Below the pieces are notes generated by a model. The model ran no database searches, had not been told where the DNA came from, and worked only from the letters and a program-made list of their open reading frames with translations. A program made the translations under genes and the position numbers. Source: an uncultured Mediterraneibacter sp. (GTDB taxonomy: Bacteria; Bacillota; Clostridia; Lachnospirales; Lachnospiraceae). Taken from it: a stretch of DNA of 64,000 nucleotides. Of the stretch, positions 1 to 64,000 are shown one piece after another (position 1 is the stretch's first letter; every line of letters starts with the position of its first letter). The stretch spans positions 24,157 to 88,156 of the forward strand of contig CALWTQ010000005.1 in assembly GCA_944384505.1 (NCBI GenBank), in the 5' to 3' direction.

Positions 1-269
1 AAACCGGCTTCGACCTCTTCAAAGGGGCGGGTGAGCAGAAAAGCCGAGAACCACTGACTGCAGATCTCCAGTCCTCTGAGCTTCAGTGCTTTTCTCAGGA
101 TTTTGGTGTCTCTGGGGTATTTGTTTCCAACTTCACAGCCGGTATATCCGGCCAGCGCCATCTCACTGACGCACTGTTCAAATGTGTTTTCACGTCCAAG
201 ATCCGGCATGTCGTCATTGGTCCATGCGATGGGGGCGATGCCGAGTTTTACTTTCGTTTTATCAAACAT
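1..269 (-). CDS. iolE: Inosose dehydratase IolE (partial, N-terminal 89 residues)
   Basis: The reading frame runs off the left edge, so only the N-terminus is present. IolE removes water from scyllo-inosose (2-keto-myo-inositol) to give a diketone in cytosolic myo-inositol breakdown. The visible protein begins [19 protein letters not shown], continues through [15 protein letters not shown] and CEVGNKYP, and reaches [15 protein letters not shown], all typical of the IolE TIM-barrel N-terminus. The ATG at 267-269 follows a good ribosome site (GGAGAAAGGAGA). It lies about 66 nt downstream of the GH43 gene on the same strand and is probably cotranscribed with it. The remaining inositol genes would lie left of the window. 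The family call is confident; the full length cannot be judged. Confidence 0.88.
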
Positions 270-335
270 GTCTTCTCCTTTCTCCTTATCAGCGGTTCGG
301 GCGCAGGGCCAAACTGTGGTTTTGTTTCCAGCGGT

Positions 336-1919
336 TCACTCGGGGCAGTATTCAAAGGAAGAGAACAGCGCCGGCGCCGGCTGCTCACTGGCGGACTGGG
401 CGTATACGGCGAAGTAAGTTCCTGTAAAGTTCTGATACTGCATTGCTTCTGTGGAAAGAAGCTGGGTGCGGCCGCTTCCGAGAGAAGCCGCTTCCATTCC
501 GTCTCCTTCTGAAAATGAAACGGAGAATTCATACTCTGTGCGGGAGGCGCGGATATGGAGCATGAACTCCTCTGCTGGAATATAGATTCGCGCTCCTTCC
601 CAATGGATGTCGCCTACTGTTTTTCTGAGGAAGCAGACCCGCTTCCCGTTTTCAGATGTGACGGCGATATCGTAGTGGTGCTCCGGAGTCTGGTATACGG
701 TGAGCCCGGCTTCGTCGCCTTCCCCCGGGGAAAAGGACATATTCACATGCACCTGGCAGTCGAAATGTCTCTGCCGTGTTCCAAGCCAGACGGGTGAGCC
801 TTCCTGATCCAGGAACCGGGCAGTTCCGGTGAGAGCAAGGCCTTTTCCACGGGAAGCCTGAAGATGATAGCGCCGAAGATCCGGATTGCGGAGAAAGTTC
901 CAGTTCAGGGACAGCGATGAATCGGAAAAATCATCCCGGAATCCGGGGACAGGCTCCTGAACAGCTTCGGAAAAGGCGCCATGCAGAGGGATCGTCTCAT
1001 CCAGCCATCCATTTTCACTGACCACGGGCCATCCGTCCGCATCCCAGCTGACAGGGGCGAGCATCGTCTCCCGCCCGAGGTGATGCAGTTTCCCAAGCGA
1101 GGTGCGGAAACCGTGAACGATAATCCACCATGTCCCATCGTGTGCCTCGAACAGGTCACCGTGTCCGACTCCCTGGATACAGCCGGACTGAACGTACTGA
1201 TAATTCTGCGTCAGGATGGGATTGCGGGGGCAGGATTCATAAGGGCCGTCAATCTTCCGGGACCGGGCGATTGACACTTTGTGCCCGTACTCTGTACCGC
1301 CTTCTGCAATCATCAGATAGTACCACCCGTTTATACGGTATGTGTGCGGACCTTCCGGGAATGTCCCGCCTGTGCCGTGCCATACGATGTGGAGTGGTTC
1401 CAGAAGACGGCCGGACTGCAGATCAACCCGTGCCTGCCCGATCCCCTGACCGTGCTCGTCCCAGGCAACGCAGCTGAAGTAGACCTGCCCGTCTTCATCA
1501 AAAAACAGAGAGGGATCTACGCCGTCTATGGAGCTGCCGTCAGGGTTCGTGATCCATACCGGGCCGCTGAAGGGGCCGCTCATGGACGGAGACGAAACAT
1601 AGAAGTGATTGCCCTCTTTTGAGCAGCGGTTGGAGGTAATCATATACCAGGTTCCACTGTGACGGCGCAGCGTCGGCGCGTAAATTCCATCCGAAGTAAC
1701 CGCGTCTTTGAGTTCCAGCTGGGAGCGGCGGGACAGACAATATGTGATCTGGCGCCAGTTGACCAGATCGCGGCTGTGGAATACGGGAACCCCGGGAAAG
1801 AATTCAAAGCTGCTGAAGACAGCATAGTAGTCTTCGCCGTCCCGGCACAGGCTCGGGTCAGAGTAAAAGCCGGGAATGACAGGATTCTTTATGATACCTG
1901 CTTCTGGTTTTTTGTTCAT
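336..1919 (-). CDS. Glycoside hydrolase family 43 beta-xylosidase-type enzyme
   Basis: A 527-residue GH43 enzyme, expected to release xylose or arabinose from xylo-oligosaccharides. There is no signal peptide, so it should act in the cytosol on imported sugars. Residues 10-320 form the five-bladed propeller: base Asp21 in PGFYSDPS, modulator Asp135 in IDGVDPS and acid Glu189 in FPEGPH. Residues 340-527 look like the beta-sandwich C-terminal domain of beta-xylosidases (RDDFSDSSLSLNWNFLRNP). I chose the ATG at 1917-1919 because GGAGGT stands 7 nt upstream; an in-frame ATG 12 codons earlier lacks such a site. The AraC regulator gene is divergent from it across about 200 bp and may control it. 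Exact substrate is uncertain. Confidence 0.88.
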   Translation of the reverse strand: MNKKPEAGIIKNPVIPGFYSDPSLCRDGEDYYAVFSSFEFFPGVPVFHSRDLVNWRQITYCLSRRSQLELKDAVTSDGIYAPTLRRHSGTWYMITSNRCSKEGNHFYVSSPSMSGPFSGPVWITNPDGSSIDGVDPSLFFDEDGQVYFSCVAWDEHGQGIGQARVDLQSGRLLEPLHIVWHGTGGTFPEGPHTYRINGWYYLMIAEGGTEYGHKVSIARSRKIDGPYESCPRNPILTQNYQYVQSGCIQGVGHGDLFEAHDGTWWIIVHGFRTSLGKLHHLGRETMLAPVSWDADGWPVVSENGWLDETIPLHGAFSEAVQEPVPGFRDDFSDSSLSLNWNFLRNPDLRRYHLQASRGKGLALTGTARFLDQEGSPVWLGTRQRHFDCQVHVNMSFSPGEGDEAGLTVYQTPEHHYDIAVTSENGKRVCFLRKTVGDIHWEGARIYIPAEEFMLHIRASRTEYEFSVSFSEGDGMEAASLGSGRTQLLSTEAMQYQNFTGTYFAVYAQSASEQPAPALFSSFEYCPE

Positions 1920-2038
1920 TTGCAGACCTCCAGTCTTTAGATTTATCCTTATCATAGCAGTGCGCCGCCGGGACCAACTACAGATATTTTGCCTCTTTGT
2001 TATGGAAAAATAACCTGCATATGGAAAAACCTGACTGC

Positions 2039-2067
2039 TTTACACCCAAATTGCCATGTGCTAGAAT
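2039..2067 (+). promoter_or_regulatory. Sigma-A promoter for the AraC-family gene
   Basis: TTTACA at 2039-2044 and TAGAAT at 2062-2067 are separated by exactly 17 nt. Transcription would start near 2074. This lies downstream of the first possible ATG codons of the open frame, which is why the start at 2117 is preferred. Confidence 0.65.
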
Positions 2068-2116
2068 GAACCCATTCGGAATAAGGGATCAGAATAACGA
2101 AAGGGTGTGGTGGATA

Positions 2117-3004
2117 ATGAACGGACTGCCGGAGGCTTTGAAAACATTTCGTCAGGACTTTGATATCAGGGTATTTGTAGACAGAAATAAGGGCGACTGG
2201 CATATGCCGATGGAGTGGCATACATCACTTGAAATATTTATGTGCACTGCCGGGAGTGGAAGATACCAGATCGGGGAAAAGTGGTATGAATTTGAAACCG
2301 GGGATATTTTTGTAATTAATAACGGTGAGCTACATAAGAGTGAAATCTATGAAAACGGAGCCTTTGACGCGTTTATCGTTATGTTCTCTCCTGAAAAGAT
2401 GTTCCCGCAGAACACGATGATTGACGGAAGGGATATTCTGGATGTGTTCTACAACCGCACGGCGGCGTTCAGCCATATGTACAGGCCCACGCCTCAGATG
2501 CAGGAAGTCTATGGACGTATCTCGGATCTGATGCTGCAGGAATTCGAAGAAAAGAAGGAGGGCTATAAATCAGCGGTAAAGTCACTGCTGATCTGGCTTC
2601 TGATTGAGCTGAACCGGCAGTATATGAAAGACGAAGACGGTACGGCCCTCTATACGGTGAGCGAGAAGGTGAAGCATAAAAGGATTATATCCGAGGTGCT
2701 CAACTATGTGGATCAGCACTACAGGGAAGATATCGTGCTGGGGGAGCTGGCGGAAAAGCTGTATGTGAACCAGTCCTATTTGAGCCGGGAATTTAAAAAA
2801 GAGACAGGATATTCCATGGTGAAATTCATCGCCAACAGGAGAATCCGGGAGGCAAGAACACTTCTGCGGGATACGGATATGCTGATCACAGAGATTGCCA
2901 CGGAAGTAGGGTATAACAATATTACACATTTTAATGCCATGTTTAAAAAAGAGACAGGGGTCAGCCCGAAGGAGTTTAGAAATAAAGTGAAGGGGAATTT
3001 TTAA
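2117..3004 (+). CDS. AraC-family transcriptional regulator with cupin sensor domain
   Basis: A 295-residue cytosolic DNA-binding regulator. Residues about 15-110 form an AraC-type cupin ligand pocket (WHTSLEIFMCTAGSGRYQIG, then FETGDIFVINNGELH). The last 100 residues carry two helix-turn-helix motifs (LAEKLYVNQSYLSREFKKET and ITEIATEVGYNNITHFNAMF), followed by TGVSPKEFR, the family signature. The frame stays open to 1997, but a strong promoter at 2039-2067 lies inside that stretch, so the ATG at 2117 after AAAGGGTGTGGTGG is the likely start. It is divergent from the GH43-iolE pair and probably activates it in response to a pentose or inositol-type ligand; that assignment is inference from position. 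Confidence 0.85.
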   Translation: MNGLPEALKTFRQDFDIRVFVDRNKGDWHMPMEWHTSLEIFMCTAGSGRYQIGEKWYEFETGDIFVINNGELHKSEIYENGAFDAFIVMFSPEKMFPQNTMIDGRDILDVFYNRTAAFSHMYRPTPQMQEVYGRISDLMLQEFEEKKEGYKSAVKSLLIWLLIELNRQYMKDEDGTALYTVSEKVKHKRIISEVLNYVDQHYREDIVLGELAEKLYVNQSYLSREFKKETGYSMVKFIANRRIREARTLLRDTDMLITEIATEVGYNNITHFNAMFKKETGVSPKEFRNKVKGNF

Positions 3005-3055
3005 TCAAATTCAAAGAAAGTTCACAGGCAGGCATTGTTTTTGACCGTGCGAGTG

Positions 3056-3084
3056 TTAACTTTTCCCGGTATATGAGATATAAT
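3056..3084 (+). promoter_or_regulatory. Promoter of the AbrB/PIN pair
   Basis: A perfect TATAAT at 3079-3084 is preceded after 17 nt by TTAACT at 3056-3061 (four of six matches to the -35 consensus). The next gene starts 53 nt downstream of the -10 box. Confidence 0.5.
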
Positions 3085-3137
3085 AAAAATATAGATAAAG
3101 AAAACTTGAATTATAAAGAATAGAAAGGATGACTTGT

Positions 3138-3395
3138 ATGAACTTGGCGAAAATCTCTGCAAACGGGCAAATCACTGTACCGGTCGAGATCAGGCGGCAG
3201 CTTGGTTTGAAATCCGGCGATAAAATTCTTTTCATCCAAAATCAAAATGGAGAGATCGTTGTGAGTAACGCTTCTGCTTCGGCCATCCGAAAAGCGCAGA
3301 CGGCCTTTATCGGAGCTGCTGAAGAGCTGGGCGTGTCCGGCGAAGCTGACATTCAGGAGCTTGTAAACGAAGTGCGCTACGGGAAGGAGAGGTAA
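3138..3395 (+). CDS. AbrB/SpoVT-type antitoxin
   Basis: An 85-residue protein with an N-terminal swapped-hairpin AbrB domain (residues 1-45: ISANGQITVPVEIRRQLGLK, then SGDKILF), the DNA-binding fold of many antitoxins. The C-terminal 35 residues probably wrap the toxin. The ATG at 3138 sits 9 nt after AAAGGA; an ATG at 3129 directly abuts that site and is unlikely. Its stop is one base before the PIN gene, the usual tight antitoxin-first arrangement with autoregulation by the pair. Family assignment is firm; toxin neutralisation follows from the gene pairing. Confidence 0.85.
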   Translation: MNLAKISANGQITVPVEIRRQLGLKSGDKILFIQNQNGEIVVSNASASAIRKAQTAFIGAAEELGVSGEADIQELVNEVRYGKER

Positions 3396-3396
3396 A

Positions 3397-3795
3397 ATGC
3401 GGATATTGGTAGACACGAACATCCTGTTTTCCGCATTGGTGTTTCCGCGTTCCAAACCGGCAAGGACTTTACTCTACATCGCAGACAATCATGAAATTGT
3501 TTTGTGTGACCGAAATATTGCGGAGTTGCGAGAGATTCTCGGGCGGAAAGCGCCGCGATATCTTCCGGATGCAGAAGTGCTTCTTGCGGAGATGTCCTAT
3601 GAGCTAATTCCTGCAGTAGACCATGCGGAGAAATTGATACGCGATGCAAAGGATCAGCCAATTTTAAATGCAGCTATCGTGTCTGATGTGGATATAATTC
3701 TTACTGGCGACAAAGACTTTCTCAGTCTGGACATGGAACATCCCAAATGTATGACAGCGGCACAATTTCTTGAAAGTGAGGGCATAGAAGAATAA
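3397..3795 (+). CDS. PIN-domain toxin (putative ribonuclease)
   Basis: A 132-residue single PIN domain. The acidic metal site is visible: Asp6 in ILVDTNILFSAL, a glutamate in IAELREIL, and two aspartates near the C-terminus in DVDIILTGDKDFLSL. Such proteins act as Mg/Mn-dependent ribonucleases when freed from their antitoxin. It resembles the PIN_3 group annotated as 'putative toxin-antitoxin system toxin component'. The start ATG follows the AbrB stop by one base with AGGAGAGG just upstream. A transcription terminator follows at 3839-3877. The pair may be a stability locus or a passenger between two sugar loci. Confidence 0.85.
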   Translation: MRILVDTNILFSALVFPRSKPARTLLYIADNHEIVLCDRNIAELREILGRKAPRYLPDAEVLLAEMSYELIPAVDHAEKLIRDAKDQPILNAAIVSDVDIILTGDKDFLSLDMEHPKCMTAAQFLESEGIEE

Positions 3796-3838
3796 GCTCC
3801 GAGTTTTTCATTTGGCAAAGCTTATATCAGTTCGTAGT

Positions 3839-3877
3839 AAAAGAATGGGTACGTTTGAATAGCGTGCCCATTCTTTT
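3839..3877. terminator. Bidirectional intrinsic terminator
   Basis: Arms at 3839-3853 and 3863-3877 pair over 15 bp with one G-U wobble. The stem starts with AAAA and ends with TTTT, so it can terminate on either strand. It closes the toxin-antitoxin operon. Confidence 0.75.
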
Positions 3878-4043
3878 GCTTAATAGGAAACTTCCTGTCA
3901 AATAAAAACGCGGGACTCCTGTCAGGAGATATTCCGTTACGTCAAAAAACATAAAGAAGCCGGCAAACCCCTTAAAGTATATTGGCAGGAACAGGGTTAT
4001 AGTAGAATTATCAAAATGAATGATCTTCAGGAGGTAAGAAAAC

Positions 4044-5444
4044 ATGAAAATGGCTTTGATTGGCGGAGGCGGCGTCAGAACAGTATTTTTCTGCCAGTCT
4101 CTTGCGAAATATGCGGATAAAGCCGGGATTGACGAACTGCGTCTGATGGATATAAATCCGGAGAAACTTCACATTTTTGGGAATATAGCGAAATATGCAG
4201 TCAGGGAGACGGAATATCTTAAGATCGTCCTGACGAATTCTATTGAAGACGCTGTGCGTGATGTGGATTATGTTGTGACAGCCATCCGGGTGGGCGGAGA
4301 TGAGGGCCGTGTAAAGGATGAGAGAACCGCTCTTGATCTGGGAGTGATCGGGCAGGAGACTACAGGGCCGGGAGGATTTTCTTATGCGCTTCGTACGATC
4401 CCGGTCATGAAAGAGTACATGAGGATCATTGAAGAAAAGAGCAATCATGCCACGGTTTTTAACTTTACGAATCCGGCGGGACTGGTTACACAGGCGCTTT
4501 ATGCGGAAGGCTATGACAATGCGATAGGAATCTGCGACAATGCGACGGGCGTGAAGATCGAACTGGCGAAAGCGCTGAATGTGAATGCGTCTGATCTGTA
4601 TATCCGGCTTTATGGCCTGAACCATCTGACCTGGGCCGATCAGGTTAAGCTAAACGGAACAGATATATTTGACACACTGATGAGCAATGATGATTTTATC
4701 GAGCATTATCACGATTTCCTCTACTATGACCGTGACCTTATCAGGAGAATTAACGCACTGCCAAATGGATATCTGTACTACTATTATCACAGAGAGAGAG
4801 CTTTGAGAAATATTTTAAAGGCGCCGCTGACAAGAGGAGAGACAATCCTGAAATTGAATACGGAGATGCTGGAACGGCTCAGGAAGATTGATGTTGAGAA
4901 GAATCCCGCGGAAGCATTCAGAGTTTACAATGAAGTGATGGATGCGCGCAACGACGCTTATATGTCTGTGGAGCTTGGCGGGCGGCACGTGAAGAGGATC
5001 CCTCTTGATCTGGAACATCTTGGGATCAGCGGGATCCATGCGTCCGGAGAGAAGATCGAACTTCTGGAAGGATATGCCGGCGTCGCGCTCAACTATATTG
5101 ACGCGAAGACAAATAACCGTCCAATTGACCTGGCGATCAATGTTCCCAATAAGGGAGCCATTGACTTTATGAGGGATGACGATATTGTGGAGATCACGTG
5201 CAATGTGGATAAGGACGGAGCAAAGCCGGTGAAAATAGATGAAGTGCCGGAGGCAAACCGCCTTCTTATGCAGCAGGTGAAACTGTATGAGCGCAGAACT
5301 GTTGAGGCTGTCAGAGAGAAATCCCTGGAGCTTGCCTACATGGCTCTGATGGAGCATCCGCTTGTGGGTTCATATTCTCTGGCAAAGGAACTGGTATTAA
5401 ACTATCAGAAAGTCCACAGTGAATATCTTGGAGACTGGAAGTGA
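4044..5444 (+). CDS. Glycoside hydrolase family 4 (6-phospho-glucosidase-like)
   Basis: A 466-residue GH4 enzyme. These use NAD+ and a divalent metal to cleave glycosides, often phosphorylated, by transient oxidation at C3. Visible features are the Rossmann start (MKMALIGGGGVRTVF), the FTNPAG motif near Asn143, and GLNHLTW around His194. The family's metal-binding Cys is Cys164, but the following motif reads CDNA, not the CNxP of 6-phospho-beta-glucosidases or the CDMP of 6-phospho-alpha-glucosidases, so the substrate is unclear. A very good ribosome site (AGGAGGTAAG) precedes the ATG. It heads a run with a PfkB kinase, a deacetylase-like protein and a MATE transporter. No PTS or ABC importer lies in the same run. 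Confidence 0.85.
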   Translation: MKMALIGGGGVRTVFFCQSLAKYADKAGIDELRLMDINPEKLHIFGNIAKYAVRETEYLKIVLTNSIEDAVRDVDYVVTAIRVGGDEGRVKDERTALDLGVIGQETTGPGGFSYALRTIPVMKEYMRIIEEKSNHATVFNFTNPAGLVTQALYAEGYDNAIGICDNATGVKIELAKALNVNASDLYIRLYGLNHLTWADQVKLNGTDIFDTLMSNDDFIEHYHDFLYYDRDLIRRINALPNGYLYYYYHRERALRNILKAPLTRGETILKLNTEMLERLRKIDVEKNPAEAFRVYNEVMDARNDAYMSVELGGRHVKRIPLDLEHLGISGIHASGEKIELLEGYAGVALNYIDAKTNNRPIDLAINVPNKGAIDFMRDDDIVEITCNVDKDGAKPVKIDEVPEANRLLMQQVKLYERRTVEAVREKSLELAYMALMEHPLVGSYSLAKELVLNYQKVHSEYLGDWK

Positions 5445-5460
5445 GGGGGAATCAGAACAT

Positions 5461-6405
5461 ATGAGAGAAAAATTTGATCTGGTAGTATTTGGCGGAGTAT
5501 GCTGCGACCTGATCTTTTCCGGAGTGGAGCGCCTTCCGAATCCGGGGGAAGAGATCTGGGCAAAGCAGATGAAGATCACAGTGGGGGGCGCATTTAACGT
5601 GGCCGCCGCCGCGACCCGGCTGAATATGAAAACGGGAATTCCGTGTATCTGCGGAAATGATATCTTTGGAACTTATATCTATAACGTGGCTGTTGAGGAG
5701 GGGCTGGACACCCGGCTCTTCCTGAAAGCAGACCAGCCTTATCCACAGGCTTCTGTGGTGCTGAATTTTGGAGAGGACCGGGCGTTTGTCTCTTATGCTG
5801 ATGATTCCAAAGAAGATGAACTGGAGCAGTATATTGAGGAGATCGCGGATGAGATCCCCATGAAATCAGCGGTGTTTGGAATGACAGACAAAAAGAATTA
5901 CCTGGATCTGATGAAAAAACTCCGTATGAAGGGGACGAAGGTGATTCTGGACTGCTGCTGGGATGAGAAACTGCTTGTATCCAAAAGCCTGCGCCGTCAG
6001 ATCGAGAACTGTGATTATTTCCTTCCCAATCTGGCGGAGGCAAGGATGATCACAGGAGAAAGAGAGCCGGAAGATGTGATTATAAAACTAAAGGAATACG
6101 CGCCTAACTGTGTGGTAAAACTGGGGAGCGACGGGGTGATTGCATGGAACGGCTCTGAGGTGATCCGGTATCCTGCAGTTGACCTGGGGAAAACAGTGGA
6201 TACCACTGGAGCCGGGGACAATTTTGTTGCGGGATTTACTTATGGTGTGATCCGCGGAGAAACGCTGGAAGACTGTATAATGTATGGACAGCTCTGCGGT
6301 GCTAAGTCCACCATGGCGCTGGGGGGATTTACTTCTTCTCTGTATGAGAGCGAATTGGAGGATCTGGCCGACAGTCTGTCAGAAAGGAAGGCGTGCGCGG
6401 TATGA
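5461..6405 (+). CDS. PfkB-family sugar kinase
   Basis: A 314-residue ribokinase-type kinase, expected to phosphorylate a sugar with ATP in the cytosol. It shows the N-terminal GGVCCDLIFSGVERLPNPGEE block, the substrate glycine pair VGGAFNVAAA at 42-50, and the PfkB signature 2 at 247-255 (DTTGAGDNF), with Asp253 as catalytic base. The ATG at 5461 follows GAGGGGG by about 10 nt and comes 16 nt after the GH4 stop; an upstream in-frame ATG at 5419 lies inside the GH4 gene. Its last codons overlap the next gene by 4 nt (ATGA), showing translational coupling. It may phosphorylate the monosaccharide set free by the GH4 enzyme; the precise sugar is unknown. Confidence 0.87.
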   Translation: MREKFDLVVFGGVCCDLIFSGVERLPNPGEEIWAKQMKITVGGAFNVAAAATRLNMKTGIPCICGNDIFGTYIYNVAVEEGLDTRLFLKADQPYPQASVVLNFGEDRAFVSYADDSKEDELEQYIEEIADEIPMKSAVFGMTDKKNYLDLMKKLRMKGTKVILDCCWDEKLLVSKSLRRQIENCDYFLPNLAEARMITGEREPEDVIIKLKEYAPNCVVKLGSDGVIAWNGSEVIRYPAVDLGKTVDTTGAGDNFVAGFTYGVIRGETLEDCIMYGQLCGAKSTMALGGFTSSLYESELEDLADSLSERKACAV

Positions 6406-7409
6406 AGACGGGCGGGAGCATTGACAGAATTTATACATGGCTGAAGCATGGATGTTATCAGAGAACGCTTCACTATCACAATACGCCGAAGCTGAATGAA
6501 AAACTGTATGAGAAACAACTGGATTATATGAATGAACATTACAAAACGGTATGTCCGGAAGAAGTGAAAAATTATTTAGGGGGCGCTGCCAGAGGGGAAC
6601 GCCCTTCTATTGTAATAGGGGTATTTGACGGATACCGGAATAATTATGACGTCCTGTGGCGCCTCCTGGAGGAACGGGGGATGAAAGCGTGGTATCTGCT
6701 GGTTACGGACTTCCTGGATGCGCCGGCCGCCCGGCAGGAGGGCGTGCTTCTCCCTTACCGCATGCAGTGGATGCCCGGGGAGTATGCAGACGGAAGATAC
6801 GCGATGGACTGGGAAGAAGCTGCAAGGATCAGCGAGAACCATGTGATTGTAAATCACTCCGCGACCCATTATCCTCTTACGGACAAGACGCCCGAAGATA
6901 CGATTCAATACGAGGTCGTTCATGCTCATGAGCGGATTGTCGAAAAACTCGGAAAGAAACCGGACGTGTTCAGCTGGCTGTGGGGAGCGTGGCTGGGAGT
7001 CAATCCGGCGGCGGACAGTGTCCTTAAGAGCCTGGGATATCATTTCCAGATTGGATACAGGATGGAATATTTTGAAAAAGACGAGAAAGAATCGGCGGAG
7101 CCTGTGTGGGAACCGGCGGTTCCGGATGAGTCAGAACCGGCGGTTCTGGAGGAAGAGATCCGGCGGCAGGACCAGGTGATCGGCAATATCGGCTGGTACA
7201 GCGCAGTGCCGGCAATTCTCCCCCTATATCAGAAGGGACGGCTGGTCACAGAGGGAAATGTGCCGGAGGATATTGAGATGGCAGGACACTTTGCGGCCGT
7301 GGCGTATCACCTTATGAAAGTACAGTATCTGGATGAGGACAGTGCGGCGCAGAGGGCTCTGGAGGTACTGGCTGTGAACCGGATCGGAGAAGGGTTCTTG
7401 TTTCACTGA
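6402..7409 (+). CDS. Polysaccharide-deacetylase-like protein (paralogue 1)
   Basis: A 335-residue protein with a NodB-like fold pattern: beta strand 1 as RTLHYHNT (residues 21-28), motif 1 as VFDGYRN (74-80) and motif 2 as HSATH (152-156). Canonical carbohydrate esterase 4 enzymes have TFDD at motif 1; here the second Asp, a metal ligand, is Gly77. It shares the block ADGRYAMDW with two shorter paralogues in this window (31007-31732, 32140-32862) but has a C-terminal extension of about 90 residues. Start at the ATG overlapping the kinase stop (ATGA), 11 nt after AAAGGAAG. Probable role is cytosolic sugar or amide deacylation, but activity cannot be assumed with the changed metal site. Confidence 0.65.
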   Translation: MKTGGSIDRIYTWLKHGCYQRTLHYHNTPKLNEKLYEKQLDYMNEHYKTVCPEEVKNYLGGAARGERPSIVIGVFDGYRNNYDVLWRLLEERGMKAWYLLVTDFLDAPAARQEGVLLPYRMQWMPGEYADGRYAMDWEEAARISENHVIVNHSATHYPLTDKTPEDTIQYEVVHAHERIVEKLGKKPDVFSWLWGAWLGVNPAADSVLKSLGYHFQIGYRMEYFEKDEKESAEPVWEPAVPDESEPAVLEEEIRRQDQVIGNIGWYSAVPAILPLYQKGRLVTEGNVPEDIEMAGHFAAVAYHLMKVQYLDEDSAAQRALEVLAVNRIGEGFLFH

Positions 7410-7446
7410 TTTTCCGTTAAGAATCAAGAGACTATAAAGGAATGCT

Positions 7447-8796
7447 ATGAAAGATGTACAGAACAATATGACTGCAGGCAGCCCGGTGAAAATTATTGTC
7501 TTTTTTACAATACCGGTTTTCATCGGGAATGTATTCCAGCAGTTCTATAATATGGCCGATGCTGTAATTGTCGGTAAGTTTGTCGGTACAGGGGCGCTTG
7601 CGGCAGTGGGGAACGCCGGAAATATTATGTTCCTTATTTATGGTTTTGTATCAGGGCTGACAACGGGATTTACCGTTCTGACGGCTCAGAAATTCGGAGT
7701 GGGAGACATGAAGGCTGTCCGGCAGACAGTTGGGACAGCATCGGCGCTTCTGGCCGTGATCGGAAGTCTGCTTACGGCAGTGCTTATTGTTTTTATGGAG
7801 CCGCTGCTGCATCTGATGAATACTCCGGAGGATATTTTTCAGGACACCTATTCGTACAGCGTGATTATCAGTGCGGGAATACTGGCCCAGATACTCTACG
7901 CTTTTCTTACAAGCATTCTTCGCGCTCTGGGCAACAGCAGGATCCCGCTGTATTTTCTGACATTGTGTGCCGCTCTGAATATCGTGCTGGATATCGCACT
8001 GGTCGCGGGGGCGGGGATGGGCGTCGCGGGAGCGGCTGCTGCGACTGTCGTTTCCCAGGCGGTATCCGGCGTTATGACTCTGTTATACATTATGCGAAGG
8101 GTCCCTGTTCTTAAGATGGAGCGTGACGACTGGAAGCCGAGGAAAGGAATCTGCAGGATCCAGCTTGGAATCGGACTGCCGATGGCATTCCAGTTTTCCA
8201 TTACGGCGATCGGAACGTTTCTTGTTCAGATTTCGCTTAACATGCTGGGTTCCACCTTTGTGGCTGCGTTTACTGCGGCCGGTAAAATTGAGCAGCTCGT
8301 GAACCAGATCTATGGCGCCCTGGGAACTGCAATCGCCACATACGGCGCGCAGAATCTTGGGAAAGGAGATGTGCCACGTATCCGTTTCGGCTTTAAGGTA
8401 TGCACAGTGACAGCAGTCATTTACTCAGTGGTTGTGGGAAGCGTGTTATTTTTATTCGGAAAATATATGACTGTTCTTTTTGTCTCGGAAGATGTGCCGC
8501 AGATCGAGGGACTTGTTGATATTTACCTGAAATGCGTGGGTGTGTTCATGATACCTCTTGGAATTGTCTGCATATACAGAAGCGGACTGCAGGGGCTGGG
8601 GTATGGCATTCTGCCAATGCTGGCGGGTGCCGCGGAGCTTGTGGGCAGAGCCATAGTATCGGGGATGGCGGCGGAGGCCGAAAGCTACTTCGGAGTCTGC
8701 ATGGCCGCGCCAGTGGCGTGGGTTATGGCTTCGGTTCTGCTCCTGGCTGTATATTATCGTGTTATGAAAAGCGGACTGACGAATCCGGCTGGATAG
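7447..8796 (+). CDS. MATE-family multidrug/metabolite efflux transporter (1 of 3)
   Basis: A 449-residue integral membrane protein with about 12 membrane helices in two homologous halves, using an Na+ or H+ gradient. Family hallmarks are IPVFIGNVFQQFYNMADAVI near the N-terminus and the FLTSILRALGNSRIPLYF stretch in the first half, with LGIGLPMAFQFSITAIGTFL at the start of the second. It follows the deacetylase-like gene by 37 nt and precedes rhaB by 23 nt, so it may connect two transcription units. MATE proteins normally export cations or drugs, so its role in sugar loci is unexplained; two more MATE genes occur in similar settings here. Confidence 0.9.
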   Translation: MKDVQNNMTAGSPVKIIVFFTIPVFIGNVFQQFYNMADAVIVGKFVGTGALAAVGNAGNIMFLIYGFVSGLTTGFTVLTAQKFGVGDMKAVRQTVGTASALLAVIGSLLTAVLIVFMEPLLHLMNTPEDIFQDTYSYSVIISAGILAQILYAFLTSILRALGNSRIPLYFLTLCAALNIVLDIALVAGAGMGVAGAAAATVVSQAVSGVMTLLYIMRRVPVLKMERDDWKPRKGICRIQLGIGLPMAFQFSITAIGTFLVQISLNMLGSTFVAAFTAAGKIEQLVNQIYGALGTAIATYGAQNLGKGDVPRIRFGFKVCTVTAVIYSVVVGSVLFLFGKYMTVLFVSEDVPQIEGLVDIYLKCVGVFMIPLGIVCIYRSGLQGLGYGILPMLAGAAELVGRAIVSGMAAEAESYFGVCMAAPVAWVMASVLLLAVYYRVMKSGLTNPAG

Positions 8797-8819
8797 GTTA
8801 AGCAAAGAGGAGAAATCAG

Positions 8820-10124
8820 ATGAAAAAATATTATCTTGCGATTGATATCGGCGCATCTTCCGGACGACATATTGTAGGATGGCGCGAGAATGGAAAGATA
8901 AATACAAAAGAAATCTATCGTTTTCAAAATGAGATACAGATGACAGATGGACATCTGGGATGGGATGCAGAAGGAATATTTCAGGAAGTTAAAAACGGGA
9001 TCAGAGCGGTTTTTACGGAGTTTCAAGAGATCGAAAGTCTGGCTGTTGATACATGGGGCGTTGATTACGTCCTGCTGAAAAACAATGAAGAGATATGGCC
9101 TGCGTATGCTTACCGAGACTGCCGAACAGAAGAAGCCGTGAAAGAAGTGCATGGGAAAATTCCGTTTTCGGAGCTATATCACCGCACCGGGTGCCAGTTT
9201 CAGCCGTTTAATTCCATTTATCAGCTTTACGATGATCTGGAGAATGGACGATTGAAGGATGCAGCAGATTTTCTTATGATGCCGGAATATCTTAGCTGGA
9301 AGCTTTGTGGTGTGAAAGCGAAGGAGTTTACTAATGCAACTACAACAGGAATGGTAAACGCAGATACGCATGAATTCGACAAGGAGATAATAAATACATT
9401 GGGATTACCAGAACGTCTTTTTCCCAGACTAAGCCGGCCCGGTACAGTTTTGGGAAAATTACTGCCTGAAATCGTTCAAGAGGCTGGGGGAAATACGCAA
9501 GTTACTTTTTGCGCTACACATGATACCGGTTCTGCAGTAGAAGGGATTCCCATGGAAGGAAATTGCCCGTATATTTCTTCCGGCACATGGTCACTGCTTG
9601 GTGTAAAAACTCCTGAACCCATTACAAATATAGAAAGCGAAAAGGCAAACTATTCTAATGAAGGGGGTGTAGGGTATAACCGGTATCAAAAGAATATTAT
9701 GGGACTGTGGGTGGTAAACAGACTAAAACAGGAGCTTTGCCCGGATCTGGCTTTCGAGGAAATTGTAAAATTGGCTGAGAAAAGTCAAAACAGAGTGACC
9801 GCCAATGTAAATACTTCGGATTTTCTGGCACCATACAGCATGAAAGAGGCATTTGATAAAGCAGCGAATCATGCGTTGAAAACCATCGGGGACTATTTCA
9901 GCTGTGCCTACCGTTCCCTGGCCGCGAGCTATCGGCAGAGTCTCGAGGAGCTGGAGAGAAATACAGGGATGAACTATGAGAGACTGTACATTGTGGGCGG
10001 AGGAGCGAAAAATCAATTTCTTAACCGTCTTACACAGGAAGCTGTAGGAAAAGAAGTGATTGCTCTGCCAATTGAAGCAACTGCTTTGGGAAATCTGAAA
10101 ATTCAAATGGAGGTAATCAAATGA
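8820..10124 (+). CDS. rhaB: Rhamnulokinase (short C-terminus)
   Basis: A 434-residue FGGY-family kinase that turns L-rhamnulose into L-rhamnulose-1-phosphate with ATP. The start MKKYYLAIDIGASSGRHIVG, the block AVDTWGVDYVLL, the FCATHDTGSAVEG motif and the ATP-site LYIVGGGAKNQFLNRLTQEA are diagnostic. Known rhamnulokinases are about 460-490 residues long; here the chain stops soon after EATALGNLKIQMEVIK, so the usual last 30-40 residues are missing and the end coincides with the rhaA ribosome site. It may be a genuine short form or a mild truncation. Overlaps rhaA by 4 nt. The gene and those after it look more AT-rich than the genes before it (visual impression). Confidence 0.93.
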   Translation: MKKYYLAIDIGASSGRHIVGWRENGKINTKEIYRFQNEIQMTDGHLGWDAEGIFQEVKNGIRAVFTEFQEIESLAVDTWGVDYVLLKNNEEIWPAYAYRDCRTEEAVKEVHGKIPFSELYHRTGCQFQPFNSIYQLYDDLENGRLKDAADFLMMPEYLSWKLCGVKAKEFTNATTTGMVNADTHEFDKEIINTLGLPERLFPRLSRPGTVLGKLLPEIVQEAGGNTQVTFCATHDTGSAVEGIPMEGNCPYISSGTWSLLGVKTPEPITNIESEKANYSNEGGVGYNRYQKNIMGLWVVNRLKQELCPDLAFEEIVKLAEKSQNRVTANVNTSDFLAPYSMKEAFDKAANHALKTIGDYFSCAYRSLAASYRQSLEELERNTGMNYERLYIVGGGAKNQFLNRLTQEAVGKEVIALPIEATALGNLKIQMEVIK

Positions 10125-11374
10125 GTTATATTGAGGCAAAGAAAAAATATGCGGCATTGGGAGTTGACACTGACGCGGCAATTAAATGTTTGAGAAAGGT
10201 TCCCGTCTCTTTGCATTGCTGGCAGGGCGATGATGTCCGGGGATTTGATACAGATCCGAATAAGCCGCTTACCGGTGGAATACAGACCACGGGAAATTAT
10301 CCGGGGCGGGCAAGGACTCCGGAAGAGCTAATGGACGATATTGATTTCGTCCTTGCTTTGTGCCCCGGAACTAAAAAGCTGAATCTTCATGCTTCTTACG
10401 CTGTTTTTAACGAGGAGAACCCATGGGTTGACAGGAACAGATTAGAACCCAGGCATTTTGCTAAGTGGGTAACTTTTTGCAAAGAACGGGGGCTGGGATG
10501 TGACTTTAATCCTACATTCTTTTCTCACCCTATGTGTGACCCACAGACGTTGTCCAGTGCTAATGAAAAAACCAGGAAGTTCTGGATTGAACATGGGAAG
10601 GCATGTATTCGTATCAGTCAGTACATAGCGGATGAATTAGGGCAGCCCTGCATTATGAATATTTGGACAGGAGACGGGTTTAAGGATATTCCGGCAAACC
10701 GGCTGGAGCCACGTATCCGCTATCGGGAGTCTATTAATGAAATACTTTCTGAGCCATATGATTTTACTCAGGTCAAACCATGTATAGAAAGTAAGGTTTT
10801 TGGCATTGGAGTAGAGGCATACACCGTGGGAAGCGCTGAATTTGCGCTTAGTTATGCGGCGTTCAATATGGATAAATGCATTCCGTTGATGGACAATGGC
10901 CATTTCCATCCCACGGAAATGGTGTCTGATAAGATTTCTGCGTTGTTAACCTTCTTCCCGGAAATCGCGCTGCATATTACCAGACCGGTACGATGGGATT
11001 CGGATCACGTAGTGCTTTTGGATGATGAAACTAGGGAGATTTGCAAAGAAATTGTGCGGTGTGGCGGGCTGGATGGAAGAGTGAACATAGCACTGGATTT
11101 CTTTGACGCCTCGGTTAACAGAATTTCCGCATGGACAGTCGGAACACGCAATATTCAAAAAGCGCTGCTGATGGCTCTCGTTAATCCAGATCTGACCGAA
11201 CTGCAGAATGCAGATAACTGGACAGAGATAATGGTTATGCAGGAAGAAATGAAAACTATGCCGTTTGGTGAGATTTGGGAACAGTACTGTAAAGAATGCG
11301 GTGTACCTGCAGATAGAGAATGGTTTGAAAAAGTTAAAAAATATGAGAATGATGTATTAATAAGGAGAAAATAG
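10121..11374 (+). CDS. rhaA: L-rhamnose isomerase
   Basis: A 417-residue TIM-barrel aldose-ketose isomerase converting L-rhamnose to L-rhamnulose in the cytosol; needs Mn2+. The N-terminus VPVSLHCWQGDDVRGFD, the GNYPGRARTPEEL block, KLNLHASYA, and the metal-binding DNGHFHPTEMVSDK segment are characteristic. Length is the family norm. ATG overlaps the rhaB stop and follows GGAGG by 7 nt. rhaD follows without any gap (TAG then ATG), so rhaB, rhaA and rhaD are translationally linked. Confidence 0.97.
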   Translation: MSYIEAKKKYAALGVDTDAAIKCLRKVPVSLHCWQGDDVRGFDTDPNKPLTGGIQTTGNYPGRARTPEELMDDIDFVLALCPGTKKLNLHASYAVFNEENPWVDRNRLEPRHFAKWVTFCKERGLGCDFNPTFFSHPMCDPQTLSSANEKTRKFWIEHGKACIRISQYIADELGQPCIMNIWTGDGFKDIPANRLEPRIRYRESINEILSEPYDFTQVKPCIESKVFGIGVEAYTVGSAEFALSYAAFNMDKCIPLMDNGHFHPTEMVSDKISALLTFFPEIALHITRPVRWDSDHVVLLDDETREICKEIVRCGGLDGRVNIALDFFDASVNRISAWTVGTRNIQKALLMALVNPDLTELQNADNWTEIMVMQEEMKTMPFGEIWEQYCKECGVPADREWFEKVKKYENDVLIRRK

Positions 11375-12214
11375 ATGAGTATCTTGGATGTCAAAGTAAT
11401 ACAAGATTATATCCGTATGTGTAATGATGGCTGGCTTCAGGGCTGGCATGAACGTAACGGCGGGAATTTAACTTACCGTATGAAACCGGAAGAGGTGGAG
11501 GAATGCCGTCCGTATTTTCAGAAGCCAGGGCCCTGGATTGATATGGGGGTTTCCGGGATTAATCTCGCCGGTGAATATTTCATTACTACAGGAAGTGGGA
11601 AATTTTTTCGTAATGTTATTTTGGATCCGGAACATTCTATTGGCATCGTGGAGATTAACGACAGGGCGGATTCCTGGCGGATTGTCTGGGGGCTGGAAGG
11701 AAATGCAAAGCCGACCAGTGAATTCCCAAGCCACTTTATGAATCATTCTGTCAGGTCAAAGGTTACAAACGGAAAATGCCGGGTAATTTACCATGCTCAT
11801 CCCCCAAATCTTATTGCCATGACCTATATTCTGCCCTTGAGTGCGCGGGAGTTTACCCGTGCTCTCTGGAAGTCAGCTACGGAATGCCCAGTTGTATTTC
11901 CTGATGGCGTAGGAGTAGTACCCTGGATGGTGCCAGGAGGAACAGAAATTGCGCGGGCAACTTCTCAAGTTATGGAGAAATATGATGTGGCTGTCTGGGC
12001 ACATCATGGTTTGTTTTGTTCCGGGCCGGATTTTGATACGACTTTTGGATTGATGCATACTGTTGAAAAGTCGGCACAGATCTATAATCTGGTTATGTCC
12101 AGCGGTCAGGGACGTGTCCGGCAGACGATTACAGATGATAATCTGCGGGCGATTGCAGAGGAGTTTGGAGTTACACTTAACGAGGAGTTTTTTGGTGAAC
12201 CAGAGATTGACTGA
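11375..12214 (+). CDS. rhaD: Rhamnulose-1-phosphate aldolase
   Basis: A 279-residue class II aldolase that splits L-rhamnulose-1-phosphate into dihydroxyacetone phosphate and L-lactaldehyde. Seen are the N-terminal GWHERNGGNLTYR, catalytic glutamate in AKPTSEFPSHF, the zinc ligands of YHAHPPN and the third zinc histidine in WAHHGLF. Start codon directly abuts the rhaA stop; AAGGAGAAA precedes it. No lactaldehyde reductase gene is nearby, so the lactaldehyde must be handled by an enzyme encoded elsewhere or by microcompartment genes outside the window. Confidence 0.97.
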   Translation: MSILDVKVIQDYIRMCNDGWLQGWHERNGGNLTYRMKPEEVEECRPYFQKPGPWIDMGVSGINLAGEYFITTGSGKFFRNVILDPEHSIGIVEINDRADSWRIVWGLEGNAKPTSEFPSHFMNHSVRSKVTNGKCRVIYHAHPPNLIAMTYILPLSAREFTRALWKSATECPVVFPDGVGVVPWMVPGGTEIARATSQVMEKYDVAVWAHHGLFCSGPDFDTTFGLMHTVEKSAQIYNLVMSSGQGRVRQTITDDNLRAIAEEFGVTLNEEFFGEPEID

Positions 12215-12228
12215 ACAGGAGAAAAGTT

Positions 12229-14037
12229 ATGAGAGAATCTATATTATACCCGTTTGCCTCCTCTACTCGCCAGGTGCAGGATCTGTGCGGCCTGTGGAAG
12301 TTCTGGGCTGACTGGGAAAATAAAGAAGAAAAAAAGGATTTTTCTGAAGGGCTTTTGCGATATGAGCTTATGCCGGTTCCGGCATGTTATAACGAACTGT
12401 ATACAGAGAAATATAAAAAAGAATATGCCGGGGACGTATGGTATTCTACAGATTTTTTCATTCCTGAAGAGTGGCGGGAAAAGGATGTTGTCCTTAGATT
12501 TGGGGGAGTAGGGCACACAGCGGAAATTTTTGTTAACGGGATATCTATGGGAATACACACAGGAGGATTTCTCCCTTTTGAATGTATCATTAATGATGCT
12601 GTAATATTCGGTGAAAAATCCTGTCTGGTAGTAAGAGCAAATAACGAACTGTCAGAAATATCACTTCCGGTTGGGAAAACAGAAGAAAACAATAATGGGA
12701 GAAAGCGGGTTATTCCTAATTTTGATTTTTTTCATTATGCAGGGATACACAGGCCGGTAAAACTGATGGCGCTGCCAAGAGACAGAATAGAAGATATTAA
12801 TATACAGACATCTTTTGAAATACTGGAAGGCAGGACTTGCGGATATGTAGACTATGAAATTATCTCCCTCGGGAAAAACAGCCAAATGGAAATCAGAATT
12901 TATAACTGCGAGGACAAGATGGTATCCTTCTGTTGCGGGAAAAGAGGGAGAGCTGTTATTGAAGATGCTAAGCTCTGGGAAATTCATCAGGGGAATTTAT
13001 ATAGATTTCAAGTTCGGATGTTGAATGAAAAACACAGATGCGTCGATGAGTATGAGCAAATGATAGGAGTCCGGACTGTTGAAATAAAAAATCAGAAGCT
13101 GCTTTTAAATAATAAGGAGATATATTTAAAAGGTTTTGGCAGGCATGAAGACGCTCCGTTCAGCGGACGCGCCTATAACAGTGTTGTCCAGAAGAAGGAC
13201 TTTGAGCTGATGAAATGGTGCGGAGCTAATTCGTTTCGAACTTCTCATTATCCCTATAGTGAAGAGGTCCTGCAGATGGCAGATAAAGAAGGGTTTCTCG
13301 TAATTGGAGAAACAGCAGCAGTGGGGATGCAGGATTTTGACGGAAACTGGCTGGATCCATCCTGTGACTCTTCCGGGCGCTATTTTGGGAACCAGGAAGT
13401 CAGACTGCAGGGAAGAGAGAACCATGTAAAACATATAGAACATATGATTGCCAGAGATAAAAACCATCCCTGTATTATCATGTGGTCACTTATGAATGAG
13501 CCGGATTGTTCAGATACAGGTGCGGAAGACTATTACAATACAGTATTCAAAACGGCAAAAAAAGCAGATCCGCAAAAACGGCCAGGAAGTTTTACAATTC
13601 ATACATCAGTAGGAAGAGACTGCATATACTGGGACTTGTGTGACGTTGTTATGCTAAATAAATATAATGGATGGTATTTCGAAGCAGGCATAGACATTGA
13701 TTGTGCGATGCGGCATTTGCAAGATGAGCTTGAGCTGTGGAGAGAAACCGGAAAACCGGTTTTAATTTCGGAATTTGGAGCAGATGCGATTACAGGAATG
13801 CATGAACTTCCGGCTGTACAGTGGAGCGAGGAGTATCAGATGGAGTTCCTTAAAAAGACAATGGAAGTATTTAGAAAATTTGAATTTATTGTGGGAGAGC
13901 ATATATGGAATCTGGCGGACTTTCAGACCGCGGAAGCGCTTCACAGAATAAATGGAAACAGAAAGGGGATATTTACAAGAGACAGGAAGCCTAAAATGGC
14001 CGCTTTTTTTGTCAAAAATAACTGGAAAGATATGTGA
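12229..14037 (+). CDS. uidA: Beta-glucuronidase (GH2)
   Basis: A 602-residue GH2 enzyme closely following the E. coli UidA layout (about 603 residues). Sugar-binding jelly roll 1-180, immunoglobulin-like domain to about 275, TIM barrel beyond. The acid/base is Glu424 (MNEPD), the nucleophile Glu515 (ISEFG). The glucuronate-specificity NxK motif is present as Asn577-Arg578-Lys579 in INGNRKGIFTRDRKPK, which supports glucuronide rather than galactoside cleavage. The loop between AAVG and ARDKNHP is as long as E. coli's active-site loop 1. No signal peptide, so substrates must be imported, presumably by the adjacent ABC system. It starts 15 nt after rhaD with AGGAGAAAAG, so it sits in the rhamnose operon. 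Confidence 0.93.
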   Translation: MRESILYPFASSTRQVQDLCGLWKFWADWENKEEKKDFSEGLLRYELMPVPACYNELYTEKYKKEYAGDVWYSTDFFIPEEWREKDVVLRFGGVGHTAEIFVNGISMGIHTGGFLPFECIINDAVIFGEKSCLVVRANNELSEISLPVGKTEENNNGRKRVIPNFDFFHYAGIHRPVKLMALPRDRIEDINIQTSFEILEGRTCGYVDYEIISLGKNSQMEIRIYNCEDKMVSFCCGKRGRAVIEDAKLWEIHQGNLYRFQVRMLNEKHRCVDEYEQMIGVRTVEIKNQKLLLNNKEIYLKGFGRHEDAPFSGRAYNSVVQKKDFELMKWCGANSFRTSHYPYSEEVLQMADKEGFLVIGETAAVGMQDFDGNWLDPSCDSSGRYFGNQEVRLQGRENHVKHIEHMIARDKNHPCIIMWSLMNEPDCSDTGAEDYYNTVFKTAKKADPQKRPGSFTIHTSVGRDCIYWDLCDVVMLNKYNGWYFEAGIDIDCAMRHLQDELELWRETGKPVLISEFGADAITGMHELPAVQWSEEYQMEFLKKTMEVFRKFEFIVGEHIWNLADFQTAEALHRINGNRKGIFTRDRKPKMAAFFVKNNWKDM

Positions 14038-14218
14038 TTTGAAGAGAAATGGATAAAAATTTACAATGGAAGAATGAAAATGTCAAAAAAAATAAATAAA
14101 ATGGCAAATGGCTAGAAGATTAAAAAAAGAGAAGAGACTATAATAATACTCAAGTAAACGAACACGGTATACGGTGAATGTTTAGAGATTCTAAATTTTA
14201 AATGAGGAGGTTTCTGAA
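14038..14218 (+). promoter_or_regulatory. Intergenic region with -10-like box ahead of binding-protein gene
   Basis: A purine-rich 181-bp gap contains a perfect TATAAT at 14139-14144 but no recognisable -35 box at 16-18 nt upstream. This suggests a regulated, activator-dependent promoter that would boost the sugar-binding protein above the level of the upstream enzymes. GAGGAGG precedes the gene's ATG. Confidence 0.4.
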
Positions 14219-15697
14219 ATGCGAAGTAAGAAAGTATTATCCTTTTTATTAGCTGCTGGCATGCTGGCAACGTTAGTGACCGGGTGCTCGTCTAATGGAT
14301 CGGGAAAAGGTGAAGTATCTGATAGTGGAGAGTGGACAGGAGAAATTACTTTTTTTGCAAAGGAATATACGCCATCTGAACCGGATGAGATTAATCCGAA
14401 TCCGCCTACAAAACTGCAGGAGTATGCAGATGAATATGAAGAAGCACATCCGGGCGTTACGATCAAATTTGTTGAACTGCCGGGAGATACGGTAATGAAT
14501 GAATATGTGATGACTCAGGCAGCGGCAAAAACAATGCCAGACATTACATTTTTAAATTATGATGCCATAGGTACTCAGATTTCAACTGATATTTTTACTC
14601 CGCTGAATGAGTATTTTGAAAAAGAAGATCCATATGTAGAAGGAAAAACATGGGGCGAAACATTCAATGATACTGTAATGGAAATGATGCAGAAAGGCAA
14701 CGGCAATTATTATACTGTAAGCGGCGACTATGTAGAAACAGGTATCTATTACAACGCAAGAATGTTTGAAGAGGCTGGCATTACTGAAACGCCAGAGAAC
14801 TGGGAAGAGTTTATAGATGTATGCCAGAAATTAAAGGATGCGGGATTTACCCCGTTGGCATGGTCAATGGCACAGGATGATACTTATTCTGTATCATGGA
14901 CAAACAGGGTGTTCCTTTCTAACTGCTATGTTGATCAGATGGATGAAATTGATGTGGACGGTGTAGCGGGAATCAATGATATGGAGAAAGCGCTCGCTCT
15001 TAAAAATGGTGTAGTCAGCGTAGATGACGGCAAATATTTGTCCTACTTTGAAGCGTTAAAGGATCTGGTGCCGTATCTGAACGATAGTTGGGCATCTAAA
15101 TCAGATCTCGAAAGAAAATTTATGATGGAAGAAGTTGCGATGTACTGGACAGGAAGCTGGCTGCCGAAAAAAATGGCGGATGCAGAGGTAGATTTTGAAT
15201 TTGGCTCTTTCCCATTCCCGACACCAACAGAGAACACACTTCCGCCATATACTACAAATGCAGTTACGTCAGGAGCAGTCGGCGGACCGACCGGAAGCTT
15301 CCAGTACTGTGTGAGCAACGCGGACTCAAACTCAACAATGAGTGATGAGAAGTTAGAAGTTGTTATGGACTGGCTGATGTATATTACAGAGCCGTCACGG
15401 TGTTCTGAAATCGTAAATGAATATGGTTCATACTGCCCGACCATTGAAGGTTCAACGCCTCTGCCGGAAAATGAACACATGCTGGACAATCTGAATGGTG
15501 ATTATACAATATATGATGGAGGACAGGGATTAACAGGAACCCTTTCTGATACCATGTTCCGTAACCTTCATCAGTATATGCTCGGAGAAGTGACAATGGA
15601 TGAAGTTATTTCCACGCTTTCGGAAACAGTAGAGCAGGAAGTTAATATAAAAATAGAAGAAAATCCTGATTGGGACATTGATCAGTATTTAAAGTAA
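14219..15697 (+). CDS. Carbohydrate ABC transporter substrate-binding lipoprotein (1)
   Basis: A 492-residue extracellular lipoprotein. It has a positively charged start, a hydrophobic stretch and the lipobox LVTGC with Cys23 as the lipid anchor. The mature domain shows the family 1 solute-binding pattern (YEEAHPGVTIKFVELPGD; ITFLNYDA; FEEAGITETPENWEEFIDVC; AMYWTGSWLPKKMADA). It should capture an oligosaccharide at the membrane for the permeases at 20567-22340, from which it is separated by the rhamnosidase and sulfatase genes. A hairpin terminator at 15733-15787 follows immediately, likely keeping binding-protein output higher than that of downstream genes. Confidence 0.9.
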   Translation: MRSKKVLSFLLAAGMLATLVTGCSSNGSGKGEVSDSGEWTGEITFFAKEYTPSEPDEINPNPPTKLQEYADEYEEAHPGVTIKFVELPGDTVMNEYVMTQAAAKTMPDITFLNYDAIGTQISTDIFTPLNEYFEKEDPYVEGKTWGETFNDTVMEMMQKGNGNYYTVSGDYVETGIYYNARMFEEAGITETPENWEEFIDVCQKLKDAGFTPLAWSMAQDDTYSVSWTNRVFLSNCYVDQMDEIDVDGVAGINDMEKALALKNGVVSVDDGKYLSYFEALKDLVPYLNDSWASKSDLERKFMMEEVAMYWTGSWLPKKMADAEVDFEFGSFPFPTPTENTLPPYTTNAVTSGAVGGPTGSFQYCVSNADSNSTMSDEKLEVVMDWLMYITEPSRCSEIVNEYGSYCPTIEGSTPLPENEHMLDNLNGDYTIYDGGQGLTGTLSDTMFRNLHQYMLGEVTMDEVISTLSETVEQEVNIKIEENPDWDIDQYLK

Positions 15698-15732
15698 AGC
15701 TGCCTTGATTTTGAATAAAATGATTTAATTGA

Positions 15733-15787
15733 GTTGAGATCTCAGACCGTGCACAGCAATGATGCTGGGATGGGATCTCAACTTTTT
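15733..15787 (+). terminator. Intra-operon terminator/attenuator after binding-protein gene
   Basis: Arms at 15733-15744 and 15771-15782 form a 12-bp stem with one G-U pair, followed by TTTTT at 15783-15787. It sits between the binding protein and the GH106-like gene, both on the plus strand. Partial read-through would give the common excess of binding protein over enzymes and permeases. Confidence 0.75.
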
Positions 15788-15838
15788 GAATTGATAAAAA
15801 TGTGGCTGCCTATGTTCTGGAGCGGCAGGGAGGTAAAT

Positions 15839-18800
15839 GTGAAAAAACTACTGGAAGAGGAAAAAATAAAGAATCCGGATCCGATTTTCCGGACAGCGCC
15901 TTTTTGGGCATGGAACGGGAAGATGACAAAAGAAGATATAGAAGAAACAATTAGAGAGATAAAGAAGGCTGGATTCGGAGGAGCATTTGTGCATCCGCGT
16001 CCGGGGCTGACGAATGAATATTTATCTGATGAATGGTTCGAATTGTGGGAAATAGCATTGAAGTCTGCCAAAAAGGAAGGACTGATGCTGTATATATATG
16101 ATGAGAATACGTATCCGACAGGGTATGCAGGGGGACATATAATCAGCCAGCTCCCGGACTGCGCTGCTCGTTCTGTAAAGGTCAGACTTTTTGAAACGTA
16201 TGAGTCACTGCAGAATTTTCAGACGGATCCGGTGATCCCGGAAGAGACGCGAAAGATGATCCGGCTTTACAAAGCAGAGCGAATTTCAGGATCTATAAGA
16301 ATTTCGGAAGAGATTACGGAGCAGGAGCTTTCGGAGCCCGGCAGAGCTTCCTCAGAATGCATTTATATTGGAATCAGTATGGAAACACCATATGCAAGTG
16401 CCTGGTTTGCGGGATTTCCGAATACGGATATCCTGCGTCCGGAAGTTACAAAAGCTTTGCTCGACTGTACTTATAATGAATATAGCAAACAATTCCAAAC
16501 AGAATTCGGCAGGAGCATCCCGGCTATTTTTTCTGACGAACCGGGAATTACTCCGGGAAATGTATGGCTGGAAGATCCCATGGCCTTTCCGTTCAGCCGC
16601 TTTTTCGCTTCCGAATTTTATAGGAGAAGGGGCTATACATTTGAGGATAATATGGTGTGCATTCCCTTAGATATGGAAAAAACGCCGGAAGGACGTCCGG
16701 CGGGCAAGGTAAGATTTGATTATTACTGTACACTGCGGGAACTATGGGCAGAAAACTTCGCAAGTCCGGTTTCCAAATGGTGCGAAGAACATAATATAGC
16801 CTGGACGGGACATTTTCTTGATGAGCACTGGCCATACCCCTGGGGAGGCTGCGCTCCGGCTGTTATGTCTATGTATGAGTATATGCAGTGGCCTGGAATT
16901 GATATGTTGATGAGTCATATGCTTAAAGAAGATGGGAAAACGCCGATGTTGATCAGTGTGAAGGAACTGGAAAGTGCAGGGCGGCAGTTCGGAAAGGAAC
17001 GTCTGCTCTGCGAGTGCTATGGAGCCGGGGGATGGGATGCATCTATTTCGGATTTTAAGAGAATAGGGGACTGGCTCGCGATCCACGGGATTAACTTTTT
17101 TAACCAGCATCTTTGGCTGCATTCACTGACCGGAATACGGAAACATGAACACCCGCAGTCATTCGATTTCAGAGAGCCATGGTGGGAAGAATATAAGCAT
17201 CTGTCAGAGTACTATGCAAGACTTTCATACTTAATGTCTCAGGGCAGTAATGATCATAGGATGTTGATTCTGAATCCTGTGACAAGCTGGTTTATGAAAT
17301 ATCCGGCACAGCAAAAAGGAGATATTCTCTGGAAATATAGCGATATTCCAGAAGATGATCCGGTGAAAACCTTTATAGAATTTCTTCAGTTGCTGAATGA
17401 GAGGCAGACAGGGTTTGATCTGGGGGACGAATTTATTCTTCAGCGTCATGGGAAGATAGAGGGATCTGAACTCAGAGTAGGGCAAGTATTATATAACTGT
17501 ATTGTGATTCCGTCAGAAATGAGAAATATACTGTCATCTACGGCTGACTTGATTGAGAAAGCCGTGCGCGCAGGCGTGAGAGTGATCTATACAGGGGAAC
17601 TGCCTGGATTTATAGACGGGGAAGCCTGCAGGCCTCTTAAGTGGAATGCAGAGCATGTAAATCAGGAAGAGCTGCTTGGCGAGATAGATAGAGGGGGATG
17701 GAAAATATTTCCGGTTTACGGAGAGGGAATAGAATGCAATTATAAAGTGCTGGAATCATCAGAACACCTTCTGTGCTTGTCTAACAGCACACCTAAAAAG
17801 AGAAGCTGTACAGTGGGACTGCCTGGAACAAAAATATGGGAAATTAATCTTTTTACAGGAGAAAAAACAGAGCGTTTTATACAGATATCAGGGGAAACAA
17901 GAATAGAATTAAACCCATATGAATTGATTGTGCTGTACTGGATGGAAGAAAATACAGAATTCAGCCTGGCATCGAAGAATAAAGTTGAGGAACAGGCGCT
18001 CCTGCGGCCGAATATAAACGCAAAGGAACTGGAACCGGAAGGCATTCATTTAAAGTCGGATAATGTTCTGGTGCTGGATTATGGAGAGTTACATCTGCGA
18101 AATAAAGTATATAAGGATATTTATGTAATGGCCGCAGCGGAAAAGGCGTATCATTCATGCGGTATGGAACAGAATCCTTGGGATATGGCAGTACAGTTTA
18201 AACGCCGGTATGTGGACAGAGATAATTTTGAGGCGGGTTCGGGGTTTACAATGAAGTTTTCATTTGAAATCTGCCAGATGATTGAAAGGCTATTTCTTGT
18301 CTGCGAGCATCCTGAGCTATATGACATCAGTGTGAATGGACGCACTTTGACGTGGGATAAGAATAATATCTGGCTGGATAAGGAATTTGGGATGCTGGAT
18401 ATCAGCGGGTGCGCGGTATGCGGACAAAACGAGATCCTTATAAAAGGTGAACCATTTAATCTGATGATGGAAATTCAGCCAGTCTATATCATAGGAAATT
18501 TTTCCGTTGATACACAACAGGGGCATTTTCTTTTGAAAAAAGCAAAAACGTTAAAAATAGGTGGATTAAAAGATCAGGGAGTTGTGTTTTATGGAGGAAG
18601 AATTCAATATGACTATCGTTTTTTTGTCCGTAAAGACGAAAAGGCAGAATATTATGGGGCTGCGATTGGAGACTATGAGGCATCTGCCTTGAGTCTGTAT
18701 GTAAATGAAAATTATGCCGGAGGACCGGGAATCGGGATGGGAGACGAACTGAATATTACTCCGTGGGTGAAGGAAGGGGAAAATCGTTTGCGGATAGAGC

Positions 18801-18973
18801 TTTCTTGTTCTCTCAAAAATGTGTTTGGCCCGTTTCATACACATGAAAAAATTCGAAATTCTGCGTGGCCGGGAGCGTGGAAAGAAGCCCCCGTTTACGG
18901 AAGGCCGGCCAGCTGGGAATATGATACGATCGACTATGGATTAAAAGAGAATCCTGTATTGAAATGGAGATAA
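15839..18973 (+). CDS. GH106-like alpha-L-rhamnosidase
   Basis: A 1044-residue cytosolic glycosidase. The N-terminus (NPDPIFRTAPFWAWNGKM, then GFGGAFVHPRPGL) and the later FSDEPGITPGN and GHFLDEHWPYPWG segments match the catalytic barrel of GH106-type proteins, followed by beta-sandwich domains containing NGRTLTWDK and RPASWEYDTIDYG. GH106 enzymes remove L-rhamnose; the flanking rhaBAD genes agree. The start is a GTG at 15839 after GGGAGGT; an in-frame ATG at 15734 lies in the preceding terminator hairpin and is not credible. No signal peptide. Length agrees with the family (about 1000-1100). The exact linkage, and whether the partner sugar is glucuronate, are inference. Confidence 0.75.
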   Translation: MKKLLEEEKIKNPDPIFRTAPFWAWNGKMTKEDIEETIREIKKAGFGGAFVHPRPGLTNEYLSDEWFELWEIALKSAKKEGLMLYIYDENTYPTGYAGGHIISQLPDCAARSVKVRLFETYESLQNFQTDPVIPEETRKMIRLYKAERISGSIRISEEITEQELSEPGRASSECIYIGISMETPYASAWFAGFPNTDILRPEVTKALLDCTYNEYSKQFQTEFGRSIPAIFSDEPGITPGNVWLEDPMAFPFSRFFASEFYRRRGYTFEDNMVCIPLDMEKTPEGRPAGKVRFDYYCTLRELWAENFASPVSKWCEEHNIAWTGHFLDEHWPYPWGGCAPAVMSMYEYMQWPGIDMLMSHMLKEDGKTPMLISVKELESAGRQFGKERLLCECYGAGGWDASISDFKRIGDWLAIHGINFFNQHLWLHSLTGIRKHEHPQSFDFREPWWEEYKHLSEYYARLSYLMSQGSNDHRMLILNPVTSWFMKYPAQQKGDILWKYSDIPEDDPVKTFIEFLQLLNERQTGFDLGDEFILQRHGKIEGSELRVGQVLYNCIVIPSEMRNILSSTADLIEKAVRAGVRVIYTGELPGFIDGEACRPLKWNAEHVNQEELLGEIDRGGWKIFPVYGEGIECNYKVLESSEHLLCLSNSTPKKRSCTVGLPGTKIWEINLFTGEKTERFIQISGETRIELNPYELIVLYWMEENTEFSLASKNKVEEQALLRPNINAKELEPEGIHLKSDNVLVLDYGELHLRNKVYKDIYVMAAAEKAYHSCGMEQNPWDMAVQFKRRYVDRDNFEAGSGFTMKFSFEICQMIERLFLVCEHPELYDISVNGRTLTWDKNNIWLDKEFGMLDISGCAVCGQNEILIKGEPFNLMMEIQPVYIIGNFSVDTQQGHFLLKKAKTLKIGGLKDQGVVFYGGRIQYDYRFFVRKDEKAEYYGAAIGDYEASALSLYVNENYAGGPGIGMGDELNITPWVKEGENRLRIELSCSLKNVFGPFHTHEKIRNSAWPGAWKEAPVYGRPASWEYDTIDYGLKENPVLKWR

Positions 18974-19006
18974 GAGCAGACTGGCGTTTGGGTCAGGGAG
19001 GTGTAT

Positions 19007-20395
19007 ATGAAACCGAATATTTTAATGATAGTGATGGATCAGCTGCGTTATGACTGTATCGGTTATGCAGGGAGATATCCTGTAAAAACGCCTAATATGG
19101 ATCGAGCTGCCGCAATGGGAACATTTTTTGAACATGCATATTCTCCGCAGCCTCTCTGCTGTCCGGCGCGTCAGTCCATGCTGACATCAAGGCGGCCGGA
19201 ACGAGATGGACTGCTGTGGAATTATGAAATCTGTTTAAAAACTCCCTGGCTGTCTGATGAGGGTGAATTTTGGACAAGAGAATTGAAGAAAATGGGATAT
19301 CGGATGGCGTATATAGGAAAGTGGCATGTGTCGCCGGAACATACTCCGATTGATTTTGGCTATGATTATTTTACAGATGATGTGGAATATGTGGAATATC
19401 GCAGCCGCGTATTCCCTGGGCATTCTTATAAAAATGAGTTTATGGGTGAAATAGATCCTATACCGGTAGAACATTCCCGGACGCATTGGCTGTCCGCTTT
19501 GGCAATAGAAAAGCTTGAAAAATTTTCTCAAGATAGCAGACCGTGGCATATACGAGTGGATTTCCCGGAACCCCATCTGCCGTGCCGGCCATGTAAAGAG
19601 TTTGCAGAACTATATGAAGAAAAAGACATTCCAAAATGGGAGGGGTTTGAAGAAACGTTTTTAAACAAACCATACATCCAAAAGCAGCAGATATATAACT
19701 GGGGACTGGAAGAAATGACATGGGAAGACTGGGTGCCTGTTGCTGCAAGGTATTATGCGATTATCTCTCAAGTGGATGATGCGATAGGTCGTATCCTTGC
19801 GGCTTTGGAAGAGACCGGGCAGACTCAGAAAACATTGATTTTAATCACAGCTGACCATGGGGATTTATGCGGAAGTCACCGCATGATGGATAAGCATTAT
19901 GTTATGTATGACGATGTTGTGCATGTTCCATTCATTGCTGCATGGCCGGGAGTCTTGCCGCAGCATAGGAGAGAAAAAAGATTTGTTATGAACTGCCTGG
20001 ATATTGGACCTACCATATTGGATATCTGCGGAGGAAAGAAGCTCTCAGAAATAGACGGAAAATCTTTATTGCCTCTGCTAAAGAACGAACAGACAGAAGG
20101 CTGGAGAGAGGAAGTAGTTTCAACGTATAATGGGCAGCAGTTTGGTCTCTATACACAGCGCATGATACGCAATAAAAAATGGAAGTATATATGGAATACA
20201 ACGGATATCGATGAACTATATAACCTGCAGGAAGATCCGGGAGAACTTCACAATCTAATATATAACAAAGAAAATAAAGAGCTTGTTTCAGAAATGAGAA
20301 AAAAACTGTATGAAATTCTCAGCAGGGAAGGCGATGGGCTTGTAAAGACGGTCTGGATGAAAAATCAGCTTTTAGAGAAGACAAAGAAGTTATAA
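19007..20395 (+). CDS. Sulfatase (type I, formylglycine-dependent)
   Basis: A 462-residue type I sulfatase without signal peptide, so a cytosolic exo-sulfatase. Metal ligands begin at Asp11 (MIVMDQLRYDCIG). The maturation motif C-X-P-X-R is Cys51-Cys52-Pro53-Ala54-Arg55; Cys51 would become formylglycine, which in an anaerobe needs a radical-SAM maturase that is not in this window. The second metal site is ITADHGDLCGSH, with the C-terminal LYNLQEDPGELHNL typical of the family. Start ATG 19007 follows GGGAGGTG; a GTG at 19001 is inside that site. Lies between the rhamnosidase and the ABC permeases, so the imported glycan probably carries sulfate. Confidence 0.9.
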   Translation: MKPNILMIVMDQLRYDCIGYAGRYPVKTPNMDRAAAMGTFFEHAYSPQPLCCPARQSMLTSRRPERDGLLWNYEICLKTPWLSDEGEFWTRELKKMGYRMAYIGKWHVSPEHTPIDFGYDYFTDDVEYVEYRSRVFPGHSYKNEFMGEIDPIPVEHSRTHWLSALAIEKLEKFSQDSRPWHIRVDFPEPHLPCRPCKEFAELYEEKDIPKWEGFEETFLNKPYIQKQQIYNWGLEEMTWEDWVPVAARYYAIISQVDDAIGRILAALEETGQTQKTLILITADHGDLCGSHRMMDKHYVMYDDVVHVPFIAAWPGVLPQHRREKRFVMNCLDIGPTILDICGGKKLSEIDGKSLLPLLKNEQTEGWREEVVSTYNGQQFGLYTQRMIRNKKWKYIWNTTDIDELYNLQEDPGELHNLIYNKENKELVSEMRKKLYEILSREGDGLVKTVWMKNQLLEKTKKL

Positions 20396-20566
20396 ATTTG
20401 CAGCAAGGAAAATCTGTATGACTGCAGTACAGAACAGGTGCGAGAGATGGTCAAAAACCTGCATAAAGTAAGCAAAACAAATAAAGGAATTTTTAATAGA
20501 TTTTGTTATATTTGTCGTATAAAACAGATATACGGAAAAGTGCAGCAGGAAGGAGGGAGCTGTTAA

Positions 20567-21496
20567 ATGAATGAAGTGATTAACAGCAAAAGAGCGGTGA
20601 AGCGAAAAAAATCACCGTACCGTTCGCAGGCAATTATGGGATTTCTTATGATTGTGCCGACATTTATCTTTTTAGGGGTATTTAAATATTATCCGGCGTT
20701 GTCATCATTTTTTTATGCTTTCACGAGATGGAATGGTTTTTCGGATCCGGTATTTATTGGCGTGGACAATTTTGTGCAGCTTTTTCACGACGAAGTATTC
20801 TGGCAGTCCTGCAAAAATGTTGTTCTTTGGACAATTGTTTATTGCGCACAATGCATTATTCCGCCTCTCTTTGCAGCGGAGCTGATATTTCATCTTAAAA
20901 GTAAAAGAGGACAGTATTTTTACCGTGTAATCTTGATTATTCCTATGGTCGTTCCTGAAATAGTAAATCAGCTGATCTGGCAGCTGATCTATGACGGGGA
21001 TATCGGAATGTTCAATCGTCTTCTTGAGCTGATCGGATTAGGAAATCTTACCCAGGACTGGCTTGGAAATCCGAATACGGCTATGATTGCGCTTATGTGC
21101 ATGAATTTCCCATGGATACATGCGTTTAATATGCTTATGTTCTATGCGGGGCTTCAGGCGATTCCGGGAGATGTATTGGAATCTGCTACAATGGATGGAC
21201 TTGGCGCCTGGGGGAAAATCAGGAAGATGCATTTCCCATACTTGATCGGACAGGTTAAAATTGCTCTCGTGCTTGCTATTATCGCATGTATACAGAATGT
21301 TACAGCTCCATTAGTAATGACCAGCGGCGGACCGGGATATGCAACGTATGTACCGGCGCTTCACATGTATTTATCTGCGTTTTCAAATTCCAGGTTCGGG
21401 TATGCATGCGCAATTGGAATCATCCTGTTTATTGTGGTAATGTTGTTGACTATGCTTACAAACCGTTTGCAGTCGCAGACTGACTTCGATGCTTAG
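20567..21496 (+). CDS. Sugar ABC transporter permease (MalF/UgpA type)
   Basis: A 309-residue inner-membrane protein with about six helices (first at 24-45: MGFLMIVPTFIFLGVFKYYP). The ATPase-contact EAA loop reads LESATMDGLGAWGKIRKMHFPYL. It pairs with the next gene as the channel of an importer served by the lipoprotein at 14219. AAGGAGGGAG precedes the ATG. No ABC ATPase gene is adjacent, as is common in Firmicutes where one MsmK-type ATPase serves several importers. Confidence 0.93.
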   Translation: MNEVINSKRAVKRKKSPYRSQAIMGFLMIVPTFIFLGVFKYYPALSSFFYAFTRWNGFSDPVFIGVDNFVQLFHDEVFWQSCKNVVLWTIVYCAQCIIPPLFAAELIFHLKSKRGQYFYRVILIIPMVVPEIVNQLIWQLIYDGDIGMFNRLLELIGLGNLTQDWLGNPNTAMIALMCMNFPWIHAFNMLMFYAGLQAIPGDVLESATMDGLGAWGKIRKMHFPYLIGQVKIALVLAIIACIQNVTAPLVMTSGGPGYATYVPALHMYLSAFSNSRFGYACAIGIILFIVVMLLTMLTNRLQSQTDFDA

Positions 21497-21512
21497 ACAG
21501 GAGGTGAGGAGA

Positions 21513-22340
21513 GTGAAAAAAAGAGTACATTCAAAATTGATTATACATGTATGCCTGCTGCTGCTTGTATTTTTAATGCTTTATCCGATTATATTTATGC
21601 TGTTTACATCTTTTAAAGATAATCCGGAGTTTTTTCGCAATTTCTGGGGTCCGCCTATGGAACTGCATTTTGAGAATTTCAGGATTGCATGGAATTATTT
21701 GAAAAGCAGCTTCCTGAATACGATTATCGTCTGTGTAATCAGTGTACCGGGTGTTCTGATCACAGGATCGCTGAGTGCATATGCGTTTGCAAGGCTGCGC
21801 TTTCCGCTTAAAAACTTTTTTTACTATATGATACTGGCGCTGATGATGATTCCGAACATCCTTGTTCTGATCCCGTCATTTGTTATGGTAGCTGACATGG
21901 GACTGCTTAATACATACTGGGGAGTTGCTCTGCCGGCCATTGCCAATGGTGAAGCCTTTACAATATTTGTACTGAGAGGATTTTTTGTCGGCCTTCCGGA
22001 GGAGATTTTTGAAGCGGCCCGCATTGACGGGGCAAGTGAACTGAAAATCTATTATAAAGTAGCGGTGCCGCTTTCTCTGCCGATAATGGGCACAGTATTT
22101 ATCATGAGGCTTCTGAACGACTGGAATGACTATCTGTGGCCGTCTTTGACACTGAGCGATCCGAGTAAATGGACAATTGCGGTTGCCATTAAAGCATTTA
22201 AAGCTGAATTTGATCTGCTTCCACAATGGGGGCCGCTGTATGCCGGTTTCGCGTTGACAGTAATTCCATTATTTATTTTCTTCGCATTTACTATGAAATA
22301 CTATGTAGAAGGAATTACTGCAGGGGCGGTAAAAGGATGA
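21513..22340 (+). CDS. Sugar ABC transporter permease (MalG/UgpE type)
   Basis: A 275-residue partner permease with six predicted helices. EAA loop: FEAARIDGASELKIYYKVAVPL; C-terminus FAFTMKYYVEGITAGAVKG is a strong family hallmark. The most probable start is the GTG at 21513, placed 3 nt after a purine-rich AGGAGGTGAGGA region and 17 nt after the preceding gene's stop; the longer frame to 21489 begins inside the previous gene and lacks a site. With its partner it forms the membrane channel for the presumed rhamnose/glucuronate oligosaccharide. Confidence 0.93.
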   Translation: MKKRVHSKLIIHVCLLLLVFLMLYPIIFMLFTSFKDNPEFFRNFWGPPMELHFENFRIAWNYLKSSFLNTIIVCVISVPGVLITGSLSAYAFARLRFPLKNFFYYMILALMMIPNILVLIPSFVMVADMGLLNTYWGVALPAIANGEAFTIFVLRGFFVGLPEEIFEAARIDGASELKIYYKVAVPLSLPIMGTVFIMRLLNDWNDYLWPSLTLSDPSKWTIAVAIKAFKAEFDLLPQWGPLYAGFALTVIPLFIFFAFTMKYYVEGITAGAVKG

Positions 22341-22451
22341 GAAATGAGATTCGAACATAATGCAGCGGATAAGTGGAATGGACATGTCGGCGGAAACATG
22401 CGATAATAGTATCTGATATTTCAGAACAGATGACGCGTTAGGAGTGGGAAG

Positions 22452-22976
22452 ATGGAATTAATTAATCTAATGCAAAAAAGACGCAGTATAAGAAAGTACA
22501 GTGGAGAAAAGATTGAAGAAGGCAAAATAGAGAAGATCCTGCAGGCGGGATTTCTGGCGCCCAGGAGCAGGGCAGCGCTTTCCTGGGAGGCTGTTGTTGT
22601 CAGAAATGAAGAGGTTTTAAGAAAAATGGTGAACTGCAGAGTGGGGACGGGACAGATGCTAAAAAGTGCGGACTGCGCGATTGTGATGCTTGGGAATCCT
22701 CTGATATCTGATGTCTGGATAGAAGACTGTGTGATTGCGCTGTCGAATATGCATCTGGCGGCGTCTTCTTTAGGAGTGGGAAGCTGTTGGATACAGGGGA
22801 GAAACAGAGAGGCAGAAAACGGGATGACAACAGAAGAGTATCTCCGGGAACTGCTGGGATTCCCGGAGGAGTATAAGCTGGAAGCGATCCTTTCGCTTGG
22901 TATGCCGGGGGAGAATAAAGACGAACATGAACTGGTAAGCTTTCCGGCAGAAAATATACGTGTTATCCGGGGGTGA
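22452..22976 (+). CDS. Nitroreductase-family FMN oxidoreductase
   Basis: A 174-residue flavoprotein of the nitroreductase fold, likely an NAD(P)H-dependent dimeric enzyme in the cytosol. Characteristic are the start LINLMQKRRSIRKYSGEKI (FMN phosphate binding by the Arg-Arg-Ser-x-Arg cluster), ILQAGFLAPRSRAALSWEAV and the C-terminal EAILSLGMPGE. Short members of this family often have unknown natural substrates. It is 111 nt after the ABC permease, so it may be read from the same transcript, but no functional tie to sugar use is visible. GGAGTGGGAAG precedes the ATG. Confidence 0.85.
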   Translation: MELINLMQKRRSIRKYSGEKIEEGKIEKILQAGFLAPRSRAALSWEAVVVRNEEVLRKMVNCRVGTGQMLKSADCAIVMLGNPLISDVWIEDCVIALSNMHLAASSLGVGSCWIQGRNREAENGMTTEEYLRELLGFPEEYKLEAILSLGMPGENKDEHELVSFPAENIRVIRG

Positions 22977-23280
22977 CGGCTCCATCGACGCCCCGGCTTT
23001 TTCGATGAACGATGTGGACGATGAGATTGTAACGCATTTTAAGCAGTGGGCCGCGAAAAAGCGGCGCATTGATCCAAGCGTGCTGGACGAACCCAAAGAT
23101 GTCCTTATGGAGAAGCTGCATCTGATGAACGGCTTATATCTGACCAATGCGGCTATGCTCCTGTTCAGCAGAGACCCGGAGAAATGGCATCTGGGGGCGG
23201 GGCGTTGAGAAAATCTGTTCTGCCTGTGAAAAGGATGGGTCGGCTCTGACCGTAAAGGATACTGGAAACTGCTTAAATAA
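22960..23280 (+). pseudogene. Remnant of AlbA_2/RecG-like ATP-binding protein gene
   Basis: The first part (22979-23208) reads SMNDVDDEIVTHFKQWAAKK, then EKLHLMNGLYLTNAAMLLFS and RDPEKWHLGAG. This fits the middle of Schlafen/AlbA_2-domain putative DNA-binding proteins, which are usually about 450-500 residues. Directly after it, in another frame, comes WGRGVEKICSACEKDG, which is normally found near the end of the same family. The N-terminal domain and the intervening 150 or so residues are absent, so this is a scar of internal deletion plus loss of the front. No ribosome site serves it. Confidence 0.6.
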
Positions 23281-23286
23281 AGCAAA

Positions 23287-23325
23287 ATGCCCTCGTGGCA
23301 GGCAGGTGGCCTGCTTTGAGGGCAT
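23287..23325 (+). terminator. Hairpin after the pseudogene
   Basis: Outer arms 23287-23294 and 23318-23325 (8 bp) enclose a second GC-rich stem (GCAGGC with GCCTGC). Only a weak T-rich tail follows, so termination is plausible but not certain. Confidence 0.5.
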
Positions 23326-23419
23326 CCTTGTATTCTCTCCCTCTTGTAAACTGTTATCATATATCTTAACATTAGTGCGGTGAAAAGCGAAGGCGAAACA
23401 GTCAATATGCAAAAAGGAA

Positions 23420-23447
23420 TTGCAATTTTCACGGCAAGTAGTATAAT
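23420..23447 (+). promoter_or_regulatory. Promoter of the FAH-iclR operon
   Basis: TTGCAA at 23420-23425 and TATAAT at 23442-23447 with a 16-nt spacer. The predicted start near 23454 lies just before the candidate IclR site at 23461-23479, so a bound repressor would block elongation. Confidence 0.5.
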
Positions 23448-23460
23448 ATTATTGAAAAGC

Positions 23461-23479
23461 GTTTTATAATATTGAACAA
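23461..23479 (+). promoter_or_regulatory. Candidate IclR operator, copy 1
   Basis: The 19-mer here and that at 25285-25303 match at 16 of 19 positions (pattern GTTyTATAATAwyGAACAA). Both carry GTT...GAAC half sites and lie upstream of the two transcription units flanking the IclR gene. Confidence 0.5.
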
Positions 23480-23500
23480 TACCTGCGGAGGGACGGGAAA

Positions 23501-24388
23501 ATGAAAATTGCGTTATATTGTGATAAGAATAGAAGGAAGCAGCCTGGCATTGTAAATGAGAAGACAGGGAAGATCATACCGCTCGGCTCCATGGGATATG
23601 AGTATAATGATATGAATGACCTGATCGCACGGGCATCAAAGGAAACGATCCGGGCGATGGCGGACGCGGCAGACGGACGGGAGGACGGAACAGCTCTCGG
23701 GGAAGTTAAACTGCTGGCCCCGATAGAATATCCGCAGCAGGATATCATCTGCCTTGGCGTGAATTATGCCAAACATGCTGAGGAGGCTGCCAGGTATAAA
23801 AAGGAGGCCTTTGACCTTAAGGCGCAGTATCCGGTATATTTTTCGAAACGAGTGAACCGTGCAGTTGGGACTGGTGAAGAGATTCCAAATTATAAAGGCC
23901 TTGTTTCCAATTTGGATTACGAGGTGGAACTGGCGGTTATTATTGGGAAGGAAGCAAAAAATGTAAAGAAGGGCGAAAGCCGGGATTACATTTTCGGCTA
24001 TACCATTTTAAATGACGTGAGCGCCAGGGAATTGCAGATCAGACATAAACAATGGTATTTTGGCAAAAGTCTGGATGGCTTTACTCCTATGGGGCCGTGG
24101 ATTGTAACGGAGGATGAAATTGCCTGGCCGCCCAGATTAGATATTCAGTGTTATGTAAACGGTGAATTAAGACAGTCGGACAATACAGGGAATCTTTGTT
24201 TTGATATTGATGATGTGATCTGTGAACTGAGCAGAGGAATGACTCTGCGGCCCGGAACCATTATCTCTATGGGGACTCCGGAAGGCGTTGGGATGGGCTT
24301 TGACCCGCCCCGGTTCCTGAAAGCGCACGATGAAGTACTCTGTGTGATTGAGAATATCGGAGAACTGAAAAACCGGGTTGCGGACTGA
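23501..24388 (+). CDS. Fumarylacetoacetate hydrolase family protein
   Basis: A 295-residue FAH-fold enzyme. Family members hydrate or cleave 2-oxo acids such as 2-oxopent-4-enoate or acylpyruvates with Mg2+ or Mn2+. Catalytic-core features are ICLGVNYAKHAEEA, the metal site LDYEVELAVIIGK, FGYTILNDVSARELQ, KSLDGFTPMGPW and the C-terminal GTIISMGTPEGVGMG. It has the extra 60-residue N-terminal domain seen in many members. It starts the IclR operon, and shares a putative operator with the mhpF-mhpE pair, so it may supply 4-hydroxy-2-oxovalerate or a related oxo acid to them. Sugar-acid type diketo-acid cleavage is an equally possible role. Confidence 0.85.
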   Translation: MKIALYCDKNRRKQPGIVNEKTGKIIPLGSMGYEYNDMNDLIARASKETIRAMADAADGREDGTALGEVKLLAPIEYPQQDIICLGVNYAKHAEEAARYKKEAFDLKAQYPVYFSKRVNRAVGTGEEIPNYKGLVSNLDYEVELAVIIGKEAKNVKKGESRDYIFGYTILNDVSARELQIRHKQWYFGKSLDGFTPMGPWIVTEDEIAWPPRLDIQCYVNGELRQSDNTGNLCFDIDDVICELSRGMTLRPGTIISMGTPEGVGMGFDPPRFLKAHDEVLCVIENIGELKNRVAD

Positions 24389-24414
24389 ACTGCTGCCGGG
24401 GGGAAGGAGAGCAT

Positions 24415-25197
24415 ATGAAAGGACAGGGCGTGATCATACAGTCAGTGGACAGGGCGCTGCAGATTGTCGATCTTTTCGACGGTCCGGAGGCGTCTCTTGG
24501 GATTACTGAAATTTCGGAGCGGATGTGCCTGGGGAAAAGTACGGTTTATGGACTGGTTAATACCCTTATGAAGGCCGGGTACCTGGAACAGGATCAGGAA
24601 AATAAAAAATACAGGCTGGGAATCCGGCTTTTTGAACTGGGGAGCATCGTCCAGAGCCGGATCGATGTGAGAGAAATTGCAAGGCCATATTTGGAGGAGT
24701 TGTCGAGAAAGTTTGCGATGACAGTTCATATGGGGATATACCAGGACTGGGAAATGGTCTACATAGATAAAGTGGACGGGCTGAATACAAGGATTATTTT
24801 CTCCCAGATCGGCAAGCGGGCTCCCATGTACTGCACCGGAATAGGGAAAGCTGTTCTGGCTAACATGAGCCCGGCCGATATTGAGTTTATCCTGAAGAGA
24901 CAGCCGCCGGAAGCTTTTACAGAGCATACTCTTACCTCGGTTCAGGACATAATGGGGGAACTGGAGAAAATCAAAAAAAGGGGATATGCCGTTGACAATG
25001 AAGAGGTGGAACTGGGACTCAGATGCGTGGCGGTTCCGATCTTTGATTACAGAAAGCAGCCGGCTGCCGCAATCAGTATTTCGAGCGCCGCCGCATATCT
25101 GACAGACGAGAAAATCGAGGAGGCGGTTGGAGACCTCCAGAAAACAGCTCTTAATATCTCGAAAAAAATAGGATATGGATCAGCTCAAAGCGGCTGA
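24415..25197 (+). CDS. IclR-family transcriptional regulator
   Basis: A 260-residue repressor/activator. Winged helix-turn-helix at residues 5-65 (IIQSVDRALQIVDLF; LGITEISERMCLGKSTVYGL) and a C-terminal effector domain (VHMGIYQDWEMVYIDKVDG; MYCTGIGKAVLANM; GYAVDNEEVELGLRCVAVPI). Most likely binds a small organic acid made or used by the surrounding enzymes. It follows the FAH gene by 26 nt with GGGGGAAGGAG, so it is probably autoregulated through the site at 23461, and controls mhpF-mhpE through the matching site at 25285. Confidence 0.93.
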   Translation: MKGQGVIIQSVDRALQIVDLFDGPEASLGITEISERMCLGKSTVYGLVNTLMKAGYLEQDQENKKYRLGIRLFELGSIVQSRIDVREIARPYLEELSRKFAMTVHMGIYQDWEMVYIDKVDGLNTRIIFSQIGKRAPMYCTGIGKAVLANMSPADIEFILKRQPPEAFTEHTLTSVQDIMGELEKIKKRGYAVDNEEVELGLRCVAVPIFDYRKQPAAAISISSAAAYLTDEKIEEAVGDLQKTALNISKKIGYGSAQSG

Positions 25198-25284
25198 AGA
25201 AGGATACCCGCTGGAAGGAAAGGGCAGAGGAAAACTGTTTTTGGCCTTGCGGCGGGAAAAATAATAACTAAAATCAAGAACGAT

Positions 25285-25303
25285 GTTCTATAATAACGAA
25301 CAA
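25285..25303 (+). promoter_or_regulatory. Candidate IclR operator, copy 2
   Basis: An inverted GTTC...GAAC pair overlaps a TATAAT (25289-25294) about 85 nt before mhpF. It matches the site at 23461-23479 in 16 of 19 positions. No -35 box is evident, in line with a regulated promoter. Confidence 0.5.
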
Positions 25304-25387
25304 GCTATTGAAATCTGCCGGTGGCGTAAAGGCCCGCGCTGCTGAGGAACAGATTTAAAATAGAAAAATTAACAGGAGGACTATCTT

Positions 25388-26245
25388 ATGGGAAAAGTAA
25401 AAGTAGCAATTATAGGACCTGGAAATATCGGATCAGATCTGATGTACAAGGTAATGCGCAGCGACGTGCTGGAAATGTCCTATATGGTTGGAATTGTGGA
25501 GTCTGAGGGAATCCGCCGGGCCAGGAAGCTTGGATTTGAGACTTCAATTAACGGGGTACAGGACATTCTGGGGAGAGATGATATCAAGATCGTATTTGAC
25601 GCTACGAGCGCAAAAGCGCACCTGGCTCATGCGCCACTGCTTAAGGAGGCGGGCAAGATTGCGATTGATATGACGCCTGCAGCTGTAGGGCCGTATGTGG
25701 TGCCCTGCGTTAACCTGAACAAATTGTCTGACACTGTAAACTTTAATATGGTGACATGCGGCGGACAGGCGACTGTCCCCATTGCCTATGCAATTAACGA
25801 GGCGGCGGACAGCAGCTATACGGAAATCGTATCCTGCATCTCATCGAAAAGCGCCGGACCCGGCACGAGAGCGAATATCGATGAATTTACCGAGACTACG
25901 GCAAAAGCTCTGGAGACTGTTGCCGGAGCAGACCGGGGGAAAGCAATCATCGTGCTGAATCCTGCGGAACCGCCGCTGATGATGACGAACACAATCTATT
26001 CTCTTGTGAAGAATCCGGATGAGAAGAAGATCACAGACAATGTCAGCCGGATCGTGAAGGAGATCCAGAAGTATGTGCCGGGATACAAATTGAGGACTCC
26101 GCCGATCTTTGACGGGAATAAAGTGACTGTGATTATAGAAGTGGAAGGCGCCGGAGATTTCCTTCCGAAGTATTCCGGGAATCTGGATATTATTAATGCG
26201 GCGGCTGTCGAAGTAGCGGAGAAGATTGCGAAAGAAAGATTTTAA
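25388..26245 (+). CDS. mhpF: Acetaldehyde dehydrogenase (acetylating)
   Basis: A 285-residue CoA-acylating aldehyde dehydrogenase (DmpF/MhpF type) that converts acetaldehyde, NAD+ and CoA to acetyl-CoA. Nucleotide-binding GPGNIG at 10-15; catalytic Cys124 in [31 protein letters not shown] is a family hallmark. It normally forms a channelled complex with the aldolase encoded just downstream. AACAGGAGGA precedes the ATG. Slightly short compared with the usual 300-315 residues, through the C-terminus. Preceded by the candidate IclR operator. Confidence 0.93.
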
Positions 26246-26258
26246 GGAGGGAACAGCA

Positions 26259-27263
26259 TTGAGCGGAAAGGTACATTTAGTAGATACAACGATGCGTGAT
26301 GGAAGCCACGCGGTCAGTCACAGTTATACGGAGGAGCAGGTGCGTGAGCTGGCAAAAGCGCTGGATGAATCCGGCGTAGATCTGATCGAGATCAGCCATG
26401 GAGATGGGATTGGAGGTTCCTCCATCAATTATGGATTCTCAAAGACGAGAGATATGGAACTGATCAGAGAAGCTTCGAAAGTGATTAAACATGCAAAACT
26501 GGACGTCCTGCTTCTGCCGGGAATCGGAACTATCACGGATTTGAAGGAAGCCTATAACTGTGGCGCCCGCGCAGTCCGGATCGCAACCCATGTGACGGAG
26601 GCGGATATTGCTATTCAGCATATCAAAGCGGCAAAAGAAATGGGAATGTTCACAGTGGGATTCTTGATGATGTGCCATATGGCTTCTCCGGGGAAAATCC
26701 TGGAGCAGGCGAAGATCTTTGAAGAAAACGGCGTAGATTATATCAACCTTGCAGACTCGGCAGGGCATCTACTGCCTCATGAGGTTCAGGAGCGGATCAG
26801 CCTTCTTGTGAAGAACCTGAATGTGCCGGTCGGATTCCATGCCCACAATAATCTTGGACTGGCTGTCGGCAATTCCCTGGCGGCGATCGAGGCGGGCGCT
26901 TCCTATATCGATGGAACTCTGCGCGGACTTGGAGCGGGCGCGGGGAACTGTCAGATCGAGGTGCTTGCGGCGGTTCTGAAAAGAGCAGGGATTGAGAACG
27001 ATATTAATCTGGACTCCATTATTGACGCGGCGGAAAAGGCGGAGAAAGTGATGCAGAGACCCCAGGTGATTGATACGGATTCCCTGATGCTCGGCTACGC
27101 GGGGGTATATTCGAGCTTCCTGCTCCATGCTAAGCGGGCTGGAGAGAAATTTGGAATCCGCACGAAGGATATACTGGAGGAGCTTGGAAAACGCGGAATG
27201 GTAGGCGGCCAGGAGGATATGATTGTGGACGTGGCCTACCAGCTCGCTCAGGAGAAAAAATAA
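26259..27263 (+). CDS. mhpE: 4-hydroxy-2-oxovalerate aldolase
   Basis: A 334-residue class II aldolase (HMGL-like TIM barrel) splitting 4-hydroxy-2-oxovalerate into pyruvate and acetaldehyde. Motifs: VDTTMRDGSHAVSH at the start (Arg13 and Asp14), LLPGIGTITDL, DSAGHLLP, and metal histidines in VGFHAHNNLGLAVGNS. The start is a TTG at 26259, 7 nt after AAGGAGGG; the upstream frame begins inside mhpF. With mhpF it forms the standard aldolase-dehydrogenase pair. No ring-cleavage dioxygenase exists in the window, so the source of the oxo acid is open. The gene abuts the convergent AraC gene without spacing. Confidence 0.93.
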   Translation: MSGKVHLVDTTMRDGSHAVSHSYTEEQVRELAKALDESGVDLIEISHGDGIGGSSINYGFSKTRDMELIREASKVIKHAKLDVLLLPGIGTITDLKEAYNCGARAVRIATHVTEADIAIQHIKAAKEMGMFTVGFLMMCHMASPGKILEQAKIFEENGVDYINLADSAGHLLPHEVQERISLLVKNLNVPVGFHAHNNLGLAVGNSLAAIEAGASYIDGTLRGLGAGAGNCQIEVLAAVLKRAGIENDINLDSIIDAAEKAEKVMQRPQVIDTDSLMLGYAGVYSSFLLHAKRAGEKFGIRTKDILEELGKRGMVGGQEDMIVDVAYQLAQEKK

Positions 27264-28100
27264 TCAGAAAGCCGGTTTCTGATTTGCTTTTTTATACTGC
27301 ACAGGGGTCATCCCGGTCATCTTTTTGAAGATCTTATTGAAATGAGGAACATAATTGAAGCCGCATGCTGACGCAATATCTACAACAAGCTCGTCGGTGT
27401 CGGACAGCAAATACTTTGCAGCCTCGATCCGGACATGATTGATGTAGGAGACAAGGGATATCCCTGTGCTTTCTTTGAAAACCCGGCTTAAATAGCTGGG
27501 ATTCGTATGAACGAGATCCGCGAGGGAAGGCAGAGAAATGGGGGCAGAATAATTCTGCCGTATATACTGGCAGATCTGTTCGGACATAACGGTGTGCGGA
27601 GAGTGTTCCCTGCTTTTTCTGCGCCTGATATTTGAAGTGTCATATAAGCGGGCAAGATAGAAGATCAATACCCCGGCAGCCTCATGCGTGAGATACCCGG
27701 CGTAAGGGAGATTGTCATCGGCGAGAAGCCGGCAGGTGTTATATAAGTTTGAGACAATGTCGAAGCTTTTGGAACTTAGAGGGAGAACCACCGCGGAAGA
27801 GGAGAGGAAAGAACTGACCAGATCCAGACAGCCGGATGGAAGACGGTGGGGAAGAATCTGATCCTTATAAAAGGTCAGATAATATACTGTACATGCTTTG
27901 AAATGTGACGGGCTCAGGAAGATGCTGTCCTCGCCGTGCAGAATAATACAGTCAGAAGCGTCGGCATCGTATATTGTGTCGTTATGACGCACATATCCGG
28001 CGCCTTCTGTGAACAGGAGGAAGATATAACAGTCTCTGTCGGCCATGATTTTGGTACCCCGGGTAAGCCGGAGCGTCTGTATGCTGCTCTTTTTATTCAT
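27264..28100 (-). CDS. AraC-family transcriptional regulator
   Basis: A 278-residue regulator: N-terminal cupin sensor (YIFLLFTEGAGYVRHND; DASDCIILHGEDSIFLSP) and C-terminal double helix-turn-helix (LADLVHTNPSYLSRVFKEST; VVDIASACGFNYVPHFNKIF; KKMTGMTPVQYKK). It is divergent from the sugar-binding protein gene at 28266, with 165 AT-rich bp between, and probably activates that locus when its sugar is present. Start at the ATG ending at 28100 after GGTGAT; an ATG 4 codons upstream has a weaker site. Its stop directly touches the mhpE stop. Confidence 0.88.
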   Translation of the reverse strand: MNKKSSIQTLRLTRGTKIMADRDCYIFLLFTEGAGYVRHNDTIYDADASDCIILHGEDSIFLSPSHFKACTVYYLTFYKDQILPHRLPSGCLDLVSSFLSSSAVVLPLSSKSFDIVSNLYNTCRLLADDNLPYAGYLTHEAAGVLIFYLARLYDTSNIRRRKSREHSPHTVMSEQICQYIRQNYSAPISLPSLADLVHTNPSYLSRVFKESTGISLVSYINHVRIEAAKYLLSDTDELVVDIASACGFNYVPHFNKIFKKMTGMTPVQYKKANQKPAF

Positions 28101-28227
28101 AATTATCACCATTCTCTATATTTTTTCTTATTATCTCACAAAAAATATACAGATTCAATATATATGTGTAAAAAAATAATAAGAATAAGATAAAAAAATA
28201 TAATAATAGATGATGACGATATGATAT

Positions 28228-28233
28228 TATAAT
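28228..28233 (+). promoter_or_regulatory. -10 box of the 28-39 kb operon
   Basis: A perfect TATAAT stands 32 nt before the binding-protein ATG, with no good -35 match at the expected distance. This suits activation by the divergently encoded AraC protein. Confidence 0.4.
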
Positions 28234-28265
28234 TAAAACAAATCATTCAAAAAGGAGGAGACAAA

Positions 28266-29591
28266 ATGAAAAAGAGAATCGTAGCGGTTTTAATGACTGC
28301 TGCACTGACTGTATCGCTGGCAGCCGGGTGTGGACAGAAGCAGGACTGGGAGGACGGCGATGGAAAAATCGACGGCGTGCTTACCTTCTGGGCGCAGGAT
28401 ACCCTCCCGTATAAGACCTATTTTGACCCTGCTATTGAAGCGTTCGAGGAGGCGTATCCGGATGTAGACGTTCAGGTTGAGTACTTCACGGAGTTCCAGG
28501 ATAAGGCAAACCAGGCGTTTGCGGCAGGTGAGGAGCCGGACGTGATGCAGACGGGAAACAGTATCGCGGACTGGGCGAAGGGTGGAAAGCTCCTGGAGAT
28601 CCCGGACAGTGTGATCAGCAAAGAAGAGATGGAGAGCATCTATTATGAGAGCGCGCTGAAGAATAAGATTTATGACGGCAAGTATTACTGCATACCGTCA
28701 GAGATCAATGTAGAATCTCCTTCCCTGTACGTGAATATGGATATCCTCGAGCAGGAGGGCTTTGAACTTCCGGAAGGCTGGATTGAGAATAACGGACCAG
28801 CGTCATTCGAAGAACTGATTGATTTCGCAAAACAACTGACGATCAAAGACGCGGACGGCAATGTGACACGTTCCGGGCTCGCATATACATATGCGCAGTG
28901 GGAGGCGAATTTCCTGTCTCTGATCCTTCAGTACGGCGGCGACTATAAGGATGAAGCGAATAATCAGGTTCATTTTGTTACCCCAGAGGCAAAAGAGGCT
29001 GCTGAGCTGCTCCTGGAGTACTGCCAGGGGCCGGATGCTGTCAGCGACCCGGGGGACAGCCGTTACGATCTGTTCATCCAGGGCACAGCTGCAATGTGCG
29101 TGGGCGCTCCGTGGTATGCAGGATCTTTTGACATTGATATCCCGGATGTGAACTATCAGGTGTTCAACATGCCGGCGTGGGTAGACGGGGCAGATCCGAT
29201 CTGCATCGGTACCGGCGGCTGGGGCTACGTTGTATCCTCGCAGTGCAAGAACCAGGAGGCTGCATGGGAGTTTGTCAAGTTCATGACAAGTGCAGAGCAG
29301 ACCGGCGAATGGGCGTATACAACAGGCGCTCTTCCGGCAAGGACTGATTCCCTGACAGATCTTTCATATGATCCGGAGGTGGGCTCTGTAGACAAAGCGA
29401 TCGTGATCACACAGGATATCCTTCCGTATGCTGCTGAGGAGGGGGCTTACATGGGTACTCCGTCGACACTGAACTATACGATTGTCAGAGAGAAATTAAG
29501 ACAGCTCCTGGTGGACGGGGATATTGACGCTGCTCTTCAGGGAATGGAAGATGAAGGAAATCAGATGATAGAGGAATATTTGAACAGATAA
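28266..29591 (+). CDS. Carbohydrate ABC transporter substrate-binding lipoprotein (2)
   Basis: A 441-residue lipoprotein: basic start MKKR, hydrophobic stretch and lipobox LAAGC (Cys22). The mature part shows solute-binding family 1 features: VLTFWAQDTLPYKTYFDP, FEEAYPDVDVQVEYFTEFQD, PDVMQTGNSIADW, GTAAMCVGAPWYAG and AWEFVKFMTSAEQT. It should bind a sugar or sugar acid outside the membrane. Its likely permeases are 12 kb away at 40738-42515. GGAGGAG precedes the start. A hairpin at 29601-29625 separates it from the MATE gene and may protect its mRNA. Confidence 0.9.
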   Translation: MKKRIVAVLMTAALTVSLAAGCGQKQDWEDGDGKIDGVLTFWAQDTLPYKTYFDPAIEAFEEAYPDVDVQVEYFTEFQDKANQAFAAGEEPDVMQTGNSIADWAKGGKLLEIPDSVISKEEMESIYYESALKNKIYDGKYYCIPSEINVESPSLYVNMDILEQEGFELPEGWIENNGPASFEELIDFAKQLTIKDADGNVTRSGLAYTYAQWEANFLSLILQYGGDYKDEANNQVHFVTPEAKEAAELLLEYCQGPDAVSDPGDSRYDLFIQGTAAMCVGAPWYAGSFDIDIPDVNYQVFNMPAWVDGADPICIGTGGWGYVVSSQCKNQEAAWEFVKFMTSAEQTGEWAYTTGALPARTDSLTDLSYDPEVGSVDKAIVITQDILPYAAEEGAYMGTPSTLNYTIVREKLRQLLVDGDIDAALQGMEDEGNQMIEEYLNR

Positions 29592-29600
29592 AAAGAAACA

Positions 29601-29625
29601 CAGGCTGCCGGTATCTGGCAGCCTG
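29601..29625 (+). other. Intercistronic hairpin after binding-protein gene
   Basis: A perfect 9-bp stem (29601-29609 with 29617-29625) and a 7-nt loop, without a T-run. Such hairpins after binding-protein genes commonly stabilise the upstream mRNA or weakly attenuate. Confidence 0.6.
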
Positions 29626-29646
29626 AATAAAAGAAAATGGTGATTT

Positions 29647-31014
29647 ATGGAATTAAATGAAACTCTTTTGCATGGTGACGTGAAGAAACTCTTTTACCGC
29701 TATCTGGCGCCAAGTATGTCGGCGACGATCATGGTTTCGGCCAATTATTTTATCGATACCCTGTGTATCGGCCGGGAACTTGGCCAGGAAGGCATTGCGG
29801 CGCTGAATCTCGCTTACCCGGTGCCGACAGTGTTCTACGCGCTTGGATATCTGATGGGGGCAGGAGGAGGAGCCAGGTATGCGGCCTATATGGCTCAGGG
29901 CAGAAAGGAACAGGCAAAAGGTGTATATACGGGCGCTCTGGCAACGATTCTGGTATTATCGGCAGTTATTACAGCGCTCACGGTGATTTTTATTGATCCA
30001 TTAGTGACCCTCCTGGGCGGAACGGGAGACCTCAGGCAGGGGACGAAAGACTATGTACTGGGTGTTGTTATTTTTACAGTTGCCTATATCGGAGAATGCT
30101 TTTATACCATGATCCTGAGAAACGACAACGCGCCGAGACTGTCCATGCTGTGCACGTTGTTCGGGTGTGTGGCCAATATCATTATGGATATCCTGTTTAT
30201 CTGGGTGTTCAAGTGGGGCATGTTCGGAGCGGCGCTGGCCACCTCATTGGGAGTAGTACTCAATATGTCTGTCGGGGTGTGCGGTTCTCTCAGGAAGAGT
30301 TCAGGGCTTAAGATTAAGATTTCAGCGGTAAAGCTGAGAGAAATTTTTTATACGGCAAGAGTGGGAATGTCTACTTTCCTGACAGAAGTGGACAGTGCGA
30401 TTGTCACATTTGTTTATAATATGGTACTTATCAGGATCTCGGCGGGAAGCTCCACAACATTCATCGCGATCTATGGGATTGTTGTAAATGTAAACACGAT
30501 TGTTCTTGCGGCATTAAATGGAATTTCAAACGCCATGCAGCCGCTGATCAGCGCGAATTATGGAGCCGGCCTGCACGACAGGATCAAAAAGATTTACAGG
30601 ACGGCAGTAAGGTTCGGACTGGCATTTTCTATCATCGTAGTAGCGCTGATTGAATGGCAGGCTGAGTTTGTCGTCAGTATTTTCCTTGAGCCGGGAGACG
30701 GATTCCTCACCCAGGCGGCGCTGGCGGTAAGGCTTGTGGCCCTGTCCTATATTCTGGCATCTGTGAATATGCTGACAGTAACGTTTTTCCAGGCAAGACA
30801 GGCATATGTGGCGGCCAGCTGCGGATCAATCCTGCGGACTCTGGCGTGCCCGGTTGCGTTTGTCATCACTGGCGCGGCTCTGTTCGGAGTGCACGGCGTC
30901 TGGGCAGCATCTCTGGCTATTGAGACGGTTACGATACTGGTACTGGCGGTAATGTATAAAAAATTTGCTTTCAGGGATAACAGGATAGCAGGAGAGGAGC
31001 GGATTTATGGATAA
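29647..31014 (+). CDS. MATE-family transporter (2 of 3)
   Basis: A 455-residue membrane protein, about 12 helices in two halves. Marked segments: LAPSMSATIMVSANYFIDTL, ALGYLMGAGGGARYAAYMAQ (gate region) and the second-half LNGISNAMQPLISANYG. It differs clearly from the MATE proteins at 7447 and 42606, so this is not a recent duplication. Its end overlaps the deacetylase-like gene by 8 nt, showing coupling. Substrate unknown; being inside a sugar locus, it might export a toxic intermediate. Confidence 0.88.
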   Translation: MELNETLLHGDVKKLFYRYLAPSMSATIMVSANYFIDTLCIGRELGQEGIAALNLAYPVPTVFYALGYLMGAGGGARYAAYMAQGRKEQAKGVYTGALATILVLSAVITALTVIFIDPLVTLLGGTGDLRQGTKDYVLGVVIFTVAYIGECFYTMILRNDNAPRLSMLCTLFGCVANIIMDILFIWVFKWGMFGAALATSLGVVLNMSVGVCGSLRKSSGLKIKISAVKLREIFYTARVGMSTFLTEVDSAIVTFVYNMVLIRISAGSSTTFIAIYGIVVNVNTIVLAALNGISNAMQPLISANYGAGLHDRIKKIYRTAVRFGLAFSIIVVALIEWQAEFVVSIFLEPGDGFLTQAALAVRLVALSYILASVNMLTVTFFQARQAYVAASCGSILRTLACPVAFVITGAALFGVHGVWAASLAIETVTILVLAVMYKKFAFRDNRIAGEERIYG

Positions 31015-31732
31015 AAAAAACTTGCTGGAACAGTTTGTTCAGTCGGTGGCAAAGGATAAGAGGACACTGGAAATGTTCCGCTATCTCGTGAATAATGCCT
31101 ATATCAGAGTCGTCAATTATCACAATACGAATGACAGGGATATCCAGCGGATATCGAGGGAAATCAGTTATTTCAGCGAACATTTTGTCCCTGTCAGGGT
31201 TCGGGATCTGGATACGTTCTTTGAGACGGGAAAATGGCCTTATGAGAAGCCGGGGCTGATCCCGGCAGTCTTTGAGGGGTATCGGAGCCATTTCGATATT
31301 ATGAGGGAGATCCTGGACAGATATCATTTTACCGGATGGTTCTATATCCCGGCATTCTTCTCCGAAGTCCCGGCAGAAGAGCAGTATGACTTCTGTATGA
31401 ATCACCGTCTCAGGACGCGGGGCGAGTACATGTACCCGGACGGCAGGATCGCGATGAACGGAGAAGAGATCGCCAGACTTTCAGAAAACCATGAGATCTG
31501 CTGTCACACGGGAACCCACTATGAGATCACGGAAGAGACGACAGATGAAGATATGTACCGGGAGATTGTAGCCTCGAAGAAGAAACTGGAGGAATATACG
31601 GGCAGGCCTGTAGACGTCTTCTGCTGGCTGGCAGGAGAAGAATATCAGTACAACAAGAAGGCCCAGAAATATCTCCGGATGGCTGGATATAAATATGTGG
31701 TAAGTAACCTGAAAATCGAAAAAATAGTATAG
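31007..31732 (+). CDS. Polysaccharide-deacetylase-like protein (paralogue 2)
   Basis: A 241-residue NodB-fold-like cytosolic protein. Strand 1 RVVNYHNT (35-41), altered motif 1 VFEGYRS (88-94) in place of TFDD, and intact motif 2 HTGTH (167-171). Both acidic positions of motif 1 differ from active carbohydrate esterase 4 enzymes (Asp to Glu90, Asp to Gly91). It is highly similar along its length to the protein at 32140-32862 (RDLDTFFETGKWPYEKPGLI shared almost exactly), so the two are tandem paralogues with one small gene in between. It may be a sugar amidase/deacetylase of a variant type or a non-catalytic partner. AGGAGAGGAG precedes the ATG. Confidence 0.65.
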   Translation: MDKKNLLEQFVQSVAKDKRTLEMFRYLVNNAYIRVVNYHNTNDRDIQRISREISYFSEHFVPVRVRDLDTFFETGKWPYEKPGLIPAVFEGYRSHFDIMREILDRYHFTGWFYIPAFFSEVPAEEQYDFCMNHRLRTRGEYMYPDGRIAMNGEEIARLSENHEICCHTGTHYEITEETTDEDMYREIVASKKKLEEYTGRPVDVFCWLAGEEYQYNKKAQKYLRMAGYKYVVSNLKIEKIV

Positions 31733-31745
31733 GAGAGAAAACAGT

Positions 31746-32120
31746 ATGAAAACAATGCAGGATGTGCTTCAGACATTAGTGGATCAGGATCTGGATCAGT
31801 ACAGGGAAGTGATCGATTACTGTGGTACCAGAGTAACGGCAGACGAAGGGATCCCGGCGATCATCGGCCTGGATGACCTGACAGGCTCCTGGGACAAAAC
31901 CTATGAGGGGGCAAAGGACGATGAGGAACTCCACATGATGATGGCGGCAGGCGCACTGATCTTTGCGAGCCTATATGAACAGAAAACGAAGGAAGAACTT
32001 GGCCATTATCCGGCTATCGCTCCGGCTATGAGCGCTGTGGCAGAACGGTTCTTTACGGTAGATGAGAACGGTGATGAAGTGCAGTACAGAGAAGTGGTGA
32101 AAGATTTTCTGAAGAAATAA
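31746..32120 (+). CDS. Unrecognised small acidic protein between two paralogues
   Basis: A 124-residue soluble protein that I do not recognise. It is rich in Asp and Glu, contains repeated Met (LHMMMAAGALIFASLYEQKT) in a probable amphipathic helix, and the distinct stretch GTRVTADEGIPAIIGLDDLT. No Cys pair, signal peptide or membrane segment. Good ribosome site (AGGAGAGAAA) and 13-19 nt gaps to both neighbours, so it is translated as part of the operon. Its position between two closely similar deacetylase-like genes suggests a partner of one or both; this is inference only. Confidence 0.6.
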   Translation: MKTMQDVLQTLVDQDLDQYREVIDYCGTRVTADEGIPAIIGLDDLTGSWDKTYEGAKDDEELHMMMAAGALIFASLYEQKTKEELGHYPAIAPAMSAVAERFFTVDENGDEVQYREVVKDFLKK

Positions 32121-32139
32121 GAGTCAGGAGGAACAGGCA

Positions 32140-32862
32140 ATGAATCGTTTTGACATGGAAAGCTTTGTGAAGCTGGTCGCAAGGGATAAGCGCACATTTG
32201 AGATGCTCCGGTATCTGATCAATAATTCCTATATCAGGGTTGTGAACTATCATAATACGAATACGTCTAATGCAGAGAGATATGACGCAGAGATAAAGTA
32301 TTATAAAGAACATTTCGCGCCGGTGCGGATGAAAGACCTGGATACCTTTTTCGAGACAGGGAAGTGGCCTTATGAGAAACCGGGGTTGATTCCTGCCATA
32401 TTCGAAGGATTCCGCAATCACTATGACGTGATGCTCCCGATTCTCGACAAATATGAGTTTACAGGCTGGTTTTATCTGCCAAGCTTTTTTATGGATGTAC
32501 CTCTGGAAGAGCAGCTTGCGTTCAGCGAGAAACATGAGCTTGACATCACGGACAGAAATATGTATCCGGACGGCAGGATTGCCATGAACTGGGATGAAGT
32601 GAGGGATATCGCTTCCAGGCATGAGATCTGCTGCCACAGTGGAACTCATTATGAGATCACAAAGGAGACTCCGGATGAGGATATGTACAGGGAGATCGTA
32701 GAGGCCAAGAGGCATCTGGAAGAAAAGATCGGACGAGAGGTACAGGTGTTCTGCTGGCTGTACGGAGAGGAGTACAATTACAATACAAGAGCGCATAAGT
32801 ATCTGAAGGAAGCGGGATATAAATATGTCCTCAGTAACCTGAAGCTTGAGAAGATCAAATAA
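32140..32862 (+). CDS. Polysaccharide-deacetylase-like protein (paralogue 3)
   Basis: A 240-residue twin of the protein at 31007-31732. Strand 1 RVVNYHNT (34-40), altered motif 1 IFEGFRN (87-93), motif 2 HSGTH (166-170), and the shared MYPDGRIAMNWDE block. The two paralogues keep the same replacements at motif 1, so the change predates their duplication and is probably functional rather than decay. Their C-termini also match (VFCWLYGEEYNYNTRAHKYL). SAGGAGG-type site upstream. Followed after 13 nt by the dehydratase gene, hence cotranscribed with sugar-acid enzymes. Confidence 0.65.
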   Translation: MNRFDMESFVKLVARDKRTFEMLRYLINNSYIRVVNYHNTNTSNAERYDAEIKYYKEHFAPVRMKDLDTFFETGKWPYEKPGLIPAIFEGFRNHYDVMLPILDKYEFTGWFYLPSFFMDVPLEEQLAFSEKHELDITDRNMYPDGRIAMNWDEVRDIASRHEICCHSGTHYEITKETPDEDMYREIVEAKRHLEEKIGREVQVFCWLYGEEYNYNTRAHKYLKEAGYKYVLSNLKLEKIK

Positions 32863-32875
32863 CGGGGGTGACGAA

Positions 32876-34552
32876 ATGCGGAGAAGCCAGAAAATCCTCA
32901 GAAGGCCGGATTTCAGCTTCAACCGGGCGGTCTACAAATCTATGGGATTTTCAGACAAAGATCTGGACAAGCCGATCATCGGCGTGGCCAATACCTGGAG
33001 TGAACTGGTTCCGGGAAGCTATAACTTAAGAAGCGTTGCGGAGAGCGTGAAACGGGGGATCTATGCGGCGGGCGGCACGCCTGTGGAATTTGGCGTGATC
33101 GGAGCCTGCGACGGCACGGCACAGGGAAATGAAGGGATGCGCTTCATTCTTCCGTCCCGTGATCTGATCGCTAATGACGTGGAAGTTATGGTTCAGGCCC
33201 ACCAGCTGGACGGGATCGTGCTGCTGGGTTCCTGCGACAAGATTGTCCCCGGTCTTCTGATGGCGGCGGCAAGACTGAAGCTGCCGGCGATTTTGCTGCC
33301 AGGAGGGCCGATGCAGGGCGGGCCGGTTTTTGATAACAGGGCGTCAGATCTGACATCCCTCTCAGAGGGATGCGGGATGGTGAAGGCAGGAAAACTTGCG
33401 GAAGAGGCTCTCTATGAGATGGAAGACACATGTGGGCCAGGATGCGGTTCCTGTTCATTCTACGGTACAGCTAATACCATGTGCTGTCTGTCGGAAGCGC
33501 TCGGAATGACGCTCCCGACAGGAGCGTTGATTCCGGCAGTGTATGCGGAGCGCACAAGGATCGCGTTTGCGACCGGTGAAAAGATCGTTGAATTAGTAGA
33601 ACAGAATATAACAGCAGATAAAATCATAAACGAAAAATCAATGGACAATGCCATCCGGGTGCTCAACGCCACCGGGGGATCTACCAACGGCGTGCTCCAT
33701 CTCCTCGCGGTTGCCCGGGAGGCAGGACTGTCAAGTCCGGCCATTATGGAGAAATTTGAAAAGATCGGAATGGACACTCCGCTGATCGCCAAGGTAAATC
33801 CGGCATCGAAGTATAATATGGAAGATTTCTATTTCTCAGGAGGCATCCCCCAGGTAATGAAGGAGATCGCACCGCTGCTGAACCTGGATGCGATGACGGT
33901 CACAGGGAAGACAGTGGGGGAGAATCTGGATTCCTGGTCCTGCAGGAACGTAAACAGGGATGTGATTAAGACGATGGAAGAGCCATTTAGCAGGTTCGGG
34001 GGGATCGCGGTACTGAAAGGAAATTTATCCCCGGAAGGCTGCATTACCAAGCCGTCTGCAATCCGTCCGGAGATGCATTTCTTCAAAGGGAAGGCGAGAG
34101 TTTTCAACGGGGAAGAGGAAGCTGAGAAAGCGATCCTGGAAGGCGGGATTAAAAGAGGCGATGTAGTGGTCATCCGCTATGAAGGTCCGAAAGGCGGTCC
34201 GGGGATGAGGGAGATGTACAAGGCGATGAAGTATCTCTATGGGATCGGCCTGGCAGAGAGCACGGCGCTGATCACGGACGGAAGATTCTCGGGAACCAAT
34301 AACGGATGCTTTGTGGGCCATATTTCCCCGGAGGCTGCGGAAGGAGGGCCCATTGCTCTGATTGAAGACGGGGATGAGATCACGATTGATATCCCGAACC
34401 ACGAGATTACGCTTCACGTAGAAGAGGGGATACTTGCAAAAAGACGAGAAAAATTTCAGGCTCCGAAGCCGAAATATACGAAAGGCTACCTTGCGCTGTA
34501 CTCGAAAATGGCAGCGTCCGCCAGCCGTGGAGCTGTACTGGAAATGGAATGA
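32876..34552 (+). CDS. IlvD/Edd-family dehydratase (likely sugar-acid dehydratase)
   Basis: A 558-residue iron-sulfur dehydratase. Members act on dihydroxy acids (branched-chain synthesis) or on aldonic acids (giving 2-keto-3-deoxy acids). Cysteines expected to hold the cluster appear at Cys120 (GSCDKIVPG) and in the TCGPGCGSCSFYGTANTM stretch at 186-202. At the usual first cluster position (NTWSELVPGSYNL) there is Gly, as in E. coli IlvD, not Cys as in arabonate-type enzymes. The setting with GH4, hydroxyacid dehydrogenase and SDR argues for a sugar acid substrate. Start at the ATG 32876, 4 nt after GGGGGTGA; stop overlaps or nears the next gene. Confidence 0.85.
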   Translation: MRRSQKILRRPDFSFNRAVYKSMGFSDKDLDKPIIGVANTWSELVPGSYNLRSVAESVKRGIYAAGGTPVEFGVIGACDGTAQGNEGMRFILPSRDLIANDVEVMVQAHQLDGIVLLGSCDKIVPGLLMAAARLKLPAILLPGGPMQGGPVFDNRASDLTSLSEGCGMVKAGKLAEEALYEMEDTCGPGCGSCSFYGTANTMCCLSEALGMTLPTGALIPAVYAERTRIAFATGEKIVELVEQNITADKIINEKSMDNAIRVLNATGGSTNGVLHLLAVAREAGLSSPAIMEKFEKIGMDTPLIAKVNPASKYNMEDFYFSGGIPQVMKEIAPLLNLDAMTVTGKTVGENLDSWSCRNVNRDVIKTMEEPFSRFGGIAVLKGNLSPEGCITKPSAIRPEMHFFKGKARVFNGEEEAEKAILEGGIKRGDVVVIRYEGPKGGPGMREMYKAMKYLYGIGLAESTALITDGRFSGTNNGCFVGHISPEAAEGGPIALIEDGDEITIDIPNHEITLHVEEGILAKRREKFQAPKPKYTKGYLALYSKMAASASRGAVLEME

Positions 34553-34563
34553 TGGAGGATCAT

Positions 34564-35349
34564 ATGGAACTGAGTTATAAAGGAAAAGTGGTTGGAGTCA
34601 CAGGAGCGGCCGGAACAGCCGGGATCGGATTCGCTATTGCGAGAAAGTTCCTGGAGAACGGAGCCCGGGTCTTTATCTGTGATCTTAACGAGAAGGCGCT
34701 TGCGGAGGCAAAGGCGGCGCTTAAAGATGTGGGAGACGTGGGAACCTACAGGACAGACGTCTCCAGTGAGAAAGATGTAAAAGAGCTGTTCGCGTCTGCG
34801 CTCCGCGATTATGGGAAAATCGATATCTTTGTGAGTAATGCCGGGATCTATCCTCAGCTGATGCTCAAAGATATGACGGAAGCACAGTGGGATATGGTGA
34901 TGAATGTCAATCTGAAATCGGTGTTCCTGTGCGCGAGAGAGGCGTTTGCGTGCATGAAAGAAAAGGGAGGAGTCCTGATTAACGCGGCGTCCTACGCGTC
35001 ACTTATGGCCTCCGCGGGAAGCGGCGCATATGCGGCCAGCAAAGCGGCGGTTTACAGCCTGACAAAGACTCTTGCCGCAGAGTTCGCCCCCTACAACATC
35101 CGTGTGAACGGATTCATACCGGGCGTGATCGCGACGGGGATGACGCAGGGTGTGATCTCAGAAAAAGGGGAAGAACTGGAGAGCGCGATTGCGCTGCATA
35201 AACTGGGTAAACCTGATGATGTTGCTAACGCTGTCGCATTCCTGGCCTCTGACGCGGCGTCCTACCTTACAGGAACTTTTATTGAAGTCAGCGGCGGCAA
35301 GCTGTGTGTGCAGAACCCGGATATGCCGTGGAAGAAAAAGGAGGAGTGA
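34564..35349 (+). CDS. Short-chain dehydrogenase/reductase
   Basis: A 261-residue classical SDR using NAD(P)H, probably oxidising or reducing a sugar or sugar acid such as gluconate or 2-keto-3-deoxy acid. Cofactor motif GVTGAAGTAGIG, NAG motif at SNAGIYP, catalytic Ser in NAASYASLM, and YAASK. Substrate loop follows RVNGFIPGVIATGM. Start chosen at 34564 with GGAGG 5 nt upstream; an ATG at 34549 overlaps the IlvD stop region and lacks spacing. Belongs to the same transcription unit as the dehydratase. Confidence 0.9.
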   Translation: MELSYKGKVVGVTGAAGTAGIGFAIARKFLENGARVFICDLNEKALAEAKAALKDVGDVGTYRTDVSSEKDVKELFASALRDYGKIDIFVSNAGIYPQLMLKDMTEAQWDMVMNVNLKSVFLCAREAFACMKEKGGVLINAASYASLMASAGSGAYAASKAAVYSLTKTLAAEFAPYNIRVNGFIPGVIATGMTQGVISEKGEELESAIALHKLGKPDDVANAVAFLASDAASYLTGTFIEVSGGKLCVQNPDMPWKKKEE

Positions 35350-35354
35350 GAAGA

Positions 35355-36314
35355 ATGGAGAAACTGAAACTGGACATCAAAGCGCTTCAGTCCATGCAGC
35401 GCTTTGGAGATGAACTGGAAATTGCCATTCGGAAGATACAAAGTGAGATCGCGGACTTTGAGGTGATCCGCGACGCGAAGGACTGTATCGGACGCCACTG
35501 GTACGGGATGAGATGCAGAGTGAATGGGAAAGAGACGGGCGTCTCCCTCTATCTCCACATCGGATTAATCTACTTCCCGGCTACAAAGTACGGGTTGATG
35601 GTGGAATTGGACGAGCAGAACAATGGCGGCGTCTACCGGGCGGTTCTGGATCATATCAGAGAGAATCCGGCGTATGTGATTAACAGGGATGAGAAAGAAT
35701 ATTTCAAACTGTTTCTGCCGGATGACAAGTTTGAAGCGATCTCTGCAAAGGAAGGCACAGAGCAGGTGCAGATGCTCGGCGAGTTCGTCCGAAACGCAGG
35801 GGAAGAGATGGTAAAGGCGGCGTCCAAAGAAGGCTTCTCTGTTACTTACAGCCAGATGGATGATGCCAGAAATCTGTGTTTCGCCTTCGACAAGGCGCTT
35901 ACGGAAGCACGCGGGGAGAAGAGCGAAGTCACGGTAAACTATGCGGACAAGGATAATTTCGGTCAGTATGCTTCCGGATACCGTTACTATCTGAAGGATA
36001 AGAACGGCAAGGTTTCTTTCTATGCGTACTTCGGGGCGATCTTCAGCTACAAAAAGCAGCCCTGCGGGATATTCGCGGAGATCGACTGGTTCAGCAATCA
36101 GGAAGAATTTGACAAAGTCTATGAGAACATTGCCGAAAGCAGCTGGTATGTGCTCAGCACGAAGGAACCCAGGTTCGTCAAATTATTTATGACAGACGAG
36201 CTGACAGAGAAGTTTAACCAGGCAGAATATGACGAACAGATCGACATCTTAAAAGAATTTGTGAAAAACTGCAATGACAATATGATCAATGCATGGGAAA
36301 AAGGAGAAAAATAA
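35355..36314 (+). CDS. Unrecognised protein with internal tandem duplication
   Basis: A 319-residue soluble protein of no family I can name. It consists of two similar halves, about 20-155 and 170-316. Matching pairs: SLYLHIGLIYFPATKYGLMVEL against SFYAYFGAIFSYKKQPCGIF; YVINRDEKEYFKLFLPDD against YVLSTKEPRFVKLFMTDE; and MLGEFVRNAGEEMVKA against ILKEFVKNCNDNMINA. Each half looks like an alpha/beta unit with an aromatic-rich sheet. No catalytic motif, signal or membrane segment is apparent. ATG follows AAGGAGGAGTGAGAA, and the stop is one base before the GH4 ATG, so expression is tied to it. Possibly a sugar-sensing or accessory protein. Confidence 0.75.
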   Translation: MEKLKLDIKALQSMQRFGDELEIAIRKIQSEIADFEVIRDAKDCIGRHWYGMRCRVNGKETGVSLYLHIGLIYFPATKYGLMVELDEQNNGGVYRAVLDHIRENPAYVINRDEKEYFKLFLPDDKFEAISAKEGTEQVQMLGEFVRNAGEEMVKAASKEGFSVTYSQMDDARNLCFAFDKALTEARGEKSEVTVNYADKDNFGQYASGYRYYLKDKNGKVSFYAYFGAIFSYKKQPCGIFAEIDWFSNQEEFDKVYENIAESSWYVLSTKEPRFVKLFMTDELTEKFNQAEYDEQIDILKEFVKNCNDNMINAWEKGEK

Positions 36315-36315
36315 A

Positions 36316-37689
36316 ATGGCAGACAGAAAGAAGATAGTATTAATCGGAGCGGGAAGCGCAGTATTTACAAAAGGACTTGTGGCAGACTTTATTCAGGCGG
36401 GATTCGGATCCTGGGAGATCGCGCTGTGTGATATCAATCCGGAGATCCTGGAGTCTGTGAGAAAACTGGTACAGAAAATGGTGGATCAGAAGCAGGCGGA
36501 CATCGTGATCTCGGCGTCTCCGGACCGTAAGGAACTCCTTCCGGGAGCGGACTTTGTAGTAACTACCATCGCTGTGGGCGGACGCCGCGCGTGGGAGCAG
36601 GATGTGAAGATCCCGAGAAAATATGGCATCTATCAGCCGGTAGGCGACTCCATCATGCCGGGCGGTATTTCCAGGGCGCAGAGAATGATTCCTGCGATGA
36701 TCGAGATTGCGAAAGACGTAGAACGTCTCTGCCCGGACGCATATTTCTTTAACTATTCCAACCCGATGACGGCGATTGTGACTGCTGTGCGCCGCGTGAC
36801 GAACGTGAAGCTGGTAGGCCTGTGCCACGGCGTAATCTACGGAGAGAAGTACCTGGCGAAAATGCTCGGCGTTGATGTGAAGAGACTGACTGTGCTCGGA
36901 GCCGGACTGAATCACCTGACCTGGCTTTATGATATCCGTGTGGACGGAAAAGACGTACGTCAGGATCTCCTTGACATTGTAGCAAAACAGAGAGAAGAGA
37001 ACGAGAAGAACCCGCATGTGAGAAACTTCTTCAACCCGCAGCTTGAGGATAAGGAGATTCCCCACTTTATGGACAACCCGTTCTCATGGGAGCTGTTTGA
37101 GAGATACGGCGGGATCCCGGCGGTGGTAGACCGTCACGCGGTAGAGTTCTTCCCGGAGAGATTCCCGAATGGCAGTTACTACGGAGCGACACTTGGAGTA
37201 GACGCGTTCCCGATTGACGATGTGATCGCGAGAGGGGAGAAGACCTACCAGGATATGCTCAATCAGGGTGAACTGGAAGGCGAGGTTGAGGCAGATCTGT
37301 TTAAGCGCGCGGACGGTGAGCATGAGCAGCTTGTAGAGATGATTAAATCCCTGCTTCTGGATGAGAGAAAAGTATTCTCCGTGAATATCCCGAATGAAGG
37401 CGCTGTATCCGGCATTCCGGACGACGCAGTGCTGGAGATCCCGGGCGTGGCTACGGCGAAAGGATTCAGCTCCATGCACGTGCTCGGATTCGAGGGACCG
37501 ATGAAGGATATCATTCTGAAACGTCTTCCGTCTGTGGATCTTACAGTTGAGGCGGCATTAAAGGGAGACAGAAAGCTCTGGGCAGACGCGATGATGCTGG
37601 ACGGCGCGGTGACAGACATGGAAACTGCGGAGAAACTGGTAGAAGATTTCATAAAAGAGCACGGGGACAACCTGCCTCAGTACAAATAG
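36316..37689 (+). CDS. Glycoside hydrolase family 4 (alpha-glucuronidase/glucosidase-like)
   Basis: A 457-residue GH4 enzyme with NAD+ site KKIVLIGAGSAVFTKGL, metal and substrate motifs NYSNPM (Asn149), Cys170-His171 in LCHGVI and His200 in GLNHLTW. In GH4 the four residues starting at the Cys track specificity: CHS in alpha-galactosidases, CHG in reported alpha-glucuronidases, CNxP or CDMP in phospho-glycosidases. Here CHGV favours a non-phosphorylated uronic-acid or glucose alpha-glycoside, in keeping with a sugar-acid dehydratase upstream. I recall these motif links from literature and did not check them. AAAGGAG precedes the ATG. Different clade from the GH4 at 4044. Confidence 0.85.
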   Translation: MADRKKIVLIGAGSAVFTKGLVADFIQAGFGSWEIALCDINPEILESVRKLVQKMVDQKQADIVISASPDRKELLPGADFVVTTIAVGGRRAWEQDVKIPRKYGIYQPVGDSIMPGGISRAQRMIPAMIEIAKDVERLCPDAYFFNYSNPMTAIVTAVRRVTNVKLVGLCHGVIYGEKYLAKMLGVDVKRLTVLGAGLNHLTWLYDIRVDGKDVRQDLLDIVAKQREENEKNPHVRNFFNPQLEDKEIPHFMDNPFSWELFERYGGIPAVVDRHAVEFFPERFPNGSYYGATLGVDAFPIDDVIARGEKTYQDMLNQGELEGEVEADLFKRADGEHEQLVEMIKSLLLDERKVFSVNIPNEGAVSGIPDDAVLEIPGVATAKGFSSMHVLGFEGPMKDIILKRLPSVDLTVEAALKGDRKLWADAMMLDGAVTDMETAEKLVEDFIKEHGDNLPQYK

Positions 37690-37704
37690 AAAGGGATTGC
37701 TGAT

Positions 37705-38688
37705 ATGAACAATAAAGTTTTGATCGTTTCATTTTCATTTGAGCAGGAACCGGAGGCTTTCCAGGCGCTGAAGGATGGGGGACTTGACCCCGTCCTCCTG
37801 GCTGAGAAAGACCGGGAAGGATTTACGGAGGACGATCTTCTGGATTACTGGAACAAGATGGAAGAAAAACCGTCCGGGATCCTGATGGGGGCGGACATCC
37901 AGCTGGGGAGGAAGTTCGCGGAGGGCGCGGAAGGCCTGAAATACATCTCCCTGAACTGCGCCGGATATGACCACCTCGACCTCCCGGCATTTTGCGGCAA
38001 GGGGATTACGGTCTGCAATGTCCCGCGCCAGAATTTTGACGCGGTAGCGGATCTGGCATGGGGGCTGATCCTGAGTGTGATGCGTAAGATCGTCGAGGGA
38101 GACCGGAATATCCGCAGCGGCAAATGGTGCGACGGCGTCGCGAGAGGAATCGCTGTTTCCAGAAAGACCATGGGAATCATCGGATTTGGAGCTATCGGAC
38201 AGGCGGTGGCAAAGCGCGGCATCGGGTTTGATATGGATGTGATCTACAATGACCTCTTTGAAAATCGGGAGGCTTCAGAGAAATATAACGCGAAATTTGT
38301 AGACAGAGAGACACTTTTTAAAGAGGCGGATATCATCATTTCCACCTGCCCGCTGACGGAAGATACTCATCACCTGATCAACAGAGACAGCATCGCCCTG
38401 ATGAAAAAGAGCGCGGTGGTCATTAACTCATCCCGGGGAGGGATCGTTGACGCGCAGGCAGTGTATGAGGCGGTCCGGGACGGGAAGATCGCGGGAGCCG
38501 GGCTGGATGTGTTTGAAGAAGAACCACTGTATGAAAGCCCGCTCTTCGGGCTGGACAATGTTGTGCTCACGCCCCATATGGGCGGCCTGGCAGACCGGGA
38601 GATCCACAATGTGGCCATGCAGTCCGCCTATCATATGGTGAGCCTGCTGAAAGGTGAGACGACAGGAACAGAATTAAAGGGAGAATAG
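37705..38688 (+). CDS. D-isomer specific 2-hydroxyacid dehydrogenase
   Basis: A 327-residue NAD-dependent enzyme that interconverts 2-oxo acids and D-2-hydroxyacids. Nucleotide-binding GIIGFGAIGQAVAKRG, catalytic Arg in INSSRGGIVD, Glu in LDVFEEEPL and His in LTPHMGG. The N-terminal catalytic portion is shortish but complete. Possibly reduces the 2-oxo or glyoxylate-type product of the sugar-acid route; could also act on D-lactate or phosphoglycerate-like acids. Located 15 nt after GH4 with AAAGGGATTG. Confidence 0.88.
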   Translation: MNNKVLIVSFSFEQEPEAFQALKDGGLDPVLLAEKDREGFTEDDLLDYWNKMEEKPSGILMGADIQLGRKFAEGAEGLKYISLNCAGYDHLDLPAFCGKGITVCNVPRQNFDAVADLAWGLILSVMRKIVEGDRNIRSGKWCDGVARGIAVSRKTMGIIGFGAIGQAVAKRGIGFDMDVIYNDLFENREASEKYNAKFVDRETLFKEADIIISTCPLTEDTHHLINRDSIALMKKSAVVINSSRGGIVDAQAVYEAVRDGKIAGAGLDVFEEEPLYESPLFGLDNVVLTPHMGGLADREIHNVAMQSAYHMVSLLKGETTGTELKGE

Positions 38689-38691
38689 CTT

Positions 38692-39870
38692 ATGAGTGAG
38701 AAATTATTTAACAGGCCGTCGGAATATTTCGAAGAGCGACACTGCATTCTGACTGCCAGAGAGATCGCCCAGCAGCCTGCTTCCTGGAGAAGGCTGGCGG
38801 ACAGTCTGGAAAGCAGGAAGGAAGAGATCCGCGCATTTATGGATCAGGTACTTTCAGTGGAGGGCCTTACTATCCTGACAGCGGGGGCCGGATCTTCTGC
38901 TTTTATCGGGGAAGCCCTGAAATATGTGCTGGCAGGGGAGCTTCGCCTGAAAACCCAGAATATCCATACAACGGACATCATCAGTGCGCCGGAGGAGACT
39001 CTTTTTGACGCGCCAACCCTGATGATCTCCTATGCGCGTTCAGGGGAAAGCCCGGAGAGTATGGCGGCGGTGAAGTTCGCGGAGAAAAAGATAAAGAACC
39101 TGTGGCACATCATTCTTGTGTGCGACAAGAACAGCACCCTGGCAAAAACGGGGTACGCACTTCCAAACGCTCTCGTTCTTGACCAGCCGCCGGAGACGTG
39201 CGACCAGGGATTTGCCATGACCAGCAGCGTCAGCTGCATGGCGCTGTCCACGTGGTGTATCTTCCACTATAAAGAGATGGAAGAATATACGGGGTATGTG
39301 CGCATGCTGGCAGACAGTGCGGAGGAGCAGATGGAAAGCCTTTACGAATCGGCGCAGGCGATTGCCGGGGAGCAGTACAGAAGGCTGATCTGGCTCGGAT
39401 GCGGCGCGCTGAAAGGGCTGGCGAGAGAAGCCTGTGTGAAATCCATGGAGCTGACAGACGGGTATGTCCACGCAGGATATGACGCGGCGACCGGCTTCCG
39501 CCATGGACCGAAAACCGTGGTCAATGATGAGACGATGACTGTTCATTTCCTCTCCACAAGAGAATATACAAGACAGTATGACGTTGATTTTCTGAAGGAA
39601 ATGATCGCCGAGAAGAAGAAAAACATCATTGTATCTGTGAAAGAGGCGTCGTCTGAAGGGTGCGCCTCAGGAGAAGATTACGCGGTGGTATATAAAGTGC
39701 CGGATGCAATCCTGAAAAAGTCGGAAATGGGAGCCTATATCCACGGGCTTATATTCTCACAGCTTCTGTCGATGAATAAATCACTGGAGAAGCATTTCAA
39801 CACAGACAGTCCGTGCGAAAAAGGTGAAGTGAACCGCGTTGTAAAAGGAATCATTATTTATGATTTCTGA
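38692..39870 (+). CDS. SIS-domain sugar isomerase/deaminase (AgaS-like)
   Basis: A 392-residue protein with two SIS sugar-phosphate binding domains (about 50-200 and 215-370). Hallmarks of the AgaS/tagatose-6-phosphate ketose-aldose isomerase group are TILTAGAGSSAFIGEAL, MISYARSGESPES, RLIWLGCGALKGLAREACVK and DAATGFRHGPKTVV. AgaS members deaminate or isomerise amino-sugar phosphates. This suggests the locus also handles an amino sugar; the BadF-type kinase downstream agrees. It is the last gene before a new promoter at 39901. Confidence 0.88.
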   Translation: MSEKLFNRPSEYFEERHCILTAREIAQQPASWRRLADSLESRKEEIRAFMDQVLSVEGLTILTAGAGSSAFIGEALKYVLAGELRLKTQNIHTTDIISAPEETLFDAPTLMISYARSGESPESMAAVKFAEKKIKNLWHIILVCDKNSTLAKTGYALPNALVLDQPPETCDQGFAMTSSVSCMALSTWCIFHYKEMEEYTGYVRMLADSAEEQMESLYESAQAIAGEQYRRLIWLGCGALKGLAREACVKSMELTDGYVHAGYDAATGFRHGPKTVVNDETMTVHFLSTREYTRQYDVDFLKEMIAEKKKNIIVSVKEASSEGCASGEDYAVVYKVPDAILKKSEMGAYIHGLIFSQLLSMNKSLEKHFNTDSPCEKGEVNRVVKGIIIYDF

Positions 39871-39900
39871 AACGGACATTTGGTGCATTGCTTCTGCATA

Positions 39901-39930
39901 TTGACATAGTGATTTTTTTAAAATTATAAT
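39901..39930 (+). promoter_or_regulatory. Consensus sigma-A promoter of the gntR operon
   Basis: A perfect TTGACA (39901-39906), an 18-nt spacer and a perfect TATAAT (39925-39930). It lies 34 nt before the GntR start, so the regulator, the two permeases, the third MATE and the kinase can be expressed independently of the genes before. Confidence 0.8.
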
Positions 39931-39963
39931 AATTTTCAGAAAATTAGAATATCGGAGGAAACA

Positions 39964-40695
39964 ATGCAAATGAATACCCAGATTAGGAAAGATGTGCCAC
40001 TTGCGCTTTACTATCAGCTGAAAGAGGAACTAAGACGAAAGATCATGTCTAATGAATGGAAAGACGGCGCGAGGCTGCCTTCGGAAAAAGAGATGTGCAC
40101 CACTTTCGGCGTGAGCAGGGCGACTGTGCGCAGAGCAGTCGCAGATCTGGAGACAGACGGATACCTTGAGAAAAAACAGGGAAGGGGAACTTTCGTAAAG
40201 AAGCGTTCAGTCACGCAGAAACTGCACAAGTTTTATACCTTCCGGGAAGAACTGAAGAAGCTGGGGATCAAAGAGACTTCTAAGCTTGTGACATTCCGCA
40301 GGATTGTGCCGGAAGTCTCGATTCGGGAAGCGCTGCGGCTAAAAGAGGGGGAAGAGGTATTCTGGGTGAAACGGGTACGCTATATGGACAATGAGGCATA
40401 TACAGTGGAAAATTCCTACATCCCGGTGGAATTTGCGCCGGAGATGACGGATGAGCTGATCCGGACAAACGGACTTTATAAGACGCTGCAGCTTTTCCAG
40501 GTTTTCCCGGAGAGAGCGATCGAAAGCTTTTCAGCAGTGAGCCTGAAGGAGAATGACTCTCAGCTGCTGGGGGTAGAAGCTGGGGAAGCGGCTATTTATC
40601 TGACCCGGATTACATATAGCGGAATAAATATTATTGAATATTGTCAAAGTGTTGTACGAGGCGACGTTTTCCAATATACCGTTGAGCTTAGCTGA
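39964..40695 (+). CDS. GntR-family regulator with UTRA domain
   Basis: A 243-residue HutC-subfamily regulator: winged helix at 10-75 (LPSEKEMCTTFGVSRATVRR; DLETDGYLEKKQGRGTFV) and a UTRA effector domain from about 95 (LRLKEGEEVFWVKRVRYMD; AIYLTRITYSGINIIEY). UTRA ligands are usually sugar phosphates such as GlcNAc-6-phosphate. It opens the operon containing two sugar permeases and a GlcNAc-kinase-like gene and probably represses it and its own promoter. GGAGG stands 6 nt before the ATG. Confidence 0.92.
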   Translation: MQMNTQIRKDVPLALYYQLKEELRRKIMSNEWKDGARLPSEKEMCTTFGVSRATVRRAVADLETDGYLEKKQGRGTFVKKRSVTQKLHKFYTFREELKKLGIKETSKLVTFRRIVPEVSIREALRLKEGEEVFWVKRVRYMDNEAYTVENSYIPVEFAPEMTDELIRTNGLYKTLQLFQVFPERAIESFSAVSLKENDSQLLGVEAGEAAIYLTRITYSGINIIEYCQSVVRGDVFQYTVELS

Positions 40696-40737
40696 AGCTG
40701 GGGCGGCGGAGAGCGCGCCGGTAGGAGGTGTAGATTG

Positions 40738-41664
40738 ATGAAACCGAAACAAAAAAAGAAACTCGGGAGGGGCCGCCGCCGCTTTCTGGCTATCGTTCTG
40801 GTGCCGACCTGTATCTGGTTTATGATCTTTTTCGTGATCCCGGCTATCGCTGTGGTCTATTACAGTTTTACTGACGCGCATATGGCTTACGCAGATACGA
40901 ATTTTGTAGGGCTCAGGCAGTATATCAAGGCATTTACTGATTCTACATTTATCATTGCCCTGCAGAATACAACAGTGGCCGCGCTTATCATCGTTCCGTC
41001 AACGATCGTGCTGTCGATCCTTCTGGCAGCGGGACTGAATGCGGTGGGGAACCGCCTGAGGCAGTACCTTACTTTTGTATATTTCCTGCCGTCCGTAATT
41101 TCTGCCGTTTCTATCAGCCTTGTCTGGGACTGGCTGTACAATAAGAGCTACGGTCTTTTCAACGCGATCCTTCTGGCGCTGGGCCTGAAGGCGCAGCCGT
41201 TCCTGACTTCGGCGAATCAGGCGCTTGCCTGTCTGTGTATCGTGCAGATCTGGTCTATCTTCGGCTACTATGCGGTGATCCTTCTCGCCGCAATGCGCGG
41301 GGTGGACAAGGAGATATACGAGGCAACGGAAATTGACGGAGCGGGGGCGTGCGCAAGGTTTTTCAGGATTACCCTGCCTCTGATCAAGAATTCTATCCTG
41401 TTCGTCTGCATTATGACAACGACAGTTGCGTTTATGTTCTTTACACCGGCTAAGATCCTGACGGACGGAACTCCGGGAACGAGCACAGAGGTCATGCTGC
41501 TCCATATCATGAAGAAAGGTATCCAGAACAGCGATATTGGATATGCGTCGGCTATGTCTATTGTCCTGATGATCATCATCCTGATCTTCAGTGGAATCCA
41601 GTGGCTCCTCACCAGAGAGAAGAAAGAAAAGCCAAAGTATTACAAGGAGGAGGTAAAAGCATGA
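40738..41664 (+). CDS. Sugar ABC transporter permease (MalF/UgpA type)
   Basis: A 308-residue membrane protein of six helices (first around 20-42: FLAIVLVPTCIWFMIFFVIP). EAA loop: IYEATEIDGAGACARFFRITLP. Start ATG at 40738 follows AGGAGGTG by 7 nt; a TTG one codon earlier is too near. Overlaps the next permease gene by 4 nt. With it, and most probably with the binding protein at 28266 12 kb upstream, it would form an importer whose ATPase must be encoded elsewhere. Confidence 0.92.
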   Translation: MKPKQKKKLGRGRRRFLAIVLVPTCIWFMIFFVIPAIAVVYYSFTDAHMAYADTNFVGLRQYIKAFTDSTFIIALQNTTVAALIIVPSTIVLSILLAAGLNAVGNRLRQYLTFVYFLPSVISAVSISLVWDWLYNKSYGLFNAILLALGLKAQPFLTSANQALACLCIVQIWSIFGYYAVILLAAMRGVDKEIYEATEIDGAGACARFFRITLPLIKNSILFVCIMTTTVAFMFFTPAKILTDGTPGTSTEVMLLHIMKKGIQNSDIGYASAMSIVLMIIILIFSGIQWLLTREKKEKPKYYKEEVKA

Positions 41665-42515
41665 AGGCAGAAGTACAAGTGAACAAAAAACGTAAAAAGC
41701 ATTCCCCGGGATTCTATATCGGCGTCGCTGTGATGCTTATCGGTTCGCTGATTATGATCCTGCCTCTTTACTGGATGGTCATGAGTTCTTTGAAAAGCCA
41801 GACTGAGCTGCTCCAGATGCCTCCAACGATGTATCCTCATGAACTGATCCTGACGAATTTTTCAAGGGTTTTTGAACAGATTCCGTTCCTGCGCTATTAT
41901 GCGAACAGTCTGGGGACAAGCCTGCTGAACACAGTGGTTGGTGTGTTTACAAGCGCGATTATCGGATTTACATTCGCGAAATACAGGTTTAAAGGCCGCA
42001 ATGTGCTTTTCTTTGTGATCCTTGCTTTTATGATGATTCCTTATGATACTCTGATGATTCCCCTCTATAAGATGCTGGCGGGGGTACATCTTACGAACAG
42101 TTATTTCGTGCTGACTGTGCCGTTTTTTGGGAATATCTTCGGGATCTTCCTGATGCGCCAGTTTTATCTGGATCTGCCGGATACTTATCTTGAGGCGGCC
42201 GAGGTGGACGGCTGCGGGCATATGAAACGCTTCTTAAGCATTGCGTTTCCGATGGCAAAGCCGATGATGTCGGCGCTGTTTATCTATCTGTTTATGTCAA
42301 CCTATAATTCCTATCTGTGGCCGCTGATTTCGGTAAGCAAGCGCGAACTGTTTACCCTGACTGTCGGGATCGGGGCGTTTTTCAGTGACCGCGGCACCCA
42401 GGTAGACCTGATCATGGCAGCGTCCACAATGATGATCGTTCCTATCGTTATCATCTTTGCGGCGTGCCAGAAAAACTTTGTGGAAGGCCTTACTGTAGGC
42501 GGCATTAAGGGGTGA
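41661..42515 (+). CDS. Sugar ABC transporter permease (MalG/UgpE type)
   Basis: A 284-residue membrane protein, six helices. EAA loop: YLEAAEVDGCGHMKRFLSIAFP; C-terminus FAACQKNFVEGLTVGGIKG is the usual signature. The ATG overlaps the stop of the preceding permease (ATGA) and follows AAGGAGGAGG, so the two are made in equal amounts. The longer open frame starts inside the preceding gene. Confidence 0.93.
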   Translation: MKAEVQVNKKRKKHSPGFYIGVAVMLIGSLIMILPLYWMVMSSLKSQTELLQMPPTMYPHELILTNFSRVFEQIPFLRYYANSLGTSLLNTVVGVFTSAIIGFTFAKYRFKGRNVLFFVILAFMMIPYDTLMIPLYKMLAGVHLTNSYFVLTVPFFGNIFGIFLMRQFYLDLPDTYLEAAEVDGCGHMKRFLSIAFPMAKPMMSALFIYLFMSTYNSYLWPLISVSKRELFTLTVGIGAFFSDRGTQVDLIMAASTMMIVPIVIIFAACQKNFVEGLTVGGIKG

Positions 42516-42605
42516 TGATATGAAATACCGCTGCCGGACCGGCGGCAGATGAGGTGAAAAGCAAAATAATTAGCGGATCGCTTGTATGTGACTGGAGAAA
42601 AAGAT

Positions 42606-43943
42606 ATGGATAAGATAACAGAAGGAAAAGTGTGGAGACAGATATTGTTTTTCTTTTTTCCCCTGATGCTGGGCATGCTTTTTCAGCAATTATATGCAAT
42701 GGCAGATTCCATGATTGTGGGCCATTTTATTGGAACACAGGCATTAGCAGCGGTCGGAGGAACGGCCGCTTCTTTTGTGAATCTTATTGTCGGGTTTTAC
42801 ACCGGATTGTCTGCGGGAGCTTCTGTTGTGATCTCCCACCTGATCGGGGAAAAGAGAACGGAAAAACTTTCAGCCGGGATCAGCACGGCTGCTCTGACCG
42901 GCGTCATAGGCGGCATTTTATTTATGATAATCGGGATTGCGGCATCAGAACAGGTGCTTGTGATCATGTGTACCCCGGAAGATATATTTCAGGATTCCCA
43001 TATTTATCTGAAAGTTTACTTTCTTGGCATGATACCGTCATGTGTTTATAATATGGGAGCGGGAATCCTGAGGGCGTTTGGCGAAGTCAGGCTGCCGCTG
43101 TATTACCTGGTCGTATCCTGTATTGTGAATATTGTGTTGGATTACATATTTGTTGTACCCTTAGGCCAGGGAGTTGCGGGAGCAGCTGCCGCTACCGCGA
43201 TCGCGCAGGCGGTCAGCGCAGTCTGCGTGTGCATACCGCTGGCAAATAAGAAGAAGCCTTATGGCGTAAATCGGAAAGACATTCGCTTTGACCGGGATCT
43301 TTTTTTGCGGATTCTGAGGATCGGAATACCGGCCGGATTACAGTCGGTTATGTATAATGCGGCTAACCTGATCGTGCAGACAAGCATTAATATCCTGGGA
43401 ACAGAGACGGTGGCGGCGTGGTCGATTTACTCAAAGGCGGACGGCATTTTCGGAATGATTGTTACATCTTTCGGGACGGCGTCAATGACATTCACAGGGC
43501 AGAATTACGGGGCGCGGAAATATCAGCGTATACGCGAAGGGATGAAAGTATCGCTCCTGCTGTGCGGCGCGGCAACCATCGTAGCGAGCGGGGGATTCAT
43601 TTTCTTCGCGGATGGATTTTTCCGTCTGTTTACAGATGACGCGGAAGTTATCCGTATAGGCATCAGAATAATGTATTTCCTGGCTCCATTCCAGGTTGTA
43701 TATATTTTCGCGGAGATACTCTCGGGAGTAGACAGAGGAATGGGGAAATCCGGGGCTCCGCTTGTGATCACTCTTGGAAGCGTATGTGTGCTGAGGATAC
43801 TATGGCTTTTGGCGGTTGTCCCGCGCTGGATGAACATAATCGCGGTGCTTCTGTGCTTCCCGGTTACATGGGGCATTTCTTCAGCTATTTTTATTTTCTA
43901 CACGAAATATGTAATGAAGCATGCGGAAGAAATACATTTCTGA
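42606..43943 (+). CDS. MATE-family transporter (3 of 3)
   Basis: A 445-residue membrane protein with about 12 helices. Hallmarks: LMLGMLFQQLYAMADSMIVG, SCVYNMGAGILRAFGEVRLP, and LRIGIPAGLQSVMYNAANLIV at the start of the second half. It resembles the MATE at 7447 in its LxxMADxxIVGxF pattern more than that at 29647. ATG at 42606 follows GGAGAAAAAGAT; it is 90 nt after the permease, still without a visible terminator. Role in the sugar operon not evident. Confidence 0.9.
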   Translation: MDKITEGKVWRQILFFFFPLMLGMLFQQLYAMADSMIVGHFIGTQALAAVGGTAASFVNLIVGFYTGLSAGASVVISHLIGEKRTEKLSAGISTAALTGVIGGILFMIIGIAASEQVLVIMCTPEDIFQDSHIYLKVYFLGMIPSCVYNMGAGILRAFGEVRLPLYYLVVSCIVNIVLDYIFVVPLGQGVAGAAAATAIAQAVSAVCVCIPLANKKKPYGVNRKDIRFDRDLFLRILRIGIPAGLQSVMYNAANLIVQTSINILGTETVAAWSIYSKADGIFGMIVTSFGTASMTFTGQNYGARKYQRIREGMKVSLLLCGAATIVASGGFIFFADGFFRLFTDDAEVIRIGIRIMYFLAPFQVVYIFAEILSGVDRGMGKSGAPLVITLGSVCVLRILWLLAVVPRWMNIIAVLLCFPVTWGISSAIFIFYTKYVMKHAEEIHF

Positions 43944-43965
43944 TAAGATATGTTATGGAGGTGAT

Positions 43966-44910
43966 ATGGTGAGGTATTATTGTGGCATTGACGGCGGCGG
44001 TACGAAAACAGCAGTGCTTCTGACGGACGAAGCCGGACATGAGGCTGCTTCCTCGCAGACGACAGGAAGTTCCTGGATCGCCCTCGGGGAAAAGGGAGTG
44101 GCAGACCTGTACGAGGCGGAGATTGATAAGTGTCTGAAACAGGCGGGAGCACAGAGAAGTGAACTGGTCGGGATCGCGGCAGGAGTGCCCTGCTTTGGCG
44201 AGAACAAGAAAGCGGATGAGGCGATCACAGCTTTCATGAGGGACCGTTTTGGAGAGACCCCGGTGTATCTGGGCAATGACGCGGAAGTGGGATGGGCCGG
44301 ATCTCTGGGGTTAAAGCCGGGAATCAATATCGTTGCAGGTACGGGGAGTATCGCATATGGACAGAACAGCCGCGGAGACAGTGTAAGATGCGGCGGCTGG
44401 TCCACTTATTTTGGCGATGAAGGTTCCTGCTATTGGCTAGGGAGAAACGCTGTAGAGCTGTTCGCGAAGGAGATGGACGGCAGAGCGGAGAAGGGCGCGC
44501 TCTATGAGATTATAATGGATGAGTTTAAACCGGAGCGGCCGGAGGACTTTGTGAACATGGCAGAACTGAAATATTCCCATGACAGAAGTAAGGTGGCAGG
44601 ACTGCAGAAATACCTGCTCATGGCTGCCAGAGCCGGGGATGATTCGGCCAGGACGCTTTATCTTGCGGCGGCGGATGAGCTGGGCCTGATGGTATTTGCG
44701 GCGGCTAAGAAGATTCAGATTCCGGGAGAACAGCTCGGCGTGTCTCTGTCCGGGGGAATCCTCCACGCAAGGGAATTTTTCTTTAAGCGGTTCAATGAGT
44801 GGGTTGAGCGGCTCGGAGGATATTATAAAGAGGCGGAGATGACTCCGGTACAGGGAGCGGCGCTTCTGGCGCGGCGGAAATATGGAGGGATGAGAGAACA
44901 GACGGTCTGA
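43966..44910 (+). CDS. BadF/BadG-type sugar kinase (GlcNAc kinase-like)
   Basis: A 314-residue ASKHA-fold ATP-dependent kinase. Seen are the phosphate-1 loop YYCGIDGGGTKTAVLLTDE, VYLGNDAEVGWAGSL, the glycine-rich IVAGTGSIAYG, and the sugar motif CGGWSTYFGDEGSCYWLGR typical of N-acetylglucosamine kinases. The set kinase plus SIS-domain protein points to an amino sugar. Strong TGGAGGTGAT lies directly upstream; the start could be ATG 43966 or GTG 43969. A long hairpin follows the stop. Confidence 0.88.
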   Translation: MVRYYCGIDGGGTKTAVLLTDEAGHEAASSQTTGSSWIALGEKGVADLYEAEIDKCLKQAGAQRSELVGIAAGVPCFGENKKADEAITAFMRDRFGETPVYLGNDAEVGWAGSLGLKPGINIVAGTGSIAYGQNSRGDSVRCGGWSTYFGDEGSCYWLGRNAVELFAKEMDGRAEKGALYEIIMDEFKPERPEDFVNMAELKYSHDRSKVAGLQKYLLMAARAGDDSARTLYLAAADELGLMVFAAAKKIQIPGEQLGVSLSGGILHAREFFFKRFNEWVERLGGYYKEAEMTPVQGAALLARRKYGGMREQTV

Positions 44911-44923
44911 TCCTAAGCATATG

Positions 44924-45014
44924 CAATCCCCTCTCCTGACAAGTGCATACATGTTTCAGGGCACGGACATGCCGTGGCCTGAGACGTGTGTACCCCTGTC
45001 GGGAGAGGGGATTG
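44924..45014. terminator. Very long bidirectional hairpin between convergent genes
   Basis: A 91-nt nearly continuous stem-loop. Outer arms 44924-44941 and 44997-45014 pair over 18 bp with one wobble; inner 25-nt arms pair with four mismatches and three wobbles; the loop is 5 nt. TGTTTT follows on the plus strand. It terminates the kinase gene and faces the end of the minus-strand chemoreceptor gene, but is far longer than an ordinary terminator. Confidence 0.7.
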
Positions 45015-45050
45015 TGTTTTCAGCGGATTATGGCAATATGCGGCTGGGCA

Positions 45051-46388
45051 TTACGCCTTGCTCAGATGATCCAGCCTGAGAGCCTGTTCGGAGAGTTCGC
45101 GGACCATCGCGGAACACTCCTGCGAAGCTGCGGCGTTGGACTGGACGATACCTGAAACCACTCCTAAATCCTCCTTAATACTGTTGACTGCATTCATCTG
45201 AGAATCTGTTCGGTCGGAGATAAGGACAGACTGGGAAGCTACTTTCTCCACGCTCTCTTTGATTCGCCCCATGGCTGCGGAGGTTTTTTTGGCAACGCTG
45301 CTTCCCTGATTTACCGCCTCACGGCAGCGGTTTAGCACCTGCATGATGTTCTCGGCCGCTTCACTGCTGTGTCCGGCCAGAGTGCGGACTTCCTCGGCTA
45401 CCACCGCAAACCCCTTTCCGCTCGTTCCCGCGCGGGCGGCCTCTACCGAGGCGTTCAGCGCCAGGATATTCGTCTGGAATGCCAGCGACTGTATTGAATT
45501 AATTGTAGCTTCGATTGACTGCACACTGGACTCGATATCGGTAATGGAGTTGAGCAGTTCCTGCGTCTGAATGTCTCCGTCGCCGGCATGGCGGCGCATG
45601 GTTTCCGAGGCGCTCCGGACTTCCGCAGCCTGAGTGGCTGTGTCTGAAATCTGGCGGTATATCTCTTCTACAGCATTCGATACATTAGAGAGAGAAGCTG
45701 CCTGGCTGGTAGAACCGGAAGCAAGGCTGTCCGACTGGTCAGCCAGACTTTTAGCCTCATTGGAAATATGAGCTGATATCTGCGCAATCTGCTTTAACAG
45801 CTGATCCTGATTTCCAAGCACCTGCTCGTTCTGCTGCTGTTTTTTATCCAGCTCGCCTAAAAGACGGGTCGATGCTTTCTCCTGGTCACGCGCCTCGGTA
45901 AGGTAGAAAATGCTGTTCTTTACGGCCTGATCCAGTAAGATATATGCCACAAGAATCGCCAGAAGACATTCACCCAAAACCATAGGCGCCTCTATCAGCT
46001 GGCCGTTCAGTATGCTGAGAACCACGCACTCGGCTATGAACAGCACCGCGCTGCAGATGCAGCACAGCCGGACCAGCGGCCGCGACAGAAACAGAGCCGA
46101 CAGGGCGAGAGAACAGGCGTACAGCGCCGCGCCCGTCGCAATCTCCCGGGAAAATATCTGAGCTACAAAAATAATAAAATCAATCCACACGATCATAAAC
46201 AAACTCAGCTGTTTGATCGTATCCGGCCGCGCCATATAACGGCATGGGATCAGCAGCATCGCCCCCATGATTATAAGCAGGATTACCAGAACCCAGTTGC
46301 CGGAGATTAAATAGCACAATGCGTAAAGCACCATGGCGGCACTGACAATGATAGAGCAGTTTTTCAGAACTTTTATTTGGTCGATCAA
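45051..46388 (-). CDS. Methyl-accepting chemotaxis protein, membrane-type without sensor domain
   Basis: A 445-residue chemoreceptor. Six hydrophobic helices occupy residues 10-155 with only short loops; there is no periplasmic ligand domain and no obvious HAMP domain. A coiled-coil signalling region follows, with the hairpin tip around LAFQTNILALNASVEAARAG and GKGFAVVAEEVRTLAG, which contacts CheA and CheW. I place the start at the TTG 46386-46388, 8 nt after GGAGG; the ATG at 46403 has no site and itself overlaps that GGAGG. The membrane bundle may sense an intramembrane or energy-related cue. No other chemotaxis gene is near. Confidence 0.9.
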   Translation of the reverse strand: MIDQIKVLKNCSIIVSAAMVLYALCYLISGNWVLVILLIIMGAMLLIPCRYMARPDTIKQLSLFMIVWIDFIIFVAQIFSREIATGAALYACSLALSALFLSRPLVRLCCICSAVLFIAECVVLSILNGQLIEAPMVLGECLLAILVAYILLDQAVKNSIFYLTEARDQEKASTRLLGELDKKQQQNEQVLGNQDQLLKQIAQISAHISNEAKSLADQSDSLASGSTSQAASLSNVSNAVEEIYRQISDTATQAAEVRSASETMRRHAGDGDIQTQELLNSITDIESSVQSIEATINSIQSLAFQTNILALNASVEAARAGTSGKGFAVVAEEVRTLAGHSSEAAENIMQVLNRCREAVNQGSSVAKKTSAAMGRIKESVEKVASQSVLISDRTDSQMNAVNSIKEDLGVVSGIVQSNAAASQECSAMVRELSEQALRLDHLSKA

Positions 46389-46612
46389 TGAAATTTCCTC
46401 CATTTTCTTTTGTATTTGATGCCTGAGTTTCAGAGCGCTCCGATGATTGCCGGATTCTCAGGGCAGTCATTGCAGAGCAGACTCTTCTGACCGCATATTA
46501 GAATATCAGAAAGTTGCCGTTTTGTCACGACAAATCAGGGAGATTCTACAGATTTTATCCGGGGAAGTGAAGGCTGCTGCTCCGATGCGGTAACACTGGA
46601 AAAATCTACCTC

Positions 46613-46641
46613 TTGAAAACAGAACTTACGTTCGATAAAAT
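46613..46641 (+). promoter_or_regulatory. SOS promoter
   Basis: TTGAAA at 46613-46618 and TAAAAT at 46636-46641, spacer 17 nt. The LexA box lies wholly within the spacer, so LexA binding blocks polymerase. Confidence 0.75.
46622..46633 (+). promoter_or_regulatory. LexA (SOS) box
   Basis: GAAC-TTAC-GTTC, an exact match to the Gram-positive GAAC-N4-GTTC consensus, with G following. It sits between the -35 and -10 boxes of the DNA polymerase gene. Confidence 0.85.
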
Positions 46642-46661
46642 CGCATCAGGAGGTGAGAAAT

Positions 46662-47933
46662 ATGAACAGTGTTAAACCGGTCATTTTCCACATTGATGTG
46701 AATTCGGCCTATTTAAGCTGGGAGGCTGCGTACCGTATTCATCACTTAGGCGGAACGGAAGACCTGCGGGAGCAGGTGGCTGCTGTGGCTGGAGACGCGG
46801 CCATGCGCCACGGGATTATTCTGGCGAAATCCATTCCGGCAAAGCGGTATAAGATACAGACCGGGGAGACCGTTCCGGAGGCGCGGCGGAAATGCCCCGG
46901 GCTTATTCTTGTCCCGCCTAATTATAATCTGTATGACCGGTGCTCCCGGGCGCTTATGGAAATTCTCCGGGAGTATTCGCCGTGCGTGGAGCAGTATTCG
47001 GTGGACGAAGCCTATGCGGACATGTCAGGAACAAAGAATCTGTGGGGGCTGCCGGAGGAAGCGGCAGACCGGATCCGGCGGCGTATCAGGGATGAACTGG
47101 GGTTTACCGTGAATATCGGGATATCGGAAAACAAACTCCTGGCGAAAATGGCCTCGGATTTCGAAAAGCCGGATAGAGTCCACACATTGTGGCATAATGA
47201 AATAGAAGAGAAAATGTGGCCTCTTCCGGTGGGCAGCTTGTTCTTTGTCGGGAAAGCGACAGAAATAAAACTGCAGAAGCTTGGGATCGGAACCATCGGC
47301 GAGCTGGCGCGGACGGATCCTGGGATCCTGAAACGCCACCTGAAAAAGCACGGGGAGCTGATATGGGCCTTTGCGAATGGGCGGGACATATCGGCGGTTC
47401 AGGCGGAAGCTCCGCCGAATAAAGGGTATGGCAACTCTGTGACAATGCCGTTTGACGTGACGGACACGGGCACGGCGGATCTGGTGCTGCTCGGCCTGTG
47501 CGAGACGCTGGGAGTCAGGCTCAGGGCAGACGGAGTGTGTGCGCAGACGGTAGGAGTTGGGATCCGGACTTATGATTTTCAGTATGCGGAACATCAGATG
47601 ACGCTTGGAAACGGGACGGATCTGACGACAGAGATTCACGGCTGCGCATGCAGGCTCTTTCGCGAACTCTGGGACGGAAAGCCTGTCCGGCATCTGAGCG
47701 TCCATACCGGCAGGATCCACGCAGACGCAGATTTGAGGCAGTTTGACCTGTTCGATAGGACGGATTATGAAAAGCTGAGGTGCAGAGACAGGACTGTGGA
47801 TCGGATCCGGGGGCGTTACGGGATGGATTCTCTGGTCAGGGCTTCCTTTCTGGGAAGTCCGATAGATCATATGAGCGGAGGAATATCCCGGGAAAAAAGG
47901 TCTGTTGATTACAGCCGGATTGAGGTAAGATAG
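46662..47933 (+). CDS. Y-family translesion DNA polymerase (UmuC/DinB-like)
   Basis: A 423-residue lesion-bypass polymerase. Palm metal residues are Asp12 (FHIDVNSAYLSWEA) and Asp115-Glu116 (SVDEAYADMSG); little-finger domain from about 240. A beta-clamp binding peptide QFDLFD lies near the C-terminus. The insert KSIPAKRYKIQTGET is of the UmuC type in Firmicutes. Controlled by the LexA box just upstream. ATG 46662 follows AGGAGGTGAG by 5 nt. Forms a DNA-damage operon with the next two genes. Confidence 0.92.
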   Translation: MNSVKPVIFHIDVNSAYLSWEAAYRIHHLGGTEDLREQVAAVAGDAAMRHGIILAKSIPAKRYKIQTGETVPEARRKCPGLILVPPNYNLYDRCSRALMEILREYSPCVEQYSVDEAYADMSGTKNLWGLPEEAADRIRRRIRDELGFTVNIGISENKLLAKMASDFEKPDRVHTLWHNEIEEKMWPLPVGSLFFVGKATEIKLQKLGIGTIGELARTDPGILKRHLKKHGELIWAFANGRDISAVQAEAPPNKGYGNSVTMPFDVTDTGTADLVLLGLCETLGVRLRADGVCAQTVGVGIRTYDFQYAEHQMTLGNGTDLTTEIHGCACRLFRELWDGKPVRHLSVHTGRIHADADLRQFDLFDRTDYEKLRCRDRTVDRIRGRYGMDSLVRASFLGSPIDHMSGGISREKRSVDYSRIEVR

Positions 47934-47946
47934 GAGGCGGCGACAG

Positions 47947-48279
47947 GTGAATATAGGGCTTGGTATACATGCGCAGCTGCCGGATGAGGGAAAGCATCCG
48001 GGCGGAGACACTTTGGCAGGAAGGCAGACAGAAGCGGCCTGCGGGGTGTGGTTTACAAGTACGGGAAATGTAATGCCCAGGATGGTGAAGTATAAGGATC
48101 AGGAGGGCGTGATCCGGACGATCACAGGAATTCGCATTCTGCAGCAGGAGAAGAAGCGCTACTGCGGGATCCCTGCGCTGGAATACCGGTGCAGTGCAGT
48201 GTCAGGAGGAACAGAGTACAGATTCCGTCTGTATTATTATATGGAAACCTGCTGCTGGAGAATAAGCCGGGAGGTATAA
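47947..48279 (+). CDS. Small uncharacterised protein of the SOS cassette
   Basis: A 110-residue protein starting at GTG 47947 after AGGAGG. It has many Tyr and Arg residues, the stretch VMPRMVKYKDQEGVIRTITG and the C-terminal YRCSAVSGGTEYRFRLYYYM, suggesting a small beta-rich fold. I have no family name for it. Placed 13 nt after the polymerase and 2 nt before SRAP, it should be induced together with them by DNA damage and might assist either. Confidence 0.65.
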   Translation: MNIGLGIHAQLPDEGKHPGGDTLAGRQTEAACGVWFTSTGNVMPRMVKYKDQEGVIRTITGIRILQQEKKRYCGIPALEYRCSAVSGGTEYRFRLYYYMETCCWRISREV

Positions 48280-48281
48280 AA

Positions 48282-48863
48282 ATGTGTGGAAGATATTATG
48301 TGGATGAAGAGATGGCGCGGGAGGTCGAACGCCTGATCCGTATTCTGGACGGGCGAATGCGGATACCGCACGCGGGCGACGTATATCCGTCCCGGAGAGC
48401 GGCGGTAATCAGGGCGGAGAATAAGAGTCTGGCTCCGGACGAGATGACATGGGGATTCCCCGGTTTCGGCAAAAAAGGCCTGCTGATCAACGCAAGGGCA
48501 GAGACAGCCCTGACGAAACCCACCTATCGGGAAAGCGTGGAGAAAAGGCGCTGTGTGATTCCCGCGAGAGGATTTTACGAATGGAATTCCGCAAAAGAAA
48601 AGTTTACATTCCGAAGCAGAGAGCATGAGCCGCTCTTTATCGCGGGATGCTACAACTGGTTTGGGGAAGAGGAACAGTTTGTGATACTGACCACCGGCGC
48701 AAACGCATCCATGCGCCCGGTGCACGATAGAATGCCTCTGATTCTTAAATCCGGGGAAGTGGAACCATGGCTGACGGATGCCTCCGTCACCAGAGAAATC
48801 CTGGGAAAGACGCCGGAAGAACTGGAACGCAGTACAGAATATGAGCAGATAAAACTCTTCTGA
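48282..48863 (+). CDS. SOS response-associated peptidase (SRAP, HMCES/YedK-like)
   Basis: A 193-residue protein that forms a covalent crosslink with abasic sites in single-stranded DNA, shielding them during replication. All key residues are present: Cys2 after Met1 removal (MCGRYYVDE), Asn70 (INARAET), Glu100 (GFYEW) and His148 (PVHDRMP). The start must be the ATG at 48282, giving Met-Cys; upstream in-frame ATGs would bury the catalytic Cys. GGGAGGT precedes it. Last gene of the LexA-controlled operon; the structured repeat begins 17 nt after the stop. Confidence 0.95.
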   Translation: MCGRYYVDEEMAREVERLIRILDGRMRIPHAGDVYPSRRAAVIRAENKSLAPDEMTWGFPGFGKKGLLINARAETALTKPTYRESVEKRRCVIPARGFYEWNSAKEKFTFRSREHEPLFIAGCYNWFGEEEQFVILTTGANASMRPVHDRMPLILKSGEVEPWLTDASVTREILGKTPEELERSTEYEQIKLF

Positions 48864-48879
48864 AGACAATTCAATTCAG

Positions 48880-49447
48880 CAGCTATTTAGTGCAATAACT
48901 CTTTTCGTCAAATGTGTCCGGAAGCGGAGGGGATGTTTGAAACGTGTTCTTGGAGAGGGGACGTGTGTGTACTGCTCCGTTCCGGAATCCGGGAAGGATC
49001 TAAGAAGTCTAAGAGCTGTTTAAATGCAAAGCGGCGCTCCGGGCAACTCGCTCTGCTCAGACAATCCCTGCGCGCCGCTTAACAACAGCTCTCCGACTTC
49101 TAAGATCTTCCATCAGATTCCTCCAAAGTCACAGTCCCCACACGCCCCTCTCCAAGAACTTACGCTTCAACCATCCCCTCCGCTTCCTGCGCATTTCCTA
49201 TTGGAAGTGTTATTGCCCTAAACAGGCTGAAACGTACAACTGGCGCGGCTTGAGGGCTTTCCTCTGCGAAAGCTTTCCGGCCGCGCCGTACTTCTGGAAG
49301 CTATATATTCACTGGCTTCCGTCTTGAAAACCCCAGAAAACAGCCCCATTTCGAGAAAAATTCTGCGGGGATGGAGGACGGCGACGGGCGCCTTCCTCCA
49401 TCCCCGCAGAATACGTCTTGAGAATCGACTCTGTTTTCGGCCGTTTT
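48880..49447 (+). repeat. Large structured non-coding element, copy 1
   Basis: A roughly 570-bp region without a credible gene, repeated at 63484-64000. Domain 1 (48880-49229) is one giant imperfect hairpin, closed by CAGC (48880-48883) with GCTG (49226-49229), with further paired blocks at 48920-48935 with 49172-49187, 48957-48967 with 49139-49148 (bulged A at 48961), 49012-49020 with 49084-49092, and 49030-49037 with 49072-49079. Domain 2 is a hairpin at 49242-49287. Domain 3 has a conserved AGCTATATATTCACTG. Domain 4 is a perfect 19-bp stem (49360-49378 with 49394-49412), flanked by CAGAAAACAG and CTGTTTTCGG. Right boundary is approximate. Confidence 0.85.
49360..49412. terminator. Perfect 19-bp hairpin ending the repeat element
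   Basis: Arms 49360-49378 and 49394-49412 are exact complements, loop 15 nt. It could end transcription of domain 1-3, though no T-run directly follows; a T-rich stretch comes at 49433-49447. Confidence 0.55.
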
Positions 49448-49534
49448 ACAGTAGGGTGTTAGTGAACTTTATAGCTGATACACGTAAATATTGTGTAAAT
49501 ATTTCAACTTATGGTAGCCCTTTCCCGGCAATCT

Positions 49535-49543
49535 TGATAAAAT
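49535..49543 (+). promoter_or_regulatory. Extended -10 promoter element of pyk
   Basis: TG-A-TAAAAT is an extended -10 element about 35 nt before the pyruvate kinase start. No -35 box is evident at standard spacing. Confidence 0.4.
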
Positions 49544-49577
49544 AGAAACGAGTATTTTTACAGGAGGTCACAAACCA

Positions 49578-51002
49578 ATGCGGAGAACTAAGATTGTATG
49601 TACTCTCGGCCCGTCTACGGATAAAGGGGATATACTGGAAACTATGGTCAGGGAAGGGATGGACGTCGCCAGGTTCAACTTTTCCCACGGGACACATCCG
49701 GAGCAGAAGGAGCGCCTGGACAGGTTGAAGGAGATCAGATCACGGCTGGGGAAGCACGTAGCGGCTCTTCTTGACACAAAAGGGCCGGAGATCAGGATTA
49801 AGACATTTTCGGAAGGAAAGGTTGAGCTGGAAGAGGGGCAGGTATTTACCCTTACGCCGGATGATGTTGAGGGGACAAAGGACAAGGTGTCCGTCACATA
49901 TGAAGATCTGTATAAGGATGTTCATGAAGGGGGACGCGTTCTGATTGACGACGGGCTGATTGAGCTGGAAGTTGTGAGCATTGAGGGGAAAGATGTTCAC
50001 TGTGTTGTGAAGAACGGGGGCACGGTGTCCGACAGAAAGGGAATCAACCTTCCGGGGGTTGAGGTCAGCATGCCGTTTATCAGTGAGAAGGACCGGGAAG
50101 ATATTCTCTTTGGGATCCGGGAAGGTTTTGACTTTATTGCTGCTTCATTTACGAGGACGGCGGAGGATGTGGAGGAGATCAGGACTCTTCTGAGAGAGAA
50201 CGGCGGAGAGAAGATCAACATTATCGCCAAGATAGAGAATCAGCAGGGGGTGAATAATATTGACAGCATTATTGAGGCGGCTGACGGGATTATGATCGCC
50301 CGCGGCGATATGGGCGTAGAGATTCCTCTGGAAGAGGTTCCGGTGATTCAGAAGAAGATCATCGCGAAAGTATATCATGCCGGGAAGCAGGTGATCACGG
50401 CGACTCAGATGCTGGATTCGATGATGAAGAACCCTAGGCCGACCAGAGCTGAGACGACTGACGTGGCGAATGCGATCTATCAGGGGACAAGCGCGATCAT
50501 GCTCTCAGGGGAGACTGCGGCGGGCAGATATCCCATTGAAGCCCTGCGAACGATGGTGAAGATCGCGGTGCGCACGGAGAGCGACATCCCCTACAGCCAG
50601 CATTTCAGCATGCGGGAAAAGGAGGAGAAGCCGGATATGACGACAGCGATTTCTCACGCAACCTGCATGACGGCGATCGACCTGGACGCTAAGGCCATCA
50701 TCACGGTCAGCAAGTCCGGCCATACTGCGCGCATGATCTCGAAGTACAGGCCGGGATGTCAGATTGTGGGATGTTCTCCGGATGAGGGAACCTGCAGGAA
50801 GCTGAATCTGTCCTGGGGAGTCCTGCCTGTCCTGATTAAAGAGGAGTACAGCATGGAGGTCCTTTTCCTGCACGCGACAGAGGCGGCGGAGAGAAAAGGA
50901 TATGTGAAAGAAGGGGATGTTGTTGTGCTTACAGCGGGAGTGCCGCTTGGAAAACCTGGCAATACAAACCTGATTAAGTCAACGCTGGTGGGAGAATACT
51001 GA
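49578..51002 (+). CDS. pyk: Pyruvate kinase
   Basis: A 474-residue glycolytic enzyme converting phosphoenolpyruvate and ADP to pyruvate and ATP. Hallmarks: RRTKIVCTLGPSTD, ARFNFSHG, LLDTKGPEIR, the catalytic signature IIAKIENQQGVNN, MIARGDMGVEIP and the ATQMLDSMMKNPRPTRAE block. It lacks the extra C-terminal phosphohistidine-like domain found in Bacillus pyruvate kinases, so it is the short form. AGGAGGT precedes the ATG by 9 nt; single-gene transcription unit with a terminator downstream. Confidence 0.97.
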   Translation: MRRTKIVCTLGPSTDKGDILETMVREGMDVARFNFSHGTHPEQKERLDRLKEIRSRLGKHVAALLDTKGPEIRIKTFSEGKVELEEGQVFTLTPDDVEGTKDKVSVTYEDLYKDVHEGGRVLIDDGLIELEVVSIEGKDVHCVVKNGGTVSDRKGINLPGVEVSMPFISEKDREDILFGIREGFDFIAASFTRTAEDVEEIRTLLRENGGEKINIIAKIENQQGVNNIDSIIEAADGIMIARGDMGVEIPLEEVPVIQKKIIAKVYHAGKQVITATQMLDSMMKNPRPTRAETTDVANAIYQGTSAIMLSGETAAGRYPIEALRTMVKIAVRTESDIPYSQHFSMREKEEKPDMTTAISHATCMTAIDLDAKAIITVSKSGHTARMISKYRPGCQIVGCSPDEGTCRKLNLSWGVLPVLIKEEYSMEVLFLHATEAAERKGYVKEGDVVVLTAGVPLGKPGNTNLIKSTLVGEY

Positions 51003-51035
51003 TATTCCGGACCGCGTAAATCCGATTAAGAAAAG

Positions 51036-51079
51036 GAGCCGCATGGCGCTGCGACAGCACATGCGGCTCTGATCTTTTT
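51036..51079 (+). terminator. Intrinsic terminator after pyk
   Basis: Perfect 10-bp GC-rich stem (51036-51045 with 51060-51069) followed by TGATCTTTTTG. Confidence 0.85.
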
Positions 51080-51124
51080 GTTTTGCCTGATTTCGGCCAA
51101 TGGTAATTCTCCGGTGAATGTGTG

Positions 51125-51979
51125 TTAATGCTGCTGCCGGAACAGGCGGGAAATCCCGCCTCTGGACTGCTGCGCGTTGTCTGGCATGAGTACGGCTTCC
51201 AGAAGGTACTGGAATACTTTTTCCATCGTCTCTGTCTCTACATACTCTACTGCGTCTTTTGAGCCGCCGTGCATGGTCGCGGCCACTTCCATCTGGCCGA
51301 GCATCATCTCATATTCGGGCGGACGGCCGAGGAACCCGCCTCCGTATGTGGCCAGCGCTTTTAGGTACTGGATGTCCCAGTAGGGGACCACTGACATGGA
51401 GAGAACGGGAAGACGGGAGCCGCTGAAAGAAGCGTCATCGCTTTTGGGCAGGTAACGCATGATCTGTACATTATATTTTTCCAGGATTTCTTTCTGGCAG
51501 AAAGCTCTTACGGGAGCTTTTTTCTCGTGCCCCTTACCGTAGACGACGAGGGTATCGCCGTAGCCGCACAGATCAAGATTCACCACGCCGCTGATCAGGC
51601 TTTTGTCCATGGAAGAAACGTACAGACGGCTGCCGGCCTGTTTGCATTCCTCCGCATCGAAGAAAGCGAAATGCGCGGGGATCTGCCGCTCCCTGAGCTC
51701 CTTTGCCAGATCGATCAGGATACATACGGAAGCCGCGTTGTCATTGGCGCCGCTGCTTCCGGCTACGGCGTCGTAATGAGCGCAGAAAAGCAGCCCCGGA
51801 GAATCACCGGAAGACAACAGATAGTTGACCACTCCCTGGGGATTCTTAAATGAAGAAGGGGCTTCCTGCGTGGTGTAAGGAAACCCCTCTTCTTCCAGGA
51901 TCTGAACCATTGCCTCCCTGCGTGACTGCAGGTCTTTCTGGGACAGCGCCGCAAGATGGCGCCGGATCTGATCCGACAT
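51125..51979 (-). CDS. M28-family zinc peptidase
   Basis: A 284-residue aminopeptidase-type metalloenzyme with no signal peptide. Two-zinc site residues are His68 (LFCAHYDAV), Asp80 (SGANDNAAS), Glu110-Glu111 (FFDAEEC) and Asp136 (VNLDLCGYG), with a late His in TMHGGSKD. M28 members remove N-terminal residues or, in carbohydrate loci, hydrolyse small amide substrates. It follows the YiaL-like gene by 4 nt and ends the minus-strand GntR operon. Substrate unknown. Confidence 0.87.
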   Translation of the reverse strand: MSDQIRRHLAALSQKDLQSRREAMVQILEEEGFPYTTQEAPSSFKNPQGVVNYLLSSGDSPGLLFCAHYDAVAGSSGANDNAASVCILIDLAKELRERQIPAHFAFFDAEECKQAGSRLYVSSMDKSLISGVVNLDLCGYGDTLVVYGKGHEKKAPVRAFCQKEILEKYNVQIMRYLPKSDDASFSGSRLPVLSMSVVPYWDIQYLKALATYGGGFLGRPPEYEMMLGQMEVAATMHGGSKDAVEYVETETMEKVFQYLLEAVLMPDNAQQSRGGISRLFRQQH

Positions 51980-51983
51980 AACC

Positions 51984-52493
51984 TTACTCTCCTTTCCTGC
52001 ATGCGTCCAGGGGCACTTTGATTACGATCTTGCGGATTGCCGCGGGCGCGTCCCCCGCCTGGATTGCGGGAACGTGGACGTCCCAGGGGAAATACATGGC
52101 GTAGGTGCCCACTGTCATGGGAATGCGGCCCTCTGTAATGACGGGATTATTCTTATAGAAGAGGATATCCCGGGGTGTGTCAAGAAGATCCTCGTCAACA
52201 GTGCTGGTTCCATCGTCATCGTAATACGCTGCCAGCTCCGGTCCGCCTGCCGCAAGGAACTGAACGTCAATATTTTTTTGGTGGATTTCCGGACGGAGCG
52301 CCTCGCGCGGAGATGTGGTGAGGTCAAGTACCTGCAGGATCACAGGGACACCGCCCAGCTCGATATTGAATACGCCCGGCTCGTGTGCGGCCAGATCTGT
52401 CTCTTTGAGAAAATGAAGAGCCGCGCCGAGTGCTTTCGGGAGTACTGCGGCCTGATCTTCAAACATCGGATTGTTGACATTTCCGTAAATCAT
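51984..52493 (-). CDS. YhcH/YjgK/YiaL-family protein (1 of 2)
   Basis: A 169-residue cupin-like protein of the DUF386 family, often linked to sialic acid, ascorbate or uronate loci where it is thought to be an isomerase or mutarotase-like helper. Seen: FNIELGGVPVILQVLDLTT, HQKNIDVQFLAAGGPE, and PWDVHVPAIQAGDAPAAI with HVP histidine. Preceded by AAGGAGGAA. Second gene in a minus-strand operon behind the GntR regulator; a shorter relative lies at 60134-60586 on the plus strand. Confidence 0.87.
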   Translation of the reverse strand: MIYGNVNNPMFEDQAAVLPKALGAALHFLKETDLAAHEPGVFNIELGGVPVILQVLDLTTSPREALRPEIHQKNIDVQFLAAGGPELAAYYDDDGTSTVDEDLLDTPRDILFYKNNPVITEGRIPMTVGTYAMYFPWDVHVPAIQAGDAPAAIRKIVIKVPLDACRKGE

Positions 52494-52522
52494 AATAAAT
52501 TCCTCCTTAAATATAAGATGTA

Positions 52523-53287
52523 TCAGTCCGGGCGCGCCGTAAAAGCGCCCCCGTCTTCTGCGATGTGAAGCGTAAAATACTCCGGGAGCTGCTCCTGGAG
52601 CGGTGAAAGAAGCATAAGCATGCGCGACATGTGGTCCGAGAAGATCTGGCAGGCCTTATCATTGTCGCGGCCGATCAGCGCCTTTGTGAGGTCTGTGAGC
52701 TCAAAGAGAAAACCTTTGATAACCATAGAACTGCTCTGGGCGGCAAGATACAGAAGTCTTCTCAGATCCGCGTCTGTGCTGTGAACTGCCTCCCACACAA
52801 GATCCATTTCTCCAGCCAGGAGATAAAGTGTGTGATAATATTCCATAAAAAGCTGTGAACAGCGGGAGTAGTCCTCCTGCCTCAGACTGATCTCCAGCTG
52901 GCTCAGCGGCAGATATAGAGTTGAAAGCTGCTTGTCGGGCACTTTGCGGATATGAAGGGAATGGATCATGGAAATCCCCATCTGCCGGTGCGTCCATACT
53001 GCATGCTCAACGCTCTGCCTGTCAAGGCGGGCAACGAAAGCGCCGCGCCTCGGGAAAATGTCCGCCAGATGCTCCCTGGAAAGTCTCAGGATCGTGTCAT
53101 GGACGGGAGTCCGGCTGACTTCGAGCAGTTCTGCCAGATCGGATTCGTTCATTTTCTGGCCGGGGGAAAGGAGCAGCACCAGGATGCAGTACTTGATTAC
53201 ACGGTAAGCATATTGGCGCGCATCTTCCGAGCTCTTTCTTGCCAGCATTTTAAAATTTTTGATGTGTGTGCCGGATATAGATGGCAT
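52523..53287 (-). CDS. GntR-family regulator (FCD/FadR subgroup)
   Basis: A 254-residue regulator: N-terminal winged helix (MNESDLAELLEVSRTPVHDT; LSREHLADIFPRRGAFVAR) and an all-helical ligand domain (HRQMGISMIHSLHI to the C-terminus) of the FCD type, whose ligands are usually organic or sugar acids. It is transcribed divergently from a second GntR gene at 53687. AGGAGGAG precedes the ATG. Probably acts on sites in the shared 400-bp region. Confidence 0.87.
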   Translation of the reverse strand: MPSISGTHIKNFKMLARKSSEDARQYAYRVIKYCILVLLLSPGQKMNESDLAELLEVSRTPVHDTILRLSREHLADIFPRRGAFVARLDRQSVEHAVWTHRQMGISMIHSLHIRKVPDKQLSTLYLPLSQLEISLRQEDYSRCSQLFMEYYHTLYLLAGEMDLVWEAVHSTDADLRRLLYLAAQSSSMVIKGFLFELTDLTKALIGRDNDKACQIFSDHMSRMLMLLSPLQEQLPEYFTLHIAEDGGAFTARPD

Positions 53288-53686
53288 AATTACTCCTCCT
53301 CTTGCTTCATATAAATTGGGCGATAAATATACATATAATATACATATAAAAGCCGGGATGAACTTGTATGCAATTGCATAAAACGTTAGAATATATAACC
53401 ATCATATCATCTTTTGCGAAAAAATCAACCAAAAAAATATGCAAAAATATATTAAAAAACGGGAAAAGATCACAAAGAATCTATTGCTTTAAGTCGAGAA
53501 ATGTGTTATGCTTCTTGTGTCTTTTATATCAGGAACCGTTAATAGCGCCCTTTCAGAAGACTGAAATGCAATCCAAAGCATTTCTTGTATGCAATATAAA
53601 GCAGCAGATCAGCTATCTGACGCCGGCACGGTTTTACGCATGGCGCGGGCCGAGTGCTGCAGTATGAAGGGAAGGGGAGATACAGC
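53288..53686. promoter_or_regulatory. Divergent AT-rich control region between two GntR genes
   Basis: Nearly 400 bp without a gene. It holds two exact tandem 11-mers AATATACATAT (53326-53336, 53337-53347), a 12-bp palindrome ATGCAATTGCAT (53368-53379), two copies of CTTGTATGCAAT (53363-53374 and 53584-53595), and a plausible plus-strand promoter TTGCTT-17-TATGCT at 53484-53512. TTGTATGCAA resembles operators known for FadR-type GntR proteins. Confidence 0.5.
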
Positions 53687-54397
53687 ATGCCAGGCAGCAG
53701 AGCAGTAGCTTTGAAAGCGGCAGAGGAGAACAGTACATATGATACGCTCAGGCGGGAGATCCTGAGCCTGAAGCTTAAGCCCGGCGAAAAGCTCAGCGAA
53801 AACGCGCTGGCTGACCGGCTGAAGAAAGGCAGGGTTCAGATCAGGGAAGTGCTTTCCCGGCTCGCGGAGGAAGGCTATGTAGTTGTATATCCTCAGCGGG
53901 GGACCGAGGTGACCCTGATCAGCATGCAGAGGCTCAGGCAGGCGGTTCATGCGCATATTGTTCTGGAACAGGGAGTGATCCAGGAACTGTGCGCGCGGGG
54001 GCTGGACGATGAGCAGATCCACAGGCTTGCGGGCGTGATGAAGAATGCCGGTACATTGAAAAATGACGATGACATTACCTGCTTTCTTGAAACCGAAGAG
54101 CATTTCCGGTATCTGATTGCCCGGCTCAGCGGTCATGAGCACATCTGGGAGGTATTCCGGACTCTGGACTGTGATATTTTCCGCGTGGACTGGCTCACTT
54201 ATCAGACGTTCAACTATTCGTCTTCCTATTCTATGGCGAGTGTGGAACGGACCCAGGTGGAAAGCCGTATGCTCCTGAATAATATAAGACGCGGCGACGC
54301 TGAAGCAGCTGTGCTGATCTGTGCGAATCATTTCAATGCAGTGGCGGGCAATGCCAATTTACTTCGTGGAATCTATCCCCAGTACTTTATGGACTGA
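53687..54397 (+). CDS. GntR-family regulator (FCD/FadR subgroup)
   Basis: A 236-residue regulator. Winged helix at 15-80 (YDTLRREILSLKLKPGEKLS; LADRLKKGRVQIREVLSRLA; QRGTEVTLIS) with a helical FCD-type effector domain (RQAVHAHIVLEQGVIQELCA; EEHFRYLIARLSGHEHIW). It lies directly upstream of the transporter-HyuA operon and is the best candidate to control it. Start at ATG 53687 after AAGGGGAG; the open frame extends 11 codons upstream without a site. Confidence 0.87.
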   Translation: MPGSRAVALKAAEENSTYDTLRREILSLKLKPGEKLSENALADRLKKGRVQIREVLSRLAEEGYVVVYPQRGTEVTLISMQRLRQAVHAHIVLEQGVIQELCARGLDDEQIHRLAGVMKNAGTLKNDDDITCFLETEEHFRYLIARLSGHEHIWEVFRTLDCDIFRVDWLTYQTFNYSSSYSMASVERTQVESRMLLNNIRRGDAEAAVLICANHFNAVAGNANLLRGIYPQYFMD

Positions 54398-54524
54398 GAG
54401 TAGATACATATCAGACGAAAAGAGGTGGTTTCGGAATATTCTGTTTCGTTTCGGAGAAGAGAAAAGGATGAGATGAAAGGCTCGGCTTTCCGGGCAAACA
54501 ACATTTTATTAAGGAGGAAATACC

Positions 54525-55928
54525 ATGGTAGAATTTATAATTGGTATTATTTTACTGCTTACATTCTTCGGCCTGGCATACTACTGTATTAAAGGTCACA
54601 ATCTGATGATCGGATTCCTTGTAATCACGATTATCTGGACAGTTCTTCCACTGTTAGGAACACTGTTCGCCAGCAGCGATTTCCTTGCTGCAAATGAGGT
54701 GTTACAGTACAACGGCGTACTTGGCAATGACGGACTTGTAAAGAAGATCCTGAATAACATCTACCAGACAGCTCCAGAAGGATGGGGTACTACACTGGTT
54801 AACGTATGCTGGGGTGCATGGTTCGGACGTGTCATGATGGATACAGGTATTGCATCTACTCTGATTCGTAAGACTGTAGAGCTTGGCGGAGACAAGCCGA
54901 TCGTTACGATCACACTGCTGAACATCGTTACAGCTCTTATCTTCACAGCTATGACAGGCGCAGGCCCGGTTATCGCTATCGGCGTTATCGTGCTTCCGAT
55001 CCTTATGTCTCTCGGTGTACCGAAGGCAATCGCGCTGTTCTCATTCATGGGATCTGTTGCGGCAGGTATTTACCTGAACCCTGTAAACTTTGCTCAGTAC
55101 CGTGCGTTCTTTATTCAGCCGGATCAGATGCCAGACTTTACACTCAGCTGGTATGCGGCTCACTGGGGATACGCGGCTCTGATCATCATGCTGGTTGTGA
55201 CAACGATTCTGACAGGAATCTTCCTGAAGAAGTCTAAAACATCCCGTGCATGGGCTGCTCAGACACGCGGCGCTTCTACACCTCAGAAAGACGCTCCGCT
55301 GTACACACTGATTCTCCCGATCGTTCCGGTTGTACTGAACATCGCACTTGGATTCTCAGTTATCGGTGGTTTCGTTCTCGCAGGTTTTGCAGGACTGTTC
55401 CTCTGTGGCAGAATGAAAGGAACATTCAAAGAGAACTGCCAGCTTGTTAACAAGCTGTACTATGACGGTGTTGTAGACACAGCTCCGCTGGTAGGATTCC
55501 TTCTTACACTGCCAATGTTCAACACAGTTGCTACATACGCTTCCCCGTACTTCACTGTAGTTCTGGGCGAAGTAATTCCGACAAGCGAGCTTGTAATCTG
55601 TATCGTATTTGCAGTACTCATCTTCATGGGTCTGTTCCGTGGACCGCTTACACTGGTTGGCTGCGGCGCCGCAACACTTGGAGTACTCTCTAACGTTGCT
55701 TCCTTCTCCGTACCGTTCCTGTATGCGATCTTCGCGATCCCGACGATCACAGTTAATATCGGAAGCTGTATCACTCAGTCATGGGTTGCATGGGGTCTTG
55801 CTTATACTAAGGTTGAGTCCAGCGACTTCCTGAAACTGTCAATTCCGAATGCATACGTTACAGGTATTCTTCAGTATGTTGCAGTATTCCTGATGCTGAC
55901 AGGCCTGGGCGCTGCATGGTATATCTAA
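54525..55928 (+). CDS. Polytopic transporter of the operon (IT-superfamily-like)
   Basis: A 467-residue membrane protein with about 11-12 hydrophobic helices. Hydrophilic breaks are few; a Gly/Pro-rich helix hairpin reads MTGAGPVIAIGVIVLPILMS, and a second occurs around FRGPLTLVGCGAATLGVLSN, as in GntP- and citrate/dicarboxylate-type carriers with paired re-entrant loops. I cannot name the exact family. Probably brings in the organic-acid substrate of the enzymes downstream. Very good site AAGGAGGAAA. Codon use is strongly biased, hinting at high expression. Confidence 0.7.
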   Translation: MVEFIIGIILLLTFFGLAYYCIKGHNLMIGFLVITIIWTVLPLLGTLFASSDFLAANEVLQYNGVLGNDGLVKKILNNIYQTAPEGWGTTLVNVCWGAWFGRVMMDTGIASTLIRKTVELGGDKPIVTITLLNIVTALIFTAMTGAGPVIAIGVIVLPILMSLGVPKAIALFSFMGSVAAGIYLNPVNFAQYRAFFIQPDQMPDFTLSWYAAHWGYAALIIMLVVTTILTGIFLKKSKTSRAWAAQTRGASTPQKDAPLYTLILPIVPVVLNIALGFSVIGGFVLAGFAGLFLCGRMKGTFKENCQLVNKLYYDGVVDTAPLVGFLLTLPMFNTVATYASPYFTVVLGEVIPTSELVICIVFAVLIFMGLFRGPLTLVGCGAATLGVLSNVASFSVPFLYAIFAIPTITVNIGSCITQSWVAWGLAYTKVESSDFLKLSIPNAYVTGILQYVAVFLMLTGLGAAWYI

Positions 55929-55989
55929 ACTGAAATTAGAGCTTATTGATTTCTCTCGAATCTGAAACAGGAGATATTCCATAACAGAA

Positions 55990-56021
55990 TTTATGCGGGC
56001 GTGAGAAAGCGCCCGCATAAA
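55990..56021 (+). other. Perfect intercistronic hairpin
   Basis: A 12-bp perfect stem (55990-56001 with 56010-56021), 8-nt loop, no T-run. Located between transporter and HyuA-like genes, it may stabilise the upstream transcript or mark a cleavage site. Confidence 0.65.
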
Positions 56022-56066
56022 GACCATCTTATCGAAATTCATCAATGGAAGGAAAGGAAGAAAAGA

Positions 56067-58205
56067 ATGGAAGAACGTAAACACAGAGCGGTCCGTATGG
56101 GAATCGACGTAGGCGGTACCTATACGAAATGTGTTGCCATGGATAATGAGACACATGAGATTATCGGAAAAAATGAAGTAAAGACGACACATGATGACAA
56201 AGACGGCGTTGCTGCCGGCGTTGTACAGAGCTTTAAGAACTGCATGCGCGAGAATAACATTTCACCGGAAGACGTTGTTTTCGTTGCGCACTCTACAACC
56301 CAGGCTACCAACGCTTTTATTGAAGGCGATGTTGCGAATGTAGGCGTTATCGGTGTTTCCGGCGGCGGACTGGAAGGGCTTCTCGCAAAACGCCAGCTTG
56401 CGCTGAAAGATATTGTCCTCGATGAAAAAGTCGGAAGAATGATCAAAGTCTACAACGCGTATATTAAGAAAAAAATGCTTACAGACGATGTGATCAACCA
56501 GAATGTTGATGAACTTCTGAGCAAAGGTGCGCAGGTTATTGTCGCTTCCATGGCGTTCGGCGTTGATGATATGGAAGAGGAGCAGAAGATTTACGAAGTG
56601 GCCAGCAAGAAGGGAATCCCTGTAACAATGGCTTCTGATATTACAAAGCTTTACGGACTGACACGCCGTACCCGTACAGCGGCGATCAACGCCTCCATCC
56701 TTCCGAAGATGATGGCAACAGCAAACGCTACAGAATCTTCTGTACGTGAAGCAGGCGTAAGCGTGCCGCTGATGATCATGAGAGGTGACGGCGGTGTTAT
56801 GGAGATCAACGAGATGCGTAAACGTCCGATCCTGACAGCTCTGTCCGGTCCGGCTGCTTCCGTTATGGGCTCTCTGATGTATCTGCGTGCTTCTAACGCG
56901 ATCTATTTCGAGGTTGGAGGAACAACAACGAATATCGGTGTTATCAAGAACGGACGTCCTGGTGTAGACTATGCCCAGATCGGCGGACATGATACATATA
57001 TCAGTTCCCTGGATGTGCGTATCCTTGGATGCGCAGGAGGATCCATGGTTCGTATCAATGACAAAGAAGTTGTAGACGTAGGACCGCGTTCTGCACATAT
57101 CGCAGGATGTGAGTACGCTTGTTTCACACCTGAGGAAGAGATTGTAGATCCTCAGATCGAAATGGTAAGCCCGAAGCCGGGAGACCCGGGCGATTACGTT
57201 ACAATCCGCTTAAAGAACGGAAAACGCATCTGCTTCACAAATACATGTGCAGCTAATGTTCTCGGCCTGATCGAAGAGAAATACTTCGCGCACGGCAATG
57301 CGAACGCTGCAAGAAAAGCAATGCAGCCTGTAGCTGACAAGCTGGGAATCACAGTTGAGCAGCTTGCAACACAGATCCTTGACAAAGACTTTGAGAAAGT
57401 TAACGCATGTATCAATGCCCTGGCAGAGAAATATCAGCTTGACCACGAGAGCATGAAGCTGGTAGGCTGCGGCGGCGGAGCTGCTTCTCTTGTTCCGTAC
57501 TGTGCGGAGAAGATGGGACTTCAGTACAACATCCCGGAGAACGCAGAGGTTATCTCCTCCATCGGTGTTGCCCTTTCCATGGTTCGTGACGTGATTGAGC
57601 GTGTGATCCCGAACCCGTCACAGGAAGATATCCGTGAGCTGAAGAAAGAGGCGGCGGACGCAGCTGTAAGTTCAGGAGCGTCACCGGATACAGTTGAGGT
57701 ACATATTGAGATTGACAATCAGACAGGTAAGGTTACAGCTATTGCAACCGGATCCACTGAGGTTAAGACTACAGACCTCCTCAAAGAGTGCGACGAGGCT
57801 GAGGCAAAACAGCTGGCAGTAGAAGACTTCGGAACAAAAGTATCCGATATCAAGCTGGCTGAGAAGACAGACAAGTTCTTTGTATTTGAAGGCAAGCGTG
57901 ACGATAGAAAACCGGTTCGTATCGTAGATAAGAAAGGTTTCATCAAAGTACAGTGCTCCAACGCCGTTGTACAGAAGTGTAAAGTCAGCGAGTACGCAGA
58001 TATTGTTGCTGATATGTGGGAGGAGGCTGCTATCTTTAAGACCGACTCTATCTTAAGACCGGATTACTTCATCTGCTTTGGACCGCGTGTGGCTGACTAC
58101 AGCGCTACAGACCTTGAACAGATTCAGCTGTTGATGGATCTTGACCTTGGCGATCGTGAGCCGGATGAAGAAATTATTGTAGTAGCTTCTGTAACGGAGA
58201 TTTAA
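56067..58205 (+). CDS. Hydantoinase/oxoprolinase A-like ATPase (HyuA)
   Basis: A 712-residue protein of the HyuA/OplA family, whose members couple ATP use to opening or carboxylating rings such as 5-oxoproline and hydantoins. ASKHA features: MGIDVGGTYTKCVAMDNE, AHSTTQATNAFIEGDVANVG, ALSGPAASVMG, VGGTTTNIGVI, GCAGGSMVRI. After about 520 comes a 190-residue C-terminal domain ending IIVVASVTEI that I do not recognise. No HyuB partner is in the operon, which is unusual. Start at ATG 56067 after AAGGAAAGGAAG; the frame is open upstream through the hairpin. Possible substrate: a lactam or lactone imported by the transporter. Confidence 0.8.
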   Translation: MEERKHRAVRMGIDVGGTYTKCVAMDNETHEIIGKNEVKTTHDDKDGVAAGVVQSFKNCMRENNISPEDVVFVAHSTTQATNAFIEGDVANVGVIGVSGGGLEGLLAKRQLALKDIVLDEKVGRMIKVYNAYIKKKMLTDDVINQNVDELLSKGAQVIVASMAFGVDDMEEEQKIYEVASKKGIPVTMASDITKLYGLTRRTRTAAINASILPKMMATANATESSVREAGVSVPLMIMRGDGGVMEINEMRKRPILTALSGPAASVMGSLMYLRASNAIYFEVGGTTTNIGVIKNGRPGVDYAQIGGHDTYISSLDVRILGCAGGSMVRINDKEVVDVGPRSAHIAGCEYACFTPEEEIVDPQIEMVSPKPGDPGDYVTIRLKNGKRICFTNTCAANVLGLIEEKYFAHGNANAARKAMQPVADKLGITVEQLATQILDKDFEKVNACINALAEKYQLDHESMKLVGCGGGAASLVPYCAEKMGLQYNIPENAEVISSIGVALSMVRDVIERVIPNPSQEDIRELKKEAADAAVSSGASPDTVEVHIEIDNQTGKVTAIATGSTEVKTTDLLKECDEAEAKQLAVEDFGTKVSDIKLAEKTDKFFVFEGKRDDRKPVRIVDKKGFIKVQCSNAVVQKCKVSEYADIVADMWEEAAIFKTDSILRPDYFICFGPRVADYSATDLEQIQLLMDLDLGDREPDEEIIVVASVTEI

Positions 58206-58209
58206 TCTG

Positions 58210-58980
58210 ATGACAAAAGACGATTTGAAGCAGGCGCTGCAGCCGATTGCCAGAGGGCTGTTCGGAAAACAGGGAACGAACAGGTATCAGCGCCCTGTCT
58301 TTACCTCGTATCCTCTGGAAACGATGCTTGCAGACCTGACAGCGATCCCTCCCCTGGCGTGGTATCCTTATGTGTTTTCACGGGAACCGTTAAACGGGAA
58401 GTTCAATGACGGGCAGCGCAGGGAATGGATGGAAAAAGCGTGGAAATGCGGCGAAGAGTATGCTGAAAAAATGTCCGCGGAGTTTGGCACGGAGAATCCG
58501 GTCCTTCTCGCGAACGCGATGAAGATGAAAGTGGAGTACCCGACTCTGCCGGAGAAAACGGACCGCGTGCTCTTCGCGGAATTCCGCGACCCGGATAATA
58601 TCAGGATCTATATGGACGCGGTCAAAAAAGCGGACAGACTGCTGTCTGACGACCGCGTCAGAGAGATCCTTACGGATAAGCTGAATGTGTCCAAGCTCCT
58701 GCTGGCCCACGAGCTGTTTCACTATGTGGAGGAAAAATATAAAGACGAAATCTATACACAGCAGGAAAAGATCCGGCTCTGGTCACTCGGCCCGGTGCAT
58801 AATGATTCTACGATCTATGCTCTGGGAGAGATTGCGGCTATGGGATTTGCCGCAAAGCTGAATGATCTGCCGTATGCCCCGTGGGTAATGGACGTATTCC
58901 TTGTGTATGGATATTCGGAGAATGAAGCCTGCGGGCTTTATGATGAGATCATGACTTTAGTGGGAAAAGGAGGAGATTGA
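58210..58980 (+). CDS. Unrecognised HExxH metalloenzyme-like protein
   Basis: A 256-residue soluble protein of no family I know. It has a zinc-type motif His167-Glu-Leu-Phe-His171 (LLLAHELFHYVEEKY) and a possible third ligand Glu207 in ALGEIAAMGFA, 36 residues later, as in gluzincin peptidases. The N-terminal 150 residues have no visible signature. Begins 4 nt after HyuA and stops 1 nt before the YiaK-like gene, so it is an integral member of this operon. It may hydrolyse an amide or be the missing second component for HyuA; that is speculation. Confidence 0.7.
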   Translation: MTKDDLKQALQPIARGLFGKQGTNRYQRPVFTSYPLETMLADLTAIPPLAWYPYVFSREPLNGKFNDGQRREWMEKAWKCGEEYAEKMSAEFGTENPVLLANAMKMKVEYPTLPEKTDRVLFAEFRDPDNIRIYMDAVKKADRLLSDDRVREILTDKLNVSKLLLAHELFHYVEEKYKDEIYTQQEKIRLWSLGPVHNDSTIYALGEIAAMGFAAKLNDLPYAPWVMDVFLVYGYSENEACGLYDEIMTLVGKGGD

Positions 58981-58981
58981 A

Positions 58982-60055
58982 ATGAGCTTACGGGTTGATT
59001 ATGAAACTGTGAAATCAACTGTAAAAAAAGCGCTGCTCAATGCAGGACTGACAGAGGAACAGGCTGAAACCTGCGCGACGATTCATTCACAGTCAAGCGC
59101 GGACGGCGTAGAAAGCCACGGCCTGAACCGTGTGCCGAGATTCATAGAGTATATCCAGAAAGGCTGGATTAACCTGGAAGGAAAACCGGAACTTGTAAGC
59201 GCGAAAGGCGCTGTTGAGAACTATGACGGACAGATGGGAATCGGCATTACCAACGCCCTTTTCTGTGCGGACCGCGCAATGGCGCTGGCAAAGGAGCACG
59301 GAATTGGCTGTGTGGCTCTCAAAAACACAACTCACTGGATGCGCGGCGGCACATATGCATGGCGTATGGCAGAAGCGGGATTCGCAGGCATCTCCTGGAT
59401 CAACACAGAGAGCTGCATGCCTCTGTGGGGAAGCGACGAGCCGAGCGTAGGCAACAATCCGTTCTGTATCGCGATCCCGAGAGAGGACGGCCCGGTTGTG
59501 CTTGATATGGCGATGAGCCAGTACGCATATGGAAAACTCGGTGTATACCGCCTGGCAGGAAAAGAGCTGCCGTATCCGGGCGGATTCGATAAAGACGGAA
59601 ACCTGACAAGCGATCCGGGAGCGATCGAGGAGAGCCAGAGAATCCTTCCGACAGGCTATTGGAAGGGAAGCGGAATGGCGCTTGCCCTTGACCTTGCGGC
59701 GTCTCTCATGGCGAACGGCATGTGTGGGACAGATATCGATCAGGCCGGAAAAGGAAGCTGCGGCGGATGCTGCCAGATCTTCATTGCTTATGATCCGTAT
59801 CTTTTCGGAACAAAAGAAGAGATCCAGGGAACGCTTAACCGGAGGATCGCGGCTGCAAACGCGGCGCATCCTGAAAAAGAAGGCGGACATGTATCCTATC
59901 CGGGAGAGAGCACCCTGGCAAGACGCGCCAAAAGTATGAAGGATGGCGTATCTGTCGACGAAACAGTCTGGGCTCAGGTATGCCAGGCGGCAGAAGGAAA
60001 CATGAATGTTACAGATATCGCAAGCGTAGATTCAGGTAAAAACGAGAAAAAATAG
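58982..60055 (+). CDS. YiaK-like Ldh-family oxidoreductase (2,3-diketogulonate reductase-like)
   Basis: A 357-residue NAD(P)-dependent reductase of the malate/L-lactate dehydrogenase-2 family. It follows E. coli YiaK closely: GVESHGLNRVPRFIEYIQ, HGIGCVALKNTTHWMRGGTY, GNNPFCIAIPREDGPVVLDM, RLAGKELPYPGGFD and RILPTGYWKGSGMALALDL. YiaK reduces 2,3-diketo-L-gulonate in ascorbate-type metabolism. A YiaL relative is next, mirroring the E. coli yiaK-yiaL pair. The chain is about 25 residues longer than YiaK at the C-terminus. Start codon comes one base after the preceding stop, with AGGAGATTGAA. Confidence 0.88.
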   Translation: MSLRVDYETVKSTVKKALLNAGLTEEQAETCATIHSQSSADGVESHGLNRVPRFIEYIQKGWINLEGKPELVSAKGAVENYDGQMGIGITNALFCADRAMALAKEHGIGCVALKNTTHWMRGGTYAWRMAEAGFAGISWINTESCMPLWGSDEPSVGNNPFCIAIPREDGPVVLDMAMSQYAYGKLGVYRLAGKELPYPGGFDKDGNLTSDPGAIEESQRILPTGYWKGSGMALALDLAASLMANGMCGTDIDQAGKGSCGGCCQIFIAYDPYLFGTKEEIQGTLNRRIAAANAAHPEKEGGHVSYPGESTLARRAKSMKDGVSVDETVWAQVCQAAEGNMNVTDIASVDSGKNEKK

Positions 60056-60133
60056 TAAAAAACGCAGCAGTTCAGCGCATCTGTTAATGATGGCTGAACT
60101 GGCGCTTAAAAATCAGGCAGAGGAGGAATTCAT
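60056..60133 (+). other. Intercistronic hairpin A
   Basis: CAGTTCAG (60068-60075) pairs with CTGAACTG (60094-60101). The same two words form the stem of hairpin C at 61401-61473 in this operon. No T-run follows. Confidence 0.5.
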
Positions 60134-60586
60134 ATGTTATTCGCAAATGTATCAATTGCAGATAAGTACAATTATCTGGAGGACAAATTCCTCAAGGCTT
60201 ACAAATGGCTGAAAGAGACGGACATCGCTTCACTGGAAGTAGGAAGCTATCCCATCGATGGCGATCAGGTGGTGGCGAATGTTCAGGCATATACAACAAT
60301 GCCGGAGAATGAGGCGCGTTTTGAGACGCACGACAAATTCTTTGATATCCAGTATGTTGATTCGGGAATTGAGACATTTGGAGTATGCAAGAGAGACGGT
60401 CTGAAAGAAACAGAGAGAAATGACGCAAATGACGTAGTGTTCTACGAGGATCCGGAATTTTCCGGCAGCGTAATTTTACAGGCGGGCGATCTTGTGATCG
60501 TGGCTCCGGAAGACGCACATAAGCCGCGTGTACAGGCAGGCGGACCGTGCGACGTGAAAAAGGTTGTAATAAAGGTTGCTGTTTAA
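60134..60586 (+). CDS. YhcH/YjgK/YiaL-family protein (2 of 2)
   Basis: A 150-residue cupin-like DUF386 protein: FLKAYKWLKETDIASLEVGS, FETHDKFFDIQYVDSGIETF, VIVAPEDAHKPRVQAGGPCD. The metal-site histidines (THDKF; DAHKP) are present. In E. coli yiaL neighbours yiaK, as here. Family members are believed to bind or isomerise sugars such as 2,3-diketogulonate, uronates or sialic acid. Site AGAGGAGGAA before the ATG. Somewhat distant from the copy at 51984-52493, so not a recent duplicate. Confidence 0.88.
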   Translation: MLFANVSIADKYNYLEDKFLKAYKWLKETDIASLEVGSYPIDGDQVVANVQAYTTMPENEARFETHDKFFDIQYVDSGIETFGVCKRDGLKETERNDANDVVFYEDPEFSGSVILQAGDLVIVAPEDAHKPRVQAGGPCDVKKVVIKVAV

Positions 60587-60589
60587 TTG

Positions 60590-60653
60590 TAACAGTAGTG
60601 CCGTCTGCGAGTACGGCCGTGCGGCTTTACGAACGACACGGGCTTAACTGTTA
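60590..60653 (+). other. Intercistronic structured segment B
   Basis: Outer stem TAACAGT (60590-60596) with ACTGTTA (60647-60653); inside, GCCGT (60600-60604) with ACGGC (60613-60617) and, alternatively, CCGTG (60617-60621) with CACGG (60637-60641). Suggests a branched RNA. No terminator tail. Confidence 0.45.
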
Positions 60654-60697
60654 GATTAAATTAAATTTATATTATTTTATTATCAGGAGGTTTAAAA

Positions 60698-61390
60698 ATG
60701 AGTGCATTAGAATTAGGAAATGGACTGAGAGTAATTGATCTGTCAAAACAGCTTGATCCGGCAACAGAGACAAGGAGATGCCATCTGTTCCGCTTTAATA
60801 CAGGCGGACCGATTCCGGATTTCCACACAATCATGGATCTGACAAGCCATCTGGGAACACATGTTGAGTGTCCGTATCATCATGATGATAACTGGCCGTC
60901 AGTCGCAGAACTGCCGATCACAACATTCATGGGAAGAGCAATCTATGTTGACTTTAAGGATACACTTGCTCCGAACGCGCATATCACAGCAGCAGATCTT
61001 GACAAGGCTACAGAGGGATGGATCAAAGAAGGCGATATCCTGATCCTTGATTCTTCTTACAAACTGGCTCCGTTCACACCGGATACAAACACAGAGAAAG
61101 ACAAACGTCTCTTTGTAAACGGCGAGACAGCTCAGTGGTGCGTAGACCACAAGGTGAAATGTGTCGGATTCGGCGATGGAGTTTCTATCGAGAACTGCAA
61201 CGAAGATGTAAAACCGTTCCATGACATCTGCATGGCTGAGAACATTGTATTCCTTGAAGTGCTTAAGAACCTGGAAGAGCTTAAGACAGATACATTCTTT
61301 ATGTCTTATTCTCCGCTTCCGATCCTGGGACTGGATTCATGCCCGATCCGCGCATATGCGATTGAAGGCCTGACAGAGTTTTCAAGATAA
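60698..61390 (+). CDS. Cyclase-family metal hydrolase (kynurenine formamidase-like)
   Basis: A 230-residue enzyme of the cyclase/formamidase family. Metal site is in HLGTHVECPYHH (His51, His55, His61), near the usual HxGTHxDxPxH pattern with Glu for Asp. Members open lactones, amides or cyclic formamides. Placed in the middle of the operon, it may hydrolyse the ring or amide intermediate generated downstream of HyuA. Site CAGGAGGTTT. Codon use again suggests strong expression. Confidence 0.87.
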   Translation: MSALELGNGLRVIDLSKQLDPATETRRCHLFRFNTGGPIPDFHTIMDLTSHLGTHVECPYHHDDNWPSVAELPITTFMGRAIYVDFKDTLAPNAHITAADLDKATEGWIKEGDILILDSSYKLAPFTPDTNTEKDKRLFVNGETAQWCVDHKVKCVGFGDGVSIENCNEDVKPFHDICMAENIVFLEVLKNLEELKTDTFFMSYSPLPILGLDSCPIRAYAIEGLTEFSR

Positions 61391-61400
61391 TAATTTGTAA

Positions 61401-61473
61401 CAGTTCAGTCATAGGACTGTCCGTAAGAGATAATCATGCCTGCATGATTTTCCGAGTGGCGCGGGCTGAACTG
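61401..61473 (+). other. Intercistronic hairpin C
   Basis: CAGTTCAG (61401-61408) with CTGAACTG (61466-61473) frames a smaller stem around ATCATGCCTGCATGAT. Shares its closing stem with hairpin A. A further GC-rich stem (61494-61501 with 61523-61530) follows before the next gene. Confidence 0.45.
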
Positions 61474-61554
61474 ATACGATGAGAAATGAATTACGGCGCG
61501 GCGCCCTGATGTTTTCAGAGCTCCGCGCCGAAAAAAGAGAAAGTGGTGGAAGAT

Positions 61555-62469
61555 ATGAAGATAGCTGTAATCGGCGCCGGCGCTATGGGATCTATTTACG
61601 GAGGACACCTGTCCCTTAAGAATGAAGTGTATATGGTGGACACATCAGCTCCAATCGTAGAACAGATTAATGCGGCCGGAATTAAAATTGAAGAAAATGA
61701 TACGGAAAATATCTATCGTCCGAAGGCTGTTACTACAACAGAGGGCCTGGAGCCGGTAGATCTTATTATTCTTTTTGTAAAATCTCTGTTTTCACGGGCT
61801 GCGCTTTCCGGAAATAAAGGTATCATCGGACCGGACACATACGTTATGACACTTCAGAACGGTTCCGGACACGAGGATCTGATCCGGGAGTTCGTACCGG
61901 AGGATCATATCATTATCGGCACAACTAATGACAACGGCGCGGTTCTCGGGCCTGCTCATGTAAAACATGGCGGAGTGGGTGAGACAAATATCGGTATGCT
62001 GACAGAAGATACAAACGGATTTCTTTCGAAGCTGAAAGAGACATTTGACGAATGTGGCTTCCAGACAACAGTCAGTGAGAATATCCAGCAGCTGATCTGG
62101 GACAAGCTGTTTACGAATGTATCTCTCAGCGCTGTTACCGGTATCCTGCAGGTTGACATGGGCTATATCGCGGCTAATGAGCATGCATGGAACATGACAG
62201 TACAGCTGATCCATGAGGCTGCGGCTGTGGCGAGAGGCCTTGGCCTGAAAGCAGACGATGATGCAATCATCGCTAAGGTAAAGAAGACATCAGAAATGTC
62301 TCCGAACGGATGTACATCCATCCGGGCAGACCTGCGTGACGGAAGAAAATCAGAGGTGGATACAATCAGCGGCTCTGTAGTCAGAGCTTCAAAGAAGTGT
62401 GGAGTTCCGGCTCCGAGCCATGAGTTCCTTGTAGAGATGGTACATGCAATGGAGGACAAACAAAAATGA
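61555..62469 (+). CDS. Ketopantoate reductase-family dehydrogenase (ApbA/PanE-like)
   Basis: A 304-residue NADPH-dependent 2-oxoacid reductase. Rossmann motif IAVIGAGAMGSIYGGHL at residues 4-20, LFVKS strand, TLQNGSGHEDLI and KLFTNVSLSAVTGIL, where the catalytic Lys is KLFTN. Because it lies in a catabolic operon, the substrate is probably a 2-hydroxy/2-oxo acid other than ketopantoate. Start ATG 61555 after GTGGTGGAAG; a GTG at 61543 is possible. Overlaps the alcohol dehydrogenase gene by 4 nt. Confidence 0.85.
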   Translation: MKIAVIGAGAMGSIYGGHLSLKNEVYMVDTSAPIVEQINAAGIKIEENDTENIYRPKAVTTTEGLEPVDLIILFVKSLFSRAALSGNKGIIGPDTYVMTLQNGSGHEDLIREFVPEDHIIIGTTNDNGAVLGPAHVKHGGVGETNIGMLTEDTNGFLSKLKETFDECGFQTTVSENIQQLIWDKLFTNVSLSAVTGILQVDMGYIAANEHAWNMTVQLIHEAAAVARGLGLKADDDAIIAKVKKTSEMSPNGCTSIRADLRDGRKSEVDTISGSVVRASKKCGVPAPSHEFLVEMVHAMEDKQK

Positions 62470-63482
62470 AAGCTGTTCAGGTAGTTAAACCGGGAGAAAT
62501 GAAGATCCTGGATATAGAAAAACCAGTTATTGATGAGCATAATAACGTACTTGTAAAAATGACTGCCGCAGGAATCTGCGGTTCTGACAGAGGTATTTAT
62601 CACGGAACAAATGCGGCCGCTACATACCCGCGCATTATCGGACATGAGATGGTGGGCGTTGTAGATGAGATCGGACCGGACGTGAAGAACTTAAAGGTTG
62701 GCGACCGCGTAATCATCAACCAGGTAATCAGCTGCGGACACTGCTATCCATGCAGCATCGGCCGCGGAAATGTATGTGATAACCTTCAGGTGCGCGGCGT
62801 CCATGTAGATGGAGGATACCGTGAGTATATCGCAGTGCCGGAAGGAGACTGCTATATTCTGCCGGATTCGCTCTCCGATACGGACGCGGTTATGATTGAG
62901 CCTACGACAATCGCAATACAGTCCTGTTCAAGAGCAGAGCTCAAAGAGGACGATATGCTGCTGATCTTCGGCGCGGGAGCGCTTGGAAGCTCAATTCTCA
63001 AGATCGCGCGCCTGACCTGCAAACACATTATCGTTACAGATGTCGTAGATGAAAAGCTGGAAGAGGCGAAAAAGAACGGCGCTATGTATACGATCAATGG
63101 AATGAAAGAAGATCTGGTAGAGAAAGTGAAAGAGTATACTCACGGACATGGAAGCACAGTATCCATTGACGCTGCCTGCACAAAGGATTCCCTGATGTCC
63201 CTGTTAAAGGCTACAGGAAACGCTGGGCGCGTAATGACTATGGGATTCTCCACAGCTCCGACAGAGGTAAATCAGTTCCTGATCACATCAAAAGAGCTGG
63301 ATGTGAGAGGCTCCAGACTGCAGAACAGAATGTTCGGAAAGGCAATCGAGCTGATCAATGAAGGCAAGCTGGATCTTACAGGCTCCGCTTCTCACACATA
63401 CCCGATTGAGAAGGCACAGGAGGCCTTTGACTTTGCGGACAGCGGAGATCCGTCGATCCGGAAGATAGTGTTCACATTCTAA
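62466..63482 (+). CDS. Zinc-dependent alcohol dehydrogenase (sugar-acid type MDR)
   Basis: A 338-residue medium-chain dehydrogenase. Catalytic zinc ligands Cys38 (AGICGSD), His60-Glu61 (GHEMVG); structural zinc from Cys90, Cys93, Cys96 and Cys104; nucleotide motif FGAGALGSS. Related enzymes act on L-idonate, L-galactonate, threonine or sorbitol. The close association with YiaK/YiaL-like proteins makes an aldonate or a polyol plausible. ATG overlaps the preceding stop. Last gene of the operon; the structured repeat begins right after its stop. Confidence 0.88.
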   Translation: MKAVQVVKPGEMKILDIEKPVIDEHNNVLVKMTAAGICGSDRGIYHGTNAAATYPRIIGHEMVGVVDEIGPDVKNLKVGDRVIINQVISCGHCYPCSIGRGNVCDNLQVRGVHVDGGYREYIAVPEGDCYILPDSLSDTDAVMIEPTTIAIQSCSRAELKEDDMLLIFGAGALGSSILKIARLTCKHIIVTDVVDEKLEEAKKNGAMYTINGMKEDLVEKVKEYTHGHGSTVSIDAACTKDSLMSLLKATGNAGRVMTMGFSTAPTEVNQFLITSKELDVRGSRLQNRMFGKAIELINEGKLDLTGSASHTYPIEKAQEAFDFADSGDPSIRKIVFTF

Positions 63483-63483
63483 A

Positions 63484-64000
63484 CAGCTATAAAGTTCAAT
63501 AACACTTTCCGGCAAAATGTGTTCGGAAGCGGAGCGGATGGTTTGCGATACGTATTCTGTGAAAGGGGACAGCCGTGCGATGTTCCGTTCCAGAATCCGG
63601 AAAATCTAGCAGGCCGAAGAGATGTTTAAATACAAAGCGGCGCTCCGGGCAACTCGCTCCGCTCAGACAATCCCTGCGCGCCGCTTAACAACATCTCTCC
63701 GCCCTAAAGATTTTCAGCGGATTCCTCCAAAGTCACATCTCCCGGCTGCCCCCTTCCTCAGAAAGTATACTCAAACCATCCGCTCCGCTTCCTGCGCATT
63801 CCCTGTCGGAATGTCATTGCCCAAATAGGCTGAAACGCACAACTGGCGCGGTTTGTAGCCTTTCGGCTGCGAAAGCTTTCCGGCCGCGCCTGCTTCTCGC
63901 AGCAGCTATATATTCACTGACTTCCGGTTTGAAAAAGCCCAGAAAACAGCCCCATTTCGAGAAAAATTCTGCGGGGATGAAGGATGGCGATGGATGACTT
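63484..64000 (+). repeat. Large structured non-coding element, copy 2 (cut by window end)
   Basis: Second copy of the element at 48880-49447, in the same orientation and collinear from the first base to the terminal hairpin (485 versus 487 nt from start to GCGGGGATG). Domain 1 (63484-63832) keeps the same stems with altered but still complementary bases: 63525-63540 with 63777-63792, 63565-63575 with 63743-63752, and 63618-63626 with 63690-63698. The apex (63634-63689) is nearly unchanged. The last hairpin runs past the edge. It follows the alcohol dehydrogenase stop by a single base. Confidence 0.85.

Follow-up and report, generated by a model that had tools for sequence, protein, structure and literature searches.

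The bcr1 repeats of the Bacillus cereus group are mobile repeats with an RNA-like secondary structure, and the GOLLD, ROOL, OLE, HEARO and raiA RNAs are large structured non-coding elements. REPs are 20–40 bp long (PMC3733652). Structured-RNA candidates of human microbiomes are palindromic in 250 of 3161 cases, and 230 of these 250 have predicted terminators (PMC8040213). The element that we describe resembles REP/BIME and MITE elements, with membership in neither established. Two copies of it lie in the window, the 64-kb stretch of DNA analyzed (C5:24157-88156), whose position 64000 coincides with the end of contig C5. Their features and the adjoining genes are as follows, in positions of the window.

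48189..48863, plus strand: upstream gene of copy 1, SRAP family (PF02586), with 16 nt between its stop and copy 1
48880..49477, plus strand: element copy 1, a short form of 598 bp, from its ends, paired at C5:73036-73633 of the contig, and its fold
48880..48899, plus strand: left terminal 20-mer CAGCTATTTAGTGCAATAAC; 206 left-end matches genome-wide at ≤3 mismatches, control 0
48880..49229, minus strand (proposed folding strand): giant hairpin 1, ∼350 nt, from the fold and from A.C versus G.U counts
48977..49133, minus strand: conserved hairpin core of copy 1, covariance model R1, 145.3 bits
49045..49065, minus strand: apex, ATTGTCTGAGC-AGA-GCGAGTT, from sequence reading and an apex pattern search
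49234..49291, plus strand: hairpin 2, small and GC-rich, between the two giant hairpins, from the fold
49298..49477, plus strand: hairpin 3, internally deleted here and lacking the apex; in full copies homologous to hairpin 1 and inverted, from the fold and alignment
49458..49477, plus strand: right terminal 20-mer GTTAGTGAACTTTATAGCTG, inverted relative to the left end; 257 matches at ≤3 mismatches, control 0
49578..51002, plus strand: downstream gene of copy 1, starting 100 nt past it, a putative pyruvate kinase gene, as we take it to be from its sequence
62466..63482, plus strand: zinc-binding dehydrogenase gene, with 1 nt between its stop and copy 2
63484..64000, plus strand: element copy 2, cut by the end of the window and contig, from sequence and contig position
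63585..63737, minus strand: conserved hairpin core of copy 2, covariance model R1, 142.1 bits

An earlier note on this DNA had described two repeat copies that fold into a ∼350-nt hairpin plus smaller ones. Both copies are real, and folding of copy 1 yields that architecture (48880-49229, 49234-49291 and 49298-49477), but the extents needed correction: copy 1 stops at 49477, not 49447, and copy 2 is truncated at 64000. A letter-by-letter check of both copies agrees with each compensatory change that had been listed. The pair G48930/C49177 becomes C63535/G63782, the stem CGTGTG/CACACG at 48962-48967/49139-49144 becomes CAGCCG/CGGCTG at 63570-63575/63743-63748, and C49016/G49088 becomes A63622/T63694; the apex difference is T at 49054 versus C at 63660. 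Compensatory changes by themselves are not proof of RNA, and single-stranded DNA fits equally well. Copy 1 owes its short form to loss of the inner part of its third hairpin, and covariance model R1 matches it in hairpin 1 only. The folding strand has a purine-rich 5′ arm (minus strand of 48977-49133) with GGAGG six bases ahead of an ATG; relatives inspected by eye do not preserve a reading frame there.

We searched the host genome (3.95 Mb, 141 contigs) with the two terminal patterns. The right end, GTTAGTGAACTTTATAGCTG, has 257 matches at ≤3 mismatches and the left end, CAGCTATTTAGCGCACTAAC, has 206, against 0 for the reversed pattern in each case, which places the repeat beyond chance. Because 12 of 175 distinct ends in the genome stretches examined match both patterns, the 463 matches correspond to ∼430 ends, or ∼200 copies with two ends each, and we estimate that the element is present ∼200 times in the genome. 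Nearly all ends found at ≤3 mismatches in these stretches belong to an element, with three exceptions. A full copy is ∼760 bp long, has 20-bp inverted ends and holds a small hairpin between two giant ones, which are homologous and inverted relative to each other. In 379 kb of the genome, 55 end pairs are less than 1500 bp apart (one element being listed twice); 35 of them span 750–775 bp, and the others, copy 1 included, are mostly forms of 403–628 bp with internal deletions. A contig start is found no more than 800 nt from at least 51 of the right-hand ends listed; the repeats are thus a frequent place of assembly breaks and shape the assembly.

Some copies depart from this plan. In a 1026-bp pair at C107:2258-3283, a left end is followed by an acetyltransferase-like gene (by sequence reading) and then by a right half-element, which may reflect cargo capture or the decay of two copies. 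Just outside some copies (L006, L013, L019, L022 and L030), a second end motif of 15–16 nt is found, sometimes giving the gene's stop codon. An exact pattern search for a standalone short form of the doubled end motif returned 0, and short palindromic target sites, which the doubled ends of some copies had suggested, were rejected on this result.

The relation between the two giant hairpins was established from 119 unique hairpins of the host genome, gathered with an HMM of hairpin 1, of which 11 without a plus-strand apex were dropped. Alignment and clustering separate the remaining 108 into two groups, of 61 and 47, corresponding to hairpin 1 and the reverse complement of hairpin 3. The two hairpins align as one family, and the apex that they share is on opposite strands. 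Outward pairing of this kind recurs at two loci of genus relatives (L192 and L168) and at one of another genus (L392); the exception is L399, also of another genus, where two hairpins run in the same direction.

By DNA similarity, the element is found in 23 of 99 genomes searched, own included, all of one genus, taken to be Mediterraneibacter from the nearest pyruvate-kinase matches among named genomes. Exact matches to the apex pattern AACTCGC-N-GCTCAGACAAT number from 0 to 175 across 58 genomes of the genus, 22 of which have the pattern (175 matches in the host, 65 in genome G026). Of 250 genera sampled, 5 have it, the host's own among them; controls gave 0 in both searches. A covariance model of the core reaches further, to 30 of 299 sampled genera of the family Lachnospiraceae, own included, at E ≤ 0.001 (10 candidates scored per genome; the E-values are rough). 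Single occurrences call for separate mention. The apex pattern is present in five viral contigs, two of them hairpin-like, and a phage origin was rejected, as we estimate these matches to be near chance. An element of a relative, at G021:C4:54573-55336 (L061, L088, L162), found through a single right-end match, has an identical end and is 76% alike; recent transfer is possible.

The core alignment, from which the covariance model was built, comprises 53 hairpins, 45 from relatives and 8 of the host's own; it leaves out 12 of 57 relative hairpins (5 of other genera and 7 without the second loop motif) and 5 of 13 listed own hairpins. Sixteen columns, in the outer loop and apex region, are invariant, and 41 of 43 core pairs are changed on both sides. 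The earlier note had proposed a covariation check, and the signal is far above shuffles both within and beyond the genus. In the genus, paired cells amount to 92.1% versus 65.4% in shuffled alignments, and the covariation score is 0.791 versus 0.281 (0.125–0.206 in slid versions). Among 30 distinct rows from other genera, the corresponding values are 90.7% versus 50.7%, and 0.847 versus 0.188 (slid, 0.105–0.186), in an alignment fitted to the model. Stem sequences there differ widely, and the apex TGTCTGAGCGAAGCGAGTT and several internal loops recur. The hairpin core is kept by covariation in the genus and in other genera of the family.

Which strand folds may be read from the mismatches that the stems retain: were one strand to fold by itself, it should tolerate G-T (G-U), with A-C then showing on its complement. 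In 57 hairpins of 28 relatives (24 genus members and 4 from other genera), A-C mismatches on the AACTCGC strand number 178 versus 59 G-T. Counted by genome, 23 have the A-C excess on this strand versus 4 with the reverse and one tie; among the 24 genus members alone, counted by hand, the split is 22 versus 2, and of the four genomes of other genera, two lean the opposite way and one ties. Other mismatches on the same strand lean alike (AA 96 to TT 26, CC 52 to GG 15, CT/TC 118 to GA/AG 52). Within the host genome, with both hairpins summed, variants shared by at least two copies are biased (59 versus 28 columns) and singletons are not (37 versus 35). Our first alignment of own hairpins mixed the two hairpin groups and had no strand bias (G.U 226 versus A.C 213 cells), an imperfect motif-based split gave A.C 453 versus G.U 308, and 111 versus 59; the column counts given above come from the alignment after clustering. 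For other genera, the alignment fitted to the model has a transition bias of 55 to 25. A strand-neutral alignment of 29 of the 31 other-genus matches (one duplicate and one second copy omitted; three without an apex match) has transitions of G.U 50 versus A.C 38, which is not significant (p 0.24), and transversions of 101 to 43, in the same direction as the genus.

Since the two hairpins of an element point in opposite directions, a bias arising from the surroundings should cancel. The A-C excess on the AACTCGC strand suggests that, within the genus, the folding strand is the other one, 5′-ATTGTCTGAGC...GCGAGTT-3′. It appears to be antisense to the adjoining gene within the genus; outside the genus the signal is weak. 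The ∼350-nt hairpin had earlier been folded on the opposite strand from the one that keeps G-T/G-U mismatches in the genus, so that assignment is reversed here. Among 120 folding-strand apex segments of the host genome, CGAAGC (24), CGGAGC (22), CGGATGC (14), CAGAGC (12) and CAAAGC (10) lead, and loops of three bases, such as GAA or GGA, account for 88 of the 120 and, in relatives, for about half (34 of 63), both counted by hand. Three-base loops on a GC stem form very stable DNA mini-hairpins. Because so many of the host's own apex loops are of this kind, we lean weakly toward single-stranded DNA over RNA as the folding strand; the lower share in relatives counts against this.

The element is closely tied to gene ends. 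We took 179 unique ends with flanking sequence and looked for open frames of ≥90 codons whose 3′ end is no more than 60 nt away; 95 of the 179 face such a frame end. The boundary lies 0–9 nt past the stop in 51 of these 95 (at exactly 5 nt in 16) and 11–59 nt past it in 24, and in 20 the stop codon falls inside the element end. Random window positions lie 0–9 nt behind a stop in 1.5% of cases. Between element and gene start there are 46–168 nt in 41 of 56 cases, and the flank past the element often begins promoter-like, by eye. The hairpins are also oriented. For 52 hairpins of genus relatives, with hairpin ends approximated by folding, the 3′ side of the folding strand abuts the stop 27 times and the 5′ side 3 times (two-sided p 8e-6), and other genera, counted by hand, have the same tendency (10 versus 3). 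In the full element of this species both outer ends are folding-strand 3′ sides, so either can abut a gene.

No target-site duplication was detected in 55 rows, matches at k = 1 to 9 being within the shuffled range. At one site, the spacer between gyrA-like and rimP genes (names from sequence reading) is continuous and without the element in 17 aligned relatives; the stop-to-promoter spacer was measurable in 12 of the 17, where it is 4–42 nt, and not in the other 5. Such short spacers in relatives mean that purifying selection may account for much of the position behind stop codons. It surely contributes, but alone it gives no orientation rule. Behind a spoIVA-like gene, the model finds a hairpin in two (L316 and L326) of nine aligned relatives; L315 was skipped for one of the two sites, and L314 and L319 for the other. 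With a diverged hairpin in relatives and the element here, this is a shared old site or a hot spot. Sequence behind the spoIVA-like gene in L313 looks similar by eye and has no model match. That the element replaces a terminator was considered and rejected for the gyrA-like/rimP site: the 12 measured spacers of relatives (4–42 nt) have no terminator-like hairpin at ≤−7 kcal/mol. Flanks beyond the elements have one in 4 of 30 cases versus 1 of 64 control stops, by an insensitive scan.

No transposase, reverse transcriptase or other mobilizer of the element was found among the genome stretches examined, and no end pair less than 1500 bp apart encloses a mobility gene, save one (1433 bp) split by an IS200 insertion. 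Three of four wider end pairs (the fourth is 23,770 bp apart) were rejected as an autonomous partner, being separate elements with other genes between them, none transposase-like by eye. Next to the relatives' hairpins no transposase-like family recurs; the clusters that recur, named from sequence reading, are ABC-ATPase-like (7 frames), smaller ones at two to four loci, and frames inside hairpins. IS200-type transposase genes sit inside giant elements at two places, L362:1404-2080 and L358/L359, at element positions ∼343 and ∼147; a stretch holding a serine-recombinase-like gene (by sequence reading) seems to divide the second of these elements, leaving its parts on two contigs. The genome has a REP-associated tyrosine transposase (RAYT) gene at C50:19264-20031 (L361:1265-2032, minus), scoring 70.6 bits with NF047646, below the cut-off of 80. 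A small REP hairpin of its own with GTAG/CTAC, GGGGACGTAGTAAAAT...ATTTTACTACGTCCCC, lies to either side of this gene and is unlike the giant hairpin.

The element is present in high copy and has sharp 20-bp inverted ends, and related species lack it at the one corresponding site that was examined closely. We think it probably a non-autonomous mobile element whose single-stranded hairpin, as DNA or RNA, is the substrate of a putative enzyme acting in trans. The recognized unit would be a single strand with the apex 5′-TGTCTGAGC-loop-GCGAGTT-3′, antisense to the adjoining gene. A putative enzyme supplied in trans would bind the hairpin loops and apex and join the 3′ end of the strand (...TAGCTG) behind a stop codon. 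The element here, like that of some relatives, would combine a pair of these hairpins with their 3′ ends outward, allowing either outer end to abut a gene. The strand itself could be an antisense RNA, or it could be DNA that is single-stranded where, for instance, a replication fork or transcription bubble exposes it. The earlier note had left the choice between a structured RNA and a mobile element. Its mobile-element side agrees with a repeat that lies in 3′ regions and lacks a mobility gene of its own, and its structural side with the conserved, covarying fold, but an RNA of the sense strand is not favored.

The covariation and conserved loops are typical of structured RNA, and G.U is tolerated on the folding strand within the genus, so a structured antisense RNA acting on the adjoining gene or in trans, its copies being RNA genes or retro-inserted copies, must be weighed. 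The 3′ end of the strand lies at the gene end in 27 of 30 abutting cases, which would be the geometry expected of target-primed reverse transcription. Yet the hairpins of a full element lie on opposite strands, so that no one transcript has both in the folding sense; the segment 48800-49600 has one promoter-like site (mean 0.6 in shuffles) and no terminator-like site; and the preponderance of three-base apex loops in the host genome argues the same way. We regard this explanation as rather unlikely. The position 0–9 nt behind stops would also suit a control element of the 3′ UTR, in which an mRNA hairpin stabilizes the message, terminates it or slows release at the stop codon, like E. coli REPs within 15 nt of stops. 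There is a precedent in work cited in PMC12306157, by which REPs less than 16 nt from the stop codon downregulate translation. Such control is nonetheless improbable for the element, because within the genus the mRNA-sense stems carry A.C and not G.U, the opposite of selection for RNA pairing, and the same control would be needed behind different genes for ∼200 copies. The absence of a terminator-like hairpin from 48800-49600 also counts against it; 4 of 30 flanks beyond elements have one by the insensitive scan.

An ordinary MITE, functionless and with palindrome arms kept matched by template-switch correction, would have the inverted ends, the many copies, the absence of a mobility gene and the many internal-deletion forms that we observe, and such correction is established for quasi-palindromes. 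It leaves unexplained both the invariant loop and apex bases amid variable stems across genera and the strand asymmetry in shared, not singleton, variants. With the lack of a target duplication besides, we consider it quite improbable. A giant REP/BIME moved by the genome's own RAYT shares two inverted palindromes, an intergenic place behind genes and the lack of target duplication, and the genome does have one RAYT. That gene is flanked by its own different small REP, however, the element HMM has no match beside it, and relatives without an exact apex match (e.g., G031 and G025) also have Y1 genes of similar size, which makes this origin highly improbable. As a tentative and bolder step, the element may represent a new class of mobile element, in which the moving part is a single folded strand whose apex is fixed. 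A host or trans enzyme would join it, starting from the 3′ end, directly behind stop codons, via single-stranded DNA or target-primed reverse transcription of a hairpin RNA, and the class would have spread within one family of gut bacteria (matches in 30 of 299 sampled genera). If the single-strand reading is true, DNA would be inserted next to stop codons, without target duplication, in a manner not yet described, and which enzyme is responsible would become directly testable.

How the element stands to known systems depends on the feature compared. The earlier note named no matching family, and a comparison of the 64-kb window with the 4227 families of Rfam release 15 agrees, returning 0 matches at the gathering score and, at E up to 10, weak generic hairpin matches alone. 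GOLLD, ROOL, OLE, HEARO and raiA, which it resembles in being large, structured and non-coding, are thereby set apart from it, none reaching its cut-off in the window. Conserved hairpins this large, whose stems covary around invariant loop bases and whose position relative to stop codons is fixed, have no counterpart as a family in that release by the window search, and we found no published description of them in the open-licence PMC literature. With structured RNA classes as such, it shares covariation above controls. Compared by description alone, the bcr1 repeats are alike in being mobile with an RNA-like structure and differ in host family. The palindromic candidates of PMC8040213 are alike in having structures on both strands, again by description, and the two sets may overlap.

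With MITEs, the element shares terminal inverted repeats (its 20-bp ends), high copy number, internal-deletion forms and the lack of a mobility gene. It differs in having no target-site duplication in 55 rows and a structure that covaries in 30 of 299 genera. No parent transposon with the same ends was found among the genome stretches examined, three wider end pairs included. In contrast to REPs, the giant hairpins are mostly 190–460 nt long and end in CAGCTATTTAG rather than in a short palindrome with a GTAG/CGTC foot, and the local RAYT gene is flanked by a different REP and not by the same palindrome. With REP/BIME and RAYT systems, the element nevertheless has in common its palindromic nature, intergenic location near stop codons and the absence of observed target duplication, and hairpins 1 and 3 reproduce the inverted paired arrangement between genes.
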